NCBI RefSeq assembly: GCF_900112205.1
Contig: NZ_FOKW01000004.1
Location: 248,001 to 312,000 of the forward strand
DNA length: 64,000 bases
Direction: 5' to 3'
From: Natronobacterium haloterrestre
Lineage (GTDB): Archaea; Halobacteriota; Halobacteria; Halobacteriales; Natrialbaceae
Of this stretch, positions 1 through 64,000 are shown in pieces. The position numbers and the translations under genes are program-made. Each line of letters begins with the position of its first letter. Position 1 is the first letter of the stretch. The notes beneath the pieces are model-generated. The model was given only the letters and a program-made list of their open reading frames with translations. It ran no database searches and was not told the DNA's origin.

Positions 1-596
1 AGGAGGCGGGGATCGACCTCGGACCGACGGGGGCCATCGCGACCGACGAGTACGGCCGCACGAACTACGAGGACGTCTACGCGGCGGGCGACTGCGCGGA
101 GGACGACCACGTCGTCACCGGCGACCCCGATCACGTCCCGCTCGCGCTCACGGCCAACCGCGCGGGACGGGCGATCGGGACGACGGTCGCGGGCGATCCC
201 ACGCCGACCGGCGGCACCGCCGGCACGGCGATCGTCAAGGCCTTCGACCTGGGCGCGGCCCGAACGGGCATCCTCGAGGACGACCGGGCGCGCGAGGCCG
301 GCTTCGACCCCGTCTCCGTGACGATCAATGCCCCGACGCGACCCCACTACTACCCCGGGGCGACCGAACTCACGGTGACGCTGGTCGCCGACGGCGAGAG
401 CGGGCGCGTCCTCGGCGCGAGCGTCGTCGGCGAGGACGGAGTCAAGCGGATCGACACGGTCGCGACGGCGGTACACGCGGAGCTGACCGTCGCCGAACTC
501 CGGAACCTCGACCTGGCGTACGCGCCGCCCTTTAGCCCCGTGTGGGACCCGATCCTCACCGCGGCGAAGGTCCTCGAGGGGAAAGTCGACGGGTAA
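1..596 (+). CDS. CoA-disulfide reductase / NADH oxidase-like flavoprotein, C-terminal part
   Basis: Only the last ~198 codons are present; the gene starts before the window. The visible part begins late in the second nucleotide-binding domain, contains the FAD-contacting motif VYAAGDCAE, and ends in the dimerisation domain with LDLAYAPPFSPVWDP, a signature of the CoA-disulfide reductase / water-forming NADH oxidase branch of pyridine-nucleotide disulfide oxidoreductases. These cytoplasmic enzymes use FAD and NAD(P)H to reduce a disulfide or oxygen. The N-terminal redox cysteine lies outside the window, so the substrate cannot be fixed. Dihydrolipoamide dehydrogenase, which would suit the downstream E1/lipoyl genes, is less likely because of the YAPPFSPVWDP motif. 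Family confidence is high, substrate low. Confidence 0.85.
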   Translation, partial: EAGIDLGPTGAIATDEYGRTNYEDVYAAGDCAEDDHVVTGDPDHVPLALTANRAGRAIGTTVAGDPTPTGGTAGTAIVKAFDLGAARTGILEDDRAREAGFDPVSVTINAPTRPHYYPGATELTVTLVADGESGRVLGASVVGEDGVKRIDTVATAVHAELTVAELRNLDLAYAPPFSPVWDPILTAAKVLEGKVDG

Positions 597-678
597 CGGC
601 GAGGTGACTTCAGGCTGTGAGAACAGTCGCAACATATGACCTGACTCGGTGCCAAAGGGCGACTATCAGGAGACGACG

Positions 679-822
679 ATGAGCGAACAGGACACAACCG
701 AACCGAAGCAGTCGGACCCGTACTGCAACCGGGACGACCTCGAGCGACTCGAGGAAGCGACGGACTCGGACGTCGCGGACGCGATCGCCGAACTCGAGGG
801 CGCGGAGTCGGACGACGAGTAG
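679..822 (+). CDS. small acidic hypothetical protein (47 aa)
   Basis: ATG start preceded by a purine-rich aggag about seven bases upstream, a plausible Shine-Dalgarno site. The 47-residue product is Asp/Glu-rich throughout, with a central amphipathic stretch around DDLERLEEATDSDVADAIAEL that could form one helix and a single Cys (PYCNRDDL). It ends in an acidic SDDE tail. It has typical haloarchaeal codon use and composition, so it is probably real, but I do not recognise the family. It lies 82 bases after the flavoprotein gene on the same strand and faces the metallo-beta-lactamase gene. Confidence 0.6.
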   Translation: MSEQDTTEPKQSDPYCNRDDLERLEEATDSDVADAIAELEGAESDDE

Positions 823-901
823 GCGTTTCGCCGCTGCCGCCCCGTCTCCTTTCTCCTCCGACCCCGCCTCGCCCCCGTCGACCTCGTTCCCGTTCCGCCG
901 C

Positions 902-1567
902 TCAGAACAACTCGACGCGTATCCCCGCGTCCTCTACGTCAGACGCGAACGCCTCCGGATCGGTCTCGATCGGGTCGAACGTATCGTAGTGTACCGGCAA
1001 CACCAGCTCCGGGTCCACGCTGCGTGCGAAGTCCGCGGCCTCGTGACGGTCCATCGTGAAGTGGCCCCCGATCGGCGGGACGAACACGTCGGCCCCGATC
1101 CCCTCGTGATGCGGAAGGAAGTCCGTATCCGAGGGGACGTAGACGCTCGTCCCCTCGAGATCCAGGAGCAGGCCGATCACTTCCCCGTCGGCGTGGAACG
1201 GCTCGCCGTCGTCGTCGACGTGGTCCCCGCCGGGGTCGTTGTACGCCGGGACGGTTCTGACGTCGATCCCGTCGACGGTTACCTCGCCCTCGTAGGGGAG
1301 GTCGACGACGTCGAACGGGAGGTCGGCGGTGTCGACGTCTTCGTAGACGGCGACCGTCGCATCCTCGCCGGCGACGGCCTCGATGGCGTCGGGATCGTAG
1401 TGATCGAAGTCGTCGTGGGTGACGAAGACGACGTCGCCGTCACCGGGTTCGCCCTCGAGTACGTCGCCCCACGGATCGACGTAGACGACGGTGCCGTCGT
1501 CGGTTTCGATGCGGACGCTGGCGTGGCCGAGTCGCTCGAACGCGAGCGAGTCGTAGTCGACGGACAT
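902..1567 (-). CDS. metallo-beta-lactamase-fold hydrolase (UlaG-like)
   Basis: 221-residue protein with the core of a metallo-beta-lactamase fold: the early strand GHASVRIETDDGTVVYVDPW, the zinc-binding HxDxDH motif as THDDFDHYD near residues 50-58, a later metal-bridging Asp in VPSDTDFLP and a terminal ligand His in LPVHYDTFDP. This pattern is closest to UlaG-like / L-ascorbate-6-phosphate lactonase-like MBL proteins, a broad family of cytoplasmic metal-dependent hydrolases; the substrate is unknown. The start was set at MSVDYDSL; an in-frame ATG five codons upstream gives a less natural N-terminus. It is a single-gene unit convergent with the small acidic gene. Confidence 0.85.
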   Translation of the reverse strand: MSVDYDSLAFERLGHASVRIETDDGTVVYVDPWGDVLEGEPGDGDVVFVTHDDFDHYDPDAIEAVAGEDATVAVYEDVDTADLPFDVVDLPYEGEVTVDGIDVRTVPAYNDPGGDHVDDDGEPFHADGEVIGLLLDLEGTSVYVPSDTDFLPHHEGIGADVFVPPIGGHFTMDRHEAADFARSVDPELVLPVHYDTFDPIETDPEAFASDVEDAGIRVELF

Positions 1568-1660
1568 CAGTGGTAGCTGCACCGCGCTAGGTCTTAGTAC
1601 CGCCGCCCGGCCGACGCCCGGCGTCGTTAAGCCGGAAAAACGGGAGCGAGGGCGGGCCGA

Positions 1661-1924
1661 TTACGCCGGAACGATCCAGGCCAGCGTCGCCCCGCGTTCT
1701 ACCTCGTCGTCCTCCTCGAGGACGATTTCGGCGAGTTCCCCCGCGACGGGCGCGGGCACGTCGACGCTGACTTTCTCGACCTGGTACTCGCAGATCGTCT
1801 CGCCCTCCCTGACGTGGCTCCCCTCGCGGGCGAACCAGTTGACGACGACGCCCTCGTCCTCCTCGGCGTCGTCCGGCCAGACGGCGTCCGTATCGACTGC
1901 GACGCGGTCCTCGCCCGCGCTCAT
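1661..1924 (-). CDS. free-standing lipoyl/biotinyl-domain carrier protein
   Basis: An 87-residue protein that is essentially one lipoyl domain with an acidic N-terminal extension. The modified-lysine hairpin is ICEYQVEKVSVDVPAP, with the acceptor predicted at Lys51 and the hydrophobic/Glu neighbours typical of lipoyl domains (E-K-V-S), then a symmetric second half ending DEVERGATLAWIVP. It would shuttle the acyl group from E1 to an acyltransferase in a 2-oxoacid dehydrogenase complex. Its ATG overlaps the TGA of the E1 beta gene (ATGA), so the two are translationally coupled. No catalytic E2 acyltransferase domain is attached and none lies next to it. A biotin carrier is possible but less likely given the E1 neighbours. 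Confidence 0.85.
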   Translation of the reverse strand: MSAGEDRVAVDTDAVWPDDAEEDEGVVVNWFAREGSHVREGETICEYQVEKVSVDVPAPVAGELAEIVLEEDDEVERGATLAWIVPA

Positions 1925-3012
1925 TCTGCCCCCGATTCGGTCGATCGAACGCTCCTGACCGCCGCCGCGACGTCCTCGACGCTCGGGATCACTTCGTTCT
2001 CCATCGGCCGTGAGTACGGCAGGGGCACGTCCGGCACCGCGACCCGCTCGACGCCCTCGAGGTCGGCCAGCCGGTCCTCCGCGACGGACGCGATGATCTC
2101 GCCGGTGACGCCGTAGGAGCGGTAGTCCTCGTCGACGACCACGAGATGGCCGGTCTTCGCTACCGACTCGCGGACGGTCTCCGTGTCCAGCGGCACCAGC
2201 GTCCGCAGGTCGATCACCTCGGCGTCGATGCCGTCGTCGGCGAGCTCCGCCGCGGCCTCGAGCGCGCGGTGGACGTGCAATCCGAGCGTGACGACCGTGA
2301 CGTCCTCGCCCTCGCGTTTCACGTCGGCGCTGCCGAAGGGGATCGTGTACGCCTCCTCGGGTACGGGGGTCTTCGGCCCGTCGGGAGCGGGCATCCAGCC
2401 GATCCCCATCAGGCGTTTGTGGAACATGTAGACGACGGGGTCGTCGTCCCGGATGGCGTTGTGCATCAGTCCCTTCGCGTCGTACGCCGTCGAGGGGACC
2501 ACGACCTTCATCCCCGGCAGGTGGGCGAAGGTGCCGTACAGCGTCTGGGAGTGCTGGGCGGCGTCGTTGTAGGTCCCGCCGACGGCGGTGGTCAGGACCA
2601 TCGGAACCGACACGCTCGCTCCGCTCATGTACGTGTTCTTCGCCATCTGGTTGTAGATCTGGTCCATACAGACGCCGAAGAAGTCGACGAACATCAGCTC
2701 CGCAATCGGACGCATCCCCTCCTGTGCGGCCCCGACGGCGGCCCCGATGTAGGCCGTCTCGCTGATCGGCACGTCCATGATCCGGTCGTGGCCGAACTCC
2801 TCGAGCAGCCCCTCGGTGCTGTCGAAGATGCCGCCGTAGTCGGCGACGTCCTCGCCCATGTAGAAGACCTCCTCGTCCTCGCGCATCTCGTGGGCGATCG
2901 CCTCGACCATCGCGCGGCTCATCGTCAGGTCGCGTTCGACGACCTGTGGTTCGGCGTCGTCTTCGGTCTCTGGTTCGGGCTCTTGTTCGGGTTCGGGTTC
3001 GGATTCCGCCAT
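1921..3012 (-). CDS. 2-oxoacid dehydrogenase E1 component, beta subunit
   Basis: 363 residues, matching E1 beta subunits of pyruvate, acetoin and branched-chain 2-oxoacid dehydrogenases. Family features are VFYMGEDVADYGG (residues ~49-61), DVPISETAYIGAAVG (~80-94) and the C-terminal VVVDEDYRSYGVTGEI region. It pairs with E1 alpha to form the thiamine-diphosphate heterotetramer that decarboxylates a 2-oxoacid and reductively acylates the lipoyl domain. An extra ~25-residue N-terminal acidic leader of alternating Glu/Pro precedes the conserved start region. It overlaps the alpha gene by TGATG and the lipoyl gene by ATGA. The substrate (pyruvate, acetoin or branched-chain oxoacids) cannot be assigned from sequence alone. 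Confidence 0.92.
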   Translation of the reverse strand: MAESEPEPEQEPEPETEDDAEPQVVERDLTMSRAMVEAIAHEMREDEEVFYMGEDVADYGGIFDSTEGLLEEFGHDRIMDVPISETAYIGAAVGAAQEGMRPIAELMFVDFFGVCMDQIYNQMAKNTYMSGASVSVPMVLTTAVGGTYNDAAQHSQTLYGTFAHLPGMKVVVPSTAYDAKGLMHNAIRDDDPVVYMFHKRLMGIGWMPAPDGPKTPVPEEAYTIPFGSADVKREGEDVTVVTLGLHVHRALEAAAELADDGIDAEVIDLRTLVPLDTETVRESVAKTGHLVVVDEDYRSYGVTGEIIASVAEDRLADLEGVERVAVPDVPLPYSRPMENEVIPSVEDVAAAVRSVRSTESGAE

Positions 3013-4079
3013 CAGTCATCACCCCCGCTTTCCGCGCCGGCTCTCGCGTCGGTCCCCAGGTCGTACGCCGGTTCCTCGTCGGTCACGCCCGACGGCGGGT
3101 TCGCGAACACGTCCTCGTAGGCGTCCTCGGGCGACGGTTCGGGCTGGTCCTTGGCCCACTCGATCGCCTCGTCGACCCGCTCGTGGGCGTCCTCCCGGAT
3201 CGACTCGAGAGTCTCGTCCTCGACGCCGCGTCGGCGCAGTTCCGCCGCGAGCCGTTCGATCGAGTCGCGGTCGGCCGCCGCCTCCTGGTCGGCCTCGGGG
3301 CGGTAGGTCTGGGGATCCCCCATGAAGTGACCCATCCGCCGGTGGACCTGTACCTCGAGCAGCGACGGGCCGTTGCGGTCCCGGGCGCGGCCGATCGCCT
3401 CCTTCGCGGCGTCGGAGACGGCGATAGCGTCGTCGCTGTCGACGCGGGTGCCGGGCATGTCGAACCCCTCGGCCCGCCGGGAGCCGTCCGCGACGTCCGA
3501 GACGCGCTCTTTGGGCATGCTGATCGCCCAGTCGTTGTCCTCGATCACGAAGACCACCGGGAGTTCGCGGACCGCCGCGAGGTTCAGCGACTCGAGGAAG
3601 CCGCCCTGGCTGATCGCGCCCTCCCCGAGGAAGGCGACGGCGACGCTGTCCTCGTTTCGCTTGCTCGCGGCGAGTCCGGCCCCGACCGCGGGCGGACACC
3701 CCTCGGCGATGATCCCGCTGCAGGCAAAGCCCGCGTCGGGATCGAACAGGTGCATGTGCCCGCCCTTGCCGCCACAGAGGCCGGTCTCGCGGCCGAATAT
3801 CTCCGCGGTCATGCGCTTCAGGTCGACCCCCTTCGCGATGGCGACGTGGTGTGGCCGGTGGGGCGCGGTCACCGTGTCGTCGTCCCGTAGGTGCCGGCAG
3901 ACCCCCGCGGCCGCGGCTTCCTGGCCGGCGGCCAGGTGCAGCTCCCCCGGGATCGGGCCGGCCGAGATGTCGAAAGCCGGCTGTTTCCCCTCCAGGTACT
4001 CCTCCTGGAGTCGTTCCTCGTAGTATCGGGCCGTGACCATGTCCTCGAACATGGCTTGTAGTTCGGTAACTCCTCCCAT
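3012..4079 (-). CDS. 2-oxoacid dehydrogenase E1 component, alpha subunit
   Basis: 355 residues. The thiamine-diphosphate motif runs from GEGAISQGGFLESLN to IEDNDWAIS (about residues 152-186), after the conserved GGKGGHMHLF. The motif HRRMGHFMGDPQTYR is the RxxGHxxGDxxxYR signature typical of acetoin/pyruvate-type E1 alpha proteins. It carries out the decarboxylation half of the complex with the beta subunit. First gene of a three-gene operon (E1 alpha, E1 beta, lipoyl protein). The C-terminus carries a ~30-residue acidic tail. The intergenic region with the divergent membrane-protein gene holds a TATA-like gttatagg on the reverse strand about 35 bases upstream. Confidence 0.92.
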   Translation of the reverse strand: MGGVTELQAMFEDMVTARYYEERLQEEYLEGKQPAFDISAGPIPGELHLAAGQEAAAAGVCRHLRDDDTVTAPHRPHHVAIAKGVDLKRMTAEIFGRETGLCGGKGGHMHLFDPDAGFACSGIIAEGCPPAVGAGLAASKRNEDSVAVAFLGEGAISQGGFLESLNLAAVRELPVVFVIEDNDWAISMPKERVSDVADGSRRAEGFDMPGTRVDSDDAIAVSDAAKEAIGRARDRNGPSLLEVQVHRRMGHFMGDPQTYRPEADQEAAADRDSIERLAAELRRRGVEDETLESIREDAHERVDEAIEWAKDQPEPSPEDAYEDVFANPPSGVTDEEPAYDLGTDARAGAESGGDD

Positions 4080-4154
4080 GGATACCCGAGCGGGGGTTCC
4101 ACACGAGGGTAGTTATAGGTATCTCGCGGGGCCCGACGCCCGCCTCCGAGGAAC

Positions 4155-4162
4155 GCTTTTGT
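4155..4162 (+). promoter_or_regulatory. TATA-like box for the DUF2391-type gene
   Basis: gcttttgt centred 26-27 bases before the ATG, preceded by gaac resembling a BRE. The spacing predicts a leaderless transcript and supports the start MSESEPES rather than the in-frame start eight codons earlier. Confidence 0.5.
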
Positions 4163-4184
4163 GCCGGCCGTCGCTTGTCCCCGT

Positions 4185-4919
4185 ATGAGCGAGTCGGAGC
4201 CGGAGTCGGGCACGGACCGCGGCGCCGACGGACCAGGCGACCGCGAGGGCGAGTCCCGCGGAGAGTACGCGCTCGAGGAGGACGACCGGGACGCCGTCGA
4301 CGTCGACGACGTCCTCGAGCGTCTCGACGAACTCGAGCGGTCGGTCTCGAGCCCCTCCGAGCGGGCCGACGTCCGCAGCGTCCGGCGGATGCTCGAGCGG
4401 GTCCCGGGTGGTCGGTCGGTCAGCAACGGCATCCAGCGGTACACGACCCGGGACGTCGCCGAGGGGTTCGTCGGCGGCGTCCTGCTGTCGCTGCCGATGG
4501 TCGTCGAGGACGGCGTCTTCGAGATCGCCGCGTGGTTCCTCGAGGCGACCGTCGCCGGGGTTCCAGTCGCACTGGTCGCGAACGTGACGTTCATCGTACT
4601 CCTGACCCACGGGTTACTCTACTGGACCGATTTCCGGGACGTGGAGGTATCGAAACCCTTGCTGGGGATCGTCCCGCGGCGACTCCTGGGGGTCCTCTCG
4701 GTGTCGTTTCTCACTGCCGTGTTCCTGCTGGTACTGTGGGGCCGTCACGAGGCGGGCAACCCGACGACCCTCGAGTTCGTCGCGCGGGTCACGGTCGTCT
4801 GGGCCGCGGCCGCCATCGGTGCGTCCCTCGGAGACATTCTCCCGGGGGAGAGCCAGGGGACCGAAATGACGATCGACTCGATCGACGACCTGACCGGACA
4901 GGGCGACGGTGACGACTGA
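4185..4919 (+). CDS. DUF2391 / TIGR02587-like integral membrane protein
   Basis: 244 residues. An acidic soluble N-terminus (residues ~1-85, including a predicted coiled region DVDDVLERLDELERSV) is followed by four hydrophobic segments: near VGGVLLSLPMVVEDG, VALVANVTFIVLLTHGLLYW, LLGVLSVSFLTAVFLLVLWG and VTVVWAAAAIGASLGDILPG. The architecture and the TRDVAEGFVGGVLLSLPM segment fit the haloarchaeal DUF2391 (TIGR02587) membrane family of unknown function; this assignment is from memory of the family. It is transcribed divergently from the E1 operon and is convergent with the MaoC gene, so it looks monocistronic. Confidence 0.75.
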   Translation: MSESEPESGTDRGADGPGDREGESRGEYALEEDDRDAVDVDDVLERLDELERSVSSPSERADVRSVRRMLERVPGGRSVSNGIQRYTTRDVAEGFVGGVLLSLPMVVEDGVFEIAAWFLEATVAGVPVALVANVTFIVLLTHGLLYWTDFRDVEVSKPLLGIVPRRLLGVLSVSFLTAVFLLVLWGRHEAGNPTTLEFVARVTVVWAAAAIGASLGDILPGESQGTEMTIDSIDDLTGQGDGDD

Positions 4920-5044
4920 GACGGATTGCTGTACGCATACACCGGCGCAATCGCCGCCCGGCGGCGGTTGGATCGGAACTGACGGACAGGAACCCGTACG
5001 AGGGGTAAGGAAGAGCCAACCGACACGCACCGGCGGTCGCAGTC

Positions 5045-5734
5045 CTATTCGTCCGGAAGCGGCGAGATCGCGACGACGGCCTCGCCGTCGATTACCGTCC
5101 GACCGTCGTCGTTCTCGTCGCCGTCGTCGCTGGCCGCCGAAACCGTCGTTCGAACCCGATACCGATCGTCACCCAGGTCCTCGAGGAGTTCACACTCCGC
5201 GGTGACCGCGTCGCCGATCTCGACCGGCGCGAGGAACTCGAGGTCCTGAGACAGGTAGACCGTCGTCCCCGGGAACCGGGCCAGCGCGGCGCTGATCGTC
5301 CCGGCGACGAGCGTGCCGTGGGCGATGCGCCCGCCGAACTGCGTCGTCTCGGCGAACCCGTCCTCGAGGTGGAGGCGATTGGTGTCGCCGGAGGCGGTCG
5401 CGAACGCCGAGACGTCGGACTCGGAGATCCGTTTGGTGAACCGCACGTACTCGCCGACGCCGAGTTCGTCGTGTTCCTCGACGGAGCGTTCGGTCAGCCA
5501 CGCCTCGTCGGCGAACGCGAGTTCGGCGAGCGGCGACTCGACGGTCGTCGAGGCCCCGCAGTCGCGATCCGCGTCGGTCGTCTTGGACGCCGTCGGCGGC
5601 TGGACGCCCATCGACGCGAGGAACGCGTTGTTCGCCTCGAGGTAGCTGTTGAAGACGTGTTTCGAGATGCTGGACCACTGCTCGCGTACCGGTGTGGCGG
5701 TAGGCGTCTCGGAGTCCGGACTGTGAGTGCTCAT
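5045..5734 (-). CDS. MaoC-family (R)-specific enoyl-CoA hydratase
   Basis: 229 residues. The C-terminal two thirds is a hot-dog-fold MaoC domain with the hydratase-2 signature: ASGDTNRLHLEDGFA supplies the catalytic Asp and His, followed by FGGRIAHGTLVAG. Such enzymes hydrate trans-2-enoyl-CoA to (R)-3-hydroxyacyl-CoA and often feed polyhydroxyalkanoate synthesis. The N-terminal ~90 residues (SSISKHVFNSYLEANNAFLA and an acidic linker) are an extra helical segment; haloarchaeal PhaJ-like proteins can carry such extensions. The start is placed at MSTHSPDS; a longer in-frame ATG 40 codons upstream gives an Arg-rich, non-haloarchaeal N-terminus and was rejected. No PHA synthase gene is adjacent, so that role is inference. 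Confidence 0.85.
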   Translation of the reverse strand: MSTHSPDSETPTATPVREQWSSISKHVFNSYLEANNAFLASMGVQPPTASKTTDADRDCGASTTVESPLAELAFADEAWLTERSVEEHDELGVGEYVRFTKRISESDVSAFATASGDTNRLHLEDGFAETTQFGGRIAHGTLVAGTISAALARFPGTTVYLSQDLEFLAPVEIGDAVTAECELLEDLGDDRYRVRTTVSAASDDGDENDDGRTVIDGEAVVAISPLPDE

Positions 5735-5884
5735 GGTGAGTACGTGGCTGGCTCGCTCGAGAGCGGTGCCAGCGAAGCGACGGCGACTAGTTTGCGATAG
5801 GGTCCCTTGGCGTCGTTGCCAAATCGTATTGTCCCTGCGATCGTGACCGTTCACGTTCCGAACCGGTCGAACGGGGGCTGCCAG

Positions 5885-6742
5885 CTAAAGCGCCGCGATC
5901 CCACCCAGGAATTTGGCACTCACGTCGTTGAACGCCCGCGGCCGGTCCTGGTTGACCAGATGGCCCGACCGGTCCAGCGTGAGGTGCCGGCCGTCGTCGA
6001 CGGTCGCTGCGATGCGCTCACCCTGGCGAACGACCGGCGGGGCCTCCTGTTCGCCGTGGACGACGAGCGTCGGCGTCGAGACGCCCGACAGCGACGGGGG
6101 ATCGTACCGGAAGAGCGCGTCGAAGACCTTCCGGAACTCCGCACTCGAGACCTCGCTGACCGCCTCCATGGCCGCCGACTGGATCGCCGGATCGACGGAG
6201 AGCCACCGCTGGCCAGTCGTCGCGCGGATCGAGTACAGCAACGAGCGAAAGGTCGTCCGCGGGCCGGCCACGGACAGGGAGGTCGACACCGCCGGCAGCG
6301 GCGAGGCGAACCCCTTGACGCCGGACGGCAGGTCGACCGGCGGCATCGAACGCAACGCGCCCGCGAGGATCGCACCGGCCGCCCGGTCGGGATTACGGTG
6401 GAGATACTCCTGGACGACCATCGATCCGAGCGAGAGACCACAGAGGACCGGCGCGCCGTCGCTGTTCCCGCCGTCACCATCGGCCGCCAGATGCGAAAGC
6501 AGCGCCTCGAGGTCGTCGGCGAAGAGTTCGATCGAGTACCGATCGCGGTCGGTCGCGCCAGTGTTGCCGTGGCCCCGGACGTCCATCGTGACGACCCGGT
6601 AGTCGTCGGCGAAGTGTTCGACCTGTGGCTTCCAGGAGCGGCCGTTCATCCAGCCGCCGTGGACGAACACGAGCGGCCTGCCGTCGCCGCGGACGTCGTA
6701 CCAGAGGGAACCGGAACCGTCGTCGAGCGGGAGGGTTGCCAT
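5885..6742 (-). CDS. alpha/beta-fold hydrolase
   Basis: 285 residues. Shows the alpha/beta-hydrolase order: oxyanion-hole strand PLVFVHGGWMNG, the DVRGHGNTG loop, the nucleophile elbow GLSLGS (Ser), an acidic-residue strand TLVVHGEQEAPP where the usual Asp position holds Glu/Gln, and the catalytic His in DRSGHLVNQD. Likely a cytoplasmic esterase, lactonase or similar; the substrate cannot be predicted. The start is chosen at MATLPLDD because a reverse-strand TATA box lies about 27 bases upstream, which would make this ATG the first transcribed codon; another ATG two codons earlier is possible. Confidence 0.85.
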   Translation of the reverse strand: MATLPLDDGSGSLWYDVRGDGRPLVFVHGGWMNGRSWKPQVEHFADDYRVVTMDVRGHGNTGATDRDRYSIELFADDLEALLSHLAADGDGGNSDGAPVLCGLSLGSMVVQEYLHRNPDRAAGAILAGALRSMPPVDLPSGVKGFASPLPAVSTSLSVAGPRTTFRSLLYSIRATTGQRWLSVDPAIQSAAMEAVSEVSSAEFRKVFDALFRYDPPSLSGVSTPTLVVHGEQEAPPVVRQGERIAATVDDGRHLTLDRSGHLVNQDRPRAFNDVSAKFLGGIAAL

Positions 6743-6764
6743 CGACATCGTCTGTGTGCCGAGC

Positions 6765-6773
6765 ACATATATA
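6765..6773 (-). promoter_or_regulatory. TATA box for the alpha/beta hydrolase gene
   Basis: gtatatatg on the reverse strand, one of the clearest TATA boxes in the window. Its centre is 26-27 bases before the ATG of MATLPLDD, the spacing of a leaderless haloarchaeal promoter, and it decides the start codon. Confidence 0.65.
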
Positions 6774-6786
6774 CTGTCTGCCGGAC

Positions 6787-8406
6787 CTACCGCGAGTCGT
6801 CGTCACCGCCGCCCTCGAGCCAGCGGTCCCAGAACGGTTCGAACTCGGAGTCGTCCTCCGCGATCCGGCTCCACTCCGCGAGGCCGCGCTCCTCGCGGCT
6901 CCCGGGGATCGTGTTGTCGAGCACGAGCGCCGCCAGCCCGCCGACGGCCATCCCCGTCGATCCGACGATGAAGACGGTGTCGACGACGGCGAGCGCCGCG
7001 GCCTCGAGCCAGGCCGCGAGGGCCGTACCGGCGACGGGGCCCGCCTCGAGCAGCGGCGCGAGCGTCGCCTCGGGGGCGACCGCGGCGCGGAACGCGAGCG
7101 TGCTCTCGAAGTTCGCCATGTACTCGGGAATCGCGAGTCCGACGAAGAGAGCGAAGCCGACGACGAAGACGTTTCTCGAGGAGTCGAGGTCCACGTGTCG
7201 CAGGTTCGAGACGCCGACGGCGACGATCTGGGCGAACATCGCGACGAAGAGCCCGCCGATGATCGGGTCGGGGATCGTCGCGATGAGCTGGCCGAAGTAA
7301 CCGACGAAGCCGGCAAGGAGCATGACGACGGCCCCGATCTGGACGACGTACCGCGAGGCGACGCCGGTGAGCCCGATCGCGCCGATGTTCTCGGAGTAGG
7401 AGGTCGAGCCCCCGGTTCCCATCAGGCCGGAGAACACGTTCATCAATCCCTCCATCCCGATCCCGTGGTTGATCCGCTTCTCGCTGGGCGCGGCCGATCC
7501 GGTCAGGTTCGCGACCGCGTAGTAGTCGCCGATGCTCTCGACCATCGAGGCGAGCACCCCCGCGAACATGCCGACGACGAACGGGGTCGTCACCTGCGGG
7601 GTCCCCCACTGGAGCGGGTGGATGGGCAAAAGCAGCGACGCGTCGGTCACCACGCCGAGCGGGACGTATCCCGGGTGACCGGTGCTCAGGACGCCGAGCC
7701 AGGACAGCGTCGCGGCGACGATCCAGGCGATGCCGATCGCGAGCAAGACCGGATACAGTCTGAACGCCCGGTGCTGGAACTCGAGGTACTGGGAGAAAAG
7801 CAGGATGAGCCCGAGGGTGAGCCCGAGCAGCCACCAGCTCTGGTCCGGGCCGGTCACCTGCGGCGCGTCGAACAGCGCCAGACCGATCAGCGCGATGGTC
7901 GGCGCGATGACGACCGGCGAGAGGTACCGTCTGAGCTTGCCCACCAGCCCCAGATAGCCCATCGCGACCTGGACGAGCGCGGCGACGACGATCGCCCCCT
8001 GTAACTGGAGCAGGGCCGCTTGCCAGGCCGGTTGCCCCTCGAGACCCCCGAGGTCGCCGGCCGTGACGACCGCGACGATGGCGAGGGCCGGTGCGAGCAT
8101 CGAGAACGGCGCGCCCTGGACGATCGGGTACCGGTTCCCGAACGTCGTCTGGGCGAGCGTCGCGATCCCCGAGACGACGAAGAACGTGCCGATGAACTGG
8201 GCGCGGATCCCGTCGGGCATGCCCATCGCCTCAGCCAGGATCAGCGGGACCGCGATGTTGGCCCCGACCATCGTCAGGTAGTGCTGGATCCCGAGCACCG
8301 CCGATTCGCCGAGGGGCGGTTCGTCCTCGATTCCGTACGCGATCTCGTCCGTGGTTCCGGTGGCCGCCTCCTTTTCCTCAGCCGCCGCTGGATCGTCCTC
8401 CTTCAT
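6787..8406 (-). CDS. NCS2-family nucleobase (uracil/xanthine) permease
   Basis: 539 residues with about 12-14 hydrophobic segments. NCS2 hallmarks include LGIQHYLTMVGANIAVPLIL at the first membrane segment, the re-entrant region SYSENIGAIGLTGVASRYV following MGTGGSTS, and NLRHVDLDSSRN. Members import uracil, xanthine or related bases by cation symport. N- and C-terminal cytoplasmic tails are acidic. A reverse-strand TATA-like gcatatca about 52 bases upstream would give a short 5' leader. Its stop lies 38 bases before the hydrolase promoter box, so the hydrolase has its own promoter. Base specificity cannot be read from the sequence. Confidence 0.92.
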   Translation of the reverse strand: MKEDDPAAAEEKEAATGTTDEIAYGIEDEPPLGESAVLGIQHYLTMVGANIAVPLILAEAMGMPDGIRAQFIGTFFVVSGIATLAQTTFGNRYPIVQGAPFSMLAPALAIVAVVTAGDLGGLEGQPAWQAALLQLQGAIVVAALVQVAMGYLGLVGKLRRYLSPVVIAPTIALIGLALFDAPQVTGPDQSWWLLGLTLGLILLFSQYLEFQHRAFRLYPVLLAIGIAWIVAATLSWLGVLSTGHPGYVPLGVVTDASLLLPIHPLQWGTPQVTTPFVVGMFAGVLASMVESIGDYYAVANLTGSAAPSEKRINHGIGMEGLMNVFSGLMGTGGSTSYSENIGAIGLTGVASRYVVQIGAVVMLLAGFVGYFGQLIATIPDPIIGGLFVAMFAQIVAVGVSNLRHVDLDSSRNVFVVGFALFVGLAIPEYMANFESTLAFRAAVAPEATLAPLLEAGPVAGTALAAWLEAAALAVVDTVFIVGSTGMAVGGLAALVLDNTIPGSREERGLAEWSRIAEDDSEFEPFWDRWLEGGGDDDSR

Positions 8407-8507
8407 GCTCGATGTGATCTCGTCGGAGAAGGGAAGGGGGCCCTCAAGTCAGTGTTGATATGCGTCCGAACCCTGCCGCCGTCCGTCGGTATCGTGGCCC
8501 GTTCGAC

Positions 8508-10715
8508 TCAGTCTCTTTCGACCGCCGCGTTCGCCGCCGTTCGGACCGCGTCGGGCGACAGCGCCGACAGGTCCACCAGCCGACCGTCGGTCTCCTCGGC
8601 GATCACGTCCGTCAGATCGGCACGACGGTCTTCTCCCCCGGCGTCGACGACGAGCACACGCGCGTCGCTCTCGGCCAGTCCGCGGGCGGCCTGCCGGGTC
8701 GCCGCCGTGGGACTGCCGTCCGCGACGTTCGCCCGGCCGTCGGTAACGAGGACGACCACCGAGGCCTCGGTCTCAGCCCGCTCGAGGACGCGCCGCGAGG
8801 TCTCGAGGCCCGCCGGAAGCGGCGTCCGGTCGCCGGTCGGGAGCTCCTTGAGGTGGCGCGCGGCGAGGGAGACGCTGTCCGTCGGCGGCAGCAGGACCTC
8901 CGCGTCGTCGCCCGCGAACGCGACGAACGCGACCCGGTCACGCTGCCGATAGCTATCGCGGAGCAGTTCGAGCACGACGCCTTTCGCGGTCCGCATCGCC
9001 GGCCGCATCGAGGCGCTGGCGTCGACCGCGAAGACGACCGTCGCCGCCGCGTCGCCGGCCCGGACCGACTGCCGGAGGTCCCGCTCGCGGACGCTCGAGT
9101 CACCTCGAGCGGCCGCTGCGCGAACGGACGGCGCCGCGTCGACGGGGCCGTCACCCGAGGCGCGTTCGGTCCTGACGCGTGCACCCCGGTTGTCCGGGCT
9201 CGGGGTCGCGGCCCCCCTGTCGCCGGCCCCGGCGGCCGCCGCGTCGGGCGAGTCCTCGAGGTCGGTCGACTCGAGGTCCGGAGCCGCGGCGTCCCCGATC
9301 TCGGCGCGCCGCTGGCCCGGGACGATGGGGGTCGCGTCCTCCGCGTCTTCGCTCCGGTCGGTTTCGTCGTCCCCGCTCGAGTCGCTCGAGTCCGACGGGT
9401 CACTCGAGTCCGAGCCATCCTCGAGCGTCGTGGGCGCAGGGTCGGCCTCTCCACCCCCCTCACCCTGTTCGTCCCCGCCCGGATCGCCGTCACCGGGCCG
9501 CTCGGAGCGGTCTTCGGATCCATCGTCCGCATCCGTATCGCTATCGTCGGGGTCGGCGTCGTCGGGCGGGCCGGAGCCGTCACTGCCGTCGCTCCCGTCG
9601 CGATCGCCGGTCGCCCCGTCCTCGTCGTCCGATCGTTCCTCGCCGTCGGCGTCGTCCTCCGGGTCACCGTCCTCCCGCTCGTCGAACCGCTCCTCGAGCA
9701 ACTCCTCGAGATCCGGGGGCTCCTCGAACGGATCGCTGCGGAGCCGATGCGGGAGCGCGTACCGGGCCGCCTCGCGGACGTCCGACTCGATGACCGTCGT
9801 CCGGCCCTCGAGCGCGGCCAGCGTCGTCGCGGTTCGGGCGATGGCCACGTCGCCGCGATGGCCGTCGACGCCCGCCTCGAGACAGAGGCGGGCGATTTCC
9901 TCCTTGAACTCCCTCGGGAGGGTAACCTCGGGAAGTCGCTCGCGGGCCTCGCGGAGGTCAGTCCGGAGCGTGACGACCTCGGCCGCGAACGCGGTCGACG
10001 GGTCGCCGCCGTCCCCCTCGTCGCCGTCCTCGAGCACGCGGTCCATGACCTCGACGCGGTCCGCCACGTCCCGACACCCCTCGACGGCCGCCCGGAGGGC
10101 GAACCGGTCGCGCAACTGCGGCCGGAGGTCGCCCTCCTCGGGGTTCATCGTCCCGATCAGCGTGAACTCGGCCGGATGCGAGACGCTCACGCCGTCGCGT
10201 TCGACCGTGTTGACGCCGGTCGCGGCGGCGTCGAGGAGCACGTCCACGAGGTGGTCCTCGAGCAGGTTCACCTCGTCGACGTAGAGGATCCCCCGGTGGG
10301 CGCGGGCCAGCAGGCCGGGATCGAAGTCGGCCTCGCCGGCGAGCGCGTCCTCGACCGAGAGGGTGCCGACGACCCGATCCCGCGTCGCGCCGAGCGGGAG
10401 CGTCACGAGCGGCACCGAACGGGTTTCGACCGGGAGTTCGTCCGGCTCCCGGTCACGGCAGTCCGCACACTGCAGGGCGGGCTCGGTGGGATCGCAGCCG
10501 TACGGACAGTCCGCGACCGCCCGCTGTTCCGGCAGCAAGTCCGCGAGCCCGCGGACCGCCGTCGACTTCGCGGTCCCCTTCTCGCCGGCGATCAACGCCC
10601 CGTCCAGGTCGTCGTTGACCGCGACGGCGAGCAACACTCGCTTGAGCTCCCGCTGGCCGACGATCGCCGGAAAGGGGAGCGACGATAGCTTTTTGTCCCC
10701 GGCGTTTGCAACCAT
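8508..10715 (-). CDS. fused magnesium/cobalt-chelatase-type ATPase (ChlI + ChlD/VWA)
   Basis: 735 residues in three parts. An AAA+ ChlI-like domain (about 1-330) has Walker A GEKGTAKST (44-52), Walker B GILYVDEVNLL and the sensor GTMNPEEGDLRPQL. A hyperacidic linker (about 340-470) follows. A C-terminal von Willebrand A domain has the MIDAS start VFAVDASASM and later VVLVTDGRAN. Next to cobN it is best read as the ATPase/VWA partner (replacing CobS/CobT) of the aerobic-type cobaltochelatase. Cys70, Cys74, Cys83 and Cys86 form a four-cysteine knuckle just after Walker A. It is divergent from cobN across a 34-base gap, implying shared regulation. The start MVANAGDK fits a TATA-like box about 26 bases upstream. 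Confidence 0.9.
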   Translation of the reverse strand: MVANAGDKKLSSLPFPAIVGQRELKRVLLAVAVNDDLDGALIAGEKGTAKSTAVRGLADLLPEQRAVADCPYGCDPTEPALQCADCRDREPDELPVETRSVPLVTLPLGATRDRVVGTLSVEDALAGEADFDPGLLARAHRGILYVDEVNLLEDHLVDVLLDAAATGVNTVERDGVSVSHPAEFTLIGTMNPEEGDLRPQLRDRFALRAAVEGCRDVADRVEVMDRVLEDGDEGDGGDPSTAFAAEVVTLRTDLREARERLPEVTLPREFKEEIARLCLEAGVDGHRGDVAIARTATTLAALEGRTTVIESDVREAARYALPHRLRSDPFEEPPDLEELLEERFDEREDGDPEDDADGEERSDDEDGATGDRDGSDGSDGSGPPDDADPDDSDTDADDGSEDRSERPGDGDPGGDEQGEGGGEADPAPTTLEDGSDSSDPSDSSDSSGDDETDRSEDAEDATPIVPGQRRAEIGDAAAPDLESTDLEDSPDAAAAGAGDRGAATPSPDNRGARVRTERASGDGPVDAAPSVRAAAARGDSSVRERDLRQSVRAGDAAATVVFAVDASASMRPAMRTAKGVVLELLRDSYRQRDRVAFVAFAGDDAEVLLPPTDSVSLAARHLKELPTGDRTPLPAGLETSRRVLERAETEASVVVLVTDGRANVADGSPTAATRQAARGLAESDARVLVVDAGGEDRRADLTDVIAEETDGRLVDLSALSPDAVRTAANAAVERD

Positions 10716-10720
10716 GCTTG

Positions 10721-10745
10721 AGCTAATACAATAGAGGTTTAAAAA
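10721..10745. promoter_or_regulatory. overlapping divergent promoters of chlID and cobN
   Basis: The only AT-rich patch between the two start codons. On the reverse strand tttttaaacc is centred ~26 bases before the chelatase ATPase start; on the forward strand agctaata is centred ~25 bases before the cobN ATG. Each gene's core promoter lies in the other's initiation region, so RNA polymerase should occupy one or the other. I see no cobalamin riboswitch. Confidence 0.55.
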
Positions 10746-10749
10746 CTCG

Positions 10750-13700
10750 ATGACACGGATCGGGATCTACACGGCGACGGAGAACGAACTCGGATCGATC
10801 GGGCGGGCCGCCCAGCGGCTCGCCGACGAACGAACGGACGTCGAGTTGGTCGTCCGCTCGGAGAGCGACCTCGAGGAAGAGGCCGACGTCGAGGCGTTCG
10901 TCGACGACCTCCGGGACGCCGCGGCGGCGATCTTCTGGCTGCACGGGGCCGAGGACAGCATGCCCGGCTACGAGTACGCGACGGGGACCCTCGAGGAGGC
11001 CAGCGTTCCGCTGATCGTCAAGGCGACCGGCGACGCGTTCGCCCTCGAGGACACGACGGTCTCGACCGAACATCGGGACCGCGTCTACGACTACCTCGAG
11101 CGCGGCGGGACGATCAACGTCGAGAACCTGTGTCGGTTCCTCGCGGCCGAGTACGAGGGCCGGGACCTCGAGTACGACGAACCCGCCGACCTCCCCACGG
11201 AGGGCGTCTACCATCCCGATCACCCCGGAATCGGGTACGAGGAGTTGCTCGAGACCCACGACCCCGGGAAGCCGACGGTCGCGATCTGGTTCTACGAGTC
11301 CCACTGGACCCACGAGAACACCCGCTACGTCGACCGGCAGGTTCGGGCGCTCGAGGAGCAGGGCGCGAACGCGCTGCCGATCTTCTGTAACCCCGCTACG
11401 GACACCGACGAGCAGGAAGACGCCGAGTGGGTGACGGACAACTGGCTGCTAGACGATGCGGATCAGCCGGTCGTCGACGCCGTGCTCTCCTCCTTTATGT
11501 TCTCCCTCTCGATGGACGAACGCGGCCGATCGGCCAGCGACGAGGGCGAGTCGGCCGAGGACGTCTTCCTCGACCGCCTCGGGGTGCCCGTCCTGCAGAC
11601 GGTGACGACGATGCGGTCCCGGTCGCGGTACCAGTCCAGCGATACGGGCGTAATGGGCTTCGAACTCGCTCTCTCCGTGGCGCTGCCGGAGTTCGACGGG
11701 AACGTCATTACCCACCCCATCTCGGGGAAAGAACGCACCGACGACGAGGCCGGCATCGGCAGCGCGCCGAAACACCACTTCCCGATCGAGGACCGGATCG
11801 ACCACGCGACCCGTCTCGCGGTCAACTGGGCCCAACTCCGCCACACGCCAAACGAGGAGAAGAACGTCGCCGTCGTCCTGCACAACTACCCGCCGAGCGA
11901 CGACGGGATCGGGACCGCGTTCGGCCTCGACAGCCCCGAGTCGACCGTGAAGCTGCTCGAGGAACTCGAGGCCCGCGGCTACGACCTGGGCGACGACATG
12001 CCCGAGGACGGCGGGACGCTGGTCGAAAAACTGACCTCGCAGTTGACCCTCGATGACCGCTGGGTCGCGCCGGAGGACGTCCGCGACCTCTCGGTCGACA
12101 CCGTCGCGCCGGACACGTACGAGGAGTGGTTCAGCGAGGCCGACGAGCGGTTCCGGGAGAACGTCGTCGAGGAGTGGGGCGACGTACCGGACCGCCCGTT
12201 CGCGATTCCCGGCGTCGAGTTCGGCAACGTCCTCGTCACCGTCCAGCCTCCGCGCGGGTTCGGGATGGACCCCTCGAAGGTCTACCACGACTCGGATCTG
12301 CAGCCGCCCCACGACTACTACGCGTTCTACGGCTGGCTCCGCAACGAGTTCGGGGCCGACGCGGTGGTCCACCTCGGGACACACGGCAGCCTCGAGTGGC
12401 TGCCCGGCAAGACGGTCGGCCTCGACGGGGAGAGCGCGCCCGATCAGCTGATCGACGATGTCCCGAACGTCTACCCCTACATCGTGAACAACCCCGGCGA
12501 GGGCACCCAGGCCAAACGGCGTTCCTACGCCGCCGTCGTCGACTACCTGACCCCCGTGATGCGGTCGGCCGGCACCTACGACGAACTCTCGGAACTCGAG
12601 GACCTCGCGAACCAGTACCGCGAGGCGGGGATGGAAGACGCCCGGGCGGACGACGGCGAGCACCTCGAGACGCTGATCCGCGAAACGGTCGAGGAACTAG
12701 ATCTCGCAGTCGAACTCGGCATTGCGGGCACCGTCGACGAGAAAGCCGACGTCCGCGGCCCCGACGAGGCCGGTTCGACCCTCGCCGAGGGCGACGTCGC
12801 AGGTGACGAGGTCGACATCGACGAACTCGTCGAACGCGTCCACGAGTACCTCACCGACGTCAAGACGACCCAGATCCGGCTCGGGCTCCACACCATGTCC
12901 GAGCCGCCGGAAGGCGAGCGCCTCGTGGAGTACCTCGTCGCGCTCACCAGACTCGAGAACCCCGGCGCGCCGAGCCTGCGCGAGAGCGTCGCCGGCGCGC
13001 TGGGCGTCGATTACGACAAGATGCTGAACGCGCCCGGCGAGTACGACGAGGCGCTGGGCATGACCTACGCCGAGGCCGCCGACAGGGTCCGCGAGACCAG
13101 CGTCGACCTGATCGAGACGCTGGCGGCGAACGACTTCGACGTACCCGTGTCGGAACTCGAGAGCGGTCCCGATGCTGAGGTCAATATCAACCTCATGATC
13201 GTCGACCTCGAGACGATCGGCGATGCGAAGGCGAAACCGGGTGCTCACGACGACCTCCGCGAGGTGCTGGCGTACGTCTGCGAGGAGGCCCAGCCCCGCG
13301 TGCAGGGGGCCGAAGACGAGATTCCCCGGACGGCGGACGCGCTCTCGGGCGAGTACGTCCCGCCGGGCGGTTCCGGCGCGCCGACCCGCGGTGGCGTCGA
13401 CCTGCTGCCGACGGCGCGGAACTTCTACACGCTCGATCCCCGCAAGGTACCCGCGAAGCCGGCCTGGCAGGTCGGAACGGAGGTCGCCGAGGGCGTGCTC
13501 GAGCGCCATCGCGACGAGGAGGGCGACTATCCGGAGGAGATCGGTGTCGTGGCGTGGGGCACCCCGACGGTCCGCACCCGCGGCGAGACTATCGCGCAGG
13601 TGCTCGCCACGATGGGCGTCGAACCCGTCTGGACCGACGCCGGCCGGATCGACGACGTCGAGCCGATCCCGCTCGAGGAGCTCGGTCGACCGCGGATCGA

Positions 13701-14658
13701 CGTGACCACGCGCGTCTCGGGCCTGTTCCGCGACGCGTTCCCGGCCGCGGCGGGCGTGATCCACGACGCGGTGGACGCGGTGGTCGACCTCGACGAGCCG
13801 CCGGAGTTGAACTACGTCAAGAAACACGTCGAGGAGGAGGCCGAAGAACTGCAGGACGAGGACGGGCTGGACGAGTCGGACGCCAGGAAGGCGGCGAAAC
13901 GCCGCGTCTTCACGACCAGGCCCGGCGGCTACGGTGCCGGGACGAACAAGGCCGTCGACGAGGGCAACTGGGACGACCGCGCGGACCTCGCCTCCGTCTA
14001 CGTCCAGTGGGGCGGCTACGCGATGGGCTCCAGGGGACGGGTCTCGGACGCCCACGACGCCTTCGAGCGGCGGCTCTCGAACGTCGATGCCACCGTGAAG
14101 ATCGAGGACACGATGGAACAGGACGAGTTCGACTCCTCGGACTGGTACGCGTTCCACGGCGGGTTCATCTCCGCGGTGAGCGAGGTTTCGGGCGAGGAGC
14201 CCGCGTCCTACGTCGGCGACTCCTCGGACCCGGACAACGTCGACGTCTACACGAACGAGGAGAAAGTCCGCAAGGCGATGCGCTCGCGGGTGCTCAACCC
14301 CGACTGGCTCGAGTCCATGGAGGACCACGGCTACAAGGGCGCTGGCGACCTCTCGACGACGGTCGACGTGACGCTTGGCTGGGACGCGACGGCCGGCGTC
14401 GTGAGCGATACGCTGTGGGCGGAGGTCGCCGAGAAGTACGCCTTCGACGAGGACCGCCAGGAGTGGCTGCGCGACGTCAACCCGTGGGCGCTCGAGTCCA
14501 TCACGGACACCCTGCTCGAGGCGGTCGAGCGCGACCTCTGGGATGCCGACGACGGGACGGTCGACCGACTACGGGACCTGAACCTCTCGGTCGAGGGCGA
14601 CCTCGAGGCGCGGACGAGCAACGAGGCGGTGAGCGCGGAGGTATCGGACGATGACTGA
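10750..14658 (+). CDS. cobN: cobaltochelatase subunit CobN
   Basis: 1302 residues, the normal size for CobN/ChlH-family catalytic subunits. Recognisable segments include NVLVTVQPPRGFGMDPSK, HDYYAFYGWL, VVHLGTHGSLEWLPGK (the chelatase signature with likely metal/porphyrin-ligand His residues), YPYIVNNPGEGTQAKRRSYA and, near the C-terminus, RPGGYGAGTNKAV. CobN inserts cobalt into the corrin ring with the ATPase partner encoded divergently upstream. Acidic segments interrupt the family core around residues 640-700. It is followed by a tiny ORF and then cbiC, so cobN, cbiC and cbiE probably form one transcript. The start is set by the overlapping divergent promoter. Confidence 0.95.
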   Translation: MTRIGIYTATENELGSIGRAAQRLADERTDVELVVRSESDLEEEADVEAFVDDLRDAAAAIFWLHGAEDSMPGYEYATGTLEEASVPLIVKATGDAFALEDTTVSTEHRDRVYDYLERGGTINVENLCRFLAAEYEGRDLEYDEPADLPTEGVYHPDHPGIGYEELLETHDPGKPTVAIWFYESHWTHENTRYVDRQVRALEEQGANALPIFCNPATDTDEQEDAEWVTDNWLLDDADQPVVDAVLSSFMFSLSMDERGRSASDEGESAEDVFLDRLGVPVLQTVTTMRSRSRYQSSDTGVMGFELALSVALPEFDGNVITHPISGKERTDDEAGIGSAPKHHFPIEDRIDHATRLAVNWAQLRHTPNEEKNVAVVLHNYPPSDDGIGTAFGLDSPESTVKLLEELEARGYDLGDDMPEDGGTLVEKLTSQLTLDDRWVAPEDVRDLSVDTVAPDTYEEWFSEADERFRENVVEEWGDVPDRPFAIPGVEFGNVLVTVQPPRGFGMDPSKVYHDSDLQPPHDYYAFYGWLRNEFGADAVVHLGTHGSLEWLPGKTVGLDGESAPDQLIDDVPNVYPYIVNNPGEGTQAKRRSYAAVVDYLTPVMRSAGTYDELSELEDLANQYREAGMEDARADDGEHLETLIRETVEELDLAVELGIAGTVDEKADVRGPDEAGSTLAEGDVAGDEVDIDELVERVHEYLTDVKTTQIRLGLHTMSEPPEGERLVEYLVALTRLENPGAPSLRESVAGALGVDYDKMLNAPGEYDEALGMTYAEAADRVRETSVDLIETLAANDFDVPVSELESGPDAEVNINLMIVDLETIGDAKAKPGAHDDLREVLAYVCEEAQPRVQGAEDEIPRTADALSGEYVPPGGSGAPTRGGVDLLPTARNFYTLDPRKVPAKPAWQVGTEVAEGVLERHRDEEGDYPEEIGVVAWGTPTVRTRGETIAQVLATMGVEPVWTDAGRIDDVEPIPLEELGRPRIDVTTRVSGLFRDAFPAAAGVIHDAVDAVVDLDEPPELNYVKKHVEEEAEELQDEDGLDESDARKAAKRRVFTTRPGGYGAGTNKAVDEGNWDDRADLASVYVQWGGYAMGSRGRVSDAHDAFERRLSNVDATVKIEDTMEQDEFDSSDWYAFHGGFISAVSEVSGEEPASYVGDSSDPDNVDVYTNEEKVRKAMRSRVLNPDWLESMEDHGYKGAGDLSTTVDVTLGWDATAGVVSDTLWAEVAEKYAFDEDRQEWLRDVNPWALESITDTLLEAVERDLWDADDGTVDRLRDLNLSVEGDLEARTSNEAVSAEVSDDD

Positions 14659-14704
14659 CGAAGACGTTCGCCCGCCGACCCGTATGGAGCGTGATACCCG
14701 ATGA
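14651..14704 (+). other. 17-codon bridging mini-ORF between cobN and cbiC
   Basis: ATG lies inside the last codons of cobN (ATGACTGA) and the TGA overlaps the ATG of cbiC (ATGA). The predicted 17-residue peptide has no recognisable feature. It most likely serves, if anything, to carry terminating ribosomes from cobN to cbiC across a 42-base gap. It could be chance, since any gene starting ATGA provides an overlapping TGA. Confidence 0.35.
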
Positions 14705-15513
14705 GCGATAGCGACGACGATCAGGAGTTCGAGGAGGAGTACGCCGACCTCGGCGCGACCACCCAGAACGCGATGGACATCGCCGAGACGAGCATGGACA
14801 TCGTCCGGGAGTTCGTGCCCGACGAGACGCTCGCGGACCGGATCCGCCAGAAATCGGTTCACTCGATGGGCGACATCGAGTTCCAGCACCTGATCCGCTT
14901 TACCGGCACGGACGGCCTCGGCGACGACGAGGACGCACCCGTCCGGGCCGGCGCTCGAGCCGTTCTCGAGGAGGCGGACGTGATCACCGATATCACGATG
15001 GTGAAAGCCGGCGTCACCGGCCGCGGCCACGACTGCGAGGTCTCGAAGGCTATCGGCCACGGGAAGGAACTCGCGGAACGGACCGGGATGACCCGTACGG
15101 CAGCGGCGATGCTCGAACTCGACAGGGAGGACGCCTTCGAGGGAGCGATCGTCACGATCGGCAACGCGCCGACGGCGGCCCTGACCCTCGCGGACTGCAT
15201 CGAGCAGGGGACCCGGCCGGCCGTCGTCGTCGCGAACCCGGTCGGGTTCGTCAAGGCCGAGGAGAGCCGGGAACGGATCCGCGAGGTCAGCGATGAGTAC
15301 GGCGTCCCGGCGATCACCCACGTCGGCCGTCGCGGCGGCAGCGGCCTGGCCGCCGCGCTGACGAACGAACTGATCCACGTCGCGACGGACGTCCGGGCCG
15401 AGGGCCTCGAGTTGGACCGCGAGACAGCGGCTCGAGCAGCGGGGGGTCGGGCCGGCGACGGCGGCCGCGCCGATGAGGACGAGGACGAGGACGAGGACGG
15501 GGACGGCACATGA
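14701..15513 (+). CDS. cbiC: precorrin-8X / cobalt-precorrin-8 methylmutase
   Basis: 270 residues. Matches CbiC/CobH, which moves the methyl group from C-11 to C-12 to make (cobalt-)hydrogenobyrinate/cobyrinate. The catalytic His sits in RQKSVHSMGD; other signatures are ITDITMVKAGV and the substrate-binding AIVTIGNAPTAALTL and RPAVVVANPVGFV. The N-terminus (about 20 residues) and C-terminus (about 35 residues, ending in an Asp/Glu run) are haloarchaeal acidic extensions. The stop overlaps cbiE by ATGA. Confidence 0.93.
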   Translation: MSDSDDDQEFEEEYADLGATTQNAMDIAETSMDIVREFVPDETLADRIRQKSVHSMGDIEFQHLIRFTGTDGLGDDEDAPVRAGARAVLEEADVITDITMVKAGVTGRGHDCEVSKAIGHGKELAERTGMTRTAAAMLELDREDAFEGAIVTIGNAPTAALTLADCIEQGTRPAVVVANPVGFVKAEESRERIREVSDEYGVPAITHVGRRGGSGLAAALTNELIHVATDVRAEGLELDRETAARAAGGRAGDGGRADEDEDEDEDGDGT

Positions 15514-16298
15514 GCGACGACTACGACCTCGAGTCCGGCCCGGACCCGACGACGTTCGCGGCCGCCGAACCGGAACCCGACGTCGACGAGAGCAGCACGG
15601 ACCCCGTCTACGTCGTCGGTATCGGCCCCGGGAACCGCGAGTACCTGACCCCGAGGGGCGAGCGGGCGCTCCGCGAGGCGGACGTCGTCGTCGGGTTCAC
15701 GACCGTCGTCGAGTTCGTCGAGGACGTGACCGACGGGAGCACCGACCGCCTGACCTGTGGCTACAGGGACGAAGCCGACGCCCTCGAGGCGTTCGGCCAG
15801 CGCGTCGCGGCCGGCGAGTCGGGTGTCGCCGTCGCGATGGGCGATCCGAACCACTCGGGGTACCAGTTCGTCGGGAAGGTCCAGAACGCCGTCGCGAGCG
15901 CGGCCCCCGAAACCCCGGTTCGCGTCGTGCCCGGCATCTCCTCGCTCCAGGTGGCCGCCAGCCGCGCCCGGACGCCCATGGAGGAAACCGAGTTCGTCAC
16001 GCTCCACAAGAGCGGCGACCTCGAGTCCGAGATGGAACGGCTGGCCGACGCCGTCGGCGACCGGCACCTGCTCGTGCTCCCACGGCCCTACGACCGGATG
16101 CCCGGCGACGTCGCCGCGTTCCTGCTCGAGCGCGGGGCCGATCCGGATCTCGAGGCGCTGGTGCTCGAGAAGTTGACCCACGCCGACGAGACCGTACACC
16201 GGACGACGCTGGCGGAGCTATCGGAGCACGCCGGCGGCGACGGGAAAGAAGACACGCCGTTTTCGGATCTGGTCGTTCTCGCGGTTCGCCGGTCGTAA
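15510..16298 (+). CDS. cbiE: precorrin-6Y / cobalt-precorrin-7 C5-methyltransferase subunit CbiE
   Basis: 262 residues. A tetrapyrrole methylase with the SAM-binding N-terminal motif YVVGIGPGNREYLTPRGERA and AMGDPNHSGY. The segment VVPGISSLQVAASRARTP is the PGISSxQ motif I associate with CbiE rather than the other corrin methylases. CbiE methylates C-5; the partner CbiT, encoded at 20.4 kb, methylates C-15 and decarboxylates, whereas bacteria often fuse both as CobL. The first ~30 residues are an acidic extension. Last gene of the cobN transcript; it ends 34 bases from a convergent small gene. Confidence 0.88.
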   Translation: MSDDYDLESGPDPTTFAAAEPEPDVDESSTDPVYVVGIGPGNREYLTPRGERALREADVVVGFTTVVEFVEDVTDGSTDRLTCGYRDEADALEAFGQRVAAGESGVAVAMGDPNHSGYQFVGKVQNAVASAAPETPVRVVPGISSLQVAASRARTPMEETEFVTLHKSGDLESEMERLADAVGDRHLLVLPRPYDRMPGDVAAFLLERGADPDLEALVLEKLTHADETVHRTTLAELSEHAGGDGKEDTPFSDLVVLAVRRS

Positions 16299-16332
16299 GA
16301 AGAGTCGGCATCGCGCCCGACCGGACGGGCCA

Positions 16333-16506
16333 TCACTGCCCGTCCTGGTCGTACTCGTTGAGGACGGACGCGACCGTGTCGGAGACTTCCTCGAGCGCGA
16401 CGTCGTTCGTCTTCCGGAGATCGCCCGTCTCCCGCGCCTCGTTGAGGTGGCGAAGCGCCTCTCGGAGGTGGTACTCCGCTCCGTGATCGGCGTCGTCTCC
16501 GGTCAT
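16333..16506 (-). CDS. small hypothetical protein (57 aa)
   Basis: A 57-residue ORF convergent with cbiE. The product starts MTGDDADHGAEYHLREAL and is predicted all-helical (HLREALRHLNEARETGDL, then EEVSDTVASVLNEY), resembling a small antiparallel helical hairpin. Codon use and acidity match its neighbours, supporting a real gene; I do not recognise the family. The 283 bases from here to the peptidase start contain no further gene; the most promoter-like element is cattatacc near 16645, which could drive the peptidase gene with a long leader. Confidence 0.6.
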   Translation of the reverse strand: MTGDDADHGAEYHLREALRHLNEARETGDLRKTNDVALEEVSDTVASVLNEYDQDGQ

Positions 16507-16789
16507 AGTGATCGGAACCGGAGTACGTGATCGAAACGGGTAAGCGCGTCGGTGGTCGGCCCGGTCGTTCCCGTTTCCCTTCCGGGTCCCGGGCCAGTGA
16601 CGTAATCACGGACCCTCGGTCGAGCGAGCTGTCAGCGTCGAAGACATTATACCGATGCCCGTGCAATCGAACCGTAACAGCGGTCGATCCATGACCAACT
16701 AACTTCTCGGTCGGCGCTCGATTGCGCCCGCCACCGTCGCCGTCGTTTCGCTTCCCCGAACGTAGCTACCGACGTATCCAGAGAGACGA

Positions 16790-18577
16790 ATGAATCTACC
16801 ATCCCGAACCGAGATCGACCCGAAGTATCGCTTCGACCTGACCGAAATCTTCGACGCGCCGGCGGACTGGAGTACCGCCCGCGAGGACCTCCATGACCGA
16901 CTCGAGCGACTGGAGTCGCTGGCGGCCGACACCCCGGAGACAGCCGCGGAACTCGAGGAACTGCTCGCCGAAACGGAGGCGTGTTACGAGCGCCGACAGC
17001 GGTTAGAGCTCTACGCCCAGTTGTCGAAGAACGTGAACACCGACTCGGAGTCGGCAGCGGACCGCGAACGCGCGCTGCGTGAGACGATGGCCGCCTTCGA
17101 GCCCGTGGCCGCGACCGTCCGCCGAGCCCTCGGAGACCTTTCCGAGGAGACGTTCGAGGACCTCGGAGGATCGCTCGAGGAGTATCGCTACTACGCCACC
17201 AACCTGCGGCGACAGGCGTCACACGTTCGATCGCCGGCCGTCGAGGACGTGATCGCGGACCACGAGGAAGCGCGCTCGGGCTCCGATCGAATCCTCAGGG
17301 AGATCACGACCACGGACTTCGACCCGCCGACCCTCGAGCGTCCCGACGGCGAGACGGTCGACGTTCGGATGGGGAACTACCGGACGGAACTCTCCAACCC
17401 CGACCGGGACTACCGACGGCGAGTGTACGAGGCCTACCACGCGGAGCGAAACCGGTTCGCCGCGACGATCGTCCGGGCCTCCGCGGAGAAACTCGCCGCG
17501 GCGGCGACGGAGGCCGACCTCCGCGGCTACGAGTCGATCCGGGATCGGGACCTCCGCGGGACCTATCCGGAGTCGGGACTCGAGCCGGCGCTCCCGGAAT
17601 CGGTCCACGATACGATCCTCGAGGCCGTTCGGGCGAACCTCGAGCCCTACCACCGCGCCCAGCGCGTTCGACGCGAGAAGCTCGGCCTCGAGACCCTTCG
17701 ACCGTGGGACCGCCGTGTCTCGCTGGCCGACTCGCCCGCTCCCGACCTCGACTACGAGGAGGCGCGGGAGCTGATCCTCGAGTCGCTTGCGCCCCTCGGC
17801 GAGGAGTACGTCGCTCGAGCGCGGACGTTCCTGGACGACCGTCGGATCGACGTCTATCCGACGCAGGACAAGCGGACCGACATCCCCGCGTACTGCCCCT
17901 CGTCGGCGGTGGACGGCGCGTTCGTCCTCGCGAACTTCCGTGAGGACGTCAGGACGACGTTCTTCGTCGCCCACGAACTGGGACACGCCCTCGCCGTGGC
18001 GTACAACCGCGAGGGGCCGACGCGGTACGCGACGTGTCCGACCGCGGTCTGTGAGATCCCCTCGATCCTGCACGAACTGCTGCTCGCGGAGCACTGCCTG
18101 AAGCGAGGTGGCCCCCTCGCCGCCCACGCCCGGAACCGCCTGATCGAGTGTCTCGCTGGGAACCTCTATCGGAACGCCCGCACCGCGGCGTACAACCACG
18201 CACTGGCGACGACGGTCGAGTCCGGCGAGGAGCTAACCGTCGAACGCGCCCGGAGCGCCTACGCCGACCTGCTCGAGGAGTTCGACCCGGTGTACGACCG
18301 CGACGGCGTCCCAGAGCGGACCGAGGGGACCGGACTGCGGATCCCCTACTCGAGTTATCAGTACGTCCTCGGCGCGACGGGGGCGCTCGCGGTCCGCGAC
18401 CGGCTTCGCGATGGAACGCTCGCGGCGGACGAGTATCGAGGATTCCTCGGTCGAACGGGTCAGCGGCCGCCGCTCGAGTCGTTCGCGGCGCTGGATCTCG
18501 ACGTTCGATCGCACGAACCGTTCGAACGCGCCGCGGCGACGTTCGACGGCTACCTCGACGAACTGGAATCGATATAG
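16790..18577 (+). CDS. pepF: M3-family oligoendopeptidase F-like metallopeptidase
   Basis: 595 residues, the normal length for PepF-type oligoendopeptidases. The zinc motif is HELGH in FFVAHELGHALAVAYN, with the third-ligand Glu expected in PSILHELLLAEH. Upstream family features are RFDLTEIFD at the N-terminus and YCPSSAVDGAFVLANF before the zinc site. It degrades short peptides in the cytoplasm. It lies between two cobalamin gene groups but has no obvious link to them. A terminal region VPERTEGTGLRIPYSSYQY completes the fold. No signal peptide is seen. Confidence 0.9.
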   Translation: MNLPSRTEIDPKYRFDLTEIFDAPADWSTAREDLHDRLERLESLAADTPETAAELEELLAETEACYERRQRLELYAQLSKNVNTDSESAADRERALRETMAAFEPVAATVRRALGDLSEETFEDLGGSLEEYRYYATNLRRQASHVRSPAVEDVIADHEEARSGSDRILREITTTDFDPPTLERPDGETVDVRMGNYRTELSNPDRDYRRRVYEAYHAERNRFAATIVRASAEKLAAAATEADLRGYESIRDRDLRGTYPESGLEPALPESVHDTILEAVRANLEPYHRAQRVRREKLGLETLRPWDRRVSLADSPAPDLDYEEARELILESLAPLGEEYVARARTFLDDRRIDVYPTQDKRTDIPAYCPSSAVDGAFVLANFREDVRTTFFVAHELGHALAVAYNREGPTRYATCPTAVCEIPSILHELLLAEHCLKRGGPLAAHARNRLIECLAGNLYRNARTAAYNHALATTVESGEELTVERARSAYADLLEEFDPVYDRDGVPERTEGTGLRIPYSSYQYVLGATGALAVRDRLRDGTLAADEYRGFLGRTGQRPPLESFAALDLDVRSHEPFERAAATFDGYLDELESI

Positions 18578-18659
18578 CGCATATCGATTTACTCCGACGA
18601 ATACTCGAGAAACCCCCCACGAGAGACGGAAAGCGACCGCGAGCGGACTGCTTCGGCCC

Positions 18660-18687
18660 GGCACGCTACGCCTCCGGCAGCCGTGCC
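18660..18687. promoter_or_regulatory. inverted repeat in the cbiA leader region
   Basis: ggcacg and cgtgcc separated by 16 bases, about 45 bases before the leader ORF and 125 before cbiA. It could be an operator or RNA hairpin; the stem is only six pairs and may be chance in GC-rich DNA. Confidence 0.25.
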
Positions 18688-18731
18688 CACCGACGGATTC
18701 AAGTCTACTTGTCGTAACGCAAGCGACAACG

Positions 18732-18815
18732 ATGGAAGACGCTACGCCGGCCGTGTGCGGACGCATCGCCTCGCACGACAGGGAACGAGCGCCGACTGGG
18801 GGCAGTGTCCGATGA
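18732..18815 (+). other. 27-codon leader ORF overlapping the cbiA start
   Basis: ATG gaa gac opens a 27-residue reading frame whose TGA overlaps the ATG of cbiA as ATGA. It could couple or tune translation of cbiA. Its peptide has one Cys and no known motif. No gene lies immediately upstream, so here the mini-ORF would be a leader peptide rather than a bridge. Confidence 0.3.
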
Positions 18816-20179
18816 AGGGGTTCGTCCTGGGAGGCGTCAGCTCCGGCGTCGGCAAGACGGTCGGGACGCTGGCGATCATCCAGGCCCTCGAGGACGCCGG
18901 CTACGGCGTCCAGCCCGCGAAGGCCGGCCCCGACTTCATCGATCCGAGCCACCACGAGGCGATCGCGGGCCGACCCTCCCGGACGCTCGACCTGTGGCTC
19001 GAGGGCGAGGACGGGCTGCGGCGCAACTACGCCCGCGGCGAGGGCGGCGTCGACGGGTCACACCCGTCTGCCCGGGGGACGTCGTCCCCCGCTATCTGCG
19101 TCGTCGAAGGAGTCATGGGGCTGTACGACGGCGACGGCTCGAGCACGGCGATGGTCGCCGAGGCGCTCGATCTCCCCGTCGTCCTGGTCGTCGACGCCGC
19201 GGCGGGGATGGAAAGCGTCGCCGCGACCGCGCTGGGGTTCCGGGAGTACGCCGAGCGGATCGGCCGCGAGATCGAGGTCGCCGGGGTCGTCGCCCAGCGC
19301 GCCCACGGCGGCCGACACGAGGAGGGAATCCGCGACGCTCTCCCGGCAGAACTCGAGTACTTCGGGCGGATTCCGCCGAACGACGACCTCGAGATCCCCG
19401 ATCGCCACCTCGGCCTCGAGATGGGCGACGAGGCGGCGCTGCCCCGGGAGGCGCTTCGGGAGGCCGCCGAGTCGATCGCGGTCGAACGGCTCGTGGCGGC
19501 GGCGAGCGAAGCCGCACAGCCGGACGCGTCGGCGGCGCAGCCCGACCCCGTCGATGCGACGGTCGCGGTCGCCAGCGACGCCGCCTTCGCCTTCCGGTAT
19601 CCGGCGACGATCGAACGGTTCCGCGAACGGGCGGCAGTCCGGACGTTCTCCCCCGTCGCGGGCGATCCCGTCCCCGACTGCGACGGGGTCTACCTCCCCG
19701 GCGGCTACCCCGAACTCCAGGCCGACGCGCTCGAGTCTGCCGGCACGCTCGCCGAACTGGGAGAACTCGCGAGCGAGGGGCTGCCGGTCTTCGGCGAGTG
19801 TGGCGGGCTCATGGCTATGAGCCGTTCGCTGACGACCGCGGACGGCGACCGCCACGAGATGGCCGGAATCCTGCCGGCGGACGTGACCATGCACGACCGC
19901 TACCGGGCGCTCGATCACGTCGAACTACAGGCCCGCGAGGGGACGCTCACGGCGACGGCCGGCGACCGGCTCCGCGGCCACGAGTTCCACTATTCGAGCG
20001 CGGCCGTCGACGGCGACGCCCGGTTCGCCTTCGAGACGGTCCGGGGCGACGGAATCGACGGGGACCACGACGGCCTCCTCGAGTACGAGTCGCTCGGGAC
20101 GTACGCCCACGTTCACCCGGAGAGCGGGGCGTTCGATCGGTTCCTCGAGGTACTCGAGTCGGGCGCTGGCCACCGGTAG
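18812..20179 (+). CDS. cbiA: cobyrinic acid a,c-diamide synthase
   Basis: 455 residues, typical for CbiA/CobB. The N-terminal ATP-binding P-loop is GGVSSGVGKTVGTLAIIQAL, followed by KAGPDFIDPSHHE and the VVEGVMGLYDG strand. The C-terminal glutamine amidotransferase domain has its nucleophile Cys in FGECGGLMAM and a terminal HVHPES. It amidates the a and c side chains of (cob)yrinate using glutamine and ATP. The start at MKGFVLGG places the P-loop at the family-usual distance from the N-terminus; upstream in-frame sequence lacks acidic character. It is separated from both cobN-cbiC-cbiE and the cbiT operon, and probably has its own promoter. Confidence 0.93.
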   Translation: MKGFVLGGVSSGVGKTVGTLAIIQALEDAGYGVQPAKAGPDFIDPSHHEAIAGRPSRTLDLWLEGEDGLRRNYARGEGGVDGSHPSARGTSSPAICVVEGVMGLYDGDGSSTAMVAEALDLPVVLVVDAAAGMESVAATALGFREYAERIGREIEVAGVVAQRAHGGRHEEGIRDALPAELEYFGRIPPNDDLEIPDRHLGLEMGDEAALPREALREAAESIAVERLVAAASEAAQPDASAAQPDPVDATVAVASDAAFAFRYPATIERFRERAAVRTFSPVAGDPVPDCDGVYLPGGYPELQADALESAGTLAELGELASEGLPVFGECGGLMAMSRSLTTADGDRHEMAGILPADVTMHDRYRALDHVELQAREGTLTATAGDRLRGHEFHYSSAAVDGDARFAFETVRGDGIDGDHDGLLEYESLGTYAHVHPESGAFDRFLEVLESGAGHR

Positions 20180-20327
20180 CGCTGGTTTTCCGTTCGGCCC
20201 CGTCGTGGACACCCGTTTCATAGTGAAAGCCCTCGCTTAGAGACAGTTTCGCGGCCTTTAGAAACCAGTATTGGACTAACACAACCGAGAATTCGCAACC
20301 GAATTTGCTCTACACCAAACACAATTG

Positions 20328-20335
20328 TTTTAGGG
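20328..20335 (+). promoter_or_regulatory. TATA-like box of the cbiT operon
   Basis: ttttaggg centred about 27 bases before the cbiT ATG, within a 178-base intergenic region that is AT-rich by local standards (caaacacaattgtttt). The spacing predicts a leaderless mRNA. An imperfect inverted repeat (gagaattcgc / gaatttgctc) lies just upstream and is a possible regulator site. Confidence 0.5.
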
Positions 20336-20357
20336 GCGGCTACTGTTCTCACGGCTG

Positions 20358-20936
20358 ATGTCATCCATCGCGTTGCCACACGACGCGAAGGCCGGACCGA
20401 CGAAACCCGAGGTTCGGGCCGTCCTCCAGTCGAAACTCGCGCTCGAGGAGGACGACCACTTCGCGGAGGTCGGCTCCTGTACCGGGGCCGTCACGATCGA
20501 CGCCGCACGGAAGGCGGGACGCGTGACTGCCCTCGAGCGGAAGGCCGACCGGCTCGAGACGACCGAGAAGAACCTCGCGGCGAACGCCGACTCGACGCGG
20601 GCGGAGGTCGAGTTGCGAAACGCGGAAGCCCCCGCGGGGCTCCCGGACGACGCCGACGCGCTCTTTCTCGGCGGGAGCCGCAACTTCGAGGCAGTGCTCG
20701 ATCACGCCGTCGAGACTGGAATCGACCGGATCGTGATGAACGTCTCGCGGCTCGAGGTGGCGGGCGCCGCGGCGGAGGCCTTCCGCGAGCGCGACCTCCT
20801 CGAGGAGGTCGTCCAGTTCCAGGTGAGCCACGGCTACGAACTCGCCGGCGCGACGAGTTTCGACGCGGACAACCCGGTGTACATGCTCGTCGGGAGCGCG
20901 AGCGAGGGGTGCGCGGACGGAGGTGACCCGCGATGA
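20358..20936 (+). CDS. cbiT: cobalt-precorrin-6B C15-methyltransferase (decarboxylating) CbiT
   Basis: 192 residues, class I SAM methyltransferase fold. The SAM motif is HFAEVGSCTGAVTIDAA (family usual DIGxGTGxxxxE, here VGSCTG), with GRVTALERKADRLE supplying the ribose-binding acidic residue. DALFLGGSRNFEAVL is the CbiT FIGG motif (LGGS). It adds the C-15 methyl and removes the C-12 acetate carboxylate. First gene of a long operon; its TGA overlaps the cbiL ATG (ATGA). The start follows from the TATA spacing. Confidence 0.9.
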   Translation: MSSIALPHDAKAGPTKPEVRAVLQSKLALEEDDHFAEVGSCTGAVTIDAARKAGRVTALERKADRLETTEKNLAANADSTRAEVELRNAEAPAGLPDDADALFLGGSRNFEAVLDHAVETGIDRIVMNVSRLEVAGAAAEAFRERDLLEEVVQFQVSHGYELAGATSFDADNPVYMLVGSASEGCADGGDPR

Positions 20937-21808
20937 CGCTGTACGGCGTCGGGCTCGGCCCCGGCGACGCCGACCTCGTGACCGTCCGCGGGAAGCGCGT
21001 CCTCGAGCGGGCGGACGTCGTCTACTCGCCGGGACGGCTCTCCCGGACGGTCGCGCTCGAGCACGTCGACGAATCGACGATCGGCGACCTCGAGTTCCCG
21101 ATGACCAGAGACGAGGAGAAGCTCCGCAGCGCCTGGAAAGCGGCCGCCGAGGAGGTGGCGTCGACGGCCGCCGACGGCGACGTCGCGTTCGTCACCCTCG
21201 GCGATCCGAACGTCTACTCGACGTTCGGCCACCTGCGCCGGACGATGGCGGCGTTTCACCCGGACGTAGACCTCGAGATCGTGCCCGGGGTCAGCGCGGT
21301 GACCGCGTTCGCGACCGCACTCGGCGTCGAGATCGAGGCCGGGGCGGGACTCGCGTTGCGGGAAGCCGCCGGCGGCGCGAGTCCGACCGGCCCGGACCGG
21401 ATGATCCTGTTCAAGGTCACCGACGCGCCCGCGACCCACGAGGGGCTCGCCGAGGCCGGCTACGAGGTGACCTACGGCCGGCGCCTGTTCATGGAACAGG
21501 GCGAGACGGTCGTCACCGACGACCCCGACGCGATCGCCGAGCGGGACTACTACACGCTCGCCTACGCCGAACGGGCCGACCTCGAGGTCGAGCCGGCGAC
21601 GGCGGCCTTCGAGACCGAGATCGAGACCGAGTCCCCGAGCGGCGACGGCGCGACCGATCCCGAGTCCGGCGCGGAGACGGACGCGAGCGCGACGCTCGAG
21701 ACGACAGAGCCGATCCGACCCGAGTCTCGGGGCTCCGACCTGGCCGACCTCGAGCGCAGCGAGGCCCTCGAAGGCGGCGACTGGCACCGAGACCGGGACT
21801 GGTACTGA
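20933..21808 (+). CDS. cbiL: precorrin-2 / cobalt-factor II C20-methyltransferase
   Basis: 291 residues. Tetrapyrrole methylase with YGVGLGPGDADLVTVRGKRV at the N-terminus, FVTLGDPNVYSTFGHL, the GDPxxYST motif characteristic of CbiL/CobI, and IVPGVSAVTAFATALG. It adds the C-20 methyl, the first dedicated methylation after precorrin-2. The family domain ends near residue 220; the rest is a ~65-residue acidic low-complexity tail ending in DWHRDRDWY. It overlaps cbiF by TGATG. Confidence 0.92.
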   Translation: MTLYGVGLGPGDADLVTVRGKRVLERADVVYSPGRLSRTVALEHVDESTIGDLEFPMTRDEEKLRSAWKAAAEEVASTAADGDVAFVTLGDPNVYSTFGHLRRTMAAFHPDVDLEIVPGVSAVTAFATALGVEIEAGAGLALREAAGGASPTGPDRMILFKVTDAPATHEGLAEAGYEVTYGRRLFMEQGETVVTDDPDAIAERDYYTLAYAERADLEVEPATAAFETEIETESPSGDGATDPESGAETDASATLETTEPIRPESRGSDLADLERSEALEGGDWHRDRDWY

Positions 21809-22698
21809 TGACCGGAAACACGGACGCAGACGGCGAGGATCGTATCGATACCGACGGGGAGCCCGGCCTCCCGGGCGACCTCGACGAGCGGATCCGCGAT
21901 CACAGCGCCGGCGACGAGCAGGAGGGGATCCCGTTCGTCGGCGCCGGCCCCGGCGATCCGCGGCTGCTGACCGTCGCCGGGAAGGAACTGCTCGAGGACG
22001 CGGACCTCGTGGTCCATGCCGGCTCGCTGGTCAACAGCGAACTCCTCGAGGCCTACTGCGACGACGCCGACCTCGTGAACTCCGTCGGCAAGGACCTCGA
22101 GGAACTCGTCCCCCTGATGCGGGACGCCTACGAGGAGGGCCGGACCGTCGTCCGCCTCCACAGCGGCGATCCCGCGATCTACGGGGCCGCCCTCGAACAG
22201 ATGGACGCCCTGGAGAGCGAGGGTGTGCCGACCTATTTCGTTCCGGGCGTCACCTCCGCGTTCGCGGCAAGCGCGACCCTGCGGACGCAACTGACGCTCA
22301 ACGAGGTGGCGAACCACGTGGCGTTCACCCGCCCGCAGGGCAAGACCCTGAGCGAGGAGGAAGACCACGTCTCCGAGTTCGTGGAGATGGGCGACGTGAC
22401 GACCTGCATCTACCTCGGGACCCACGCCGTCCGGGAGACGATGGAGCGGCTGCTCGCGGACGGCCACGACCCCGAGACGCCGGTCGCGGTGGTCTATCAC
22501 GCCTCCTGGCCGGACGAGGACGTGATCGTCGGAACGATCGACGACATCGCGGACAGGGTCGAGGCGGCCGGCTACCGCGCCTCGGCACTGGTCGTCATCG
22601 GCGAGGCCGTGACGGGCGCGGGCTACGAGCGGTCCTACCTCTACGGCGACTGGGCGAATCGCGGCTCGAACGACGCCGACGAAGCCGAAAGCGACTGA
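21808..22698 (+). CDS. cbiF: precorrin-4 / cobalt-precorrin-4 C11-methyltransferase
   Basis: 296 residues. PFVGAGPGDPRLLTVAGKE and the following ADLVVHAGSLVNSELL are the CbiF/CobM-specific signature. Others are RLHSGDPAIYGAALEQM, VPGVTSAFAASATLRTQLTL and ITRPQ-like FTRPQGKTLS. It methylates C-11. The first ~35 residues form an acidic leader ahead of the fold. It is coupled to cbiL by TGATG and is seven bases from cbiG. Confidence 0.93.
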   Translation: MTGNTDADGEDRIDTDGEPGLPGDLDERIRDHSAGDEQEGIPFVGAGPGDPRLLTVAGKELLEDADLVVHAGSLVNSELLEAYCDDADLVNSVGKDLEELVPLMRDAYEEGRTVVRLHSGDPAIYGAALEQMDALESEGVPTYFVPGVTSAFAASATLRTQLTLNEVANHVAFTRPQGKTLSEEEDHVSEFVEMGDVTTCIYLGTHAVRETMERLLADGHDPETPVAVVYHASWPDEDVIVGTIDDIADRVEAAGYRASALVVIGEAVTGAGYERSYLYGDWANRGSNDADEAESD

Positions 22699-22705
22699 CA
22701 TCGAC

Positions 22706-23689
22706 ATGAGTACGGACGACACCACTGAGACGGAAGACGGATCGGACGGCGGTCACTGCTCGACGCCGGACTCGGACGGCGAGGTGGCCGAAGAGATCGC
22801 GATCGTCGCCTTCGAGCGCAAGCTGGCGACCGCCGAGGAGATCGCGGCCGAGCTCGCGGACCGCTACGAGACGATCGAGATCCTCGAGTACCACGGCGAC
22901 GTCTTCGAGGAGCACTGGGGCGAGTACGACTGTTTCGTCGGTCTGATGGCCTCGGGCATCGCGATGCGGAAGACGGCCCACCTGCTCGACGACAAGTGGG
23001 AGGACCCCGCGATCTGCGTCGTCGACGAGGAGTTGACGTGGGCGATCCCGATCACGGGCGGCCACCACGGCGCGAACCAGGTCGCACAGGATCTGGCGAC
23101 GATGGGTGCCGTGCCGGCGATGACGACCGCGAGCGAGGCCGCCGGCAAGCAGGGCGTCGAGTCCCGCGCGAAGGCGATGGACGCCCACGTCGTCAACGGC
23201 GACTCGACCGTGCAGACGAACCTCGCCGTGCTCGACGACGAACTCGGCCCCGTCGCCCGGCTCGACGGCCCGAAGGCAGTGCTGGTCTGCGACGACGTGA
23301 CGGTCCTGAAACGGAACACGGACGAGGGCATCGTCATCGGTACGGGCAGCGTCTCCGGCGCGAGCAGGGAGGCCTTCCTCGCAGCCTGGAAGGAGGCCCT
23401 CGAGCGAACCGAGTACGGGTTCGCGGACGTCGAGTTCGTCGCCACCGCGACGCGGAAGGAAGACGAGGAGGGGCTGCTCGAGGCGGCCCGGGAGCGCGAC
23501 CTGGGCGTCGTCACGTTCGACAAGGAGACGCTGCTCGAGCACGAGGGGCCGACGCCCTCGAAGTCGAAGGAGCTGATCGGCTGGCCGGGCGTCTCCGAAG
23601 CGAGCGCGATCGCCGGGGGACGCGAGCAGGAACTCGTGCTCGAGAAGATGGGTTACGAGGACGAGGTAACGGTGGCGATCGGCCGATGA
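22706..23689 (+). CDS. cbiG: cobalt-precorrin-5A hydrolase CbiG
   Basis: 327 residues. Central motif AIPITGGHHGANQVAQDL matches the GGHHGAN substrate region of CbiG; CFVGLMASGIAMRKTAHLL precedes it. The C-terminal CobE-like domain includes IVIGTGSVSGASREAFLAAW and SEASAIAGGREQELVLEKM. CbiG opens the delta-lactone and removes C-20 as acetaldehyde. The N-terminal ~25 residues are an acidic extension. Its presence indicates the anaerobic-type ring contraction even though cobN (aerobic type) is also present. It overlaps the next gene by ATGA. Confidence 0.9.
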   Translation: MSTDDTTETEDGSDGGHCSTPDSDGEVAEEIAIVAFERKLATAEEIAAELADRYETIEILEYHGDVFEEHWGEYDCFVGLMASGIAMRKTAHLLDDKWEDPAICVVDEELTWAIPITGGHHGANQVAQDLATMGAVPAMTTASEAAGKQGVESRAKAMDAHVVNGDSTVQTNLAVLDDELGPVARLDGPKAVLVCDDVTVLKRNTDEGIVIGTGSVSGASREAFLAAWKEALERTEYGFADVEFVATATRKEDEEGLLEAARERDLGVVTFDKETLLEHEGPTPSKSKELIGWPGVSEASAIAGGREQELVLEKMGYEDEVTVAIGR

Positions 23690-24561
23690 GCGCCGAGAAC
23701 GCCGCCGCGGACACGACCGGGGGCACCCCCGACGACCACGGCACCCTCTACGTCGTCGGCATCGGCCCCGGACTGCCCGCTCACATGACCCAGCGCGCGA
23801 AGTCGGTCATCGAATCCGCGGACGTCGTCATCGCCTCGAGCCTCTACCAGGAGTTCCTGCGCGAGGACGGCACGATTCCGCCGGAGTCACGGACCGACGA
23901 GGACGGGGTCGCGACCCGGGAGGACGGGAGCCAGCAGGAGATCGTCCGATCGACGATGGGCCGCCAGATCGAACTCGCCCGCGCGGCGTTCGACTACGTC
24001 CGCGAGGGGAAGACGGTCGCCCACGTCTCCGGGGGCGATCCCTCCGTCTACGGCAAGTCCGACCTCATCTTCAAGATGGCCGAGGAGGAGTCGGCGACGG
24101 ACGTCCCGATCGAGATCGTTCCCGGAGTGACGGCGGCGCTCGGCGGAGCCGCAAACGTCGGCGCGCCCCTTTGCAACGACTTCTGTACGGTCTCGCTGTC
24201 GGACAAGTGGCGCGGTTGGGACGAGATCGAGGAGAAACTGCGGGCCGCGGCGGTCTCTGACTTCGTGATCGTCCTCTACAACTGCTGGCGCAACTACGAG
24301 CGGGCGGTCGAGATCGTCCGCGAGGAACGCACGGACGACGCCCTCGTGGCGATCGTCAACGACGCGGGCCGTGCGGACGCCGGCCGTAACGGCGAGAGCC
24401 AGCACGTGACGACGCTCGGCGAGGCGGCCGACCACGACGACAAGGTGTCGGGGATGGGCACTTCGCTGATCATCGGCACCCACGAGACCGCGACCTGGAG
24501 CAACGACGACCGAACGTACCTCGTCACCCCGCGCGGCGGGCGTGACGTCGACGATTTCTGA
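23686..24561 (+). CDS. cbiH: precorrin-3B C17-methyltransferase family protein, divergent paralogue (CbiH1)
   Basis: 291 residues. Tetrapyrrole methylase: LYVVGIGPGLPAHMTQRAK, VAHVSGGDPSVYGKSDLIF, IEIVPGVTAALGGAANVGAP and CTVSLSDKWRGWDEIEEKL. The layout is that of CbiH/CobJ, but key segments differ from the canonical paralogue next door: the usual NPxSxxR strand reads VLYNCWRNYERA and the GDP motif is followed by KSDLIFKMAEEE. It is probably a C-17 methylase or a paralogue recruited for another methylation. Coupled to cbiG (ATGA) and seven bases from cbiH2. Confidence 0.82.
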   Translation: MSAENAAADTTGGTPDDHGTLYVVGIGPGLPAHMTQRAKSVIESADVVIASSLYQEFLREDGTIPPESRTDEDGVATREDGSQQEIVRSTMGRQIELARAAFDYVREGKTVAHVSGGDPSVYGKSDLIFKMAEEESATDVPIEIVPGVTAALGGAANVGAPLCNDFCTVSLSDKWRGWDEIEEKLRAAAVSDFVIVLYNCWRNYERAVEIVREERTDDALVAIVNDAGRADAGRNGESQHVTTLGEAADHDDKVSGMGTSLIIGTHETATWSNDDRTYLVTPRGGRDVDDF

Positions 24562-24568
24562 CCGACAC

Positions 24569-25573
24569 ATGAGCATGGAGACAGACACGGATACGGACGC
24601 GGACGCCGACACCGAAACGGGCGAATCGACATCGAACTGCGGCGCGTCGAGCGCCGATTCGGAGACCGACCGCTCGAGTTCGAAGTGTGGCGCCTCGAGT
24701 TCCGACGACTCGAGCGGGTCGAAATGCGGCGCCTCGAGCGGAAGCGACGACGACTCGAAGGAACAGGAGGTCGGGGCGACCGTCGAGGACTTCGACGCCG
24801 ATCCCGGCCAACTCGTGGCCGTCGGCCTCGGCCCCGGCCAGCCGGAGGGGATGACCGAGCGCGCGAAGACGGCGCTGCACGAGGCCGAACACATCGTCGG
24901 CTACACGACCTATATCGAACTGCTGCCCGACGAGATCACCGAAGGAGCCGACGAGATCTACGACACGCCGATGTGCGGCGAGGTCTCCCGCACGGAGGAG
25001 GCGATCGACCGGACGCTCGCGGGCAACGACGTGGCGATCGTCGGCAGCGGCGACCCCAACGTCTACGCGCTCGCCGGGCTGGCACTCGAGATCCTCGAGT
25101 CCAAGGGCGCGACGGCGACGATGGTCGACTTCGAGGTCGTCCCGGGCGTTCCCGCGGCCCAGTCCTGTGGCGCCCGGCTCGGCGCGCCGCTGGTGAACGA
25201 CACCGTCTCGATCTCGCTGTCCGATCACCTCGTGCCGATGCCCGAGATCGAATCCAGGCTCCACGCGGCCGCGAAGGAGGGCTTTACGATCACGATCTAC
25301 AACCCCTGGAGCCGGAAGCGCCGCGAGAACTTCGAGAAGGCCTGCGAGATCCTCCTGACCCACCGCGACGAGGATACCCCGGTCGGCATCGTCCACGGCG
25401 CGGGCCGCGAGGACGAAGCGGTGGTGATCACCGAACTGGGCGAGCTCGAGGAGTTCGGCGAGCGCGATATCGTCGACATGACGACGACGATCGTCGTCGG
25501 GACCGAGGACACCTACGTCTGGGACGACCGAATGGTACGGCCCCGCGGCTACGAGACGAAGTACGACTACTGA
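24569..25573 (+). CDS. cbiH: precorrin-3B / cobalt-factor III C17-methyltransferase, canonical paralogue with Cys-repeat N-terminus (CbiH2)
   Basis: 334 residues. From about residue 85 it is a canonical CbiH/CobJ: LVAVGLGPGQPEGMTERAK, AIVGSGDPNVYALAGLALEI, VVPGVPAAQSCGARLGAP, TVSISLSDHLVPMPEIESRL and ITIYNPWSRKRRENFEKA. It adds the C-17 methyl and contracts the ring. The first ~75 residues are a Ser/Asp-rich extension with three near-identical motifs, SNCGASS, SKCGASS and SKCGASS, spaced about 15-20 residues apart. Each brings one Cys and the set is unlike any family domain I know. The start is at MSMETD; METD is also possible. Confidence 0.88.
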   Translation: MSMETDTDTDADADTETGESTSNCGASSADSETDRSSSKCGASSSDDSSGSKCGASSGSDDDSKEQEVGATVEDFDADPGQLVAVGLGPGQPEGMTERAKTALHEAEHIVGYTTYIELLPDEITEGADEIYDTPMCGEVSRTEEAIDRTLAGNDVAIVGSGDPNVYALAGLALEILESKGATATMVDFEVVPGVPAAQSCGARLGAPLVNDTVSISLSDHLVPMPEIESRLHAAAKEGFTITIYNPWSRKRRENFEKACEILLTHRDEDTPVGIVHGAGREDEAVVITELGELEEFGERDIVDMTTTIVVGTEDTYVWDDRMVRPRGYETKYDY

Positions 25574-25586
25574 CTCCATAAACCAC

Positions 25587-25853
25587 ATGCCACGATACGA
25601 AATAACGATCGAGAAGGACGCCTGCGACGGGATCTTCGCCTGCCTCACCCGGGACCCGCGCTTCGTGGAAGCCGCGGACGGACTGGCGACGATCGATCCC
25701 GACGCGGACCCGGTCTACGACTGCGACGGCGAGGTCAGCGACGACGGCGAGCGCGTGGTGGCCGCGTTCGACGACGAACGTATCGACGAGGCCAGACGGG
25801 CGGCGGCCGCCTGTCCGACGGACGCGATCGTCGTCGAGGAGGTGGACGAATGA
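25587..25853 (+). CDS. small ferredoxin-like iron-sulfur protein
   Basis: 88 residues. Begins YEITIEKDACDGIFACLTRD and ends RRAAAACPTDAIVVEE, the two halves of a single-cluster bacterial-type ferredoxin fold. Cysteines fall at positions 13, 19, 46 and 76 rather than in a CxxCxxC row, so the cluster is either [3Fe-4S]-like or an atypical [4Fe-4S]. Its position inside the cobalamin operon suggests an electron donor for a corrin reductive step, for example the missing precorrin-6A reduction or cobalt reduction; this is inference. Coupled to the next gene by ATGA. Confidence 0.75.
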   Translation: MPRYEITIEKDACDGIFACLTRDPRFVEAADGLATIDPDADPVYDCDGEVSDDGERVVAAFDDERIDEARRAAAACPTDAIVVEEVDE

Positions 25854-26614
25854 GCGAGACCGACGATACGGACGAACCGGTCGAGGCCGGCGCTCTCGAG
25901 GTCGAGGTCCCGGCCGATCCCCTCGCCGGCCACCCGGCGTCGGCGTACTTCTGGGGACAGGTCGCGGGCGGCGGTCGCGTCTCGGAAGACGGCCTCGAGG
26001 TCGTCACCGGCGACGAGCGCGCCGCCCGCGTGCTCGCGGCGATCGCGGGGGCGGACGGGGACGATCTCGACCGCGAGACCACGAGCCGCGAGTACGCCCA
26101 CGATGCCTCGATCACGCGGACCGAAGAGGAGTACACGCTCTCGCTTTCGCGCGCCGGAGACGACGGAAAGTTGCTCGGTCGCCGCTCGCCGCTCGGGCTT
26201 CCCGTCGACGGCCGCGGGAACTACCGGTTCGGCGCGTTCGCCGATTACCGGCGCGAACTCCTGCGGGGTCTGCTCGAGGGCTGTGGCACGATCTGTTTCA
26301 AGTCCTCGAGCGGGACCGTCGGAGTCTCGTTCGTCCACGAGGACCGGGGGCTCCTCGAGAGCGTCCGCGATCTGATCGCCGACTGCCCGATCGACGCACC
26401 CTGTGACGACGTCGCGGAGACCTCCTCGGGGAGCTACTGGTTCGGCGTCGCCGACGACGCGGTCCCCGCGTTCGGACGCTGGCTCTACGAGACCGCCGAG
26501 GAGACCGGCCTCTACGCGCCGAGTCGCTGCCGAAAACTCGAGCGCAGCCTCGAACAAGCGGGCGTCGCCGACGGTAACGGTGCCGACGCGGGTTCGGGAG
26601 GTGAACGGGCGTGA
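25850..26614 (+). CDS. cobalamin-operon protein with LAGLIDADG-like fold, catalytic residues lost
   Basis: 254 residues, no named family that I recall. Two segments align with the paired LAGLIDADG helices of homing endonucleases: FWGQVAGGGRV (residues 34-44), followed by a strand LEVVTGDERAARVLAAI, and LRGLLEGCGTI (138-148), followed by VGVSFVHEDRGLLESVRDLI. In an active enzyme the eighth letter of each motif is the metal-binding Asp/Glu; here it is Gly41 and Cys145, so DNA cleavage is not expected. Five cysteines lie in the second half (145, 149, 179, 185, 227). It overlaps the ferredoxin and cbiX genes, so it is a fixed operon member rather than an inserted element. A corrin-pathway enzyme, scaffold or regulator are all possible. 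Confidence 0.7.
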   Translation: MSETDDTDEPVEAGALEVEVPADPLAGHPASAYFWGQVAGGGRVSEDGLEVVTGDERAARVLAAIAGADGDDLDRETTSREYAHDASITRTEEEYTLSLSRAGDDGKLLGRRSPLGLPVDGRGNYRFGAFADYRRELLRGLLEGCGTICFKSSSGTVGVSFVHEDRGLLESVRDLIADCPIDAPCDDVAETSSGSYWFGVADDAVPAFGRWLYETAEETGLYAPSRCRKLERSLEQAGVADGNGADAGSGGERA

Positions 26615-27828
26615 CGGACGCGGCGGCGACCGGCGTCGACGACGAAGCCGTCCTCCTGGTCGGGCACGGCTCGCGACGCGAGAAGTCCAACGAACAGGTC
26701 CGGGAACTGGCCGCCGGCCTCGAGTCGCGACTCGGCGTCCCCGTCGACGCCGCCTTCCTCGAACTCGCGAAGCCGTCGATCGAGGACGCGATCGCCGACC
26801 TCGCGACGGTCGTCTCGGAACTGACGGTCGTTCACTGCTCGCTGTTCGCCGCGAGCCACGTCAAGAACGACGTCCCGGTCTCGATCGAGCAGGCGCGTGC
26901 GGAACACGACGGCCTGACGATCAACAACGGCAGGCACCTGGGGATCCACCCGGCCATGCTCGAGGTGCTCGACGACCGCGCCGCCGCGGTCGAGCGGGAC
27001 CTCGGCGTCGACCGCGAGGAGGACGAGGTCGCGGTCGTGCTCTGTGGCCGGGGCTCGAGCGATCCGGACGCAAACGCCGACGTCCACAAACTCGCTCGCC
27101 TCCTGTACGAGGGACGGGGGTTCGGCCGCGTCGAGGCCTCGTTCGTCGGCGTCACGGAGCCGACCCTCGAGGAGACGTTGCACGACCTCTCCAAACACCG
27201 GCCGGACGCCGTCGTCGTGCTCCCCTACATGCTCGGGGACGGCGTCCTCACCCAGCGGGTACGGGACTGGACGGCCGACTTCGACGAGGACTACCCTTAC
27301 GTCGACGCACTCGCGGGCGAGCCGCTCGGGACCGACTCCCGGCTGCTCGACGTCTTCGCCGACCGGTGGCAGGAGGCCCGCACGGACAGCGTCGAGATGT
27401 CCTGTGACACGTGCAAGTACAAGGTCGGCCTCGAGGGCTACGAGGAGGACGTCGGCGGCGCTCGCGCCATGCTGCGTGCGCTGACCCACCGGGAGAGCCA
27501 CGCCGACCGCGACGACGTCGACGACGAACCCCACAGCCACGACGCGCCCGCGAAACACGTCGCCGTCTGTACGAACCGGACCTGTGCCGAGGCGGGCGCG
27601 CCGGCCGTCCTCGAGCGCCTGCGGCAGGCGGTCCGGGACGCGGACGACTGCGACGCACGGGTCACGCGCTCGTCCTGTCTGGGACGGTGCGGCGACGGCC
27701 CGATGGTCGCGGTCTATCCCGACGGGATCTGGTACGGCGACGTCGCCGAAGACGACGCCGGCCGGATCGTCGGGGAGCACCTCACCGACGACCGGATCGT
27801 CAGCGACCTCGTCGACCAGACGCTGTGA
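26611..27828 (+). CDS. cbiX: sirohydrochlorin cobaltochelatase CbiX fused to a [2Fe-2S] thioredoxin-fold domain
   Basis: 405 residues. Two chelatase half-domains: the first with VLLVGHGSRREKSNEQVREL and VVHCSLFAASHVKNDVP, the second beginning AVVLCGRGSSDPDANADVHK and containing VLPYMLGDGVLTQRV. The first half keeps the catalytic His of GHGSR; the second has CGRGSSD in its place. After a His/Asp-rich linker (about 290-310) comes a C-terminal domain with CTNRTCAEAGAPAVL and SSCLGRCGDGPMVAVYPDG, the cysteine pattern of thioredoxin-like [2Fe-2S] ferredoxins. A further SCDTCKYK pair precedes the linker. It inserts cobalt early, into sirohydrochlorin, making this genome contain both early (CbiX) and late (CobN) chelatases. 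Confidence 0.88.
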   Translation: MTDAAATGVDDEAVLLVGHGSRREKSNEQVRELAAGLESRLGVPVDAAFLELAKPSIEDAIADLATVVSELTVVHCSLFAASHVKNDVPVSIEQARAEHDGLTINNGRHLGIHPAMLEVLDDRAAAVERDLGVDREEDEVAVVLCGRGSSDPDANADVHKLARLLYEGRGFGRVEASFVGVTEPTLEETLHDLSKHRPDAVVVLPYMLGDGVLTQRVRDWTADFDEDYPYVDALAGEPLGTDSRLLDVFADRWQEARTDSVEMSCDTCKYKVGLEGYEEDVGGARAMLRALTHRESHADRDDVDDEPHSHDAPAKHVAVCTNRTCAEAGAPAVLERLRQAVRDADDCDARVTRSSCLGRCGDGPMVAVYPDGIWYGDVAEDDAGRIVGEHLTDDRIVSDLVDQTL

Positions 27829-27896
27829 GTATCGAACGCCAACCGACTTCGACTACACGACGAAACCACACGACGAAACCACGAGATCAGACATGA
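27825..27896 (+). other. 23-codon bridging mini-ORF between cbiX and the DUF3209 gene
   Basis: A GTG overlapping the cbiX stop (GTGA) opens a frame that ends in the TGA overlapping the ATG of the DUF3209 gene (ATGA), so a ribosome could pass through without a gap. The peptide is rich in Thr, Arg and Asn and basic, unlike real proteins here. A direct repeat (acgacgaaaccac, twice with small change) makes up the middle. A coupling device or chance. Confidence 0.35.
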
Positions 27897-28264
27897 GCTG
27901 CCACGAAATCGAAGCGCTACGACTCGGACTGATGAACGTCCTCGGCGTCGGGGACGACAGTGACCGCGAACACGCACGACAGGAACTCGAGGGCCACCTC
28001 GAGGGGCCGATCGAGGGACTCGTCGAGGCCGACAGCCTGGCCGAGATCGAACGCCACCTCGACGCGGCCCTGGTCGACCTCGAGAGCGACCTCGCCGCGA
28101 CGGAGGCCGACGACCCCGCCTACGACTACACGCGGGGGCGACTGCTCGAGCTTCGAAACGCCGAGCGCGCGGTAAAGCGGTTACGAACGCAAGGCGAGAG
28201 CGTCGTCGATGGGCTCGGCGAGGCCCACGACGCGCTCCACGAGACGTTCCCGGTCGAAGAATGA
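27893..28264 (+). CDS. DUF3209-family protein
   Basis: 123 residues, almost entirely helical. It begins MSCHEIEALRLGLMNVLGV, the start I recall for DUF3209, a small family that repeatedly sits beside cbiX and other cobalamin genes in haloarchaea and some bacteria. The early Cys-His pair (residues 3-4) and Glu5 could bind metal, so a cobalt chaperone or storage role is conceivable, but nothing in the sequence proves it. Later residues form heptad-like helices (RLLELRNAERAVKRLRTQGE). It overlaps the beta-propeller gene by ATGA. Confidence 0.8.
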   Translation: MSCHEIEALRLGLMNVLGVGDDSDREHARQELEGHLEGPIEGLVEADSLAEIERHLDAALVDLESDLAATEADDPAYDYTRGRLLELRNAERAVKRLRTQGESVVDGLGEAHDALHETFPVEE

Positions 28265-29550
28265 GCGCGAGGGACACCGGGACGGGCGACCGGCCGCTCG
28301 GCGGGGAGTTCCGTCGACGGTCGCTCGGCGATATCGAGCCGGCTCGTACCCGCCACATGCGGACGCGGTCGGCCGTCCGCGTCTCGGACGAGGGGATCTT
28401 CGCGGGGACGCGGGACGGGACGGTGACCGCGTACGGTCGGGACTCCCTCGAGCCACAGTGGTCTGCGACCCACCCGGGCCGGCCGGTCGGAATCGCGACC
28501 CTCGAGGGAGCGGACGAACGGACGGTCATCGTCGCCGGCCGCGGCGAACGCGGGGCAATCGTCGCCTACGACGCGGAGACGGGCGACTCACGCTGGCGAT
28601 ACGACGCGGCCGAGGACGTCGGGGATCCCGCCGACACGGGGGTGTTCGCCCTCCCGTACGTCGTCGCGCTCGAGTCCGACGGCGACGGCGGCCTGTACGC
28701 CGCGGCCAGGCGCTACGAGCGCGACGGCGACGAGCGCCGCTGGGAGAGCGTCGTCTACGCGTTCGGGGCCGACGGGACGGTCCGCTGGCGATACGGGACC
28801 GACGCGTCGCCGATCGCGATCGACCTGGATACTGCCGAGGGGGCGGATCGGGTGGCGGTCGCGTACAACCGCTGTCCCGGCCGACACGACAACGGCCTGG
28901 TCGTCCTCGGGGCCGAGACGGGCGACCTCGCCTGGACCTGGGACCCCGGAACCGACGGCGAGCGCCGCGTTGGCGACGTCTCCCTCGAGGGCGGCCGCGC
29001 AGCGGTCGCGAGCCACGGGGACAAGCGCGGCTACCTGCTCGAGTCCGGCGGAGCCGAACGGTGGCGGGTCGACCTCGCCGTCGAGACCGAAATCGGCGCG
29101 GAGACGCTGTACGCCTATCCGAACCACGCGTGTCTCGCGGACGGCACCGTCGCCTTCGCGACCGGGAACACGTACGCCGAAGAGGGTCGCGGGACGGAGC
29201 ACCGGCACCCGAACGAGCATCGCCTCGCGGTCGTCGACGCCGAGACGGGCGACCCGCTGTGGGACGCCGATCTCGGCGGGTTCGTGAACGGGCTCGCGTC
29301 CGACGACGGGACGCTCGTCGCCCCCTGTGCACAGAACTTCCGCGTCCGCGATCCTGACACCCACGCGGTGCGCTGGTTCGACCTCGAGTCCGAGTCGGGG
29401 GGCGCGGCTGGCACGGAGCGATTCGACGGGATCGCTGCGGCGGCCGCGATCCACGACGGGACGATCGCCGCGATCGAGGAGCCGGTCGAGTACCACGACG
29501 AAGGAGAGACCCGCGGCGAGTACGCCCTCCACGTCGGATCGGTCGTCTGA
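28261..29550 (+). CDS. cytoplasmic PQQ-like beta-propeller protein of the cobalamin operon
   Basis: 429 residues. At least five repeats of the PQQ/BamB propeller blade, each with a strand set around an AxDxxTGxxxW core: AYDAETGDSRWRYD, AFGADGTVRWRYG, VLGAETGDLAWTWD, AVVDAETGDPLWDAD, and the first as AYGRDSLEPQWSA. There is no signal peptide, Tat motif or lipobox, unlike most such proteins, so it should act in the cytoplasm. It is joined to DUF3209 by ATGA and followed by a T-run, so it is the last gene of the cobalamin operon. It might bind a corrin or scaffold the enzymes; function unknown. Confidence 0.8.
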   Translation: MSARDTGTGDRPLGGEFRRRSLGDIEPARTRHMRTRSAVRVSDEGIFAGTRDGTVTAYGRDSLEPQWSATHPGRPVGIATLEGADERTVIVAGRGERGAIVAYDAETGDSRWRYDAAEDVGDPADTGVFALPYVVALESDGDGGLYAAARRYERDGDERRWESVVYAFGADGTVRWRYGTDASPIAIDLDTAEGADRVAVAYNRCPGRHDNGLVVLGAETGDLAWTWDPGTDGERRVGDVSLEGGRAAVASHGDKRGYLLESGGAERWRVDLAVETEIGAETLYAYPNHACLADGTVAFATGNTYAEEGRGTEHRHPNEHRLAVVDAETGDPLWDADLGGFVNGLASDDGTLVAPCAQNFRVRDPDTHAVRWFDLESESGGAAGTERFDGIAAAAAIHDGTIAAIEEPVEYHDEGETRGEYALHVGSVV

Positions 29551-29556
29551 GCGGCG

Positions 29557-29565
29557 TTCTTTTTT
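29557..29565 (+). terminator. poly-T terminator of the cobalamin operon
   Basis: ttcttttttg begins seven bases after the propeller stop codon, the typical U-rich archaeal termination signal. Nothing else but an unremarkable 90-base leader separates it from the next gene. Confidence 0.6.
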
Positions 29566-29654
29566 GCCCTCTCCCGTCCGCGCGGTCGCCTGTACGGACG
29601 CACACGCAAGCGAAACCACCACAACGCTGTCGCTTGTGAATCTTCCCGCTAACA

Positions 29655-30827
29655 ATGGGCTACGGCGACCACGGCTCCGGAGGGCGTCCGGACCTCGGGC
29701 CACCTCCACGCGGCGGCGATAGGGCGGATCGAACGAGTCGGAGGCTACTCCCCGACGGCGGACAGGCGGAAGTCGAAGAACCCGAGGAGGAGGAAGGCGA
29801 CGACGAACCCTCCGAACCTGAAGCCAGCGGAGAGGACGAGAGCGACGAGCACATGGGCGAGGAACCGACTGCGGAAGACGACGAAGCGGAACCGGAGGAA
29901 GACGAATCCGAACCCGAGGCAGAACCGGACTCCGCAGACGAATCGACCGACGAGGAATCAGCAGACGAGGAATCGGCAGACGAGGAATCAGCAGATGAGG
30001 AATCGGCAGACGAGGAATCGGCAGACGAGGAATCAGCAGATGAGGAATCGGCAGACGAGGAATCAGCAGACGAGGAATCAACAGACGAGGAATCGGCAGA
30101 CGAGCGAGAGGAGGGCCACGCTGACGATGCCGAGGACGTCTACGAGGGCGACGACGCCTCCGGCGTCCTCCATCTCGACCTCGACGGGCTCTTTCTGGAT
30201 CTGCTCGGCCTCGAGGTCAACCTGAACCAGGTCACGCTCGACGTCTCCGCTCGGCCGGGAGGGAACAACCTGCTCGGGAACCTGCTCTCGGCAGTGACGG
30301 GCCTGCTCGACGGTCCGAGCGCCCTGGTGAACAAGGCGAAATCGATGCTCGGCAAACCCGCGGCGTGGCTTCGATCGTTGGCCGGTGGCGTCCGGGACCG
30401 ACTCGGGTCGCTGGCGAGGAAGCCGGGGCAGTTCCTTCGCGGGTTGGTTCGCAAGCCGATGGAGCTACTCCGTGGACTCGGTAGCGGCGAGACGGAAACG
30501 CCGGAAGAACCACCGGAGGAAGCGGACGTCGAGGCCGACGAGGAGGAGCCCGAACCCGAAGAGGGTGACGAGGAGACGGCCGAAGGCCCGGGTCCGATCT
30601 CCAGAGTCATGGGCTGGATACGGGATCGATTCGCCGCGGCCGGAGGCTGGGTAAAGGAGAAATTCGCCGGCCTCGTGCCCGGCTTGCCGGTCGAGGAACT
30701 CATCGCGACGGTCGTCCGGGAGGTCGTACAGGCGCTGCTCGAGCAGGCCGAAGGCGAGGACGGTCGTGAACGTGAACGGGCGGACGAACAGCCGGAAGCG
30801 GACACGCAGGCGGAGGCAGGATCATGA
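29655..30827 (+). CDS. hyperacidic repeat protein with LDLLGL-type domain (cassette gene 1)
   Basis: 390 residues, no assigned function. Residues ~30-165 are Glu/Asp/Ser low complexity including ten DEESA-type pentapeptides. Residues ~172-215 read LHLDLDGLFLDLLGLEVNL then VTLDVSARPGGNNLLGNLL, closely resembling a short module I remember from many uncharacterised bacterial and haloarchaeal proteins (LDLLGL...VxLDIxAxPGxGNLLGNLLCAVAGLL); the usual Cys is Ser here. Basic amphipathic helices follow (LRSLAGGVRDRLGSLARK, LRGLVRKPMELLRGLGSG), then a second acidic region and a C-terminal amphipathic helix VEELIATVVREVVQALLEQ. The charge alternation suggests membrane-surface or protein binding. Its stop overlaps the next gene by ATGA. 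Confidence 0.7.
   Translation: MGYGDHGSGGRPDLGPPPRGGDRADRTSRRLLPDGGQAEVEEPEEEEGDDEPSEPEASGEDESDEHMGEEPTAEDDEAEPEEDESEPEAEPDSADESTDEESADEESADEESADEESADEESADEESADEESADEESADEESTDEESADEREEGHADDAEDVYEGDDASGVLHLDLDGLFLDLLGLEVNLNQVTLDVSARPGGNNLLGNLLSAVTGLLDGPSALVNKAKSMLGKPAAWLRSLAGGVRDRLGSLARKPGQFLRGLVRKPMELLRGLGSGETETPEEPPEEADVEADEEEPEPEEGDEETAEGPGPISRVMGWIRDRFAAAGGWVKEKFAGLVPGLPVEELIATVVREVVQALLEQAEGEDGRERERADEQPEADTQAEAGS
29949..30098 (+). repeat. ten tandem 15-bp units encoding DEESA/DEEST
   Basis: The unit gacgaggaatcagca is repeated ten times with mainly silent changes (gac/gat, tca/tcg), in frame inside cassette gene 1. The silent variation implies the array is not brand new but has been kept as an acidic coding repeat. 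Likely length-variable between strains. Confidence 0.9.
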
Positions 30828-31366
30828 GTGAGGAATCTACTACCGGTACGAGCACGAGTACGAGTTCGGCCGCGGAATCGTTGACCGGGCGTATCGACTA
30901 CGAGGAGATCACCCAGAACATCGACGTCGGCGAACTCGTCGAGGGCACCCAATGGGAGGACGATATCGACGACGAGCAGCCGCTCGGTGAGGCTCTGGGC
31001 GGCCTGATCGGCGCGATCATCGGCCGAAAGCTCGGCGAGACCCTCGGTCGGATGATCGGCGAGATGACTCTCGACGAACTGCTCGGAACGGATAGCGAAG
31101 CGGAGGAGGAAGAGGAGGAAACCGCCGAAGAAGACGAGGAGACCACGGAAGAAGAGGAGGAAGCCGGGGAGGAAGAAACCGACGAGGGAGACGAGCAAGT
31201 CGAAGCCGAATCCGAATCCGAGTCCGGAGGCGAGGGCGAAGAAGCCGAAACCGACGAGGAAGGTTCGGAGAGCAACACCGACGCCGACGCCGACGCCGAC
31301 GGCGACGCCGACAGCGAACCGGAATCCGCCGAAGAAACCGACGAGGACGACAACGAGGAGGCGTAA
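30824..31366 (+). CDS. acidic glycine-zipper protein (cassette gene 2)
   Basis: 180 residues. A Ser/Thr-rich start is followed by DYEEITQNIDVGELVEGTQW and a glycine-zipper-like helix IGAIIGRKLGETLGRMIGEM, with small residues every third or fourth position. The remaining ~95 residues are an almost pure Glu/Asp tail. The zipper segment is clearly paralogous to one in cassette gene 3 (shared pattern IGAxxGRxxGExLGRxIG). Such motifs drive helix packing in membranes or in oligomers, but overall hydrophobicity is too low here for certain membrane insertion. Translationally coupled to gene 1. Confidence 0.7.
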   Translation: MSEESTTGTSTSTSSAAESLTGRIDYEEITQNIDVGELVEGTQWEDDIDDEQPLGEALGGLIGAIIGRKLGETLGRMIGEMTLDELLGTDSEAEEEEEETAEEDEETTEEEEEAGEEETDEGDEQVEAESESESGGEGEEAETDEEGSESNTDADADADGDADSEPESAEETDEDDNEEA

Positions 31367-31370
31367 CCCC

Positions 31371-31424
31371 GTGCCCGTGACGCACCCACTCACGTCCTGG
31401 CGGCGCTCGAGGTGGTCCCCGTGA
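31371..31424 (+). other. 17-codon bridging mini-ORF before cassette gene 3
   Basis: GTG starts five bases after the gene 2 stop and the TGA overlaps the second candidate GTG start of gene 3 (GTGA). If the bridge is meaningful it favours the shorter gene 3 start. The peptide is Trp/Arg-rich and unlike host proteins. Confidence 0.25.
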
Positions 31425-32197
31425 CCGACGGAACGGACCTGAAGGGGATGATCGCCGACGAGGTGAGCAACCAGGTCGGGGTCGGCGATCTGCTCGGCGA
31501 CGGCAGCATCGAGGACGAGGTCGACGCGGGCGAGATCGGTGCGGCGGTCGGCCGGCAGTTCGGCGAGAGCCTCGGTCGGGAGATCGGCGCCTCGATCGGT
31601 CGCAACGTTCACGAGGCACTTGCGACCGAGTTGGCCGGGACCGAGGAGGACGCGGAAGGCGACGAACACGAGGGAGAAGGCGAGGGCGACGACGAGACCG
31701 GAGAACCGCTGCGAACGACGGTCACGACGGCCGTCCGAGATGGGGTCAGCGAGGCGTTCGAGGACAGCAGCGTGCGGGAACCGCTCGAGTCGGTGGCTGA
31801 TAGCGCGACGGGTGAGACGGATCTGCTGGGCGAGGAGGCGGCAGAAGAGGAGGCGGCCGGAGAGGGGGCGGAACCGGACGAACCAGAACAGCCGACAGAG
31901 GAAGCCGAGGAACCCACGGAAACCGACGAAGACGAAGGGGAAGCCGAGGCCGAGGACGGCCCGTCCGCCGACGAACTCGAGGACCTCAGGCGCGAGACGC
32001 TCGAGGATTTCCTCGGGGTGATGTCCTACGAGGACCTGCAGTCGGTCGCAAAGGACGTCGACGTCAAGGCGAACCTGAGCCGCGAGGAGATGACCGAGGA
32101 GATCATCGAGGCCGTGACGGGCGAGGAGAGCGAAGGAAGCGACGGGGACGACGGGGACGACGAGGAAGAGGCAGACGCAACGGCGAACGCCGAGTAA
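31421..32197 (+). CDS. acidic glycine-zipper protein with C-terminal Rho-N/SAP-like motif (cassette gene 3)
   Basis: 258 residues from a GTG start (MTDGTDLK); a GTG three codons upstream is the alternative. Residues ~20-60 carry VGVGDLLGDGSIEDEVDAGE and the glycine-zipper IGAAVGRQFGESLGREIGA shared with gene 2. A middle acidic region has an amphipathic helix TTVTTAVRDGVSEAFEDS. The C-terminal ~50 residues, FLGVMSYEDLQSVAKDV followed by LSREEMTEEIIEAV, look like the helix-extension-helix of Rho N-terminal/SAP-type domains, which bind nucleic acid in known families. Ends in an acidic tail. Function unknown. Confidence 0.7.
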   Translation: MTDGTDLKGMIADEVSNQVGVGDLLGDGSIEDEVDAGEIGAAVGRQFGESLGREIGASIGRNVHEALATELAGTEEDAEGDEHEGEGEGDDETGEPLRTTVTTAVRDGVSEAFEDSSVREPLESVADSATGETDLLGEEAAEEEAAGEGAEPDEPEQPTEEAEEPTETDEDEGEAEAEDGPSADELEDLRRETLEDFLGVMSYEDLQSVAKDVDVKANLSREEMTEEIIEAVTGEESEGSDGDDGDDEEEADATANAE

Positions 32198-32270
32198 CTG
32201 TTGCGGTTCCCGGCAGACTCGAGGCGAGACGATACACCGAGCGAATCGAGAACGACCGCGAGGATACACA

Positions 32271-33128
32271 GTGACAGACCCCACGCGCGAGCAGGTGACG
32301 GAGATCCTGGACGAGACCGACGCGGCGAGCGCCCGGCTTATGACGGCCGGGGACGAGGGCGAGGACGAGGCTCCCGCCGACGCCGACGAGTTCCGCGAGG
32401 CGGCCCGGAAGGCGAACGAACTCGTGGCGTCGGCCGATCCAGACGCGTTGCTCGAGGCGGTCGGACTCGACACCCTCCCCGACGGGTCGGAGCCGTCGTC
32501 GATCCCCGAGGCGATCGCCGAGGGAGACGCCGACGCGGTCGAGGACCTCGAGCGGTTGCTCCGGCTCGCCGATCTCGGAGAGCGGGTCGACGAGGGCGAG
32601 GAGGGGAGCGACCTCGACGCGGCCGTAGGCGGGCTGCAAGCGGCCGCACGCGAGAGCGACTCCGAGAGCGAGTCGGAGAGCGAGTCGGGGGCGACGGACG
32701 ACGCGGGCGGGGAAAGCGACGAGGAGTCCGCGGGTTCGACGGACGACCTCGAGGACCGACTCCGCGAAGCCGTCCAGTCGAACGTCACGGAGTTCAGCGA
32801 CGGCGTCGAGCAACTCCGGGATCGGCTCGAAGCGGCGGTGGAGGGAGGCGACGAGGGGCCCGATACGGACGAAGGCGAAGGCGAAGGCACCAGGGAGCCA
32901 GGGGCCGTCGCGGAAACGGACCGCGAGGGGGTCACGGACGAGGACGACGACCTCCTCGAGTCGGACCTCGGAGCGGGCGGGCGCGACTCCCCCGGCGGCG
33001 CGACCCGCCACTCGACGATGGCCCCGTCGCCCTCGAAGCGGGCGGATCTGCGTGCCGTGCGCCGGTTCTCGACGATGCCGGAGCGGAACCAACTGTTCGA
33101 CGAAGACGAGGATCAGGACACGGACTGA
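32271..33128 (+). CDS. acidic helical protein (cassette gene 4)
   Basis: 285 residues from a GTG start (MTDPTREQVTEILDETDAAS). Predicted helical segments (EFREAARKANELVASADPDALLEAV, broken here as two helices, and DLEDRLREAVQSNVTEF followed by DGVEQLRDRLEAAVEG) alternate with Ser/Glu/Asp low complexity, including a run of SESE dipeptides around residues 125-137. The last ~50 residues become less acidic (SPSKRADLRAVRRFSTMPER), a basic patch found in no other protein of the set. No known domain. It is 73 bases after gene 3 and probably the last gene of the cassette. Confidence 0.65.
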   Translation: MTDPTREQVTEILDETDAASARLMTAGDEGEDEAPADADEFREAARKANELVASADPDALLEAVGLDTLPDGSEPSSIPEAIAEGDADAVEDLERLLRLADLGERVDEGEEGSDLDAAVGGLQAAARESDSESESESESGATDDAGGESDEESAGSTDDLEDRLREAVQSNVTEFSDGVEQLRDRLEAAVEGGDEGPDTDEGEGEGTREPGAVAETDREGVTDEDDDLLESDLGAGGRDSPGGATRHSTMAPSPSKRADLRAVRRFSTMPERNQLFDEDEDQDTD

Positions 33129-33234
33129 CGGGACGGTCGTCGATCGCCCGGCGGGACGGGATGGGGCGGGGACGGGCGGGGACGGGGGCGAGGACGGGGG
33201 TACCACTTTGGTCGTCGCGCCCGCAGGGTCCGGT

Positions 33235-33711
33235 ATGTACGACGCCATCGTCGTCGCGACCGACGGGAGCGAGACCGGAACCGCCGCCGTCGATCACGCG
33301 ATCGGGCTCGCGAGCCGGTTCGACGCCGACCTGTTCGGCCTGACGGTCCTCGAGAGCCGGACCGACTACGACAACGCGATCGTCGATCCCGAGGAGGTCG
33401 ACCGTCGGCGACGGGAGCAAGCCGAAGAGGTCATGGCGGACCTCGAGTCGGCGGCGGCCGAAGCCGGCGTCGACGTCGAGACGGCCGTCGAGTCGGGCGT
33501 CCCGTACGAGGAGATCATCGCGGCCGCGACGGCGCGGGACGCGGACGCGATCGTCGTCGGCTCTCGTGGGCGATCCTCGTTCAAACGGGCGCTGCTCGGC
33601 GGGACCGTCGACGCGGTCGTCAGGTACGCCGACCGGCCGGTGGTGGTCGTCGACGGCCCGGACGAGGACGGCGACGGGAGTGAGACCGGAAACGACTCGG
33701 TCCCCGAGTAA
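33235..33711 (+). CDS. universal stress protein, UspA family
   Basis: 158 residues. IVVATDGSETGTAAVDHAIGLA at the N-terminus and the ATP-binding loop VVGSRGRSSFKRALLGGTVD match nucleotide-binding Usp proteins (GxxGx9G-S/T type; here GRSSFKRALLGGT). Cytoplasmic homodimer expected. The C-terminus has a short acidic tail. It is 106 bases after the acidic cassette and 55 before a second Usp gene. No clear TATA box is visible at the right distance. Confidence 0.9.
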   Translation: MYDAIVVATDGSETGTAAVDHAIGLASRFDADLFGLTVLESRTDYDNAIVDPEEVDRRRREQAEEVMADLESAAAEAGVDVETAVESGVPYEEIIAAATARDADAIVVGSRGRSSFKRALLGGTVDAVVRYADRPVVVVDGPDEDGDGSETGNDSVPE

Positions 33712-33735
33712 CCTGACTCCGTCCGGAGGGCGAAG

Positions 33736-33743
33736 GTTTACTT
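33736..33743 (+). promoter_or_regulatory. TATA-like box for the second Usp gene
   Basis: gtttactt preceded by cgaag (BRE-like), centred 27 bases before the ATG; predicts a leaderless transcript starting at MSLLVPFD. Confidence 0.55.
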
Positions 33744-33766
33744 TCGCTGTCGTATCATACCGTGGT

Positions 33767-34258
33767 ATGTCACTGCTCGTTCCGTTCGACGGCTCCCCGC
33801 TCGCGGAGAAAGCACTCGAGAGGGCGGCCACGTTCGGCGACCACCTCGAGGAAGACGTGATCGCACTGACAGTCATCCCGGACGATGCGGACTACGCTCG
33901 CGACCGCGGCTGGATCGCGCCCGGCGAACCGTTCGACCCCGATGCGATCGCCGCGGGCATGGAGACGCGGGCCCGGGACGTCGCTCCAGAGGCCACGTTC
34001 CGCGTCGAGCGGGTCAGCTCCGACGAACCGACGGCGACCTCGACGACGAACGTCGTCCGCGAGATCCGCCGCGTCGCCGGCGAGGTCGAGGCGACCGTCG
34101 TCTTCATCGGGTCGGAGAACGCCGGGTCGGTGATCTCGCCGCAGTCCAGCGTCGGCAGTCCGGTAGCCAACGATCAGCGGTACGACGTGTACGTGGTCCG
34201 CCACCCGGACGAGACGAGCGACGCGGACGAGGTGTCCGACGTCGACTCGCTCGAGTGA
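33767..34258 (+). CDS. universal stress protein, UspA-like, degenerate ATP loop
   Basis: 163 residues. Begins LLVPFDGSPLAEKALERAATF and retains the Usp fold order, but the nucleotide loop reads FIGSENAGSVISPQSSVGSPV, where the first glycine spacing of ATP-binding Usp proteins is lost. It may therefore not bind ATP. It ends in an acidic tail. It stands between another Usp gene and the first acetyl-CoA synthetase gene, with its own promoter-like box. Confidence 0.8.
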   Translation: MSLLVPFDGSPLAEKALERAATFGDHLEEDVIALTVIPDDADYARDRGWIAPGEPFDPDAIAAGMETRARDVAPEATFRVERVSSDEPTATSTTNVVREIRRVAGEVEATVVFIGSENAGSVISPQSSVGSPVANDQRYDVYVVRHPDETSDADEVSDVDSLE

Positions 34259-34331
34259 TCCAATAACTGGGTCGATATTTTCCGGCAAAATCGACGTGCG
34301 GCGGCCCGGAATCGATCCGATTCGGAGGAAC

Positions 34332-34339
34332 GTTTATCC
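34332..34339 (+). promoter_or_regulatory. TATA-like box for the first acetyl-CoA synthetase gene
   Basis: gtttatcc centred 30 bases before the ATG, with ggaac as a BRE-like element. A TTG start eight codons upstream of this ATG would lie before the predicted transcription start, so the ATG of MVDRNGWE is preferred. Confidence 0.55.
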
Positions 34340-34365
34340 GCTTGACTCGCTTCGGTTCGAACGAC

Positions 34366-36354
34366 ATGGTCGATCGGAACGGGTGGGAACGGGGCCGGTC
34401 CGTCCCCACCGGGTCGCCCCGGGAGCCCCCCGAGGCGTTCGTCGAGCAAGCGAACGTAACCGACGAGGGCATCTACGAGGCGTTCGACGAGGAGTGGCCG
34501 AACTGCTGGGAACGAGCGGCGGATCTGCTCTCGTGGGACCGGTCGTACGGGACGGTCCTCGAGGACGACGAGCCGCCACACTACCGCTGGTTCACGGGTG
34601 GCCGGCTGAACGCCGCGTACAACTGCATCGACCGCCACCTCGAGGCGGGCCGGAAGACCCACGCGGCGATCCGCTGGGAGGGAAAGCAGGGCGAGCGGGA
34701 GACCTACACCTACCGGGATCTCTACGTCGCGGTCAACGAGTTCGCTGCGGCGCTGCGGGACCTGGGCGTCGGCGAGGACGACGTCGTCACGCTGTACCTG
34801 CCGATGATCCCCGAGTTGCCGATCGCGATGCTGGCCTGTGCCCGCATCGGCGCGCCACACAGCGTCGTCTTCGCCGGACTGTCCGCGGACGCGCTCGCGA
34901 CCCGGATGGACGCCGCCGACAGCGAGTATCTGGTGACCTGCGACGGCTACTACCGACGGGGCGACGCGTTCAACCAGAAGAGCAAGGTCGACAACGCCCG
35001 CCTCGCGCTCGAGCACGACGTCGAGACGGTCGTGGTCGATCGCCTCGGCGACGAACTCCCGCACGTGCTCGGCGACGACGAGTGGGACTACCACGACCTC
35101 CGCGAGGAGTTCGCCGGCGAGGAGGTCGAGCCCGTCTCCCGGGACGCCGAGGATATGCTGTTTCTGATGTACACGTCGGGAACGACCGGCGAGCCGAAGG
35201 GCGTGGTCCACACTACGGGCGGCTACCTCGCGCACGTGGCCTGGACGAGCAATGCGGTACTGGACGTCGAGGCCGAGGACACCTACTGGTGTGCGGCCGA
35301 CATCGGGTGGATTACGGGCCACTCCTACATCGTCTACGGCCCGCTCGCGCTGGGGACGACCACGGTGATGTACGAGGGGACGCCGGACTACCCCGACCGC
35401 GACCGGCTCTGGGAGATCGTCGACCGGAACGCCGTCGACGTCTTCTACACCGCGCCGACGGCGGTCCGCGCGTTCATGAAGTGGGGCGAGGAGTACCCCG
35501 AGCGTCACGACCTCTCCTCGCTGCGCCTGCTCGGTAGCGTCGGCGAACCGATCAACCCGCGAGCCTGGGAGTGGTACTACGAACACATCGGCGACGAGCG
35601 GTGCCCGATCGTCGACACCTGGTGGCAAACCGAGACGGGAGCGATCATGGTGTCGACGCTCCCCGGGGTCGACGGGATGAAACCCGGCGTCGCCGGCCCT
35701 GGCCTGCCCGGAATCGACGTCCAGGTCGTCGACGATGACGGCGACCCGGTCGCACCCGGACAGACCGGCTATCTCACCGTCGACCGTCCCTGGCCCGGCA
35801 TGGCCCGGACGCTGTACGACGGCGACGACCGGTTCCGGAGCGAGTACTGGGAGCAGTTCTCCGACCCCGACGGGGACGACTGGACCTACTTCAGCGGCGA
35901 CGCCGCCTCGATCGACGAGGACGGTTACGTCACCGTCCTCGGGCGCGTCGACGACGTGATCAACGTCTCCGGCCGTCGCCTCAGCACGATGGAGATCGAG
36001 GGCGCGGTCACCGACGCCGACGGCGTCGCCGAAGCCGCGGTCGTCGGCCGCTCGAGCGAGACCGCCGGGACCGAAATCTACGCCTACGTCAGCACCGAGA
36101 ACGACTGTGACCCGGACGAGGACGTGCGCCGGGCGATCGAGGACGCCGTCGAGTCGACCATCGGCGAGATCGCCGTCCCAGCGGAGATCGTCTTCACGCC
36201 CGAACTCCCCAAGACCCGCTCGGGCAAGATCCTGCGGCGACTGCTCGAGGACGTCGCGAACGGCGAGGAACTGGGGGACACCAGCGCACTCAGGAACCCC
36301 GAAATCGTCGGAGAGATCCAGTCCGAGAGCGGCGCCGTCGACGCCGACGAGTGA
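34366..36354 (+). CDS. acs: acetyl-CoA synthetase (acetate--CoA ligase), copy 1
   Basis: 662 residues, standard Acs length. The adenylate-forming motifs are present: P-loop-like YTSGTTGEPKGVVHTTGGYL, TWWQTETG, the hinge region GRVDDVINVSGRRLSTMEIE and the catalytic/acetylatable Lys in PKTRSGKILRRLLED. The N-terminal WFTGGRLNAAYNCIDRH is the usual CoA-ligase N-domain. It makes acetyl-CoA from acetate, ATP and CoA. A strongly similar copy lies 2.6 kb downstream; this one has an Arg (GRRLS) where copy 2 keeps the canonical GHRLG, which may alter substrate or catalysis. Confidence 0.95.
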   Translation: MVDRNGWERGRSVPTGSPREPPEAFVEQANVTDEGIYEAFDEEWPNCWERAADLLSWDRSYGTVLEDDEPPHYRWFTGGRLNAAYNCIDRHLEAGRKTHAAIRWEGKQGERETYTYRDLYVAVNEFAAALRDLGVGEDDVVTLYLPMIPELPIAMLACARIGAPHSVVFAGLSADALATRMDAADSEYLVTCDGYYRRGDAFNQKSKVDNARLALEHDVETVVVDRLGDELPHVLGDDEWDYHDLREEFAGEEVEPVSRDAEDMLFLMYTSGTTGEPKGVVHTTGGYLAHVAWTSNAVLDVEAEDTYWCAADIGWITGHSYIVYGPLALGTTTVMYEGTPDYPDRDRLWEIVDRNAVDVFYTAPTAVRAFMKWGEEYPERHDLSSLRLLGSVGEPINPRAWEWYYEHIGDERCPIVDTWWQTETGAIMVSTLPGVDGMKPGVAGPGLPGIDVQVVDDDGDPVAPGQTGYLTVDRPWPGMARTLYDGDDRFRSEYWEQFSDPDGDDWTYFSGDAASIDEDGYVTVLGRVDDVINVSGRRLSTMEIEGAVTDADGVAEAAVVGRSSETAGTEIYAYVSTENDCDPDEDVRRAIEDAVESTIGEIAVPAEIVFTPELPKTRSGKILRRLLEDVANGEELGDTSALRNPEIVGEIQSESGAVDADE

Positions 36355-36450
36355 CTCGTTTCGGAGTTTCGAATATCACGAAACGCCGCCGACGAGGTCG
36401 AATCCGTACGATCACGGAAGCGGCTGGAACAGTCGCCGACAGTCGGTAGA

Positions 36451-36458
36451 ATTATATT
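36451..36458 (+). promoter_or_regulatory. TATA box for the recombinase-like/HTH_10 regulator gene
   Basis: attatatt centred ~32 bases before the ATG in an otherwise GC-rich 132-base gap; predicts a short leader of about five bases. Confidence 0.6.
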
Positions 36459-36486
36459 CGCAAGACCAGAAAACGCGAAACAACCC

Positions 36487-38697
36487 ATGAGCGTCGACGC
36501 GGGGGAAGCCGACGTCCTCTCGAAGCGACAGTACGAGTCCCTGCTCGACGCCGCCGAAACGTACCGCGAGGCGCTGGTCGTCCGGCTCTGCGGGGACGTC
36601 GGCCTGCGCCCCGCGGAACTCGCCCGACTCACGATCGACGACGTCGAACAGGCGCGGATCGACCCGCCGCGATATCTGGTCCGCGTGCCGGGAACCGAGG
36701 AGGGACGTGACGGCCGGACCGCGTACCTCCCGACCAGGGTCGAGCGCGAACTCCGGCGGTACGCCAGGAGCAACGACCTCTCCCCGGCGGATCGGATCTT
36801 TTCGGTGACACCGCGTCGACTCCAGATGCTCGTCTCCGACGTCGCCGACCGCGCGGCCGACCTGTACGACGACCCCGCGCTCGCGGACGTGTCGACGGGA
36901 GACCTCCGTCATTACTTCGCGTACCGCTCGCTCGTCGACCGCGGGATCAACCCCCGCGTCGTCAAGGCCGCCGGCGGCTGGCGCAGTTTCGAGGCCCTCG
37001 AGTCGTACCTCCCGGAGCCGACTGAGGCCGAGATCGTCGACGCCTTCGAGGCCATCGAGCGGCCGTCGGACCCGCGAGGCCGCGACCGGTCCCGGGGGGG
37101 CGACAGGGCGGACACGGTCGGCGACGATAGCGTCGTCCGGCTCTTGCTCGCCGCGAGCGACCAGTACGCGCTCGTCCGCCTCGACGAGGACGGCTACGTC
37201 GAACGCTGGAACCGCAGCGCGGCCGCCATGTTCGGCTACCGGGCCGGCGAAATCGTCGGCACGCACGTCTCGGCGTTCTACCCGGACGACGCCGTCGACG
37301 AGGGAGAGCCCGAGCGGGTGCTGTCGGCCGCCCTCGAGGACTCGGGCCACGAGGTCGAGGGCTGGCGCGTCCGCAAGGACGGGTCGACGTTCCGCGCGAC
37401 GACGGTCGTCACCCCGCTGCGGGACGACCGGGGGCGACACCGCGGCTACGCGCTGTTCGTCCGCGACGTCTCGAGTTACTACGACGAACTCGCCGACCTC
37501 CGCAGCCGCCGGGCGGAACTCGAGCGCCGGTACGCGCTGGCCCGGCGACACCGCGAACTGACGGAGTCGCTGCTCGAGGCCGACGACCACGAGGGGGTCG
37601 AGACCGAGACCTGCGAGACGCTGGCCCGGGGCGACGGCTACGAGTTCGCCTGGATCGACCGGACGACGATGGCCGACCGCCGCCGGGAGTGGCGCGTCGC
37701 GAGCGGGATCGAGCCCGACGCGATCGACCCGCTCGCACCCGAGACGTGGGAGGCCGGGTCGGTCGAGGAAGACGACGCGGACCCCGGCGTACGGGTCGCC
37801 GAGCGCGACGACCGGACGTTCGCGCGCGTGCCGCTCGCGTACGGTGAGACGACGTACGGAACGCTGACGGTCGCAACCGACCGGGAGTCGGCCTTCGACG
37901 GGGACGAACGCGCCTGGCTCGGAACCATCGGCCGCCAGGTCGGCTACGCGATCACCGCCGTCCGCCGGCGGAACCTCCTGCTGTCGGATCGCGTCGTCGA
38001 GTTCGACCTCGCCTGTCGGGACGACCGCTCGTTCCTCGTGGACGCCTCCGAGCGGCTGGACTGTCGGTTCGAACTCGACTCGCTGGTGCCGACCTCGGAG
38101 TCGACCCAGCTGTACTACCTCCGGCTCGAGGACGCCGAACCCGCGGACGTGTTCGACCTCGCCCAGGAGAGCGATAGCGTCACGGACTTCCGGCTAATCG
38201 AGACCTACGAGGACGGCTGGCGCGTCGAGTTCGTCGTCGAGGGCTCGTCACCGCTGTTGACCCTCTCGGAGTACGGCGTCACCGTCCGTGCGGCGACGGT
38301 GGAGTCGGGGACGGCGACGATCACCGGCGAGTGCGCCGGCGACGCGGACCTGCGGACGATCGTCGACGGCTTCCGGGCCGCGTTCCCCGACTCCGAACTC
38401 GTCGGCAAGCGCGAGGCCGAGCGGACCGTCCGGACCGCCCGCGAGTTCCGCGAGGGCCTCGAGGAACGGTTGACCGACCGCCAGGTCGCCGCGTTGCGGG
38501 CGGCGTACTTCGGGGGGTACTACGACTGGCCTCGGGAGAGTACGGCCGAGGAGATCGCCGACGCGATGGGCATCTCCTCGCCGACGCTACACAACCATCT
38601 CCGGAAGGGCCAGCACGAACTCCTGCGGACGTTCTTCGACGACCCCTCCGACGACCTCCAGGAGTCCGACGGCGAGCGGGCCGCGACGACCGAGTGA
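36487..38697 (+). CDS. multidomain regulator: degenerate tyrosine-recombinase domain, PAS, GAF, HTH_10
   Basis: 736 residues. Residues ~10-180 resemble the catalytic half of a phage-type integrase: box I VGLRPAELARLTIDDV (Arg41), box II GDLRHYFAYRSLVDRG (Arg141) and GGWRSFEALESYL (Trp165, Tyr174). The first His of HxxR is replaced (Gly138), so recombination is doubtful. Then come a PAS domain (~213-328, DEDGYVERWNRSAAAMFGY), a short coiled coil, a GAF domain (~365-500), a bacterio-opsin-activator-type domain (~505-640) and the C-terminal HTH_10 (LTDRQVAALRAAYFGGYY). This is the haloarchaeal Bat family. It sits between the two acs genes on the same strand and is the likely regulator of this module; this is inference. 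Confidence 0.88.
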   Translation: MSVDAGEADVLSKRQYESLLDAAETYREALVVRLCGDVGLRPAELARLTIDDVEQARIDPPRYLVRVPGTEEGRDGRTAYLPTRVERELRRYARSNDLSPADRIFSVTPRRLQMLVSDVADRAADLYDDPALADVSTGDLRHYFAYRSLVDRGINPRVVKAAGGWRSFEALESYLPEPTEAEIVDAFEAIERPSDPRGRDRSRGGDRADTVGDDSVVRLLLAASDQYALVRLDEDGYVERWNRSAAAMFGYRAGEIVGTHVSAFYPDDAVDEGEPERVLSAALEDSGHEVEGWRVRKDGSTFRATTVVTPLRDDRGRHRGYALFVRDVSSYYDELADLRSRRAELERRYALARRHRELTESLLEADDHEGVETETCETLARGDGYEFAWIDRTTMADRRREWRVASGIEPDAIDPLAPETWEAGSVEEDDADPGVRVAERDDRTFARVPLAYGETTYGTLTVATDRESAFDGDERAWLGTIGRQVGYAITAVRRRNLLLSDRVVEFDLACRDDRSFLVDASERLDCRFELDSLVPTSESTQLYYLRLEDAEPADVFDLAQESDSVTDFRLIETYEDGWRVEFVVEGSSPLLTLSEYGVTVRAATVESGTATITGECAGDADLRTIVDGFRAAFPDSELVGKREAERTVRTAREFREGLEERLTDRQVAALRAAYFGGYYDWPRESTAEEIADAMGISSPTLHNHLRKGQHELLRTFFDDPSDDLQESDGERAATTE

Positions 38698-38911
38698 GCA
38701 GCCATCGCTGTGAGACCCCTAAGCCTCTAGAGCGTTCGCGGGACGGATCGAACCGCCCCCCGCTCGAGACCCGTTCCGACCGTTCGATCGCGCGTTCGGG
38801 GATCGGTCGGGCGCGATGACCGGCGACTGTTCGGATTATTTCGATATACAATAGTGGAAATATTCGGATACCCGTCGGTTCGGCGACCCCATTTGGTACA
38901 ACTAGAGGCCG

Positions 38912-38920
38912 CCTTTACTA
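38912..38920 (+). promoter_or_regulatory. TATA-like box for the second acetyl-CoA synthetase gene
   Basis: cctttacta centred ~32 bases before the ATG of MSQEDASL. The whole 251-base gap before the gene also contains an AT-rich patch (ttcggattatttcgatatac near 38830-38850) that could hold a regulator site; no ORF is credible there. Confidence 0.5.
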
Positions 38921-38948
38921 TGGTCCTTGCAGATTGGTTGTGTGTATC

Positions 38949-40925
<1,977 letters not shown>

Positions 40926-40995
40926 CCGACCACAGCTTCGGTCTTCGGTTTTCCGCGAATCGACCGGAACCGGAACCGAGACTACGCGAAAGAAT

Positions 40996-41433
40996 ATGAG
41001 AGATAATAACACTCAAGATTCGGACGACGAACTCGAAACGGACGGTGGGGTGGCCGGCGGACACGGACAGGCCCATCGAAACACCGACTACCTCAACCAG
41101 GAGGTCAACCTGCTCAAGCCCAGCACCCCGTTCATGCGCGACCACCTGCGGGTGGTCTGGACTGGCTTCGTGATCTGGGTCGTGGCCGTCTTCGGGCCGG
41201 TGACGCTGACGTACCTGGCGACGGACGTGATGACGACCCAGATGCCGGTGCTCGGCTTCCCGTGGCACTACTTCCTGGTCGCGTTCGGCGCGCCGACCAG
41301 CGCCTTGCTCCTGTCGGTGTGGTACTCGCGCAAGCGGGACGCGCTCGACGAGAAGTACGGTATCGATCATACGACCCCCGAAGGAACCGAACACGGCGGG
41401 GCGACGGCCGCCGACGGAGGTGTTGACGAATGA
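40996..41433 (+). CDS. DUF4212-family small subunit of a sodium/solute symporter
   Basis: 145 residues with two membrane segments: LRVVWTGFVIWVVAVFGPVT and FPWHYFLVAFGAPTSALLLS, linked by a short loop, and charged termini (SVWYSRKRDALDEKYG after the second segment). This two-helix layout with an SSS symporter overlapping downstream (ATGA) is diagnostic of DUF4212 proteins, which accompany VC_2705-type symporters. It probably stabilises or tunes the transporter. The acidic N-terminus (~45 residues) is a haloarchaeal extension. No clear TATA box precedes it, so it may be co-transcribed with acs copy 2. Confidence 0.88.
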   Translation: MRDNNTQDSDDELETDGGVAGGHGQAHRNTDYLNQEVNLLKPSTPFMRDHLRVVWTGFVIWVVAVFGPVTLTYLATDVMTTQMPVLGFPWHYFLVAFGAPTSALLLSVWYSRKRDALDEKYGIDHTTPEGTEHGGATAADGGVDE

Positions 41434-43142
41434 CTGGGACCGGGATGCCGGAGCTCACGGCCCTGCCCTTACAGGAGAGTTTGCTCCCTGAATCGCTGGA
41501 CATCTCGTTCAAGGTGGTTCCGGCCGTCCTCGTGCTGGGGATGCTGGCGCTGTTCCTCGCGATCGGGTTCGTCTTCCGCGTGGCGGACACCGAAGACATG
41601 TGGGTCGCCGGCCGCTCGATCGGGAACGTCGAGAACGGCATGGCCATCGGCGCCAACTGGATGTCCGCCGCGTCCTACCTCGGGATGGCGGCATCGATCG
41701 CACTGGCCGGCTTCTACGGGCTGGTGTTCGTCGTCGGCTGGACGACTGGATACTTCATCCTGCTCATCTTCCTGGCGGCCCAGTTGCGCCGGTTCGGGAA
41801 GTACACCGCACCGGACTTCGTCGGCGACCGATTCAACTCCGACGGCGCCCGCGCGATCGCCGCGGTGACGACGTTCCTCATCGGGTTCGTCTACGCCATC
41901 GGCCAGGCGAAGGGCATGGCGCTCGTCGGTCTGTACGTCTTCGGTGACTTCGGGTTCCTGCTGCCCGGACTCGACGGCTACCAGGTGATGGTCATCTTCA
42001 TGATGGCGATCACCGTCGGCTACCTGACCCTCTCCGGAATGCTGGGCGCGACGAAGAACCAGGCGGTCCAGTACACCATCCTCATCGTGGCGTTCCTGGC
42101 CGGCCTGTTCGTCGTCGGCTACACGAACGGCTACTCCACGGTGCTGCCGCAACTCGAGTACGGCATGCTGATCGACGACCTCGGCAGCGAGTTCTCCGAA
42201 CCGTTCGTCACCTCGAGTTACTACCTGTGGATCGCGACGACGTTCTCGCTGATCGTCGGGACCTGCGGACTGCCCCACGTGCTGGTGCGGTTCTACACGG
42301 TCGAGAGCGAGCGGACAGCCCGCTGGTCGACCGTCTGGGGGCTGTTCTTCATCTGTCTCCTGTACTGGAGCGCGCCGGCGTTCGCGGCGTTCGGGACCGA
42401 CCTCTACACCACGAACGTCCGCCCGACGTACGGTGATCCCGGCATGGCGAGTGCGGCAAGCGAGGTCATCGTCGTGTTGGCCGCCCAGCTATCGAACCTG
42501 CCCGAGTGGTTCGTCGGCATCGTCGCCGCGGGCGGGATCGCCGCGGCCATCGCGACGGTCGCCGGACTGTTCATCGCCGGCTCGTCGGCGATCAGCCACG
42601 ACATCTACACGAACATCATCAACGAGGACGCGACCCAGCGTCAGCAGATCCTCGTCGGTCGCCTCTCGATCGTCGCGCTGGGCGTGCTGACCACGCTCGC
42701 GGCGCTCGACCCCGCCTCCTCGATCGCCGCACTGGTCGGCTACGCGTTCGCACTGGCCGGCTCCGTGCTGTTCCCGATGTTCTTCATCGGGATGTGGTGG
42801 GAGAACGCCAACCGCCAGGGTGCCCTCGCGGGCATGACCACCGGGCTGGTCCTCTGGTCCATCCCGATGATCAACGAGATCGTTCCGACGTACGTCTCCT
42901 CGCTCGAGGCGCCGCTGTCGGCGGGTCTGGCCCAGTGGATGCCGGCGATCGGATCGGCACTCATCAGCCTGCCGATCGTCTTTGCGGTCACGATCATCGT
43001 CTCGCTGGTGACGGACGACCCGCCGGCCGAAACCAAGCGTATCGTTCGCCAGTGTCACAGCCCCGAACCGATGGGCCAGCAACAGACCGCGGAAGACGTC
43101 GTCGCCGACGGGGGCGAAAGCCAGACCCCCGCGGATGACTGA
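41430..43142 (+). CDS. sodium/solute symporter (SSS family, VC_2705/ActP-like)
   Basis: 570 residues with about 13 hydrophobic helices. SSS features include MWVAGRSIGNVENGMAIGAN, NWMSAASYLGMAASIAL, FGKYTAPDFVGDRF and, in the middle, GTCGLPHVLVRFYTVE, plus FIAGSSAISHDIYTNI. Relatives transport acetate, pyruvate or other monocarboxylates with sodium. Directly after two acs genes, acetate uptake is the natural reading, though unproven. A cytoplasmic acidic C-terminus of ~35 residues follows the last helix. Coupled to the DUF4212 gene by ATGA and three bases from a Usp gene. Confidence 0.92.
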   Translation: MTGTGMPELTALPLQESLLPESLDISFKVVPAVLVLGMLALFLAIGFVFRVADTEDMWVAGRSIGNVENGMAIGANWMSAASYLGMAASIALAGFYGLVFVVGWTTGYFILLIFLAAQLRRFGKYTAPDFVGDRFNSDGARAIAAVTTFLIGFVYAIGQAKGMALVGLYVFGDFGFLLPGLDGYQVMVIFMMAITVGYLTLSGMLGATKNQAVQYTILIVAFLAGLFVVGYTNGYSTVLPQLEYGMLIDDLGSEFSEPFVTSSYYLWIATTFSLIVGTCGLPHVLVRFYTVESERTARWSTVWGLFFICLLYWSAPAFAAFGTDLYTTNVRPTYGDPGMASAASEVIVVLAAQLSNLPEWFVGIVAAGGIAAAIATVAGLFIAGSSAISHDIYTNIINEDATQRQQILVGRLSIVALGVLTTLAALDPASSIAALVGYAFALAGSVLFPMFFIGMWWENANRQGALAGMTTGLVLWSIPMINEIVPTYVSSLEAPLSAGLAQWMPAIGSALISLPIVFAVTIIVSLVTDDPPAETKRIVRQCHSPEPMGQQQTAEDVVADGGESQTPADD

Positions 43143-43145
43143 TCC

Positions 43146-43604
43146 ATGTACGAGAAAATCCTCATTCCGACCGACGGAAGCGATACGGCAGCCGGTGCCG
43201 TCGACCACGGCATCGATCTCGCCGAGAAGTACGACGCCGAGGTTCACGCCCTGTACGTGGTCGATACCGACTCGATGAGTATCACCCTGGGTGGCGAACA
43301 ACTCGATCGCATCGAACAGGGGCAGTTCGACGAGATGGACGAGGTCCGGGAACGGGCCGAAAGCGCCACCGGATACGTCGCGGACCGGGCCCGGGAACGT
43401 GACATTCCGGCCGTCGAGCACATCTCGGCGGGACGCCCGCACTCGCTGATCGGCGATTACGTCGAGGACAACGGCATCGACCTCGTCGTCATGGGCTCAC
43501 ACGGCCGTTCGGGCATCACGCGGGCGCTGCTCGGCAGCGTCACCGAACGAACGCTCCGGTCGACGCACGTGCCGATCCTGGTCGTCGACGCACAAGCGGA
43601 GTAG
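43146..43604 (+). CDS. universal stress protein, UspA family, symporter-linked
   Basis: 152 residues. KILIPTDGSDTAAGAVDHGI at the N-terminus and the intact ATP loop VVMGSHGRSGITRALLGSVT (G-x2-G-x9-G-S). A typical ATP-binding Usp. It lies three bases after the symporter stop, so it is surely co-transcribed and may regulate transport, as Usp domains do in some transporters. Confidence 0.92.
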   Translation: MYEKILIPTDGSDTAAGAVDHGIDLAEKYDAEVHALYVVDTDSMSITLGGEQLDRIEQGQFDEMDEVRERAESATGYVADRARERDIPAVEHISAGRPHSLIGDYVEDNGIDLVVMGSHGRSGITRALLGSVTERTLRSTHVPILVVDAQAE

Positions 43605-43624
43605 GCGGTCGCCGACCGCACCGA

Positions 43625-43629
43625 TTTTT
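43625..43629 (+). terminator. T-run terminator after the symporter/Usp operon
   Basis: gatttttcg, 20 bases after the Usp stop and before the convergent small membrane gene. Confidence 0.45.
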
Positions 43630-43643
43630 CGCCGAGCCGGGCG

Positions 43644-43871
43644 TTACCGGCTCGAGCGCTGCCGGCTGGTCGCGAGTTCGAAGTTCCAGACGAACCCGAA
43701 ATACGCCACGACGCCGGCGAACATGCACGCGTAGTACGCCCACGTCGGTCCGTCGACGAACGTGAAAAGCACCTCGACCATCGTCACCCAGACGACCGCG
43801 AACGCGAGGTCCGCCAGGATCCCCCAGCGTTCCTCCCGTGCCGTCGCGAGTCGTTCACGGATGTCGCTCAT
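43644..43871 (-). CDS. small two-helix membrane protein (75 aa)
   Basis: 75 residues: a charged N-terminal helix (SDIRERLATAREERWG), then two hydrophobic segments, ADLAFAVVWVTMVEVLFTFV and TWAYYACMFAGVVAYFGFVW, then a short basic tail (SRQRSSR). Likely an integral membrane protein with both ends cytoplasmic. I do not recognise the family. It is divergent from the Trm56 gene, and the 133-base gap shows no clear TATA element for either. Confidence 0.7.
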   Translation of the reverse strand: MSDIRERLATAREERWGILADLAFAVVWVTMVEVLFTFVDGPTWAYYACMFAGVVAYFGFVWNFELATSRQRSSR

Positions 43872-44004
43872 CGATCGCTCACCCGTCGGTTCGCCGGTTC
43901 GACGCCGACTAGCTCCATCGTGCGAACGTTTCGCAGGCAGTGGAAAAAGCCTATCGGGAGTCCCGAAGCGAAACCCCCTAACCGACCCCGCTCCGAGGTC
44001 CGCT

Positions 44005-44580
44005 ATGCACGACGACGAACCCGAGGTCGCCGTCCTGCGGCTCGGCCACCGCCCCGGCCGGGACGATCGGATGACGACCCACGTCGGACTGACGGCCCGC
44101 GCGCTCGGGGCCGACCGCGTGTGGTTCCCCGACAACGCCGGCCAGTCGCTCGAGACCGTCGCGGACATCACCGATCGGTTCGGCGGCCCCTTCGAGGCCG
44201 AACTCACCGACTCCCCGAAGGCGCTGCTCCGCGAGTGGGACGGCCGCGTCGTTCACCTCACGATGTACGGCGAACGCGTCCAGGACGTCGAGGGCGAGAT
44301 CCGACGCGCCCACCGTGACGACGGCGAACAGCTCCTGATCGTCGTCGGCTCCGAGAAAGTGCCGTTCGACGTCTACGAGCTGGCCGACTGGAACGTCGGC
44401 GTCACGAACCAACCTCACTCGGAGGTCGCGGGTCTCGCCGTCTTCCTCGACCGGCTGTTCGAGGGTGAGGAACTCGAGGCCGAGTGGGAGGACGCAGACC
44501 GCCGGGTCGTCCCGATGGAGACCGGGAAGCGAGTCGAGTCCCCCGACGAAACGGGGACGGACGCGACCGACGATCGGTAA
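44005..44580 (+). CDS. trm56: tRNA (cytidine(56)-2'-O)-methyltransferase Trm56
   Basis: 191 residues. SPOUT-fold archaeal Trm56 with VLRLGHRPGRDDRMTTHVGL at the N-terminus, HLTMYGERV, the SAM knot strand IVVGSEKVPFDVYELADWNV and VGVTNQPHSEVAGLAVFLDR. It methylates the ribose of C56 in the T-loop of tRNA. The final ~30 residues are an acidic haloarchaeal tail. Single gene, followed by the amphi-Trp gene with its own promoter. Confidence 0.92.
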   Translation: MHDDEPEVAVLRLGHRPGRDDRMTTHVGLTARALGADRVWFPDNAGQSLETVADITDRFGGPFEAELTDSPKALLREWDGRVVHLTMYGERVQDVEGEIRRAHRDDGEQLLIVVGSEKVPFDVYELADWNVGVTNQPHSEVAGLAVFLDRLFEGEELEAEWEDADRRVVPMETGKRVESPDETGTDATDDR

Positions 44581-44642
44581 CTGACGGGGCCGACTCGAGG
44601 CACGAACAGGACAGTCGCGAGGCCTGCCACTTCGCGGCCAAC

Positions 44643-44649
44643 CTATTTG
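44643..44649 (+). promoter_or_regulatory. TATA-like box for the amphi-Trp gene
   Basis: ctatttg centred 27 bases before the GTG. This spacing decides for a leaderless GTG start; the only nearby ATG is out of frame. Confidence 0.6.
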
Positions 44650-44672
44650 ACCGCGTTCGTGGCAATGCGCCT

Positions 44673-44927
44673 GTGAGCGAAACCACCAGCTACGAGGAAG
44701 AGGTCCCACGCGAAGAGGCGGCCGACCTGCTACAGGCGCTCGCCCGCGAGGTCCGCGGCGACAGCGGGGACATCGCGGAGGTACAGGTCGGCAACAAAAC
44801 CCTGACGCTCCGTCCCGGTGCGACGGTCGAGTACGGTATCGAGATCGAGGAACGCTCGCCCATGCTCGGCGGTGACCGCGAGGAGATCACGGTTACCCTC
44901 GGCTGGGAAGCCAGCGAGGGGGAGTAA
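44673..44927 (+). CDS. amphi-Trp domain protein
   Basis: 84 residues with a GTG start. The order is a helix (PREEAADLLQALAREVRG), then strands with alternating polar and hydrophobic residues (IAEVQVGNKTLTLRP, TVEYGIEIEERSP, EEITVTLGWEAS), the pattern of the small amphi-Trp family (TIGR04354), including the late Trp. The function of this family is unknown. Haloarchaea usually carry several copies. It lies just before the minisatellite and the tfe gene. Confidence 0.8.
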   Translation: MSETTSYEEEVPREEAADLLQALAREVRGDSGDIAEVQVGNKTLTLRPGATVEYGIEIEERSPMLGGDREEITVTLGWEASEGE

Positions 44928-44951
44928 CCGGTTCGCGTCGCGAACTCGAGT

Positions 44952-45063
44952 CGTCCGTCGCCGGTCGTCCGTCGGCGGTCGTCCATCGCCGGTCGTCCGT
45001 CGCCGGTCGTCCGTCGCCGGTCGTCCGTCGCCGGTCGTCCGTCGCCGGTCGTCCGTCGCCGGT
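44952..45063 (+). repeat. 14-bp minisatellite, eight tandem copies
   Basis: Unit cgtccgtcgccggt repeated eight times head to tail, followed by a six-base partial copy. Copies 4-8 are identical; copies 2 and 3 each carry one substitution. The homogeneous downstream end suggests recent slippage expansion. It occupies most of the gap between the amphi-Trp and tfe genes and ends about 40 bases before the tfe TATA-like box. No spacers, so not CRISPR. Confidence 0.95.
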
Positions 45064-45101
45064 CGTCCGCAGCCAGGGACGTCCGGAGGCAGTTGACAAG
45101 A

Positions 45102-45109
45102 CTTAATGG
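45102..45109 (+). promoter_or_regulatory. TATA-like box for tfe
   Basis: cttaatgg centred 28 bases before the ATG. A second AT-rich patch (gttatacg) is too close to the start to be the core promoter. Confidence 0.5.
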
Positions 45110-45132
45110 CCGGATGGCGTTATACGTAGGTA

Positions 45133-45666
45133 ATGGCTTTTGAGGACCTGCTCGAGGATCCGGTCGTCCAGAAGTACTTACACGAGCTGGTCGGTCCCAA
45201 GGGGATGCCCGTCGCGGCGGCGCCGCCGGACGGGGAAGTGACCGACGAGGAACTCGCCGAGGAGCTCGATCTCGAGCTGAACGACGTGCGCCGGGCGCTG
45301 TTTATCCTGTACGAGAACGACCTCGCCAGCTACCGACGGCTGCGCGACGAGGACTCCGGCTGGCTCACCTACCTCTGGACCTTCGAGTACGACAACATCC
45401 CGGAGAACCTCGAGGAAGAGATGTACCGGCTCCACGACGCCCTGGAGGAGCGCCGGGAGTACGAGCGCAACCACGAATTCTACCTCTGTGAGATCTGTTC
45501 GATCCGGTTCGAGTTCGGCGAGGCGATGGACTACGGGTTCGAGTGTCCCGAGTGTGGCTCGCCGGTCGAATCGATGGACAACGATCGACTGATCAACGCG
45601 ATGCACGACCGGATCGAGGCGCTCGAGGACGAACTCAACATCGAGAAAACGGACGCGGAAGCCTGA
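45133..45666 (+). CDS. tfe: transcription initiation factor TFE (alpha)
   Basis: 177 residues. N-terminal winged helix (about 1-85; KYLHELVGPKGMPVAAA replaced in part by haloarchaeal sequence, then VTDEELAEELDLELNDVRRA), a linker helix, then a zinc ribbon with Cys119/Cys122 (CEIC) and Cys138/Cys141 (CPEC), and a terminal helix. TFE stabilises the open promoter complex by binding the RNA polymerase clamp with TFB and TBP. The stop overlaps the next gene's ATG by TGATG, so the two are co-translated. Confidence 0.95.
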   Translation: MAFEDLLEDPVVQKYLHELVGPKGMPVAAAPPDGEVTDEELAEELDLELNDVRRALFILYENDLASYRRLRDEDSGWLTYLWTFEYDNIPENLEEEMYRLHDALEERREYERNHEFYLCEICSIRFEFGEAMDYGFECPECGSPVESMDNDRLINAMHDRIEALEDELNIEKTDAEA

Positions 45667-46337
45667 TGGTCGTACTTGCAACCAAACTCTACGTCGACGG
45701 CGACGCCCGCGAGCGGGCGCTGGATTCCCTGCGGTCGCTCGTGGACAACGAGATCGGCGAACTGGCCGTCGAGTACGAACTCGGCGTCCGCCACGACGAC
45801 TTCCCCTCGGTCACGATCGAGGGCGACGACGCCACCGTCGCACGCAACGTCCTCCGCGAGGAGTTCGGTGAGATCGTCCCCGATCTCGAGGACGGCGAGA
45901 CCCACGTCGGCACGCTCGAATCGTGGGACGAGGAGGGGATCGCCCTCGACGCCGGAACGGCGGTCCGGATCCCGACCGACGAACTCGGGCTCGGGCCCGG
46001 TTCACCGACGCAACTGCGCGAGCGGTACGGGCTGGTCCAGCACATGCCCCTGCGGTTCGTCTACGACGCCGACGGCGCGTCGCGACTGGCCGACGAGGAG
46101 CGGGACCGCCTCTACGACTGGACCCGCGGCAACGGCCGCCTCAACGTCAACAGCGCCACCCGAGCGGAGGTTCGCGCGACGCTGAACCGCGCCGGTCACG
46201 CCCAGGACTACGTCACGGTCGAACGGCTGGGCCTCCTCGAGCAGAGCGTGATCTGTACCGAAGATACCGACCCGCCGGGGCTGCTGGCCAGCGTCGGCGA
46301 GTACCTCCCGGCGGAACTGCGCTGTGTCGTTCCCTGA
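45666..46337 (+). CDS. DUF2110-family protein
   Basis: 223 residues. An N-terminal alpha/beta segment (VLATKLYVDGDARERALDSL) and a central region HVGTLESWDEEGIALDAGTAVR are followed by a conserved LPLRFVYD-like MPLRFVYDADG and a helix-hairpin-helix-like VNSATRAEVRATLNRAGHAQ. The downstream partnership with tfe is conserved in archaea, which is how I assign DUF2110. The function is unknown; a transcription- or nucleic-acid-linked role is plausible given the neighbour and the possible HhH motif. Confidence 0.82.
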   Translation: MVVLATKLYVDGDARERALDSLRSLVDNEIGELAVEYELGVRHDDFPSVTIEGDDATVARNVLREEFGEIVPDLEDGETHVGTLESWDEEGIALDAGTAVRIPTDELGLGPGSPTQLRERYGLVQHMPLRFVYDADGASRLADEERDRLYDWTRGNGRLNVNSATRAEVRATLNRAGHAQDYVTVERLGLLEQSVICTEDTDPPGLLASVGEYLPAELRCVVP

Positions 46338-46358
46338 TCCCGGTAGATCTAGATACGT

Positions 46359-47126
46359 ATGAATCGACGCCTCCTTCTCGCCGTCGTCGCGGTCGCACTG
46401 CTTGTCGGCTTCGCCGGCTGTTCGACGATCTTCGGCGGCATCTCCGACGAAGAACTCGATCGAGAGGTCGAGTACGACGACCTGCGCGACAGCGACGCGG
46501 ACGTCGCCATCGAGATCGAAGACGCCGGTCTGATCACCAACGGCGAGTTCCGCGCGGTGTACGACCTCAACGGCACCGAGGAACTGTCGCTGTACCGCTC
46601 GTCGTTCTACCGCGACGAGGCGCTGGACGTCTACGGGGTCCGGTACTACCACCCGAACGGGACGGAAATGACGGGCTCGGAACTCGAGGTCGATCAGAGC
46701 CGCTCGAGCACCGAGATCACCGTCCCCGACGGGAACGGGACGCTCGCGTTCTCGGGGAGCGCCGGGAGCCGGACGTTCCGGCTGCCGGCCTTCGTCGAGG
46801 GATCCTACGAAGTGACCCTCCCCGAGGGGTACCGGACGTCGAACTTCCTGTTCGGCGACGTCAACCCGGGCGGCTACGAACGGGAGATCGTCGACGATCG
46901 GGAGCGACTGGTCTGGGATCAGGTCGATAGCACGATCTCGCTGCGGTTCTACCTGACCCGGGACATCACGCTGTTTACCGGCCTGATCGGGATCGTCGTG
47001 GTGCTCGGAACCCTCGGTATCGGCTATTACTACCTGCAGGTCAAGCAACTGCGGGAGCAACGCGAGGAGATGGGGCTAGACGTCGAGCTCGAGGACGATT
47101 CGGACGACGGGCCGGGGCTACTGTAG
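46359..47126 (+). CDS. membrane-anchored lipoprotein (DUF5803-like)
   Basis: 255 residues. Signal peptide MNRRLLLAVVAVALLVG with the lipobox FAGC, so Cys21 should be lipidated and the domain faces outside. The extracellular part is beta-rich (DLRDSDADVAIEIEDAG, VPDGNGTLAFSGSAGS). A second hydrophobic segment (residues ~208-230, FTGLIGIVVVLGTLGIGYYY) anchors the C-terminus, followed by a charged cytoplasmic tail. I recall DUF5803 proteins in this place after tfe-DUF2110 but am not certain of the number. It is 21 bases after the DUF2110 gene. Confidence 0.72.
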   Translation: MNRRLLLAVVAVALLVGFAGCSTIFGGISDEELDREVEYDDLRDSDADVAIEIEDAGLITNGEFRAVYDLNGTEELSLYRSSFYRDEALDVYGVRYYHPNGTEMTGSELEVDQSRSSTEITVPDGNGTLAFSGSAGSRTFRLPAFVEGSYEVTLPEGYRTSNFLFGDVNPGGYEREIVDDRERLVWDQVDSTISLRFYLTRDITLFTGLIGIVVVLGTLGIGYYYLQVKQLREQREEMGLDVELEDDSDDGPGLL

Positions 47127-47166
47127 GGGGCGCGACTGGGCTCGATAGTCGGTTCCCGGCTGCCGG

Positions 47167-47202
47167 TTTTCTTCCGTTTCCGTCCCCTTTCACGCTCGTT
47201 TT
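47167..47202 (+). terminator. pyrimidine-rich terminator region after the tfe operon
   Basis: Several T-runs (tttt, ttt, cccttt, tttt) in ~36 bases between the convergent lipoprotein and CheW genes; likely U-rich termination for the forward operon. Confidence 0.45.
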
Positions 47203-47244
47203 CGGAACCGACGACGAGTCAGGGGACCGCTCCGTCACCGTCGA

Positions 47245-47763
47245 TCAGCCGTGGATCGCCCGCTCGTCGAGCAGGATCGCGCCGCCGTCCTCGAGGGTGA
47301 ACCGGCCCTCGACGTGGCTGGTGGCGACCCGCGGCGGTTCGAGGGCGTCGCGCTCGATCGTCCTGGTCCTGCCGACGCGATCGACGAGCCACCCGTAGTA
47401 GGCGCCGTCGCCGTCCGTCACTCCGAGAACGAGCAACGTCGGCTCCGCCGGCTGGGGGCGGTCGCTGGACCCGGCTCCGACGCCGGTGAAGATCCGCGCC
47501 AGGTCGACGATCCGGACGCGTTCGCCGTCGACGGTGATCGTACCCGCGTTCCACGGCTCCGGAGCACTCATTACGGGTTCGGGGTCGGACACGCCGAGCA
47601 CGGTCGCGATAGCGTCCGTCCGGACGCAGTAGCGGTCATCGGCGAGGCCGAACGTGAGGACCCGGAGCGGACCGGCGTCGCGGTTCGAACCGTGACTCGA
47701 GTTCGCGTCCGGGTGCCGGTCGTCGTCAGGGACCGGATCGTCGACGTCGGAGGGCGGGGTCAT
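47245..47763 (-). CDS. CheW-domain protein (diverged)
   Basis: 172 residues. The CheW-like fold is visible in PLRVLTFGLADDRYCVRTDA, IATVLGVSDPEPV, ITVDGERVRIVDLARIF and YYGWLVDRVGRTRTI. The first ~32 residues are a charged linker. The usual NLRG loop that contacts receptors is replaced by NAGTITVDG, so its receptor binding may differ. It is transcribed away from the main chemotaxis operon, 161 bases upstream of the other CheW gene. It could be an adaptor for a special receptor or an inhibitor; this is inference. Confidence 0.8.
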   Translation of the reverse strand: MTPPSDVDDPVPDDDRHPDANSSHGSNRDAGPLRVLTFGLADDRYCVRTDAIATVLGVSDPEPVMSAPEPWNAGTITVDGERVRIVDLARIFTGVGAGSSDRPQPAEPTLLVLGVTDGDGAYYGWLVDRVGRTRTIERDALEPPRVATSHVEGRFTLEDGGAILLDERAIHG

Positions 47764-47888
47764 TCTCCCGCAGCTACTCAGTTAGCGAAAATAAGGGTTG
47801 GGGACGCCGGAGCGTCCGTTCGCTGGGGTTCGATAGCCGATCACCGCCCCGTCGACGGCCGGGACGAACCGGCCGAGCGCGGTGAACG

Positions 47889-47896
47889 TTTTTATC
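47889..47896 (+). promoter_or_regulatory. TATA-like box for cheW
   Basis: tttttatc centred ~32 bases before the ATG of MAELPDKL; a short leader is expected. Confidence 0.55.
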
Positions 47897-47924
47897 GCTG
47901 GACTGGGATACCCGAACGAAACCA

Positions 47925-48725
47925 ATGGCGGAGCTACCCGACAAACTCCTCGGCATCGATATCGACGGGAGCGACGGCTCCCGTTCGGGACGAACCCGCA
48001 GCGCGGACGATCCCGGCCAGGACGCGGAGGAACGGATCCGCGTCGTCCTGTTCCGGGTCGGCGACCACCGGTTCGCGGTGCCGGTCGACGACGTTCGGAC
48101 GACGACCGAACTCCAGGAAGACGTGACGCCGGTTCCGCGAGCCGCCGACGTCATCGAGGGCGTCGTCGACCTCCGCGGGGAGGTTACGGCGGTACTCGAC
48201 CCGTCGGTTCACTTCCCGCCGGCCCGGGTCGATCCCGACAGCGACCAACTGCTCGTCTTCGAACGCCCCGCCGACCTGCAGGCCGCGGCGATCCGCGTCG
48301 ACGACGTCCTCCGCGTCGAACCGGTCCCGGAGTCGAAAGTCCACGACGAAGAGAGCATCGCGGACTCCCCGTTCGACGGGGACGCACTCGAGCACCCGCT
48401 CGTCGCAGCGCTGCTCGAGCGTGAACGACGGCCGACGCGGCGGCTCGAGGACCCGGTCGTCACTCCCGAGCCGGTCGACGGGGCGGGCGAGGCCGGAAGC
48501 GATCCCGAACGCGAACGGACCGGATCCGGGGCGGACGCGAGCGACCCCGCCGTGGAGTCGTTCGACCTCGAGGAGGACGATGGGGCCGCCGACGTATCCG
48601 CGACGGGAGCGACGGCCGATCGGGTTATCGTCGAGGGAACCCCGTTGATCGACGTGGAGGACTTCCTGGCGGCGTCCGGGCAGCGCGGCGATGCGCAACC
48701 GGCCCTCGAGACTGACCGAGCATAG
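47925..48725 (+). CDS. cheW: chemotaxis adaptor CheW with long acidic tail
   Basis: 266 residues. Residues ~35-150 form a CheW domain: IRVVLFRVGDHRFAVPVDDV, VTPVPRAADVIEGVVDLRGE (the VxNLRG-type receptor-contact loop as VVDLRGE) and LLVFERPADLQAAAIRVDDV. After that comes a ~110-residue acidic region ending in a conserved-looking helix VEGTPLIDVEDFLAAS. CheW links receptors to CheA. The tail about doubles the normal length and parallels the extended CheA linker. It is separated from cheY by a 221-base regulatory region without genes. Confidence 0.88.
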   Translation: MAELPDKLLGIDIDGSDGSRSGRTRSADDPGQDAEERIRVVLFRVGDHRFAVPVDDVRTTTELQEDVTPVPRAADVIEGVVDLRGEVTAVLDPSVHFPPARVDPDSDQLLVFERPADLQAAAIRVDDVLRVEPVPESKVHDEESIADSPFDGDALEHPLVAALLERERRPTRRLEDPVVTPEPVDGAGEAGSDPERERTGSGADASDPAVESFDLEEDDGAADVSATGATADRVIVEGTPLIDVEDFLAASGQRGDAQPALETDRA

Positions 48726-48880
48726 CGACTCGAGGTCGGGAGTCAGCGTCGGCGGTCCGACGACAAGACGGCCGCGGCTCGCGAGGGAGCCCCGGATGCC
48801 CCGTCGAATACACCGTGTGTATAACCGTTCGTGGTACCCCCGCTTTCCCCGGTCGTCGACCCGGTATCTGTGCCTTATCA

Positions 48881-48893
48881 CGATTGATAATCG
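48881..48893. promoter_or_regulatory. palindrome upstream of cheY
   Basis: cgatt-gat-aatcg, a perfect 5-bp inverted repeat with 3-bp spacer, flanked by near-symmetric tca/aga. It lies about 60 bases before the cheY ATG in the most AT-rich stretch of the region (48870-48945), upstream of a TATA-like tatttcta near 48920. Candidate operator for the che operon. Confidence 0.4.
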
Positions 48894-48946
48894 AGAGACA
48901 GCATTTATGGTAATCGTATTTCTATCAGAATTTGGTGTACTACTGA

Positions 48947-49309
48947 ATGTCGACAGGGGTGCTCATCGTGGACGACTCACATTTTATGCGGAATCTACTG
49001 CGACAGATCCTCGAGGAGGATTACCGCATTCTCGGCGAGGCGTCCAACGGTGCCGAAGCGGTCAAACTGTACAAGGAACACGAACCCGACATCGTAATGA
49101 TGGACATCGTGATGCCGAAGTGTAACGGCATCAAGGCGACGGCCGCCATCAAGAAGATCGACCCGGACGCCCGGGTGATCATGTGTACGAGCGTCGGACA
49201 ACGCGAAAAGATGAAACTGGCCGTCAAGGCCGGCGCGGACGGCTACGTCACGAAGCCGTTCGAGGAACCGAGCGTCAGAAAGGCGCTTACGGACGTCGTC
49301 GCGGCATGA
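48947..49309 (+). CDS. cheY: chemotaxis response regulator CheY
   Basis: 120 residues, a single receiver domain. Acid pocket Asp9-Asp10 (VDDS), phosphoacceptor Asp53 (MMDIVMP), Thr81 (MCTSVGQ) and Lys103 (TKPFEE) are all present. Phosphorylated by CheA, it signals to the archaellum motor, in haloarchaea usually through CheF, which is not in this window. Compared with CheB's receiver domain it has the shorter archaeal CheY form. Overlaps cheB by ATGA. Confidence 0.95.
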   Translation: MSTGVLIVDDSHFMRNLLRQILEEDYRILGEASNGAEAVKLYKEHEPDIVMMDIVMPKCNGIKATAAIKKIDPDARVIMCTSVGQREKMKLAVKAGADGYVTKPFEEPSVRKALTDVVAA

Positions 49310-50571
49310 CGCGCGCACTCGTTGTCGACGACTCGCAGTTCATGCGAACAGTCATCGGCAACGCGCTCGCCGACGCCGGCTACGACGTCGAAACGGCCGC
49401 GAACGGACGCGAGGCCCTCGAGACGGTCGACGGGTTCGAACCGGACGTCGTCACGATGGACGTGAAGATGCCCGAGATGGACGGCATCGAGGCCGTCGAA
49501 CGGATCATGACGACGGATCCGGTGCCGATCCTCATGCTGAGTGCCTACACCGAGGAGGGCGCGGAGGCGACCTTCGACGCACTCGAGAGCGGTGCGGTCG
49601 ATTTCCTCCGAAAACCCGACGGATCGGGGTCGCGGAACATCGGCCATCTCGCGAGCGAGGTCATCGAGAAGGTGACCGAACTCGCAAACGCCGACGTCTC
49701 GTCGCTGGCGGTGGCCCGAACGGCGGCGGCGGCGAACGCGACCGCCGCCGTCCGTGCCGATCGGGCGGCCGCGTCGGGACCCGACTCCGGCGGATCGGTC
49801 GCCGCCCGGAGCGACGCTGGCCCCGGTGACGGCCCCTCGAAAGCGGAATCGGCCGGACCGCAGTCCCGATCGAACTGGCGGCCCGATCCCGATTCGTCCG
49901 ACTCGAGCGCCGACCGCGCACCCGTCACGGTCGACGGTCGGCCCGAGGACGGAGACGCACCGACGATCGTCGTCGGGGCCTCGACCGGCGGCCCCAGGAT
50001 CGTCGAACGGTTGTTCGAACGACTGCCGGCCGCCCTCGAGGCATCCGTCCTCGTCGTCCAGCACATGCCAGCGGCGTTTACCGGGCGGTTTGCCGATCGA
50101 CTGGACGCCGCAGGCGAGTACGCGGTCCGCGAGGCGACTGACGGCGACCGCGTCGGGCCCGGCGAGGCCGTCGTCGCGCCCGGCGACGCCCACCTCGAGG
50201 TGACCGGCGACGTCGGTCGATCGATCGGGCTGTCTCTCACCGATGACGACCACGTCCACGGCGTTCGCCCGTCGATCGACGTCACCATGCAGAGCGTGGC
50301 CGATCGCGTCTCGAGACCACTCTGCGGCGTCGTCCTCTCCGGGATGGGACAGGACGGCGCGGCGGGAATCGAAGCGCTCGACGCCGCCGGCGGGTATACG
50401 ATCGCACAGGACGAGACGACGAGTCCCGTCTTCGGCATCCCCTGTCAGGCGATCAAAACCGGCTGCATCGACGAGATCGCGCCGGCCGACGAGATCGTCG
50501 ACGGGATCGTCGACGCTTGCACCGTCGACGCCGTCGACGCCGTCGACGAGAATACCGGAGGTGACCCATGA
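49306..50571 (+). CDS. cheB: chemotaxis protein-glutamate methylesterase/deamidase CheB
   Basis: 421 residues. Receiver domain (1-~120; Asp8, Asp9, phosphoacceptor Asp52, DFLRKPDG Lys), a Ser/Asp-rich linker (~150-210) and the methylesterase domain with Ser226 in VVGASTGGP, His in VVQHMPAAFTGRF and Asp in LSGMGQDGAAG. It removes receptor methyl groups and deamidates glutamines. The C-terminus ends in repeated VDAVDAVDE. Overlaps cheA by ATGA. Confidence 0.95.
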   Translation: MTRALVVDDSQFMRTVIGNALADAGYDVETAANGREALETVDGFEPDVVTMDVKMPEMDGIEAVERIMTTDPVPILMLSAYTEEGAEATFDALESGAVDFLRKPDGSGSRNIGHLASEVIEKVTELANADVSSLAVARTAAAANATAAVRADRAAASGPDSGGSVAARSDAGPGDGPSKAESAGPQSRSNWRPDPDSSDSSADRAPVTVDGRPEDGDAPTIVVGASTGGPRIVERLFERLPAALEASVLVVQHMPAAFTGRFADRLDAAGEYAVREATDGDRVGPGEAVVAPGDAHLEVTGDVGRSIGLSLTDDDHVHGVRPSIDVTMQSVADRVSRPLCGVVLSGMGQDGAAGIEALDAAGGYTIAQDETTSPVFGIPCQAIKTGCIDEIAPADEIVDGIVDACTVDAVDAVDENTGGDP

Positions 50572-53500
50572 CCGAGTACTGGCCCGACTTCGTCCGGGAG
50601 AGCGAGGAACGCATCACCGAGTTGAACAACGCCCTGCTGACCCTCGAGCGCCACCCCGACGACGAGGAAGCGATGGAGAACATCTTCCGGGTCGCCCACA
50701 CGCTCAAGGGTAACTGCGGCGCGGCCGGCCTCGAGCGCGCGAGCGACCTCGCCCACGCCATCGAGGACGTCCTCGACGCGGTTCGGTCGGGCGATCTCGA
50801 GGTCTCGCCGGAGCTGATGGACGCGATCTTCGACGCCGTCGACGAACTCGAGACGATGGTCCGGGAGGTCGACCGCCACGGCGAAATCGAGACCGATCCG
50901 TCGGAGCGGATCGACGCCCTGCGGGACCACCTCGACGGCCCGGCCGGGCTCAGATCCCCCACCGAGGCCGAGATCGACGACGTGGTCGCGGACCTCGCGC
51001 GGCCGGCCAACGACGATCACGAGGCCTACCTCGCGCGGCTCTCGATCGCCGACACCGGCGAGGGCGTCAACGACGGGATGCTCGTCGTCGAGGCGCTGAT
51101 CGACGCGTTCGAGCTGATCGGCACCGAACCGTCCCGCGAGACGATCGCGGCCGGTGACTACGGCGAGCTGATCGACGCCGTCTTCGCCAGCCCCGTCAGC
51201 GAATCCGCCATCGCCTCCGGCCTCGAGCCGGTCGAGGAGGTGGCGGACTTCGAGATCATCCGCGTAACGGATCGGATCGGTTCCGGGTCGACGTCGGGCG
51301 AAACGACCGCCGCAAGCGCGGCCGAAGACGATCCGTTCGCCGACCTCGAGCCCGGTACCGCGCCCAGCGCGGATCTCTCGCCCGACGAAGCACAGGAACT
51401 CGAGGTCGACGAACTGCTCGACGAGTTCAACGAGTTCGACGACCTGGACGAACTGGTCGAGGACGTCGAGGAGGACGACGATCTGGAGGCCTTCGAGGAG
51501 ATGGGCGAGGCCGGATCGTTCGACGACCTCCTCGAGGACGTCGAGGCCGAGACGGAGGCAGACGCCGCCGACGCCGCCGACGCCGGGACCGCCCCTGAAC
51601 CGGCCGACGAACCGCAGTCGGCCGCCGACGGGACCGATACCGACGACGCGGCGACCGGAGCCGACGAGGATGCGGCCGACGAGCCGACGACGGCCCCGGC
51701 GGACGACGAAGTCGAGGACGCGAGTGCCGTCTTCGAGGAACTCAAAGACGAGGTCGAGATGGTCGGCTTCGACGAACTCCAGGACGAACTCGAGGAACTC
51801 GAGTTCGACGAGTTCGACTCCGACGAGGAGGTCGGCATGGACGAACTGCTCGGCGACGAAGTCGACGAGGGCTCGCCGGCCGACGATCCGTTCCTCGAGA
51901 GCGACGACAGCGAGGGGTCGTCGACCGCCGCCGATCTCGAAGCGGACACGGATGTAGACGAGGGGGAGGGAGAGTCGGGGACAAAGGCGGAGGCGGAACT
52001 GGAACCAGAAACGGAGCCGGAATCCCCGACTCCCGAACCCGCTGCAGAGACCGGTTCCGAGGCCGTCGCGGGAACCGACACCGACACCGCAGCCGAAGCC
52101 TCGAACGACGCCGAACCGATACCGGCCGAAACCGAAACTGCCCCCGACTCGGCGGGAACAGCCGGGGACGAGCAGGAAGACGCGGCCGGCGAACTCGAGG
52201 ACCCGAGCGTCGGCAGCGGACCGTTCCCGGGCGTTGCACCGGACGCCGAAAGCGAGGCTGCAGAACGTCCATCCCCGGAGAGTGTGGACGACGGGTCCGA
52301 ACCCGAACCTGAATCCGAACTCGAGCCCGTAAACGCGGACAGTGACCGCGAGGCGGACGCGAGCGATGGGGAGCCAGACGCCGACGGAATCACCGCGGAC
52401 GTTAGCGAAGACGAAGCCGCCGCTGCGACCGAAGGCGACGAGCCGGTCGAAGCGGACCCCGCGTGGGCTGCGACCGAGGACGAGATCGTCGACTTCGGCG
52501 ACGAACCGGAAGCCGACGCTGCCGAGGAAATCGACGAACCAGGCACAGAAGATCTGGAGGCCAACCTCGAGGACGCGACCGAAGGGGAAGTCGGTCCAGC
52601 CGAAGTGGAGTCCGACCTCGAGGACGCGGCCGACGACGATGTCGATAACGACGATCTCGCGGACCCCGACACGGAATTCGAGTCCGAGGAACCGGATCCC
52701 GTGGAGGCCGACATCGATTTCGAACCAGAGTTCGGCGACGACGGGTTCGACGACGCCTTCGGCGCGGACGCGGACGCGGATGCGGATGCGGACGCCGACT
52801 TCGAGAGCGAAACGACGTTGGACACCGGGGCCGACGAACCGGAACCCGAACCGGCGGAGTTCACTGGTACAGACCTCGAGCACACCGACGGGTTCGACGA
52901 CACGGAGTCCGAATTCAGCGTCGAGACGAGTTTCGATGCCGACGAGTTCGGTAACGACGGCGTCGCCGAGAGCGACGTCGACGACGCGACGCCGGTCGAT
53001 GCGGGTACTGTGGACGAACCCGAGAACGACGAGGGCGACGACGAGGACGAGGAGGGCGAGACCGGTGGGTTCCAGTTCGAAGCGACGGTCGAGTCGGCGG
53101 AACCGACCGACGATACCGACTCCTCGGACGCCACCCCCGTCGACGAGTCGATTGACGAAACGCTCGAGGCGGGCGACGGAACCGACGATACCGACTCCTC
53201 GGACGCCACCCCCGTCGACGAGTCGATTGACGAAACGCTCGAGGCGGGCGACGGAACCGACGTTATCGACGAGATCGACCTCGACGACTCCGGGATCGAC
53301 TCGGACGTGGACGTGAGCGTCGACTCCGCCGGGGAGTTCGATGCGTCGGGCATCGACGACGAGGGCCCGGGAATCGAACCGGGGGTCGACAGCGGCTTCG
53401 GCGACATCGAAGCCGGACCCGACGCCCGGACGGAGGGGGTCGATCTCGAACGCGATGCCGAGCCCGAACGCGTCATCGAGGAACCGGACCTCGAGATTCC

Positions 53501-54827
53501 GGATCTCACCGTGCCGGAACCGGCCAGTCGAGACGAGCCCGCCGACCGGACCGAGGAGATCCAGTCGGTCCGGGTGGACGTGGACAGGATCGACGAACTC
53601 CGGACGCTCGTCGAGGGGCTGGTGACGACCCGTATTCGGCTCCGGCATGCGGCCGACGCCGGGGAGGACATCTCGGAGATCGAGCCCGAACTCGACGACC
53701 TGACCGATCTGACGACCGACCTCCAGGAGACCGTGATGGACGTCCGACTCGTCCCCCTCGAGACGGTCGTCAACCGGCTCCCCCGGATCGTCCGGGACAT
53801 CGCCCGGGAACAGGAGAAAGACGTCGCCTTCGAACTCTCCGGCGAGGGTGTCGAACTCGATCGGAGTATCCTCGACCGGATCCGCGATCCACTGATCCAC
53901 CTCGTTCGAAACGCCGTCGATCACGGGATCGAACCACCGGAAAAACGGGAAGCTGCCGGCAAACCCCGTGAGGGGTCGGTCGAAGTCACCGCATCGCGGT
54001 CCCGGGGCCGGGCGACGATCACGGTGTCCGACGACGGTGCGGGGCTGGATCCCGACCGGCTCCGTTCGGAAGCCATCGACGCCGGCATCCTCGAGGAGGA
54101 CGCGGCCGAGGAGTTGAGCGACGACGAGGTTTACGACCTCGCGTTCCACCCCGGATTCACGACGGCCGACTCGGTGACCGACGTCAGCGGCCGCGGCGTC
54201 GGGATGGACGTCGTCAAGCGAACCGTCGAAGACCTCGACGGCACCGTCGAGATCGAGAGCCAGCCCGGCAAAGGGACGACGGTCACGATGACCCTTCCGG
54301 TGTCGATCGCCATCGAGGACGTCCTGTTCCTCGAGGTCGGGGACGCCGAGTTCGGCATCCCGACCAAGGTGGTCCAGGACGTCGAGTCGACGGCGATGGT
54401 ACAGGCCGTCGACGGCGAGCCGGCGATCGTCGACGGCAACGAGGAGTACCGGGTCGTCGAACTCGGATCCGAACTCGGATTCGACGTCGAGCACGAACTC
54501 GAGGTCGACGAGGGAATCGGTGCCGAGGCGGCCGTCGCGTCCGATGGCGCGTCCGGCGGGGACGTCGGAGCGACCGCCGTCGGTGCCGGGGCCGGAACGG
54601 GGACCGAACCCGCCGTCGGCTCCGAACCGACCGGCGACCGGGGAATGATCGTCCGGATCCGCGACGACGTTCGGCCCATCGCCCTTCACTGCGACCGGGT
54701 CCGAGACCAGCAGGAGGTCGTCGTCAAGCCGTTCGAAGGGTTCATGGGCGGCATCCCTGGGCTCAGTGGGGCGACTGTACGGGGGCGGGGACAGGTGGTC
54801 AACATCCTCGACGTAACGACGCTATGA
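50568..54827 (+). CDS. cheA: chemotaxis histidine kinase CheA with ~750-residue acidic linker
   Basis: 1419 residues, about twice the usual CheA. HPt domain (1-~120) with phospho-His44 in FRVAHTLKGNCGAAGL; a P2-like response-regulator-docking region (~125-240); then ~750 residues (245-993) of Asp/Glu/Ala low complexity; then the dimerisation domain (from IQSVRVDVDRIDELRTLVEG), the kinase domain (HLVRNAVDHGIEPPEKR, VSDDGAGLDP, GRGVGMDVVK, GKGTTVTMTLP) and a CheW-like regulatory domain (~1235-1419), itself interrupted by a Gly/Ala-rich insert. The linker contains four short hydrophobic motifs: VDELLDE near 280, FDDLLED near 318, FDELQDE near 401 and MDELLGD near 424. All kinase boxes are intact, so it should be active. 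Confidence 0.95.
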   Translation: MTEYWPDFVRESEERITELNNALLTLERHPDDEEAMENIFRVAHTLKGNCGAAGLERASDLAHAIEDVLDAVRSGDLEVSPELMDAIFDAVDELETMVREVDRHGEIETDPSERIDALRDHLDGPAGLRSPTEAEIDDVVADLARPANDDHEAYLARLSIADTGEGVNDGMLVVEALIDAFELIGTEPSRETIAAGDYGELIDAVFASPVSESAIASGLEPVEEVADFEIIRVTDRIGSGSTSGETTAASAAEDDPFADLEPGTAPSADLSPDEAQELEVDELLDEFNEFDDLDELVEDVEEDDDLEAFEEMGEAGSFDDLLEDVEAETEADAADAADAGTAPEPADEPQSAADGTDTDDAATGADEDAADEPTTAPADDEVEDASAVFEELKDEVEMVGFDELQDELEELEFDEFDSDEEVGMDELLGDEVDEGSPADDPFLESDDSEGSSTAADLEADTDVDEGEGESGTKAEAELEPETEPESPTPEPAAETGSEAVAGTDTDTAAEASNDAEPIPAETETAPDSAGTAGDEQEDAAGELEDPSVGSGPFPGVAPDAESEAAERPSPESVDDGSEPEPESELEPVNADSDREADASDGEPDADGITADVSEDEAAAATEGDEPVEADPAWAATEDEIVDFGDEPEADAAEEIDEPGTEDLEANLEDATEGEVGPAEVESDLEDAADDDVDNDDLADPDTEFESEEPDPVEADIDFEPEFGDDGFDDAFGADADADADADADFESETTLDTGADEPEPEPAEFTGTDLEHTDGFDDTESEFSVETSFDADEFGNDGVAESDVDDATPVDAGTVDEPENDEGDDEDEEGETGGFQFEATVESAEPTDDTDSSDATPVDESIDETLEAGDGTDDTDSSDATPVDESIDETLEAGDGTDVIDEIDLDDSGIDSDVDVSVDSAGEFDASGIDDEGPGIEPGVDSGFGDIEAGPDARTEGVDLERDAEPERVIEEPDLEIPDLTVPEPASRDEPADRTEEIQSVRVDVDRIDELRTLVEGLVTTRIRLRHAADAGEDISEIEPELDDLTDLTTDLQETVMDVRLVPLETVVNRLPRIVRDIAREQEKDVAFELSGEGVELDRSILDRIRDPLIHLVRNAVDHGIEPPEKREAAGKPREGSVEVTASRSRGRATITVSDDGAGLDPDRLRSEAIDAGILEEDAAEELSDDEVYDLAFHPGFTTADSVTDVSGRGVGMDVVKRTVEDLDGTVEIESQPGKGTTVTMTLPVSIAIEDVLFLEVGDAEFGIPTKVVQDVESTAMVQAVDGEPAIVDGNEEYRVVELGSELGFDVEHELEVDEGIGAEAAVASDGASGGDVGATAVGAGAGTGTEPAVGSEPTGDRGMIVRIRDDVRPIALHCDRVRDQQEVVVKPFEGFMGGIPGLSGATVRGRGQVVNILDVTTL
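53106..53255 (+). repeat. perfect tandem 75-bp duplication in cheA
   Basis: Two identical 75-base copies (25 codons, beginning accgacgatacc) back to back, plus seven bases of a third. In frame within the acidic linker. Identity at silent positions shows a recent duplication, direct evidence that the linker is growing by slippage or unequal exchange. Confidence 0.95.
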
Positions 54828-54955
54828 GACGGAACACACAGCCAGACGGAGGCGTTCAGCCGTATCGACGCCCGCACCGACAGTTACAGTCACGGTCATA
54901 CCGACACCGACACCCACACCCACACCGACACCCACGGAAACGGAGGAACACATGA
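54824..54955 (+). other. 43-codon bridging ORF between cheA and cheC
   Basis: The ATG overlaps the cheA stop (ATGA) and the TGA overlaps the cheC ATG (ATGA), so the frame spans the 124-base gap exactly. The product would be extremely basic and His/Arg/Pro-rich (15 Arg, 7 His) with codons rare in this genome (AGA, AGG, CGA, TTA), so a folded haloarchaeal protein is unlikely. It includes six 6-bp units (ccgaca/cccaca) at 54901-54936. Best read as a translational bridge that replaced lost coding sequence, or as a chance frame. Confidence 0.4.
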
Positions 54956-55584
54956 CGATGAAAGTCGATATCCGCAAGCTGAGTTTTATAAACGAGATGG
55001 CGAAAGTCGGGACGAACGGCGTCGCCGACAACATGAGCAAGCTGACCGGCGAGGACGCGCAGATGGAGGTGACGAAGACGAACTTCATCGACGTCGAGGA
55101 CCTCGAGGGACAACTCGACGACGGCAAGCGCGTCGGCGTCCGAGTTCGGCTCCACGACCCGCCCCACGGTCACATCCTCATCCTCTTCCCCGAGACGAGC
55201 GCCAAGAAGATCACGGCGATCATGCTCGACGACGTCGTCGACGACATGTCCGACGTCTCCGGCAAGATGGCCCGAAGCGCCGTCGAGGAGATGGGGACGA
55301 TGATGGCAAGCGGCTTCATCGACGGCTGGGCCGACGTCCTCGGACGCGTGATCGACATCGCCGCGCCCCAACTCGTCTACGCGCCCGGCGGCGAGATCGT
55401 CAGCCGGACCGCGGGACTGGGCGGCGACGATCTCGCCCTGTTCTTCGACTCGGACCTGACGGTTCCGAGCTACCAGATCGAGGCCGAGATCTACGCGTTC
55501 CCCGACCTCGAGACGTTCGTCGAAATGGTCAACGCTATGGACGTCCCCTCGAAGAGTTCGACGCCCACCTCCCACTCGTCATGA
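54952..55584 (+). CDS. cheC: CheC-family chemotaxis protein, single domain (CheC1)
   Basis: 210 residues, one CheC domain: LSFINEMAKVGTNGVADNMS at the N-terminus, LFPETSAKKITAIMLDD, and the phosphatase helix SAVEEMGTMMASGFIDGWAD. The CheC consensus is (D/S)xxxExxN followed 22 residues later by Pro; here the Glu and the Pro (AAPQL) are kept but Asn is Thr, so CheY-P phosphatase activity is doubtful. It may act as a binder of CheD or CheY. The start could be two codons later (MKVDIRK). Overlaps the next gene by ATGA. Confidence 0.9.
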   Translation: MTMKVDIRKLSFINEMAKVGTNGVADNMSKLTGEDAQMEVTKTNFIDVEDLEGQLDDGKRVGVRVRLHDPPHGHILILFPETSAKKITAIMLDDVVDDMSDVSGKMARSAVEEMGTMMASGFIDGWADVLGRVIDIAAPQLVYAPGGEIVSRTAGLGGDDLALFFDSDLTVPSYQIEAEIYAFPDLETFVEMVNAMDVPSKSSTPTSHSS

Positions 55585-56837
55585 AACTCGACGTTAACGC
55601 GCTCGGAACGTTCTACCGGATGGCTCGGGAAGGCGCCGGGTTGGCCGCGGGTCGACTGACTCACATGACCGACGTCGAAACGCGGGTCGGCGTGACGAAG
55701 CTCAACTTCATGCGCGGCCGGGAGATCCGCCGCGACTTCGAGGACCCGACCGAGAAAGTCGGCGTCCGTGTCGAACTCGGCGGTGCGATCGAGGGCTATT
55801 CCATCGTCGTCTTCGACCGAGAGAACGCGCTTCGCATCGTCGAGACGATCGTCTCCGAGTCCGATGCCGAGGAGTTCGACGAGATGAGCCGCAGCGCCGT
55901 CACGGAAGTCGGGCACATCATGAACAGCGGCTTCATCGACGGCTGGGCCGACGTGTTAGAGACCGTCATCGACGTTTCCACCCCCGAGTTCGTCGAGGGC
56001 GCGTCGGCGGACGTCTTCTTCAACGACCTCGAGGAAGCGCCGGACGACGACGACCTCGCCTTGCTCTTCCAGAGCCACATCGAGGCCGTCGACACCGAGG
56101 TGGGCTTCAGCCACTACCTGTTCCCCGAGCGGGAGTCGATGTCTCAGGTCCTCGAACAGCTTCGCGACAGCGGCGGCATCGAGTACGACAAACTCGAGGG
56201 GTTCGACCGGATGGCCGAACGCGGCGCGGAGGAGGTCGCAAACACCGCGACGACGCTGACCGGGATCGACACGAGCGTCGAGATCCGCCGGCTCAACTTC
56301 GTCTCGCTCGAGGCGATCCCGGAGGAGGTCCCCGACGAGCGGCTGGTCGGCGTCGCCTTCGAGTTCGACGGGGTGCCAAGCGGCTATCTCCTGTTCCTGT
56401 TCGACGAGGAATCCGCCAGGGAAATCGTCGACGCGATGGTCCCGATGGCGACCGGCGACGGCGACGCGGACGAGGGCCCCGAGAGCTTCGACGAGATGGG
56501 GACGAGCGCGATCAAGGAACTCGGCAACATCATGGCAAGCGGGTTCCTCGACGGCTGGGCGAACGTCCTCGACACGACGATCGACCACTCGACGCCGGAG
56601 TTCGTCCACGACATCGGCACCGCCGCAGTCGACCCCGTGATCGTCCAACTCGGCGAAAACCAGGAGTTCGCGTTCGTGTTCGATACCCTCATCACGGCCG
56701 ACGGGAAGGAGTTCGACTGCGAAGTGTACGCGATCCCGGACGAGGCCGACCTCGAGCGGGCATTGAACGACTTAGACGTCGGCCGGATCGAGGACGCACC
56801 GACGACCGCCGACTTCCAGGAAGTCGATAACGCATGA
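55581..56837 (+). CDS. cheC: tandem double-domain CheC protein (CheC2)
   Basis: 418 residues: two CheC domains (about 1-200 and 205-418). The first has SAVTEVGHIMNSGFIDGWAD, with His where Asn is needed. The second has SAIKELGNIMASGFLDGWAN followed by Pro exactly 22 residues after the Asn (HSTPEF), the full (D/S)xxxExxNx22P motif. So of the three CheC domains in the operon only the last looks able to dephosphorylate CheY-P. Fused CheC pairs occur in haloarchaea. Overlaps cheD by ATGA. Confidence 0.9.
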   Translation: MKLDVNALGTFYRMAREGAGLAAGRLTHMTDVETRVGVTKLNFMRGREIRRDFEDPTEKVGVRVELGGAIEGYSIVVFDRENALRIVETIVSESDAEEFDEMSRSAVTEVGHIMNSGFIDGWADVLETVIDVSTPEFVEGASADVFFNDLEEAPDDDDLALLFQSHIEAVDTEVGFSHYLFPERESMSQVLEQLRDSGGIEYDKLEGFDRMAERGAEEVANTATTLTGIDTSVEIRRLNFVSLEAIPEEVPDERLVGVAFEFDGVPSGYLLFLFDEESAREIVDAMVPMATGDGDADEGPESFDEMGTSAIKELGNIMASGFLDGWANVLDTTIDHSTPEFVHDIGTAAVDPVIVQLGENQEFAFVFDTLITADGKEFDCEVYAIPDEADLERALNDLDVGRIEDAPTTADFQEVDNA

Positions 56838-57355
56838 AGACGTACGGAACAGAACCAGGCGCGCCAACGCCGGTCCAGGTCGGTATCTCCGAGCTGGCTG
56901 TGAGCGACGGCGACGAGACGCTCAGGTCGTACGGTCTCGGCTCCTGTCTCGCGATCGCCCTCTACGACCCCGACAGCGAGATCGGCGGGCTCGCCCACGC
57001 GATGTTACCCGACGGTGACGCGGCCGAAAACAGCGATCGAAAGCCCGGCAAGTACGCCGACACCGCGATCCGGGCCTTGCTGCGGCGGATGGTCGAAAAA
57101 GGAGCGAGTTATACGTCCGTCGAGGCAAAGATCGCAGGAGGAAGTGATATGTTCGAATTCGACAGTTTCGGGGACGGGGTCGGTCAGCGCAACGTCGTTG
57201 CGGCACGCGACGAACTCGAGAAACTCGGCGTGCCACTGGTCGCCGAGGACGTCGGCGGCGATCGGGGGCGAACCGTCGAGTTCACGCCTGGCTCGGGGAC
57301 GCTCCTCGTGAAGATCTCCGAGTCGGACGGAACCACCGGAGTGACGGAGCTATGA
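56834..57355 (+). CDS. cheD: chemoreceptor glutamine deamidase CheD
   Basis: 173 residues. Catalytic Cys38 in YGLGSCLAIALYD and His55 in GGLAHAMLPD, with the later KIAGGSDMFEFDSFGDGVGQ and QRNVVAARDEL typical of CheD. It deamidates receptor glutamines and, in other species, binds CheC. Overlaps cheR by ATGA. The order cheY-B-A-C-C-D-R matches other haloarchaeal loci. Confidence 0.94.
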   Translation: MKTYGTEPGAPTPVQVGISELAVSDGDETLRSYGLGSCLAIALYDPDSEIGGLAHAMLPDGDAAENSDRKPGKYADTAIRALLRRMVEKGASYTSVEAKIAGGSDMFEFDSFGDGVGQRNVVAARDELEKLGVPLVAEDVGGDRGRTVEFTPGSGTLLVKISESDGTTGVTEL

Positions 57356-58170
57356 GCGACGACGCGTTCGACGACCTGCTTTCGTTCGTCGAGGACGAAC
57401 TGCAGTTCGCGACCAGCCACTACAACGACAGCTACCTCGACCGGCGGGTCTCCTCCCGGATGCGCCGAACCCAGAGCGACGACTACGCCGACTACCTGCG
57501 GACGCTGCGATCGGATCCCGACGAGCAGGAGGCGTTGCTCGAGGCGATGAGTATCAACGTCACCGGCTTCTTCCGGAACCCCGACGTCTGGTCGGGAATT
57601 CGGGAGGTGCTCCGGACACTGTCGGCCGACGCCGACGGACGGACCGATACCGTCGATGTCTGGAGCGCCGCCTGCGCCGACGGCCGCGAACCCTACTCGC
57701 TGTCGATGCTCGCTCACGACGATCGGCGGATCGACGAGTCGGCGATCGAGATCCTGGGAACCGACATCAGCGAACCGGCCCTCGAGACGGCCGAGGAGGG
57801 CGTCTACGAGGAGTCACGGACGGTCGACATGGACGACCAACTCTCCTTTCTGGACGATTACTCGCGATACGTCGACCGAGACGGCCGCACCTACCGGATC
57901 GGCGACGACGTCAAGGAGATCGTGAATTTCGAACGCCACGACCTGATCAACGACGATCCCAAATCCGGGTTCGACCTGGTCGTCTGCCGGAACCTCTTCA
58001 TCTACATCGACAACGAGTACAAACGATCGATGCTCGAGGTGATCGCCGAATCGCTCCGCCCCGAAGGGTACCTCGTCATCGGCAAGGCCGAGACGATTCC
58101 GCCCAACCTCAAATCCGCCTTCTCGGTCCACGACGCCCGACTGCGGATCTACCAGCGCGACGACGAGTAA
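57352..58170 (+). CDS. cheR: chemoreceptor methyltransferase CheR
   Basis: 272 residues. N-terminal helical domain with YLDRRVSSRMRR and INVTGFFRN, then the SAM-binding methyltransferase domain with VWSAACADGREPYSLSML (the usual GCATGEE motif reads ACADGRE), EILGTDISEPALETAEEGVY and FDLVVCRNLFIYIDN. It methylates receptor glutamates. The last gene of the che operon; 155 bases of non-coding DNA follow. Confidence 0.94.
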   Translation: MSDDAFDDLLSFVEDELQFATSHYNDSYLDRRVSSRMRRTQSDDYADYLRTLRSDPDEQEALLEAMSINVTGFFRNPDVWSGIREVLRTLSADADGRTDTVDVWSAACADGREPYSLSMLAHDDRRIDESAIEILGTDISEPALETAEEGVYEESRTVDMDDQLSFLDDYSRYVDRDGRTYRIGDDVKEIVNFERHDLINDDPKSGFDLVVCRNLFIYIDNEYKRSMLEVIAESLRPEGYLVIGKAETIPPNLKSAFSVHDARLRIYQRDDE

Positions 58171-58325
58171 CGTCGGCCTCGTTCGGTACGGATTCCGATG
58201 CCTCCTCCCGCCTGCCGCCTCCCGTCGCGTTCTCGCGATCCCATGTCACGGGACCCGATAGCGACGATCGCATCTTCCCTGCCCGTTCGGATACGCTTAC
58301 GTAGCCGGGTTCGAATGCTGGTGGT

Positions 58326-59627
58326 ATGACCGATTCCGGTTCCGGACCCGGCCCTGGAACGGACCCCGGAACGAACGACGGTTCCGATCCCGACATCGGC
58401 GACCTCCCGGCCTACGTCGCACGCTCGCGTGCACTTCTCGAGTCCTCGACGCCGACGACCCAACGGGAGACCCGTACCTGGCTCGTCGAACCGTTCCTCG
58501 AGACGCTTGGGTGGGATACCACGGCCGATTCGGAGACCCGGAGGACGGATCGATCGATCGGCGGTATCCGCCTCGAGTACGTACTCTCCATCGGCGACGT
58601 TCCAGCCGTTTTCGTCGCCGTGGAGGCCGCCGACGAGACCCTCGACGAAACCCGAGCAGCGGCGCTCGAGCGAGCCATGGATCGATCCGGCGTCGATCGG
58701 GCGCTCTATACGAACGGTCGGGAGTTCCTCCTGCTTGCCGGCGGTGATGGTGGAACCGAACGCCTGGGCTGTCGACTCCCCTCACTGGTCGAGCGCGAGT
58801 CCGCGCTCGAACACTACGCCCGTCCCGTCGTCGCCAGACGGCTCGAGCGCCACGCCCGTCCCTTCGTGGCGAGACGGCTCGTCCTCGAGCGGGAGTCGCT
58901 GGCCGAAGCGATCACCGACGAGTTAACGGAGACGGTACCAGGCGGTGAAACCCACGCCGGCGAGTTCGCGTCGGCGGCCGAGGAGTTCCTCGACGGCTTG
59001 ATCGACGCGTTCGCCGGCTCCGGTTCCGTCGAAACCCTGGACGCCGACAACAGCGAGGATGAGAAGAACGGGCTCACGCTCGAGTTCAGCGACGACGGTT
59101 ACGGACACGAGAGTCCGGCAAGACCGGAACCGGAGGACCACAGAGACCGAGACGGAGGGAGCGACGAGAACCGCGACGAAACGCGGTCGGGAGAGGACGC
59201 CGACGACGTCGACGGAACAGAACCGGAACCCGGGACGAACGATCTCTCGCGCGAGGAGGACCCGAAGGACTCCGACGATGGGGCCGAGGACGGCGAGTAC
59301 GTCGTCCGGTTTTTCAACGACCGCGGATCGATCGGTGCTATCGGGCACTCGAGTTCCGACCGCGCCCTCGTCGCCGCCACGGAGTACCTCTTCGAGCGGG
59401 GACTTTCCGGGGTGTCAGTCCCCTGGAGTCCGGAGGAGGGATCCGAATCGACGGTTCTGAACGACGACCCCGTTCGCGCCGACGGCACGCCGATGGCCGA
59501 ACCGCAGGAACTCTCGAACGGCCTCTACCTCGAGACCGGGGGTGATACCGAAACCCACGCCGAACTGGTAGAGCGCTTGACCGCTCGAGCGGGTTTGCGG
59601 GCGATGGTGACGGGCGACTGGGAGTAA
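58326..59627 (+). CDS. protein with HSDR_N-like (inactivated PD-(D/E)XK) domain
   Basis: 433 residues. Residues ~45-145 resemble the N-terminal nuclease-fold domain of type I restriction HsdR and related proteins: ETRTWLVEPFLETLGWD, then RLEYVLSIGD, PAVFVAVEAADETLDE and ALYTNGREFLLLAG. In active members these supply Asp and ExK; here they are Glu84 and Glu100-Ala-Ala102, so the catalytic Lys is gone. A helical region follows with a small internal duplication (YARPVVARRLE / HARPFVARRLV), then an acidic linker (~245-325) and a C-terminal alpha/beta domain (YVVRFFNDRGSIGAIGHSSS). It lies between che and pilus genes; function unknown. Confidence 0.68.
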   Translation: MTDSGSGPGPGTDPGTNDGSDPDIGDLPAYVARSRALLESSTPTTQRETRTWLVEPFLETLGWDTTADSETRRTDRSIGGIRLEYVLSIGDVPAVFVAVEAADETLDETRAAALERAMDRSGVDRALYTNGREFLLLAGGDGGTERLGCRLPSLVERESALEHYARPVVARRLERHARPFVARRLVLERESLAEAITDELTETVPGGETHAGEFASAAEEFLDGLIDAFAGSGSVETLDADNSEDEKNGLTLEFSDDGYGHESPARPEPEDHRDRDGGSDENRDETRSGEDADDVDGTEPEPGTNDLSREEDPKDSDDGAEDGEYVVRFFNDRGSIGAIGHSSSDRALVAATEYLFERGLSGVSVPWSPEEGSESTVLNDDPVRADGTPMAEPQELSNGLYLETGGDTETHAELVERLTARAGLRAMVTGDWE

Positions 59628-59658
59628 CACGGCGAACGGAGAGGACCGCGAAAACACG

Positions 59659-60435
59659 TCAGTACGAGATATCGACAGTAACGACCGTAATTACGGCTCG
59701 GTCGACGTCGTCGCGTTCTCCCACCTCCCAGTCCTCGAGTGTGCGTTCCCACGCGTCCTCTTTCGCGTCGGATTCGGCAGTCGGGACTTCGACAGAGACG
59801 GTGCCCGGATCGTCGACGACCTCCGTCGTCCGATTTTCGACGGAGAGCGTGAATCCCGTGCTCTCGCTGCTCTGGATCGATCGGTCGTCACCGGCGATCC
59901 GTACGAGCGAGATAATCGCCGTATCGGTTTCTTCGTTGTACGTCAAGAGGGGATCCTCGAGAACGACGGCGCCGCCATCGCTTTCGCGAATCACCGCACC
60001 GCCCTCGTACGAAAGCGTATCGGAGCCGGATTCGTAGCTGAATTCGCCGAGTTCGAGGCTATCACCGTCGATGCCGCTCTCGTCGAACGCGCTTCGGTCC
60101 CCGATGAACTCGCCGTTCACGCTGACGTTGATCGCCGTTCCCCCGCTACCAGTCCTGATCGTGCCACCCCGAAGTGACAGTTCCCCGTATCGCTGATCGA
60201 TCCCGTCGTACCGGAGCACGTCGTTGAAATTCTCCGCGAGCGCGCCCATCGCCCGTTCGCCGTTTCGCTGCTGTTCGATCTCCTGGTAATCGTCCATCGC
60301 CTGGAAACCGGTTACCGAGAGCAACGCGATCGAACTGAGGATGATGCCGAACACGAGAACGAACGCGACCACCTCGGATACGGCTCGGTCGTCGCGGTGC
60401 CACCGCGATCGAATACGCCCAGTTCGTGAGTTCAT
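59659..60435 (-). CDS. pilin-like protein (DUF7289-type)
   Basis: 258 residues. The N-terminus DDRAVSEVVAFVLVFGIILS is the archaeal pilin-like pattern: a charged leader, RAVSEV and a long hydrophobic helix. After it comes a beta-rich extracellular domain (GELSLRGGTIRTGSGG, EFSYESGSDTLSYEGG, VVLEDPLLTYNEETDTA). Last gene of the minus-strand pilus operon; its ATG overlaps the preceding gene's stop. The DUF number is from memory. It would be a minor pilin or pilus-assembly factor at the membrane surface. Confidence 0.78.
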   Translation of the reverse strand: MNSRTGRIRSRWHRDDRAVSEVVAFVLVFGIILSSIALLSVTGFQAMDDYQEIEQQRNGERAMGALAENFNDVLRYDGIDQRYGELSLRGGTIRTGSGGTAINVSVNGEFIGDRSAFDESGIDGDSLELGEFSYESGSDTLSYEGGAVIRESDGGAVVLEDPLLTYNEETDTAIISLVRIAGDDRSIQSSESTGFTLSVENRTTEVVDDPGTVSVEVPTAESDAKEDAWERTLEDWEVGERDDVDRAVITVVTVDISY

Positions 60436-60962
60436 CGGCTCACCTCCTTGAGTTCGAGTTCCTCGCCGGAGTTTCCGTCGTACACGATCTCGATCGTGCC
60501 ACCGTTTACCGGGCCCTCATCGCCGATATCAGTCTCGACGACGACCGGAACGTACACCGGCCGCTCGATTTCGTCGGCAGTCAGTCGGAGACACTCGGTC
60601 GAACCGTCGAGCAGCGGCGCATCGTCGTCCTCACAATCGTCCGATCCCAGCAGTTCCACCGTATACCTCGAGTTCGCGACCGTTCCAGGATGCTCCGTCG
60701 TAACGCGCACCGAGTGAGTGTCGCCGTGTGCCATCCGGTCGACGTTTTCGATCTCGTCCGCGAGGCGTTCGCCGATCGTCTCGAGCGACGACTCGGCCGA
60801 CCGCTCGGTTTCCGACTCGAGCAGCGTCGCCCCGCTGGTTAGCAACATCGCGATGAGGATCGTCGTAATTCCGATCGTGAGGACGTGGGTGACGGCGACC
60901 GAGACACCGCGTTCGTGTTCCGTGCCCGTGTCCGTGTCCGTGTCGAACCCGTCGCCGATCAT
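60432..60962 (-). CDS. pilin-like membrane protein (DUF7266-type)
   Basis: 176 residues. An acidic 20-residue leader ending ERGVSVAVTH precedes one hydrophobic helix (VLTIGITTILIAMLLTSGAT), then a conserved-looking amphipathic helix (SAESSLETIGERLADEIENV) and a beta-rich domain with two pairs of Cys (DDCEDD, TECLRL), possibly a disulfide outside the cell. The long helix after the ERG motif resembles the pilin assembly helix. ATGA overlaps on both sides tie it to the operon. Confidence 0.75.
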   Translation of the reverse strand: MIGDGFDTDTDTGTEHERGVSVAVTHVLTIGITTILIAMLLTSGATLLESETERSAESSLETIGERLADEIENVDRMAHGDTHSVRVTTEHPGTVANSRYTVELLGSDDCEDDDAPLLDGSTECLRLTADEIERPVYVPVVVETDIGDEGPVNGGTIEIVYDGNSGEELELKEVSR

Positions 60963-61396
60963 GGTTCCTCCGGACAGTTTCCGTTGCCTGGATCGATCTC
61001 CCGTGTCTGGTTGTAACTGAACTCGTGTGTGTCGTAGGTGATCGTGACGTTGATTGGCCCGCTTGCGTCGATAGAATCGTCGGCGACGCTGACGTTCGTC
61101 ACTCCTGCCGACGACTGCGAACTTACGTTTCTGTAGGCATCGGTGTAGGCCTCCAGGTCGTTCTCGACTCCACTCGAGTCGTCGTGAGTGGCGAGGAGGC
61201 ACTCGAGGTGTTGTTCGACCTCGTAGCCGGTGACGTCCTCGGTCGTCGCCGACTGACTGGATGCACCTGACGAGATCGTTTCCGTGTAGAGAACGCCGTT
61301 GAAGACGACGACGACACCGAGGATTATAAACGCCAACGTGATGGCACCGATCAGGATGATCTGACCACGATCGGTCCCCTCGAGATCGGTCACCAT
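60959..61396 (-). CDS. pilin-like membrane protein (DUF7261-type)
   Basis: 145 residues. LEGTDRGQIILIGAITLAFI opens with the DRGQ motif directly before a hydrophobic helix, as in archaeal type IV pilin-like proteins cleaved by PibD. The extracellular domain has predicted N-glycosylation sequons (NVSS, NVSV, NVTI, NQTR) and two Cys (ECLLA, NCPEE). Short minor-pilin size. It overlaps the upstream gene by seven bases. Confidence 0.78.
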   Translation of the reverse strand: MVTDLEGTDRGQIILIGAITLAFIILGVVVVFNGVLYTETISSGASSQSATTEDVTGYEVEQHLECLLATHDDSSGVENDLEAYTDAYRNVSSQSSAGVTNVSVADDSIDASGPINVTITYDTHEFSYNQTREIDPGNGNCPEEP

Positions 61397-62040
61397 ACGA
61401 TCACCCGTACTTCGACGACGTTGTACAGCTCTTCCCCAGTATCGTCGAGCCGTGGTATCGACTCTGAATCGTTGTCCGCAGCCTCGCGTATCGTATCAGC
61501 GGCCCCCTCGTTAGAGGTCACCGACTGATTATCGAACAAACTGACCGTGTAACTCGCGGTTACGGCGTCCGAGGAGGGGCTTCCCTGTACGACGAGCGAG
61601 CGGTTTTCGTGGACCCGGTCGCCGGTTGCGGTCTCGTTCAGGTAATGCAGTTCGACGTTGTAGTTCTGCCCGGCTTCGGTAAATCGCTTATCGAGCACTT
61701 TTCCCAGCACGAATTTCTCGCTAAAATCTTCGACAGTGTACACTTCCTCCTCCGGGCCAGGCTGGTCGGTACCGTTGAAGCCGCCGTCTCCGTCCCAGTG
61801 GCGAACCATGGCCGAGAGGTTAGCCTCGTCGTCCGTGGCGGCAGCGACCACGAGTGCGTCCTGAGTCTCCTGTTGGATCTGTGCCTGCACGGATCGATCC
61901 GCGGCTCCGCCCGTCGTCGGTGTGATAACAACCGACTGCAAAGCGAGCAACACCGCTGTGAGGACGATCATCGCGCCGATGAATCCCTCGAGGGTGTACG
62001 CCTGGCCACGCTCGTTCGACGTCGACGTTCCTTGTCGCAT
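61390..62040 (-). CDS. pilin-like membrane protein (DUF7288-type)
   Basis: 216 residues. ERGQAYTLEGFIGAMIVLTA is a prepilin-like junction (ERGQ then a helix with Glu at position 5 after the cut, as in true type IV pilins). The exterior domain is beta-rich with sequons NLSA, NGTD, NETA, NRSL, NQSV and ends VVEVRVIVW. The Glu at +5 makes it the best candidate for a properly assembled pilin in this set. Confidence 0.8.
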   Translation of the reverse strand: MRQGTSTSNERGQAYTLEGFIGAMIVLTAVLLALQSVVITPTTGGAADRSVQAQIQQETQDALVVAAATDDEANLSAMVRHWDGDGGFNGTDQPGPEEEVYTVEDFSEKFVLGKVLDKRFTEAGQNYNVELHYLNETATGDRVHENRSLVVQGSPSSDAVTASYTVSLFDNQSVTSNEGAADTIREAADNDSESIPRLDDTGEELYNVVEVRVIVW

Positions 62041-62041
62041 A

Positions 62042-62662
62042 TCACCACACCCTCACGACAAGTCTGTAAGGCGGTTCTTCGCCGTCTACGAACGTTTCGT
62101 CCTCAAACGTGACGACTCGAGCCGAACTGGCCGCCGCTTGGTCGTCGTACTCAGTCGTCCTCGCAACGAGGTCTTCGCTCCCTGACTCGAGCGGACCCTC
62201 GTCGGATCTCGAAACATTGAGCGGTTCGACGCGGATGGATACGTGATCGTAGTGAATGTCCTCCGACGTATCGGCTCGAAGACCGACCAGTTCGGCGAGA
62301 TCGCCGTCGATATACACGTCTTCGAATTTGTCTCCATCGAGTTCATTCGGCGATCCTCCCGTCGAGAGGTTCTCGACCACCCTGTCCGCGATCCGGTCCG
62401 CCTGGGCCGTCTCGGCCCCGCCCGTCGAGGTGTCGTACGGCGTCACGATCGACGGCAGGAAGGCAAAGACGAACGCGATCGCGAGGATGAAGATTCCGAT
62501 CCCGACCGCGAAGTCCTGGGTCGTCTGTCCGCGGGTCCGCGTACGCGATGGACTCGAGACGGATGGAGATACGGAGTCGGAACCAGCCACCTGGGTTCGG
62601 TCGCTCTCGTCTCGTTCGTTCACCCGTCCGCCCGTTCGGCGTCGATTGCTCCCCCCGATCAT
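62042..62662 (-). CDS. pilin-like membrane protein (DUF7287-type)
   Basis: 206 residues from MIGGSNRR. A ~45-residue Ser/Arg-rich leader ends RTRGQTTQDFAVGIGIFILA, again an RGQ junction before a hydrophobic helix. The exterior portion contains EDVYIDGDLAELVGLRADTS and ends PPYRLVVRVW, similar to the end of its downstream neighbour. The start overlaps the stop region of the secretion-type membrane protein gene by two bases of spacing, supporting this shorter start over one 16 codons upstream. Confidence 0.78.
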   Translation of the reverse strand: MIGGSNRRRTGGRVNERDESDRTQVAGSDSVSPSVSSPSRTRTRGQTTQDFAVGIGIFILAIAFVFAFLPSIVTPYDTSTGGAETAQADRIADRVVENLSTGGSPNELDGDKFEDVYIDGDLAELVGLRADTSEDIHYDHVSIRVEPLNVSRSDEGPLESGSEDLVARTTEYDDQAAASSARVVTFEDETFVDGEEPPYRLVVRVW

Positions 62663-62663
62663 G

Positions 62664-64000
62664 TTAGGCCACCAGCGTCCAGCCGACCAGTGCGATCGTC
62701 GAGAGCGCAACCGCGTACTTCAGGCCGCTCAGGATGTCCGCGTCCCGCATGTATCCGCAGATGAACCCCGAGATGATCCCCTGTAACGTCACTGCATGGA
62801 AGAACAACACCGACAGCATATCGACGTTGATGTTGTCGCTCAGGTCCGCCTGGGCGAGTTCGCCGCCGCCACCCGCCGCGTCGACGTCACCACCGCCGGC
62901 CTCGAGACCTGCCATCGTATCGATGAACTGGGTCTTGAGGATCGCGATCACCGCCAGGACGGTCATGAACGTCATGATGATGATGACGACCTGCATCCGA
63001 GTTCGGGACTTGCGTTCCCGTTCGATGTCGTCGTGATTCTCGCTTGCGCGGGCCGCGGTTCGGAGCACGTCGGTGATCTGGTTCGAGGCCTCCTGTGCTT
63101 CCGTGATCAACCGTGTCGTCCGGGCGAGCCGCGGAATGTGGTACTTGTTATTGAACTCGATCAGGGCCGCCTTCAGGCTCGTCCCGTAGTTGACCTTCGT
63201 GTGCATCATCTCGAACTCGCGGGCGAGTTTCCCGCTCGTCGTCTCCGCGACGGATTTGAGCGACTCGAGCAGCGTCAGCCCGGTATCGTTCGCGCTCGAG
63301 AGTTTCCGGAGATCCTCCGAGAGCTGGTTGACGACGGTGTTTCGGTGCCGGACGTTCCACTCACGGAAGATCGAGAGCGGGATAGCGACGATGTACAGCG
63401 GGACGTAGACGTAGACGAACGTGCCCCAGATGGGGTTGGCGACGAGTCCGTCCCAGGAGGTTGGCGCCGAGCCGTTCACCATCGCCGTCGCCACGACTAC
63501 GAGCGCCGTCGGGACCGTCAGCGCCAGGGTAAACAGCGGATTATCCCGGAAGAAGATATGCGGTTGTTTGAGCACCTCGAGCGTCGCGTGGGTTCCCTCG
63601 CGGTTCTTGATCCGGGCGAAGACGCTGTAGTCACCGGTAAACTGTTCGACCAGCCCGAGATCGAGCACGCCCCCCTGCTGGCCGGTCTCGGTCCGGTCGC
63701 CGGCTTCGCCGACGTTCATCGAGAGGTAGCCGTCGCCGGGTTCGTCGTGTTTGACCGTCGAAACCAAAACGAGAAACCCGATCCCCGTCAGCGGAATGAG
63801 GCCGTAAACGGTCATATACAGCATCTCGTTGGTCACGTCCGCCTGCGGGATCATCTGCATGACGACCATGATAATGATCAAAAGCAGTGGGAAAAGCGAC
63901 AGCGTCATGTACATCTCGCCGAACAACTCGAGCGTTTCGAGGGTGAGTTCCTGTTCCTGCTTGGCGGTTCGCATGTGCTTTTCTTTCTTGTCCTCGAGGA
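62664..64000 (-). CDS. type II secretion/pilus inner-membrane platform protein (PilC/TadC-like), partial
   Basis: At least 445 residues are visible and the frame runs off the right edge (LEDKKEKH precedes the ATG at 63974 in frame), so the true start lies outside. Seven hydrophobic segments, for example LSLFPLLLIIIMVVMQMI, LFTLALTVPTALVVVATAMV and MQVVIIIMTFMTVLAVIAIL. Between them is a cytoplasmic T2SSF domain: NQLSEDLRKLSSANDTGLTL, LAREFEMMHTKVNYGTSLKA and LARTTRLITEAQEASNQI. Such proteins form the membrane base for pilus or archaellum assembly with a PilB/FlaI ATPase, expected just upstream. The pilin-like genes downstream favour a pilus over the archaellum. Confidence 0.9.
   Translation of the reverse strand, partial: LEDKKEKHMRTAKQEQELTLETLELFGEMYMTLSLFPLLLIIIMVVMQMIPQADVTNEMLYMTVYGLIPLTGIGFLVLVSTVKHDEPGDGYLSMNVGEAGDRTETGQQGGVLDLGLVEQFTGDYSVFARIKNREGTHATLEVLKQPHIFFRDNPLFTLALTVPTALVVVATAMVNGSAPTSWDGLVANPIWGTFVYVYVPLYIVAIPLSIFREWNVRHRNTVVNQLSEDLRKLSSANDTGLTLLESLKSVAETTSGKLAREFEMMHTKVNYGTSLKAALIEFNNKYHIPRLARTTRLITEAQEASNQITDVLRTAARASENHDDIERERKSRTRMQVVIIIMTFMTVLAVIAILKTQFIDTMAGLEAGGGDVDAAGGGGELAQADLSDNINVDMLSVLFFHAVTLQGIISGFICGYMRDADILSGLKYAVALSTIALVGWTLVA

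Follow-up and report, generated by a model that had tools for sequence, protein, structure and literature searches.

By fold, the closest described systems to the protein reported here are of two kinds. Archaeal homing endonucleases, such as I-Tsp061I, I-DmoI and PI-PfuI, are monomeric proteins with a two-repeat alpha-beta-beta-alpha-beta-beta-alpha fold and paired motif helices. WhiA (DUF199) is a LAGLIDADG-derived regulator, whose LAGLIDADG-derived domain is no nuclease, lacks the catalytic residues and is fixed in cellular genomes. The haloarchaeal protein studied here, which we call X, resembles the former in its architecture and the latter in its fixed, non-nuclease state. Unlike the endonucleases, however, X lacks the catalytic acids (the second of them is a cysteine), lies outside any intron or intein, and is a fixed gene of an operon. 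Unlike WhiA, it has no HTH domain and no Pfam WhiA match, is restricted to Halobacteria in our samples, is tied to a cobalamin operon, and carries an invariant Cys149 and a near-invariant Cys145.

The pathway served by that operon is incomplete on paper. Haloarchaeal cobalamin synthesis has two consecutive gaps, EC 2.1.1.195 (the CbiD step) and EC 1.3.1.106 (the CbiJ step), and Pfeiffer and Dyall-Smith (PMC8305020), who list both, call the unassigned cluster genes HVO_B0052, HVO_B0053, HVO_B0055 and HVO_B0056 obvious candidates. By gene order, which is the sole basis of the orthology, X corresponds to HVO_B0055 of Haloferax volcanii; in that paper HVO_B0055 occupies the same slot as X, between HVO_B0056 (at the ferredoxin position) and cbiX1 (HVO_B0054). 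The idea that this protein fills a gap is already published for the Haloferax orthologue, and a LAGLIDADG fold for HVO_B0055 or X appears, to judge from the consulted portions of the paper, to be unreported. Within the part of the literature that our search covered, we found no paper joining LAGLIDADG with cobalamin biosynthesis and none naming DUF3209.

The cobalamin operon and the gene for X

The window, by which we mean the whole stretch of 64,000 nucleotides that was analysed, comes from a haloarchaeal genome on the Natrialbaceae side. On its forward strand, which carries every window feature described below, the operon, a cobalamin operon of the cobalt-early kind, begins with the gene for CbiT (20358..20936; TIGR02469, E 2.9e-25) and continues with those for CbiL (20933..21808; NF004063, E 9.2e-136), CbiF (21814..22698; TIGR01465, E 2.6e-76), the cobalt-precorrin-5A hydrolase CbiG (22706..23689; NF004465, E 3.9e-139), and two CbiH paralogues, CbiH2 (23686..24561; TIGR01466, E 4.3e-58) and CbiH1 (24542..25573; TIGR01466, E 2.7e-91), the latter a methyltransferase of the CobJ/CbiH type with a Cys-rich N-terminal tail of CGAS repeats. 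There follow a single-cluster ferredoxin (25587..25853; Pfam Fer4_15, E 5.8e-13), X itself (25850..26614), and a CbiX chelatase (26611..27828; Pfam CbiX, E 3.1e-46) with a C-terminal [2Fe-2S] thioredoxin-like domain at residues 314-387 (Pfam 2Fe-2S_thioredx, E 1.7e-7). The helical protein DUF3209 (27893..28264; Pfam PF11483, E 3.7e-49), a further member of the module by alignment and by an AlphaFold2 model that matches 2ehw, comes next, and a PQQ/BamB-type beta-propeller protein (28261..29550; Pfam PQQ_2, E 6.2e-14) ends the cluster.

The gene for X encodes 254 amino acids from an ATG start. Its beginning overlaps the end of the ferredoxin gene by ATGA (25850-25853), as an earlier note on this DNA had it; that note gave ATGA for the downstream overlap as well, but the letters shared with the start of cbiX are GTGA (26611-26614). 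RefSeq names relatives of X either 'cobalamin biosynthesis protein' or hypothetical.

Fold and former active site of X

The reading frame, an AlphaFold2 model, fold matches and a family alignment together identify X as a two-repeat, nuclease-dead protein of the LAGLIDADG fold. The model, computed from an alignment of 32 relatives, has a pLDDT of 87.5 and a pTM of 0.85. In its secondary structure (H, helix; E, strand) the first repeat comprises H29-41, E42-45, E48-53, H56-65, E73-81 and E89-100, and the second H128-145, E146-151, E156-163, H166-177, E196-200 and H202-213. According to DSSP, both motif helices run straight into a strand and are followed by a strand, a helix and a strand, which is the LAGLIDADG order. 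The earlier note had read two segments as paired LAGLIDADG helices, each with a strand and helix in the right order behind it, and the motifs, FWGQVAGGG at residues 34-42 (25949..25975) and LRGLLEGCG at residues 138-146 (26261..26287), indeed lie where it placed them and in agreement with the predicted elements.

When the model was compared with solved structures, all 45 Foldseek matches in the PDB with E < 0.001 were homing endonucleases, inteins, maturases or WhiA. VIA-align placed I-Tsp061I (2dch) first, with a Z of 14.7 over 190 residues, followed by PI-PfuI (14.6), WhiA (14.3 for 8dy7_I and 12.3 for 3hyi) and I-DmoI (14.0). The comparison with I-DmoI and WhiA that had been proposed as a check thus returns the LAGLIDADG fold, and a search of a viral structure library again yielded LAGLIDADG and intein proteins.

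Sequence comparison reaches less far, though what it gives points the same way. The Pfam family LAGLIDADG_3 (PF14528) matches 13 of 30 relatives of X, with a best E of 2.7e-5, the matches shown member by member all lying under the curated cut-off; for the X of the window, the only Pfam match at E up to 1 is to this same family at residues 132-177, over the second motif, and is weaker than the cut-off (E 0.19). A profile of 30 relatives searched against PDB sequences gave chance matches only, so that solved LAGLIDADG structures were not reached by sequence alone. Aligning the family with a single haloarchaeal intein by hhalign showed no similarity, as was also the case for two unrelated controls, in what is a weak comparison (a one-sequence template, Neff 2.8). 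Since hhalign finds no significant internal repeat between the two halves of X (E 0.059, probability < 1%), the claim of two repeats rests on the model. Given that predicted structure, the membership of X in the LAGLIDADG fold superfamily, with paired motif helices in two repeats, is well supported.

Both metal-binding acids of the nuclease site had been said to be replaced, by Gly41 and Cys145, and the alignment and column counts agree. Among 136 homologues, position 41 holds Ser in 76, Asp in 43, Asn in 9, Gly in 7 and Ala in 1. At position 145, among 137 distinct homologues, there are 133 Cys, 2 Ala, 1 Ser and 1 Thr, and never an acidic residue. Judged from these columns, Gly41 is a detail of the lineage, and Cys145 is a nearly fixed feature of the X family. 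Cys149 (codon 26294..26296), in the strand that follows the second motif, is invariant in 137/137, as are Gly140, Glu143, Gly146, Gly158, Ser160, Phe198, Tyr213, Arg226 and Lys229; Ala32, Tyr33, Trp35, Gly36 and His84 are invariant among all sequences that cover those positions. The strands of repeat 2 have a mean entropy of 0.35-0.44 bits, versus 1.30-1.73 bits for repeat 1, and residues 147, 149 and 151 presumably lie on the former DNA-binding surface, to judge from LAGLIDADG structures generally. Conservation thus falls mainly in one half of the fold, which fits a single site for a ligand or partner in the second half better than a two-sided reader of DNA. That X is a nuclease-dead protein, retained for another role, is well supported.

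Clusters with and without X

Among 391 sampled Halobacteria genomes, X was found in 204 and CbiG in 210, with 202 having both. CbiG occurs without X in eight genomes (G002, G045, G047, G063, G286, G334, G335 and G374), and X without CbiG in two (G333 and G355), of which G355 is 88% complete and has its X at a contig end. A phylum sample of 393 genomes contained no convincing relative outside Halobacteria (the weakest match listed has E 0.006), and none was found in viral contigs.

A survey of the neighbourhood in haloarchaea, one of the checks put forward earlier, gives a constant picture. In the 80 named loci, save at contig ends and frameshifts, CbiH1 is followed by the ferredoxin, X, the [2Fe-2S] CbiX and DUF3209; we refer to this arrangement as type A. 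Almost every named locus thus has the ferredoxin on one side of X and that CbiX on the other. The link with the ferredoxin is real, therefore, and it extends to the [2Fe-2S]-tailed CbiX, to DUF3209 and to the Cys-rich tail of CbiH1.

A different cluster, type B, is found in seven of the eight X-less genomes; it reads cbiT-L-F-G-H2-H1 and is devoid of ferredoxin, X and DUF3209 in the stretches read. In all eight, there is a CbiX with a His-rich tail (10-14 His per 30 amino acids) and no 2Fe-2S domain; the 89 CbiX proteins that do carry the 2Fe-2S domain have at most 6 His by the same tail count. The His-tailed CbiX genes of G334 and G374 stand apart from the cluster. The N-terminal CGAS(S)-repeat tail of CbiH1 (24542-24780 in the window) is present in most clusters with X and in G002, and absent from all seven of type B.

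The eighth X-less genome, G002, is of the window's own genus. Its cluster is of type A and, X apart, complete, since ferredoxin, [2Fe-2S] CbiX and DUF3209 are all present; it carries tandem CbiX genes (L097:12703-14888), a His-tailed one in the exact slot of X and then an intact [2Fe-2S] one. On the CbiH1 tree, the presence of X amounts to two changes, one between type B and type A, and one independent loss, in G002, inside type A. Conversely, G333 has lost CbiG, CbiC and CbiX altogether, and stubs of CbiH1 and CbiX flank an intact X (L195:9994-10767), which gives pairwise dN/dS values of 0.18-0.20 against its relatives, versus 0.13 between the other two members of the genus. An intact X in a genome without the cluster suggests either a recent loss of the pathway or a use of X outside it. 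In another genome, G046 (L100:10444-13453), X is found away from the cluster, between a rhodanese-domain gene and two genes for transporters that look like cation diffusion facilitators, the rhodanese being the only one of these identified by profile.

The chelatase and DUF3209 occur together beyond the haloarchaea as well. In plasmid-borne cobalamin clusters of Thermus (L212:13930-15393) and Leptospira (L213:5811-7372), CbiX directly adjoins DUF3209, as in the haloarchaeal module, and the Thermus CbiX ends in a Cys-containing domain of the same kind as the haloarchaeal one. These clusters differ from those of haloarchaea in that X is not beside the pair, no ferredoxin precedes CbiX, and CbiD is present. 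DUF3209 has a homologue of solved structure, 2ehw (TTHB059), and Cys3, His27, His55, His112 and His116 are kept in 27/27 aligned DUF3209 sequences. Since the CbiX-DUF3209 pair exists in bacteria without X, it is presumably the older part of the module, joined in haloarchaea by X and the ferredoxin amid proteins rich in potential metal and Fe-S ligands; type B clusters would use a His-rich tail instead. Separately, the Leptospira cluster contains, between DUF3209 and CbiD (L213:7378-8127), an FAD-dependent oxidoreductase that is a possible precorrin-6A reductase other than CbiJ.

Possible roles of X

The gene content leads us to favour, tentatively, a role for X as a putative accessory of cobalt handling or insertion in B12 synthesis. 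We favour it because a His-tailed CbiX goes with the absence of X, in G002 in X's own slot, and because the X-type module is the one accompanied by DUF3209 and a Cys-rich tail on CbiH1. X would act with the neighbouring ferredoxin and the [2Fe-2S]-tailed CbiX at the cobalt-insertion end of the pathway. Repeat 2 and the adjoining helix ends would form a putative pocket, comprising Cys145, Cys149, Ser160, Ser192-Ser193, Trp197, His84, Arg226 and Lys229, that may bind a metal, a tetrapyrrole or a partner protein, and in clusters that lack X, the CbiX with its own His-rich tail would do the job of X. The link to cobalt insertion is a correlation of gene content across two changes on the tree, that is, across few independent events, and so far as sequences can tell, we regard it as credible though somewhat short of probable. 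Two observations count against it. The CbiX-DUF3209 pairs of Thermus and Leptospira have no X beside them, so that a chelatase of this kind does not as such require it; and the X of G333 is intact and constrained after the loss of CbiG, CbiC and CbiX.

A more specific proposal is that the former Mg2+ site has been rebuilt with Cys and His ligands, and that X serves B12 synthesis as a catalyst or chaperone by binding cobalt or a cobalt-corrinoid. This is possible, but we consider it doubtful. If it were true, X would be, to our knowledge, the first LAGLIDADG protein to act on a small molecule or metal cofactor, as opposed to nucleic acid or transcription.

Alternatively, X might be the missing corrin-ring enzyme itself, performing either the C1 methylation (EC 2.1.1.195) or the reduction of precorrin-6A (EC 1.3.1.106), the latter as a reductase fed by the ferredoxin. 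We know of no LAGLIDADG protein that catalyses the methylation or reduction chemistry of corrins, and X matches no SAM-binding or NAD(P)H-binding family in Pfam. In its favour, neither step has a recognised enzyme in haloarchaea, some of the Cys, His, Glu and Arg residues of X are invariant, a ferredoxin is encoded next door, and X is among the four unassigned cluster genes that the literature calls obvious candidates (PMC8305020). The absence of a recognisable CbiJ/CobK and CbiD, which the earlier note had reported, is confirmed: no match to CbiJ (PF02571) or CbiD (PF01888) exceeds the cut-off in the window's own genome or in any of the 61 genomes surveyed, and X itself matches neither at E up to 1.

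The X-less genomes, however, speak against such an enzyme. All eight keep a cbiT-L-F-G-H-H cluster, a CbiX and CbiC, with CbiD and CbiJ again not above cut-off, and in seven of them the cluster lacks the ferredoxin and DUF3209 as well. From these clusters it follows that X is not the enzyme for the gap steps, barring another way of filling the gaps or a loss of B12 synthesis in the genomes concerned. Thus, X as a general gap-filler is not supported under the same proviso, the unassigned corrin step suggested for it earlier does not hold as a general rule, and we think it unlikely that X is the missing enzyme. Since type B clusters do without ferredoxin and DUF3209, these two are weakened as gap candidates in the same way; the second CbiH, which is common to both types, is untouched by the argument.

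It is conceivable, too, that X has no ligand of its own and is a scaffold that docks the ferredoxin and the methyltransferases or CbiX. The overlaps on both sides of X, which would couple its translation to that of its neighbours, the constancy of those neighbours and the dispensability of X in eight genomes are all compatible with a scaffold, but docking would seem to need fewer invariant polar and cysteine residues than X has at its former active site and close to it, and we hold this explanation to be rather improbable.

A regulator of the WhiA kind, sensing cobalt or a corrinoid and controlling the operon, was another suggestion of the earlier note. WhiA chains are among the best fold matches of X (Z 14.3), and G333 retains X although the pathway is gone. 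A strongly conserved dyad, CAA-N6-TTG followed by TTTTA, also precedes cbiT (20316..20332), with a second copy in the window at 20296-20307; an upstream second copy is frequent in other clusters. The dyad is conserved in X-bearing clusters of many haloarchaeal families, but it is equally present in all eight X-less clusters, so its upkeep is independent of X, and the operon regulator was rejected as a first choice on this account. X has, furthermore, no HTH or WhiA match in Pfam at E up to 1; past residue 236 the model has nothing folded beyond a 3-residue turn, and past residue 238 only a low-confidence tail. Its conservation lies largely in one half of the saddle, unlike that of a reader of two-sided sites, and its net charge is as acidic as that of the cluster enzymes. 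Given the dyad, the missing HTH and the one-sided conservation, a corrin-sensing protein that binds its own promoter is not supported, and a regulatory role for X is rather improbable. As for the dyad itself, part of it may be core promoter, to judge from the TATA-like TTTTA; the copies at 20296-20332, common to types A and B, may serve the cobalamin operon as an operator or as its core promoter.

Finally, it is extremely improbable that X is a parasite of the operon, a homing endonuclease that still cuts DNA or did so until recently. The LAGLIDADG fold speaks for this, as does the one acidic catalytic residue that survives in 43 of 136 homologues. Against it, the second catalytic residue is never acidic; the slot of X is the same from family to family and lies between genes rather than within one; X has no relative in viral contigs and no convincing one outside Halobacteria in the phylum sample; and it is under purifying selection (omega 0.13-0.20 in one genus). 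The dead site, the common slot across families and the presence of CbiG in 202 of the 204 genomes with X agree with the earlier view of it as a domesticated member of the operon.

X adds a clear example of how the fold of a parasitic nuclease has been taken up into a vitamin operon. For haloarchaeal B12 synthesis, in which two steps are without an enzyme, the survey shows that clusters keeping both gaps exist without X and mostly without the ferredoxin and DUF3209. The search for the missing enzymes should therefore shift to the genes that no cluster lacks, the second CbiH among them.
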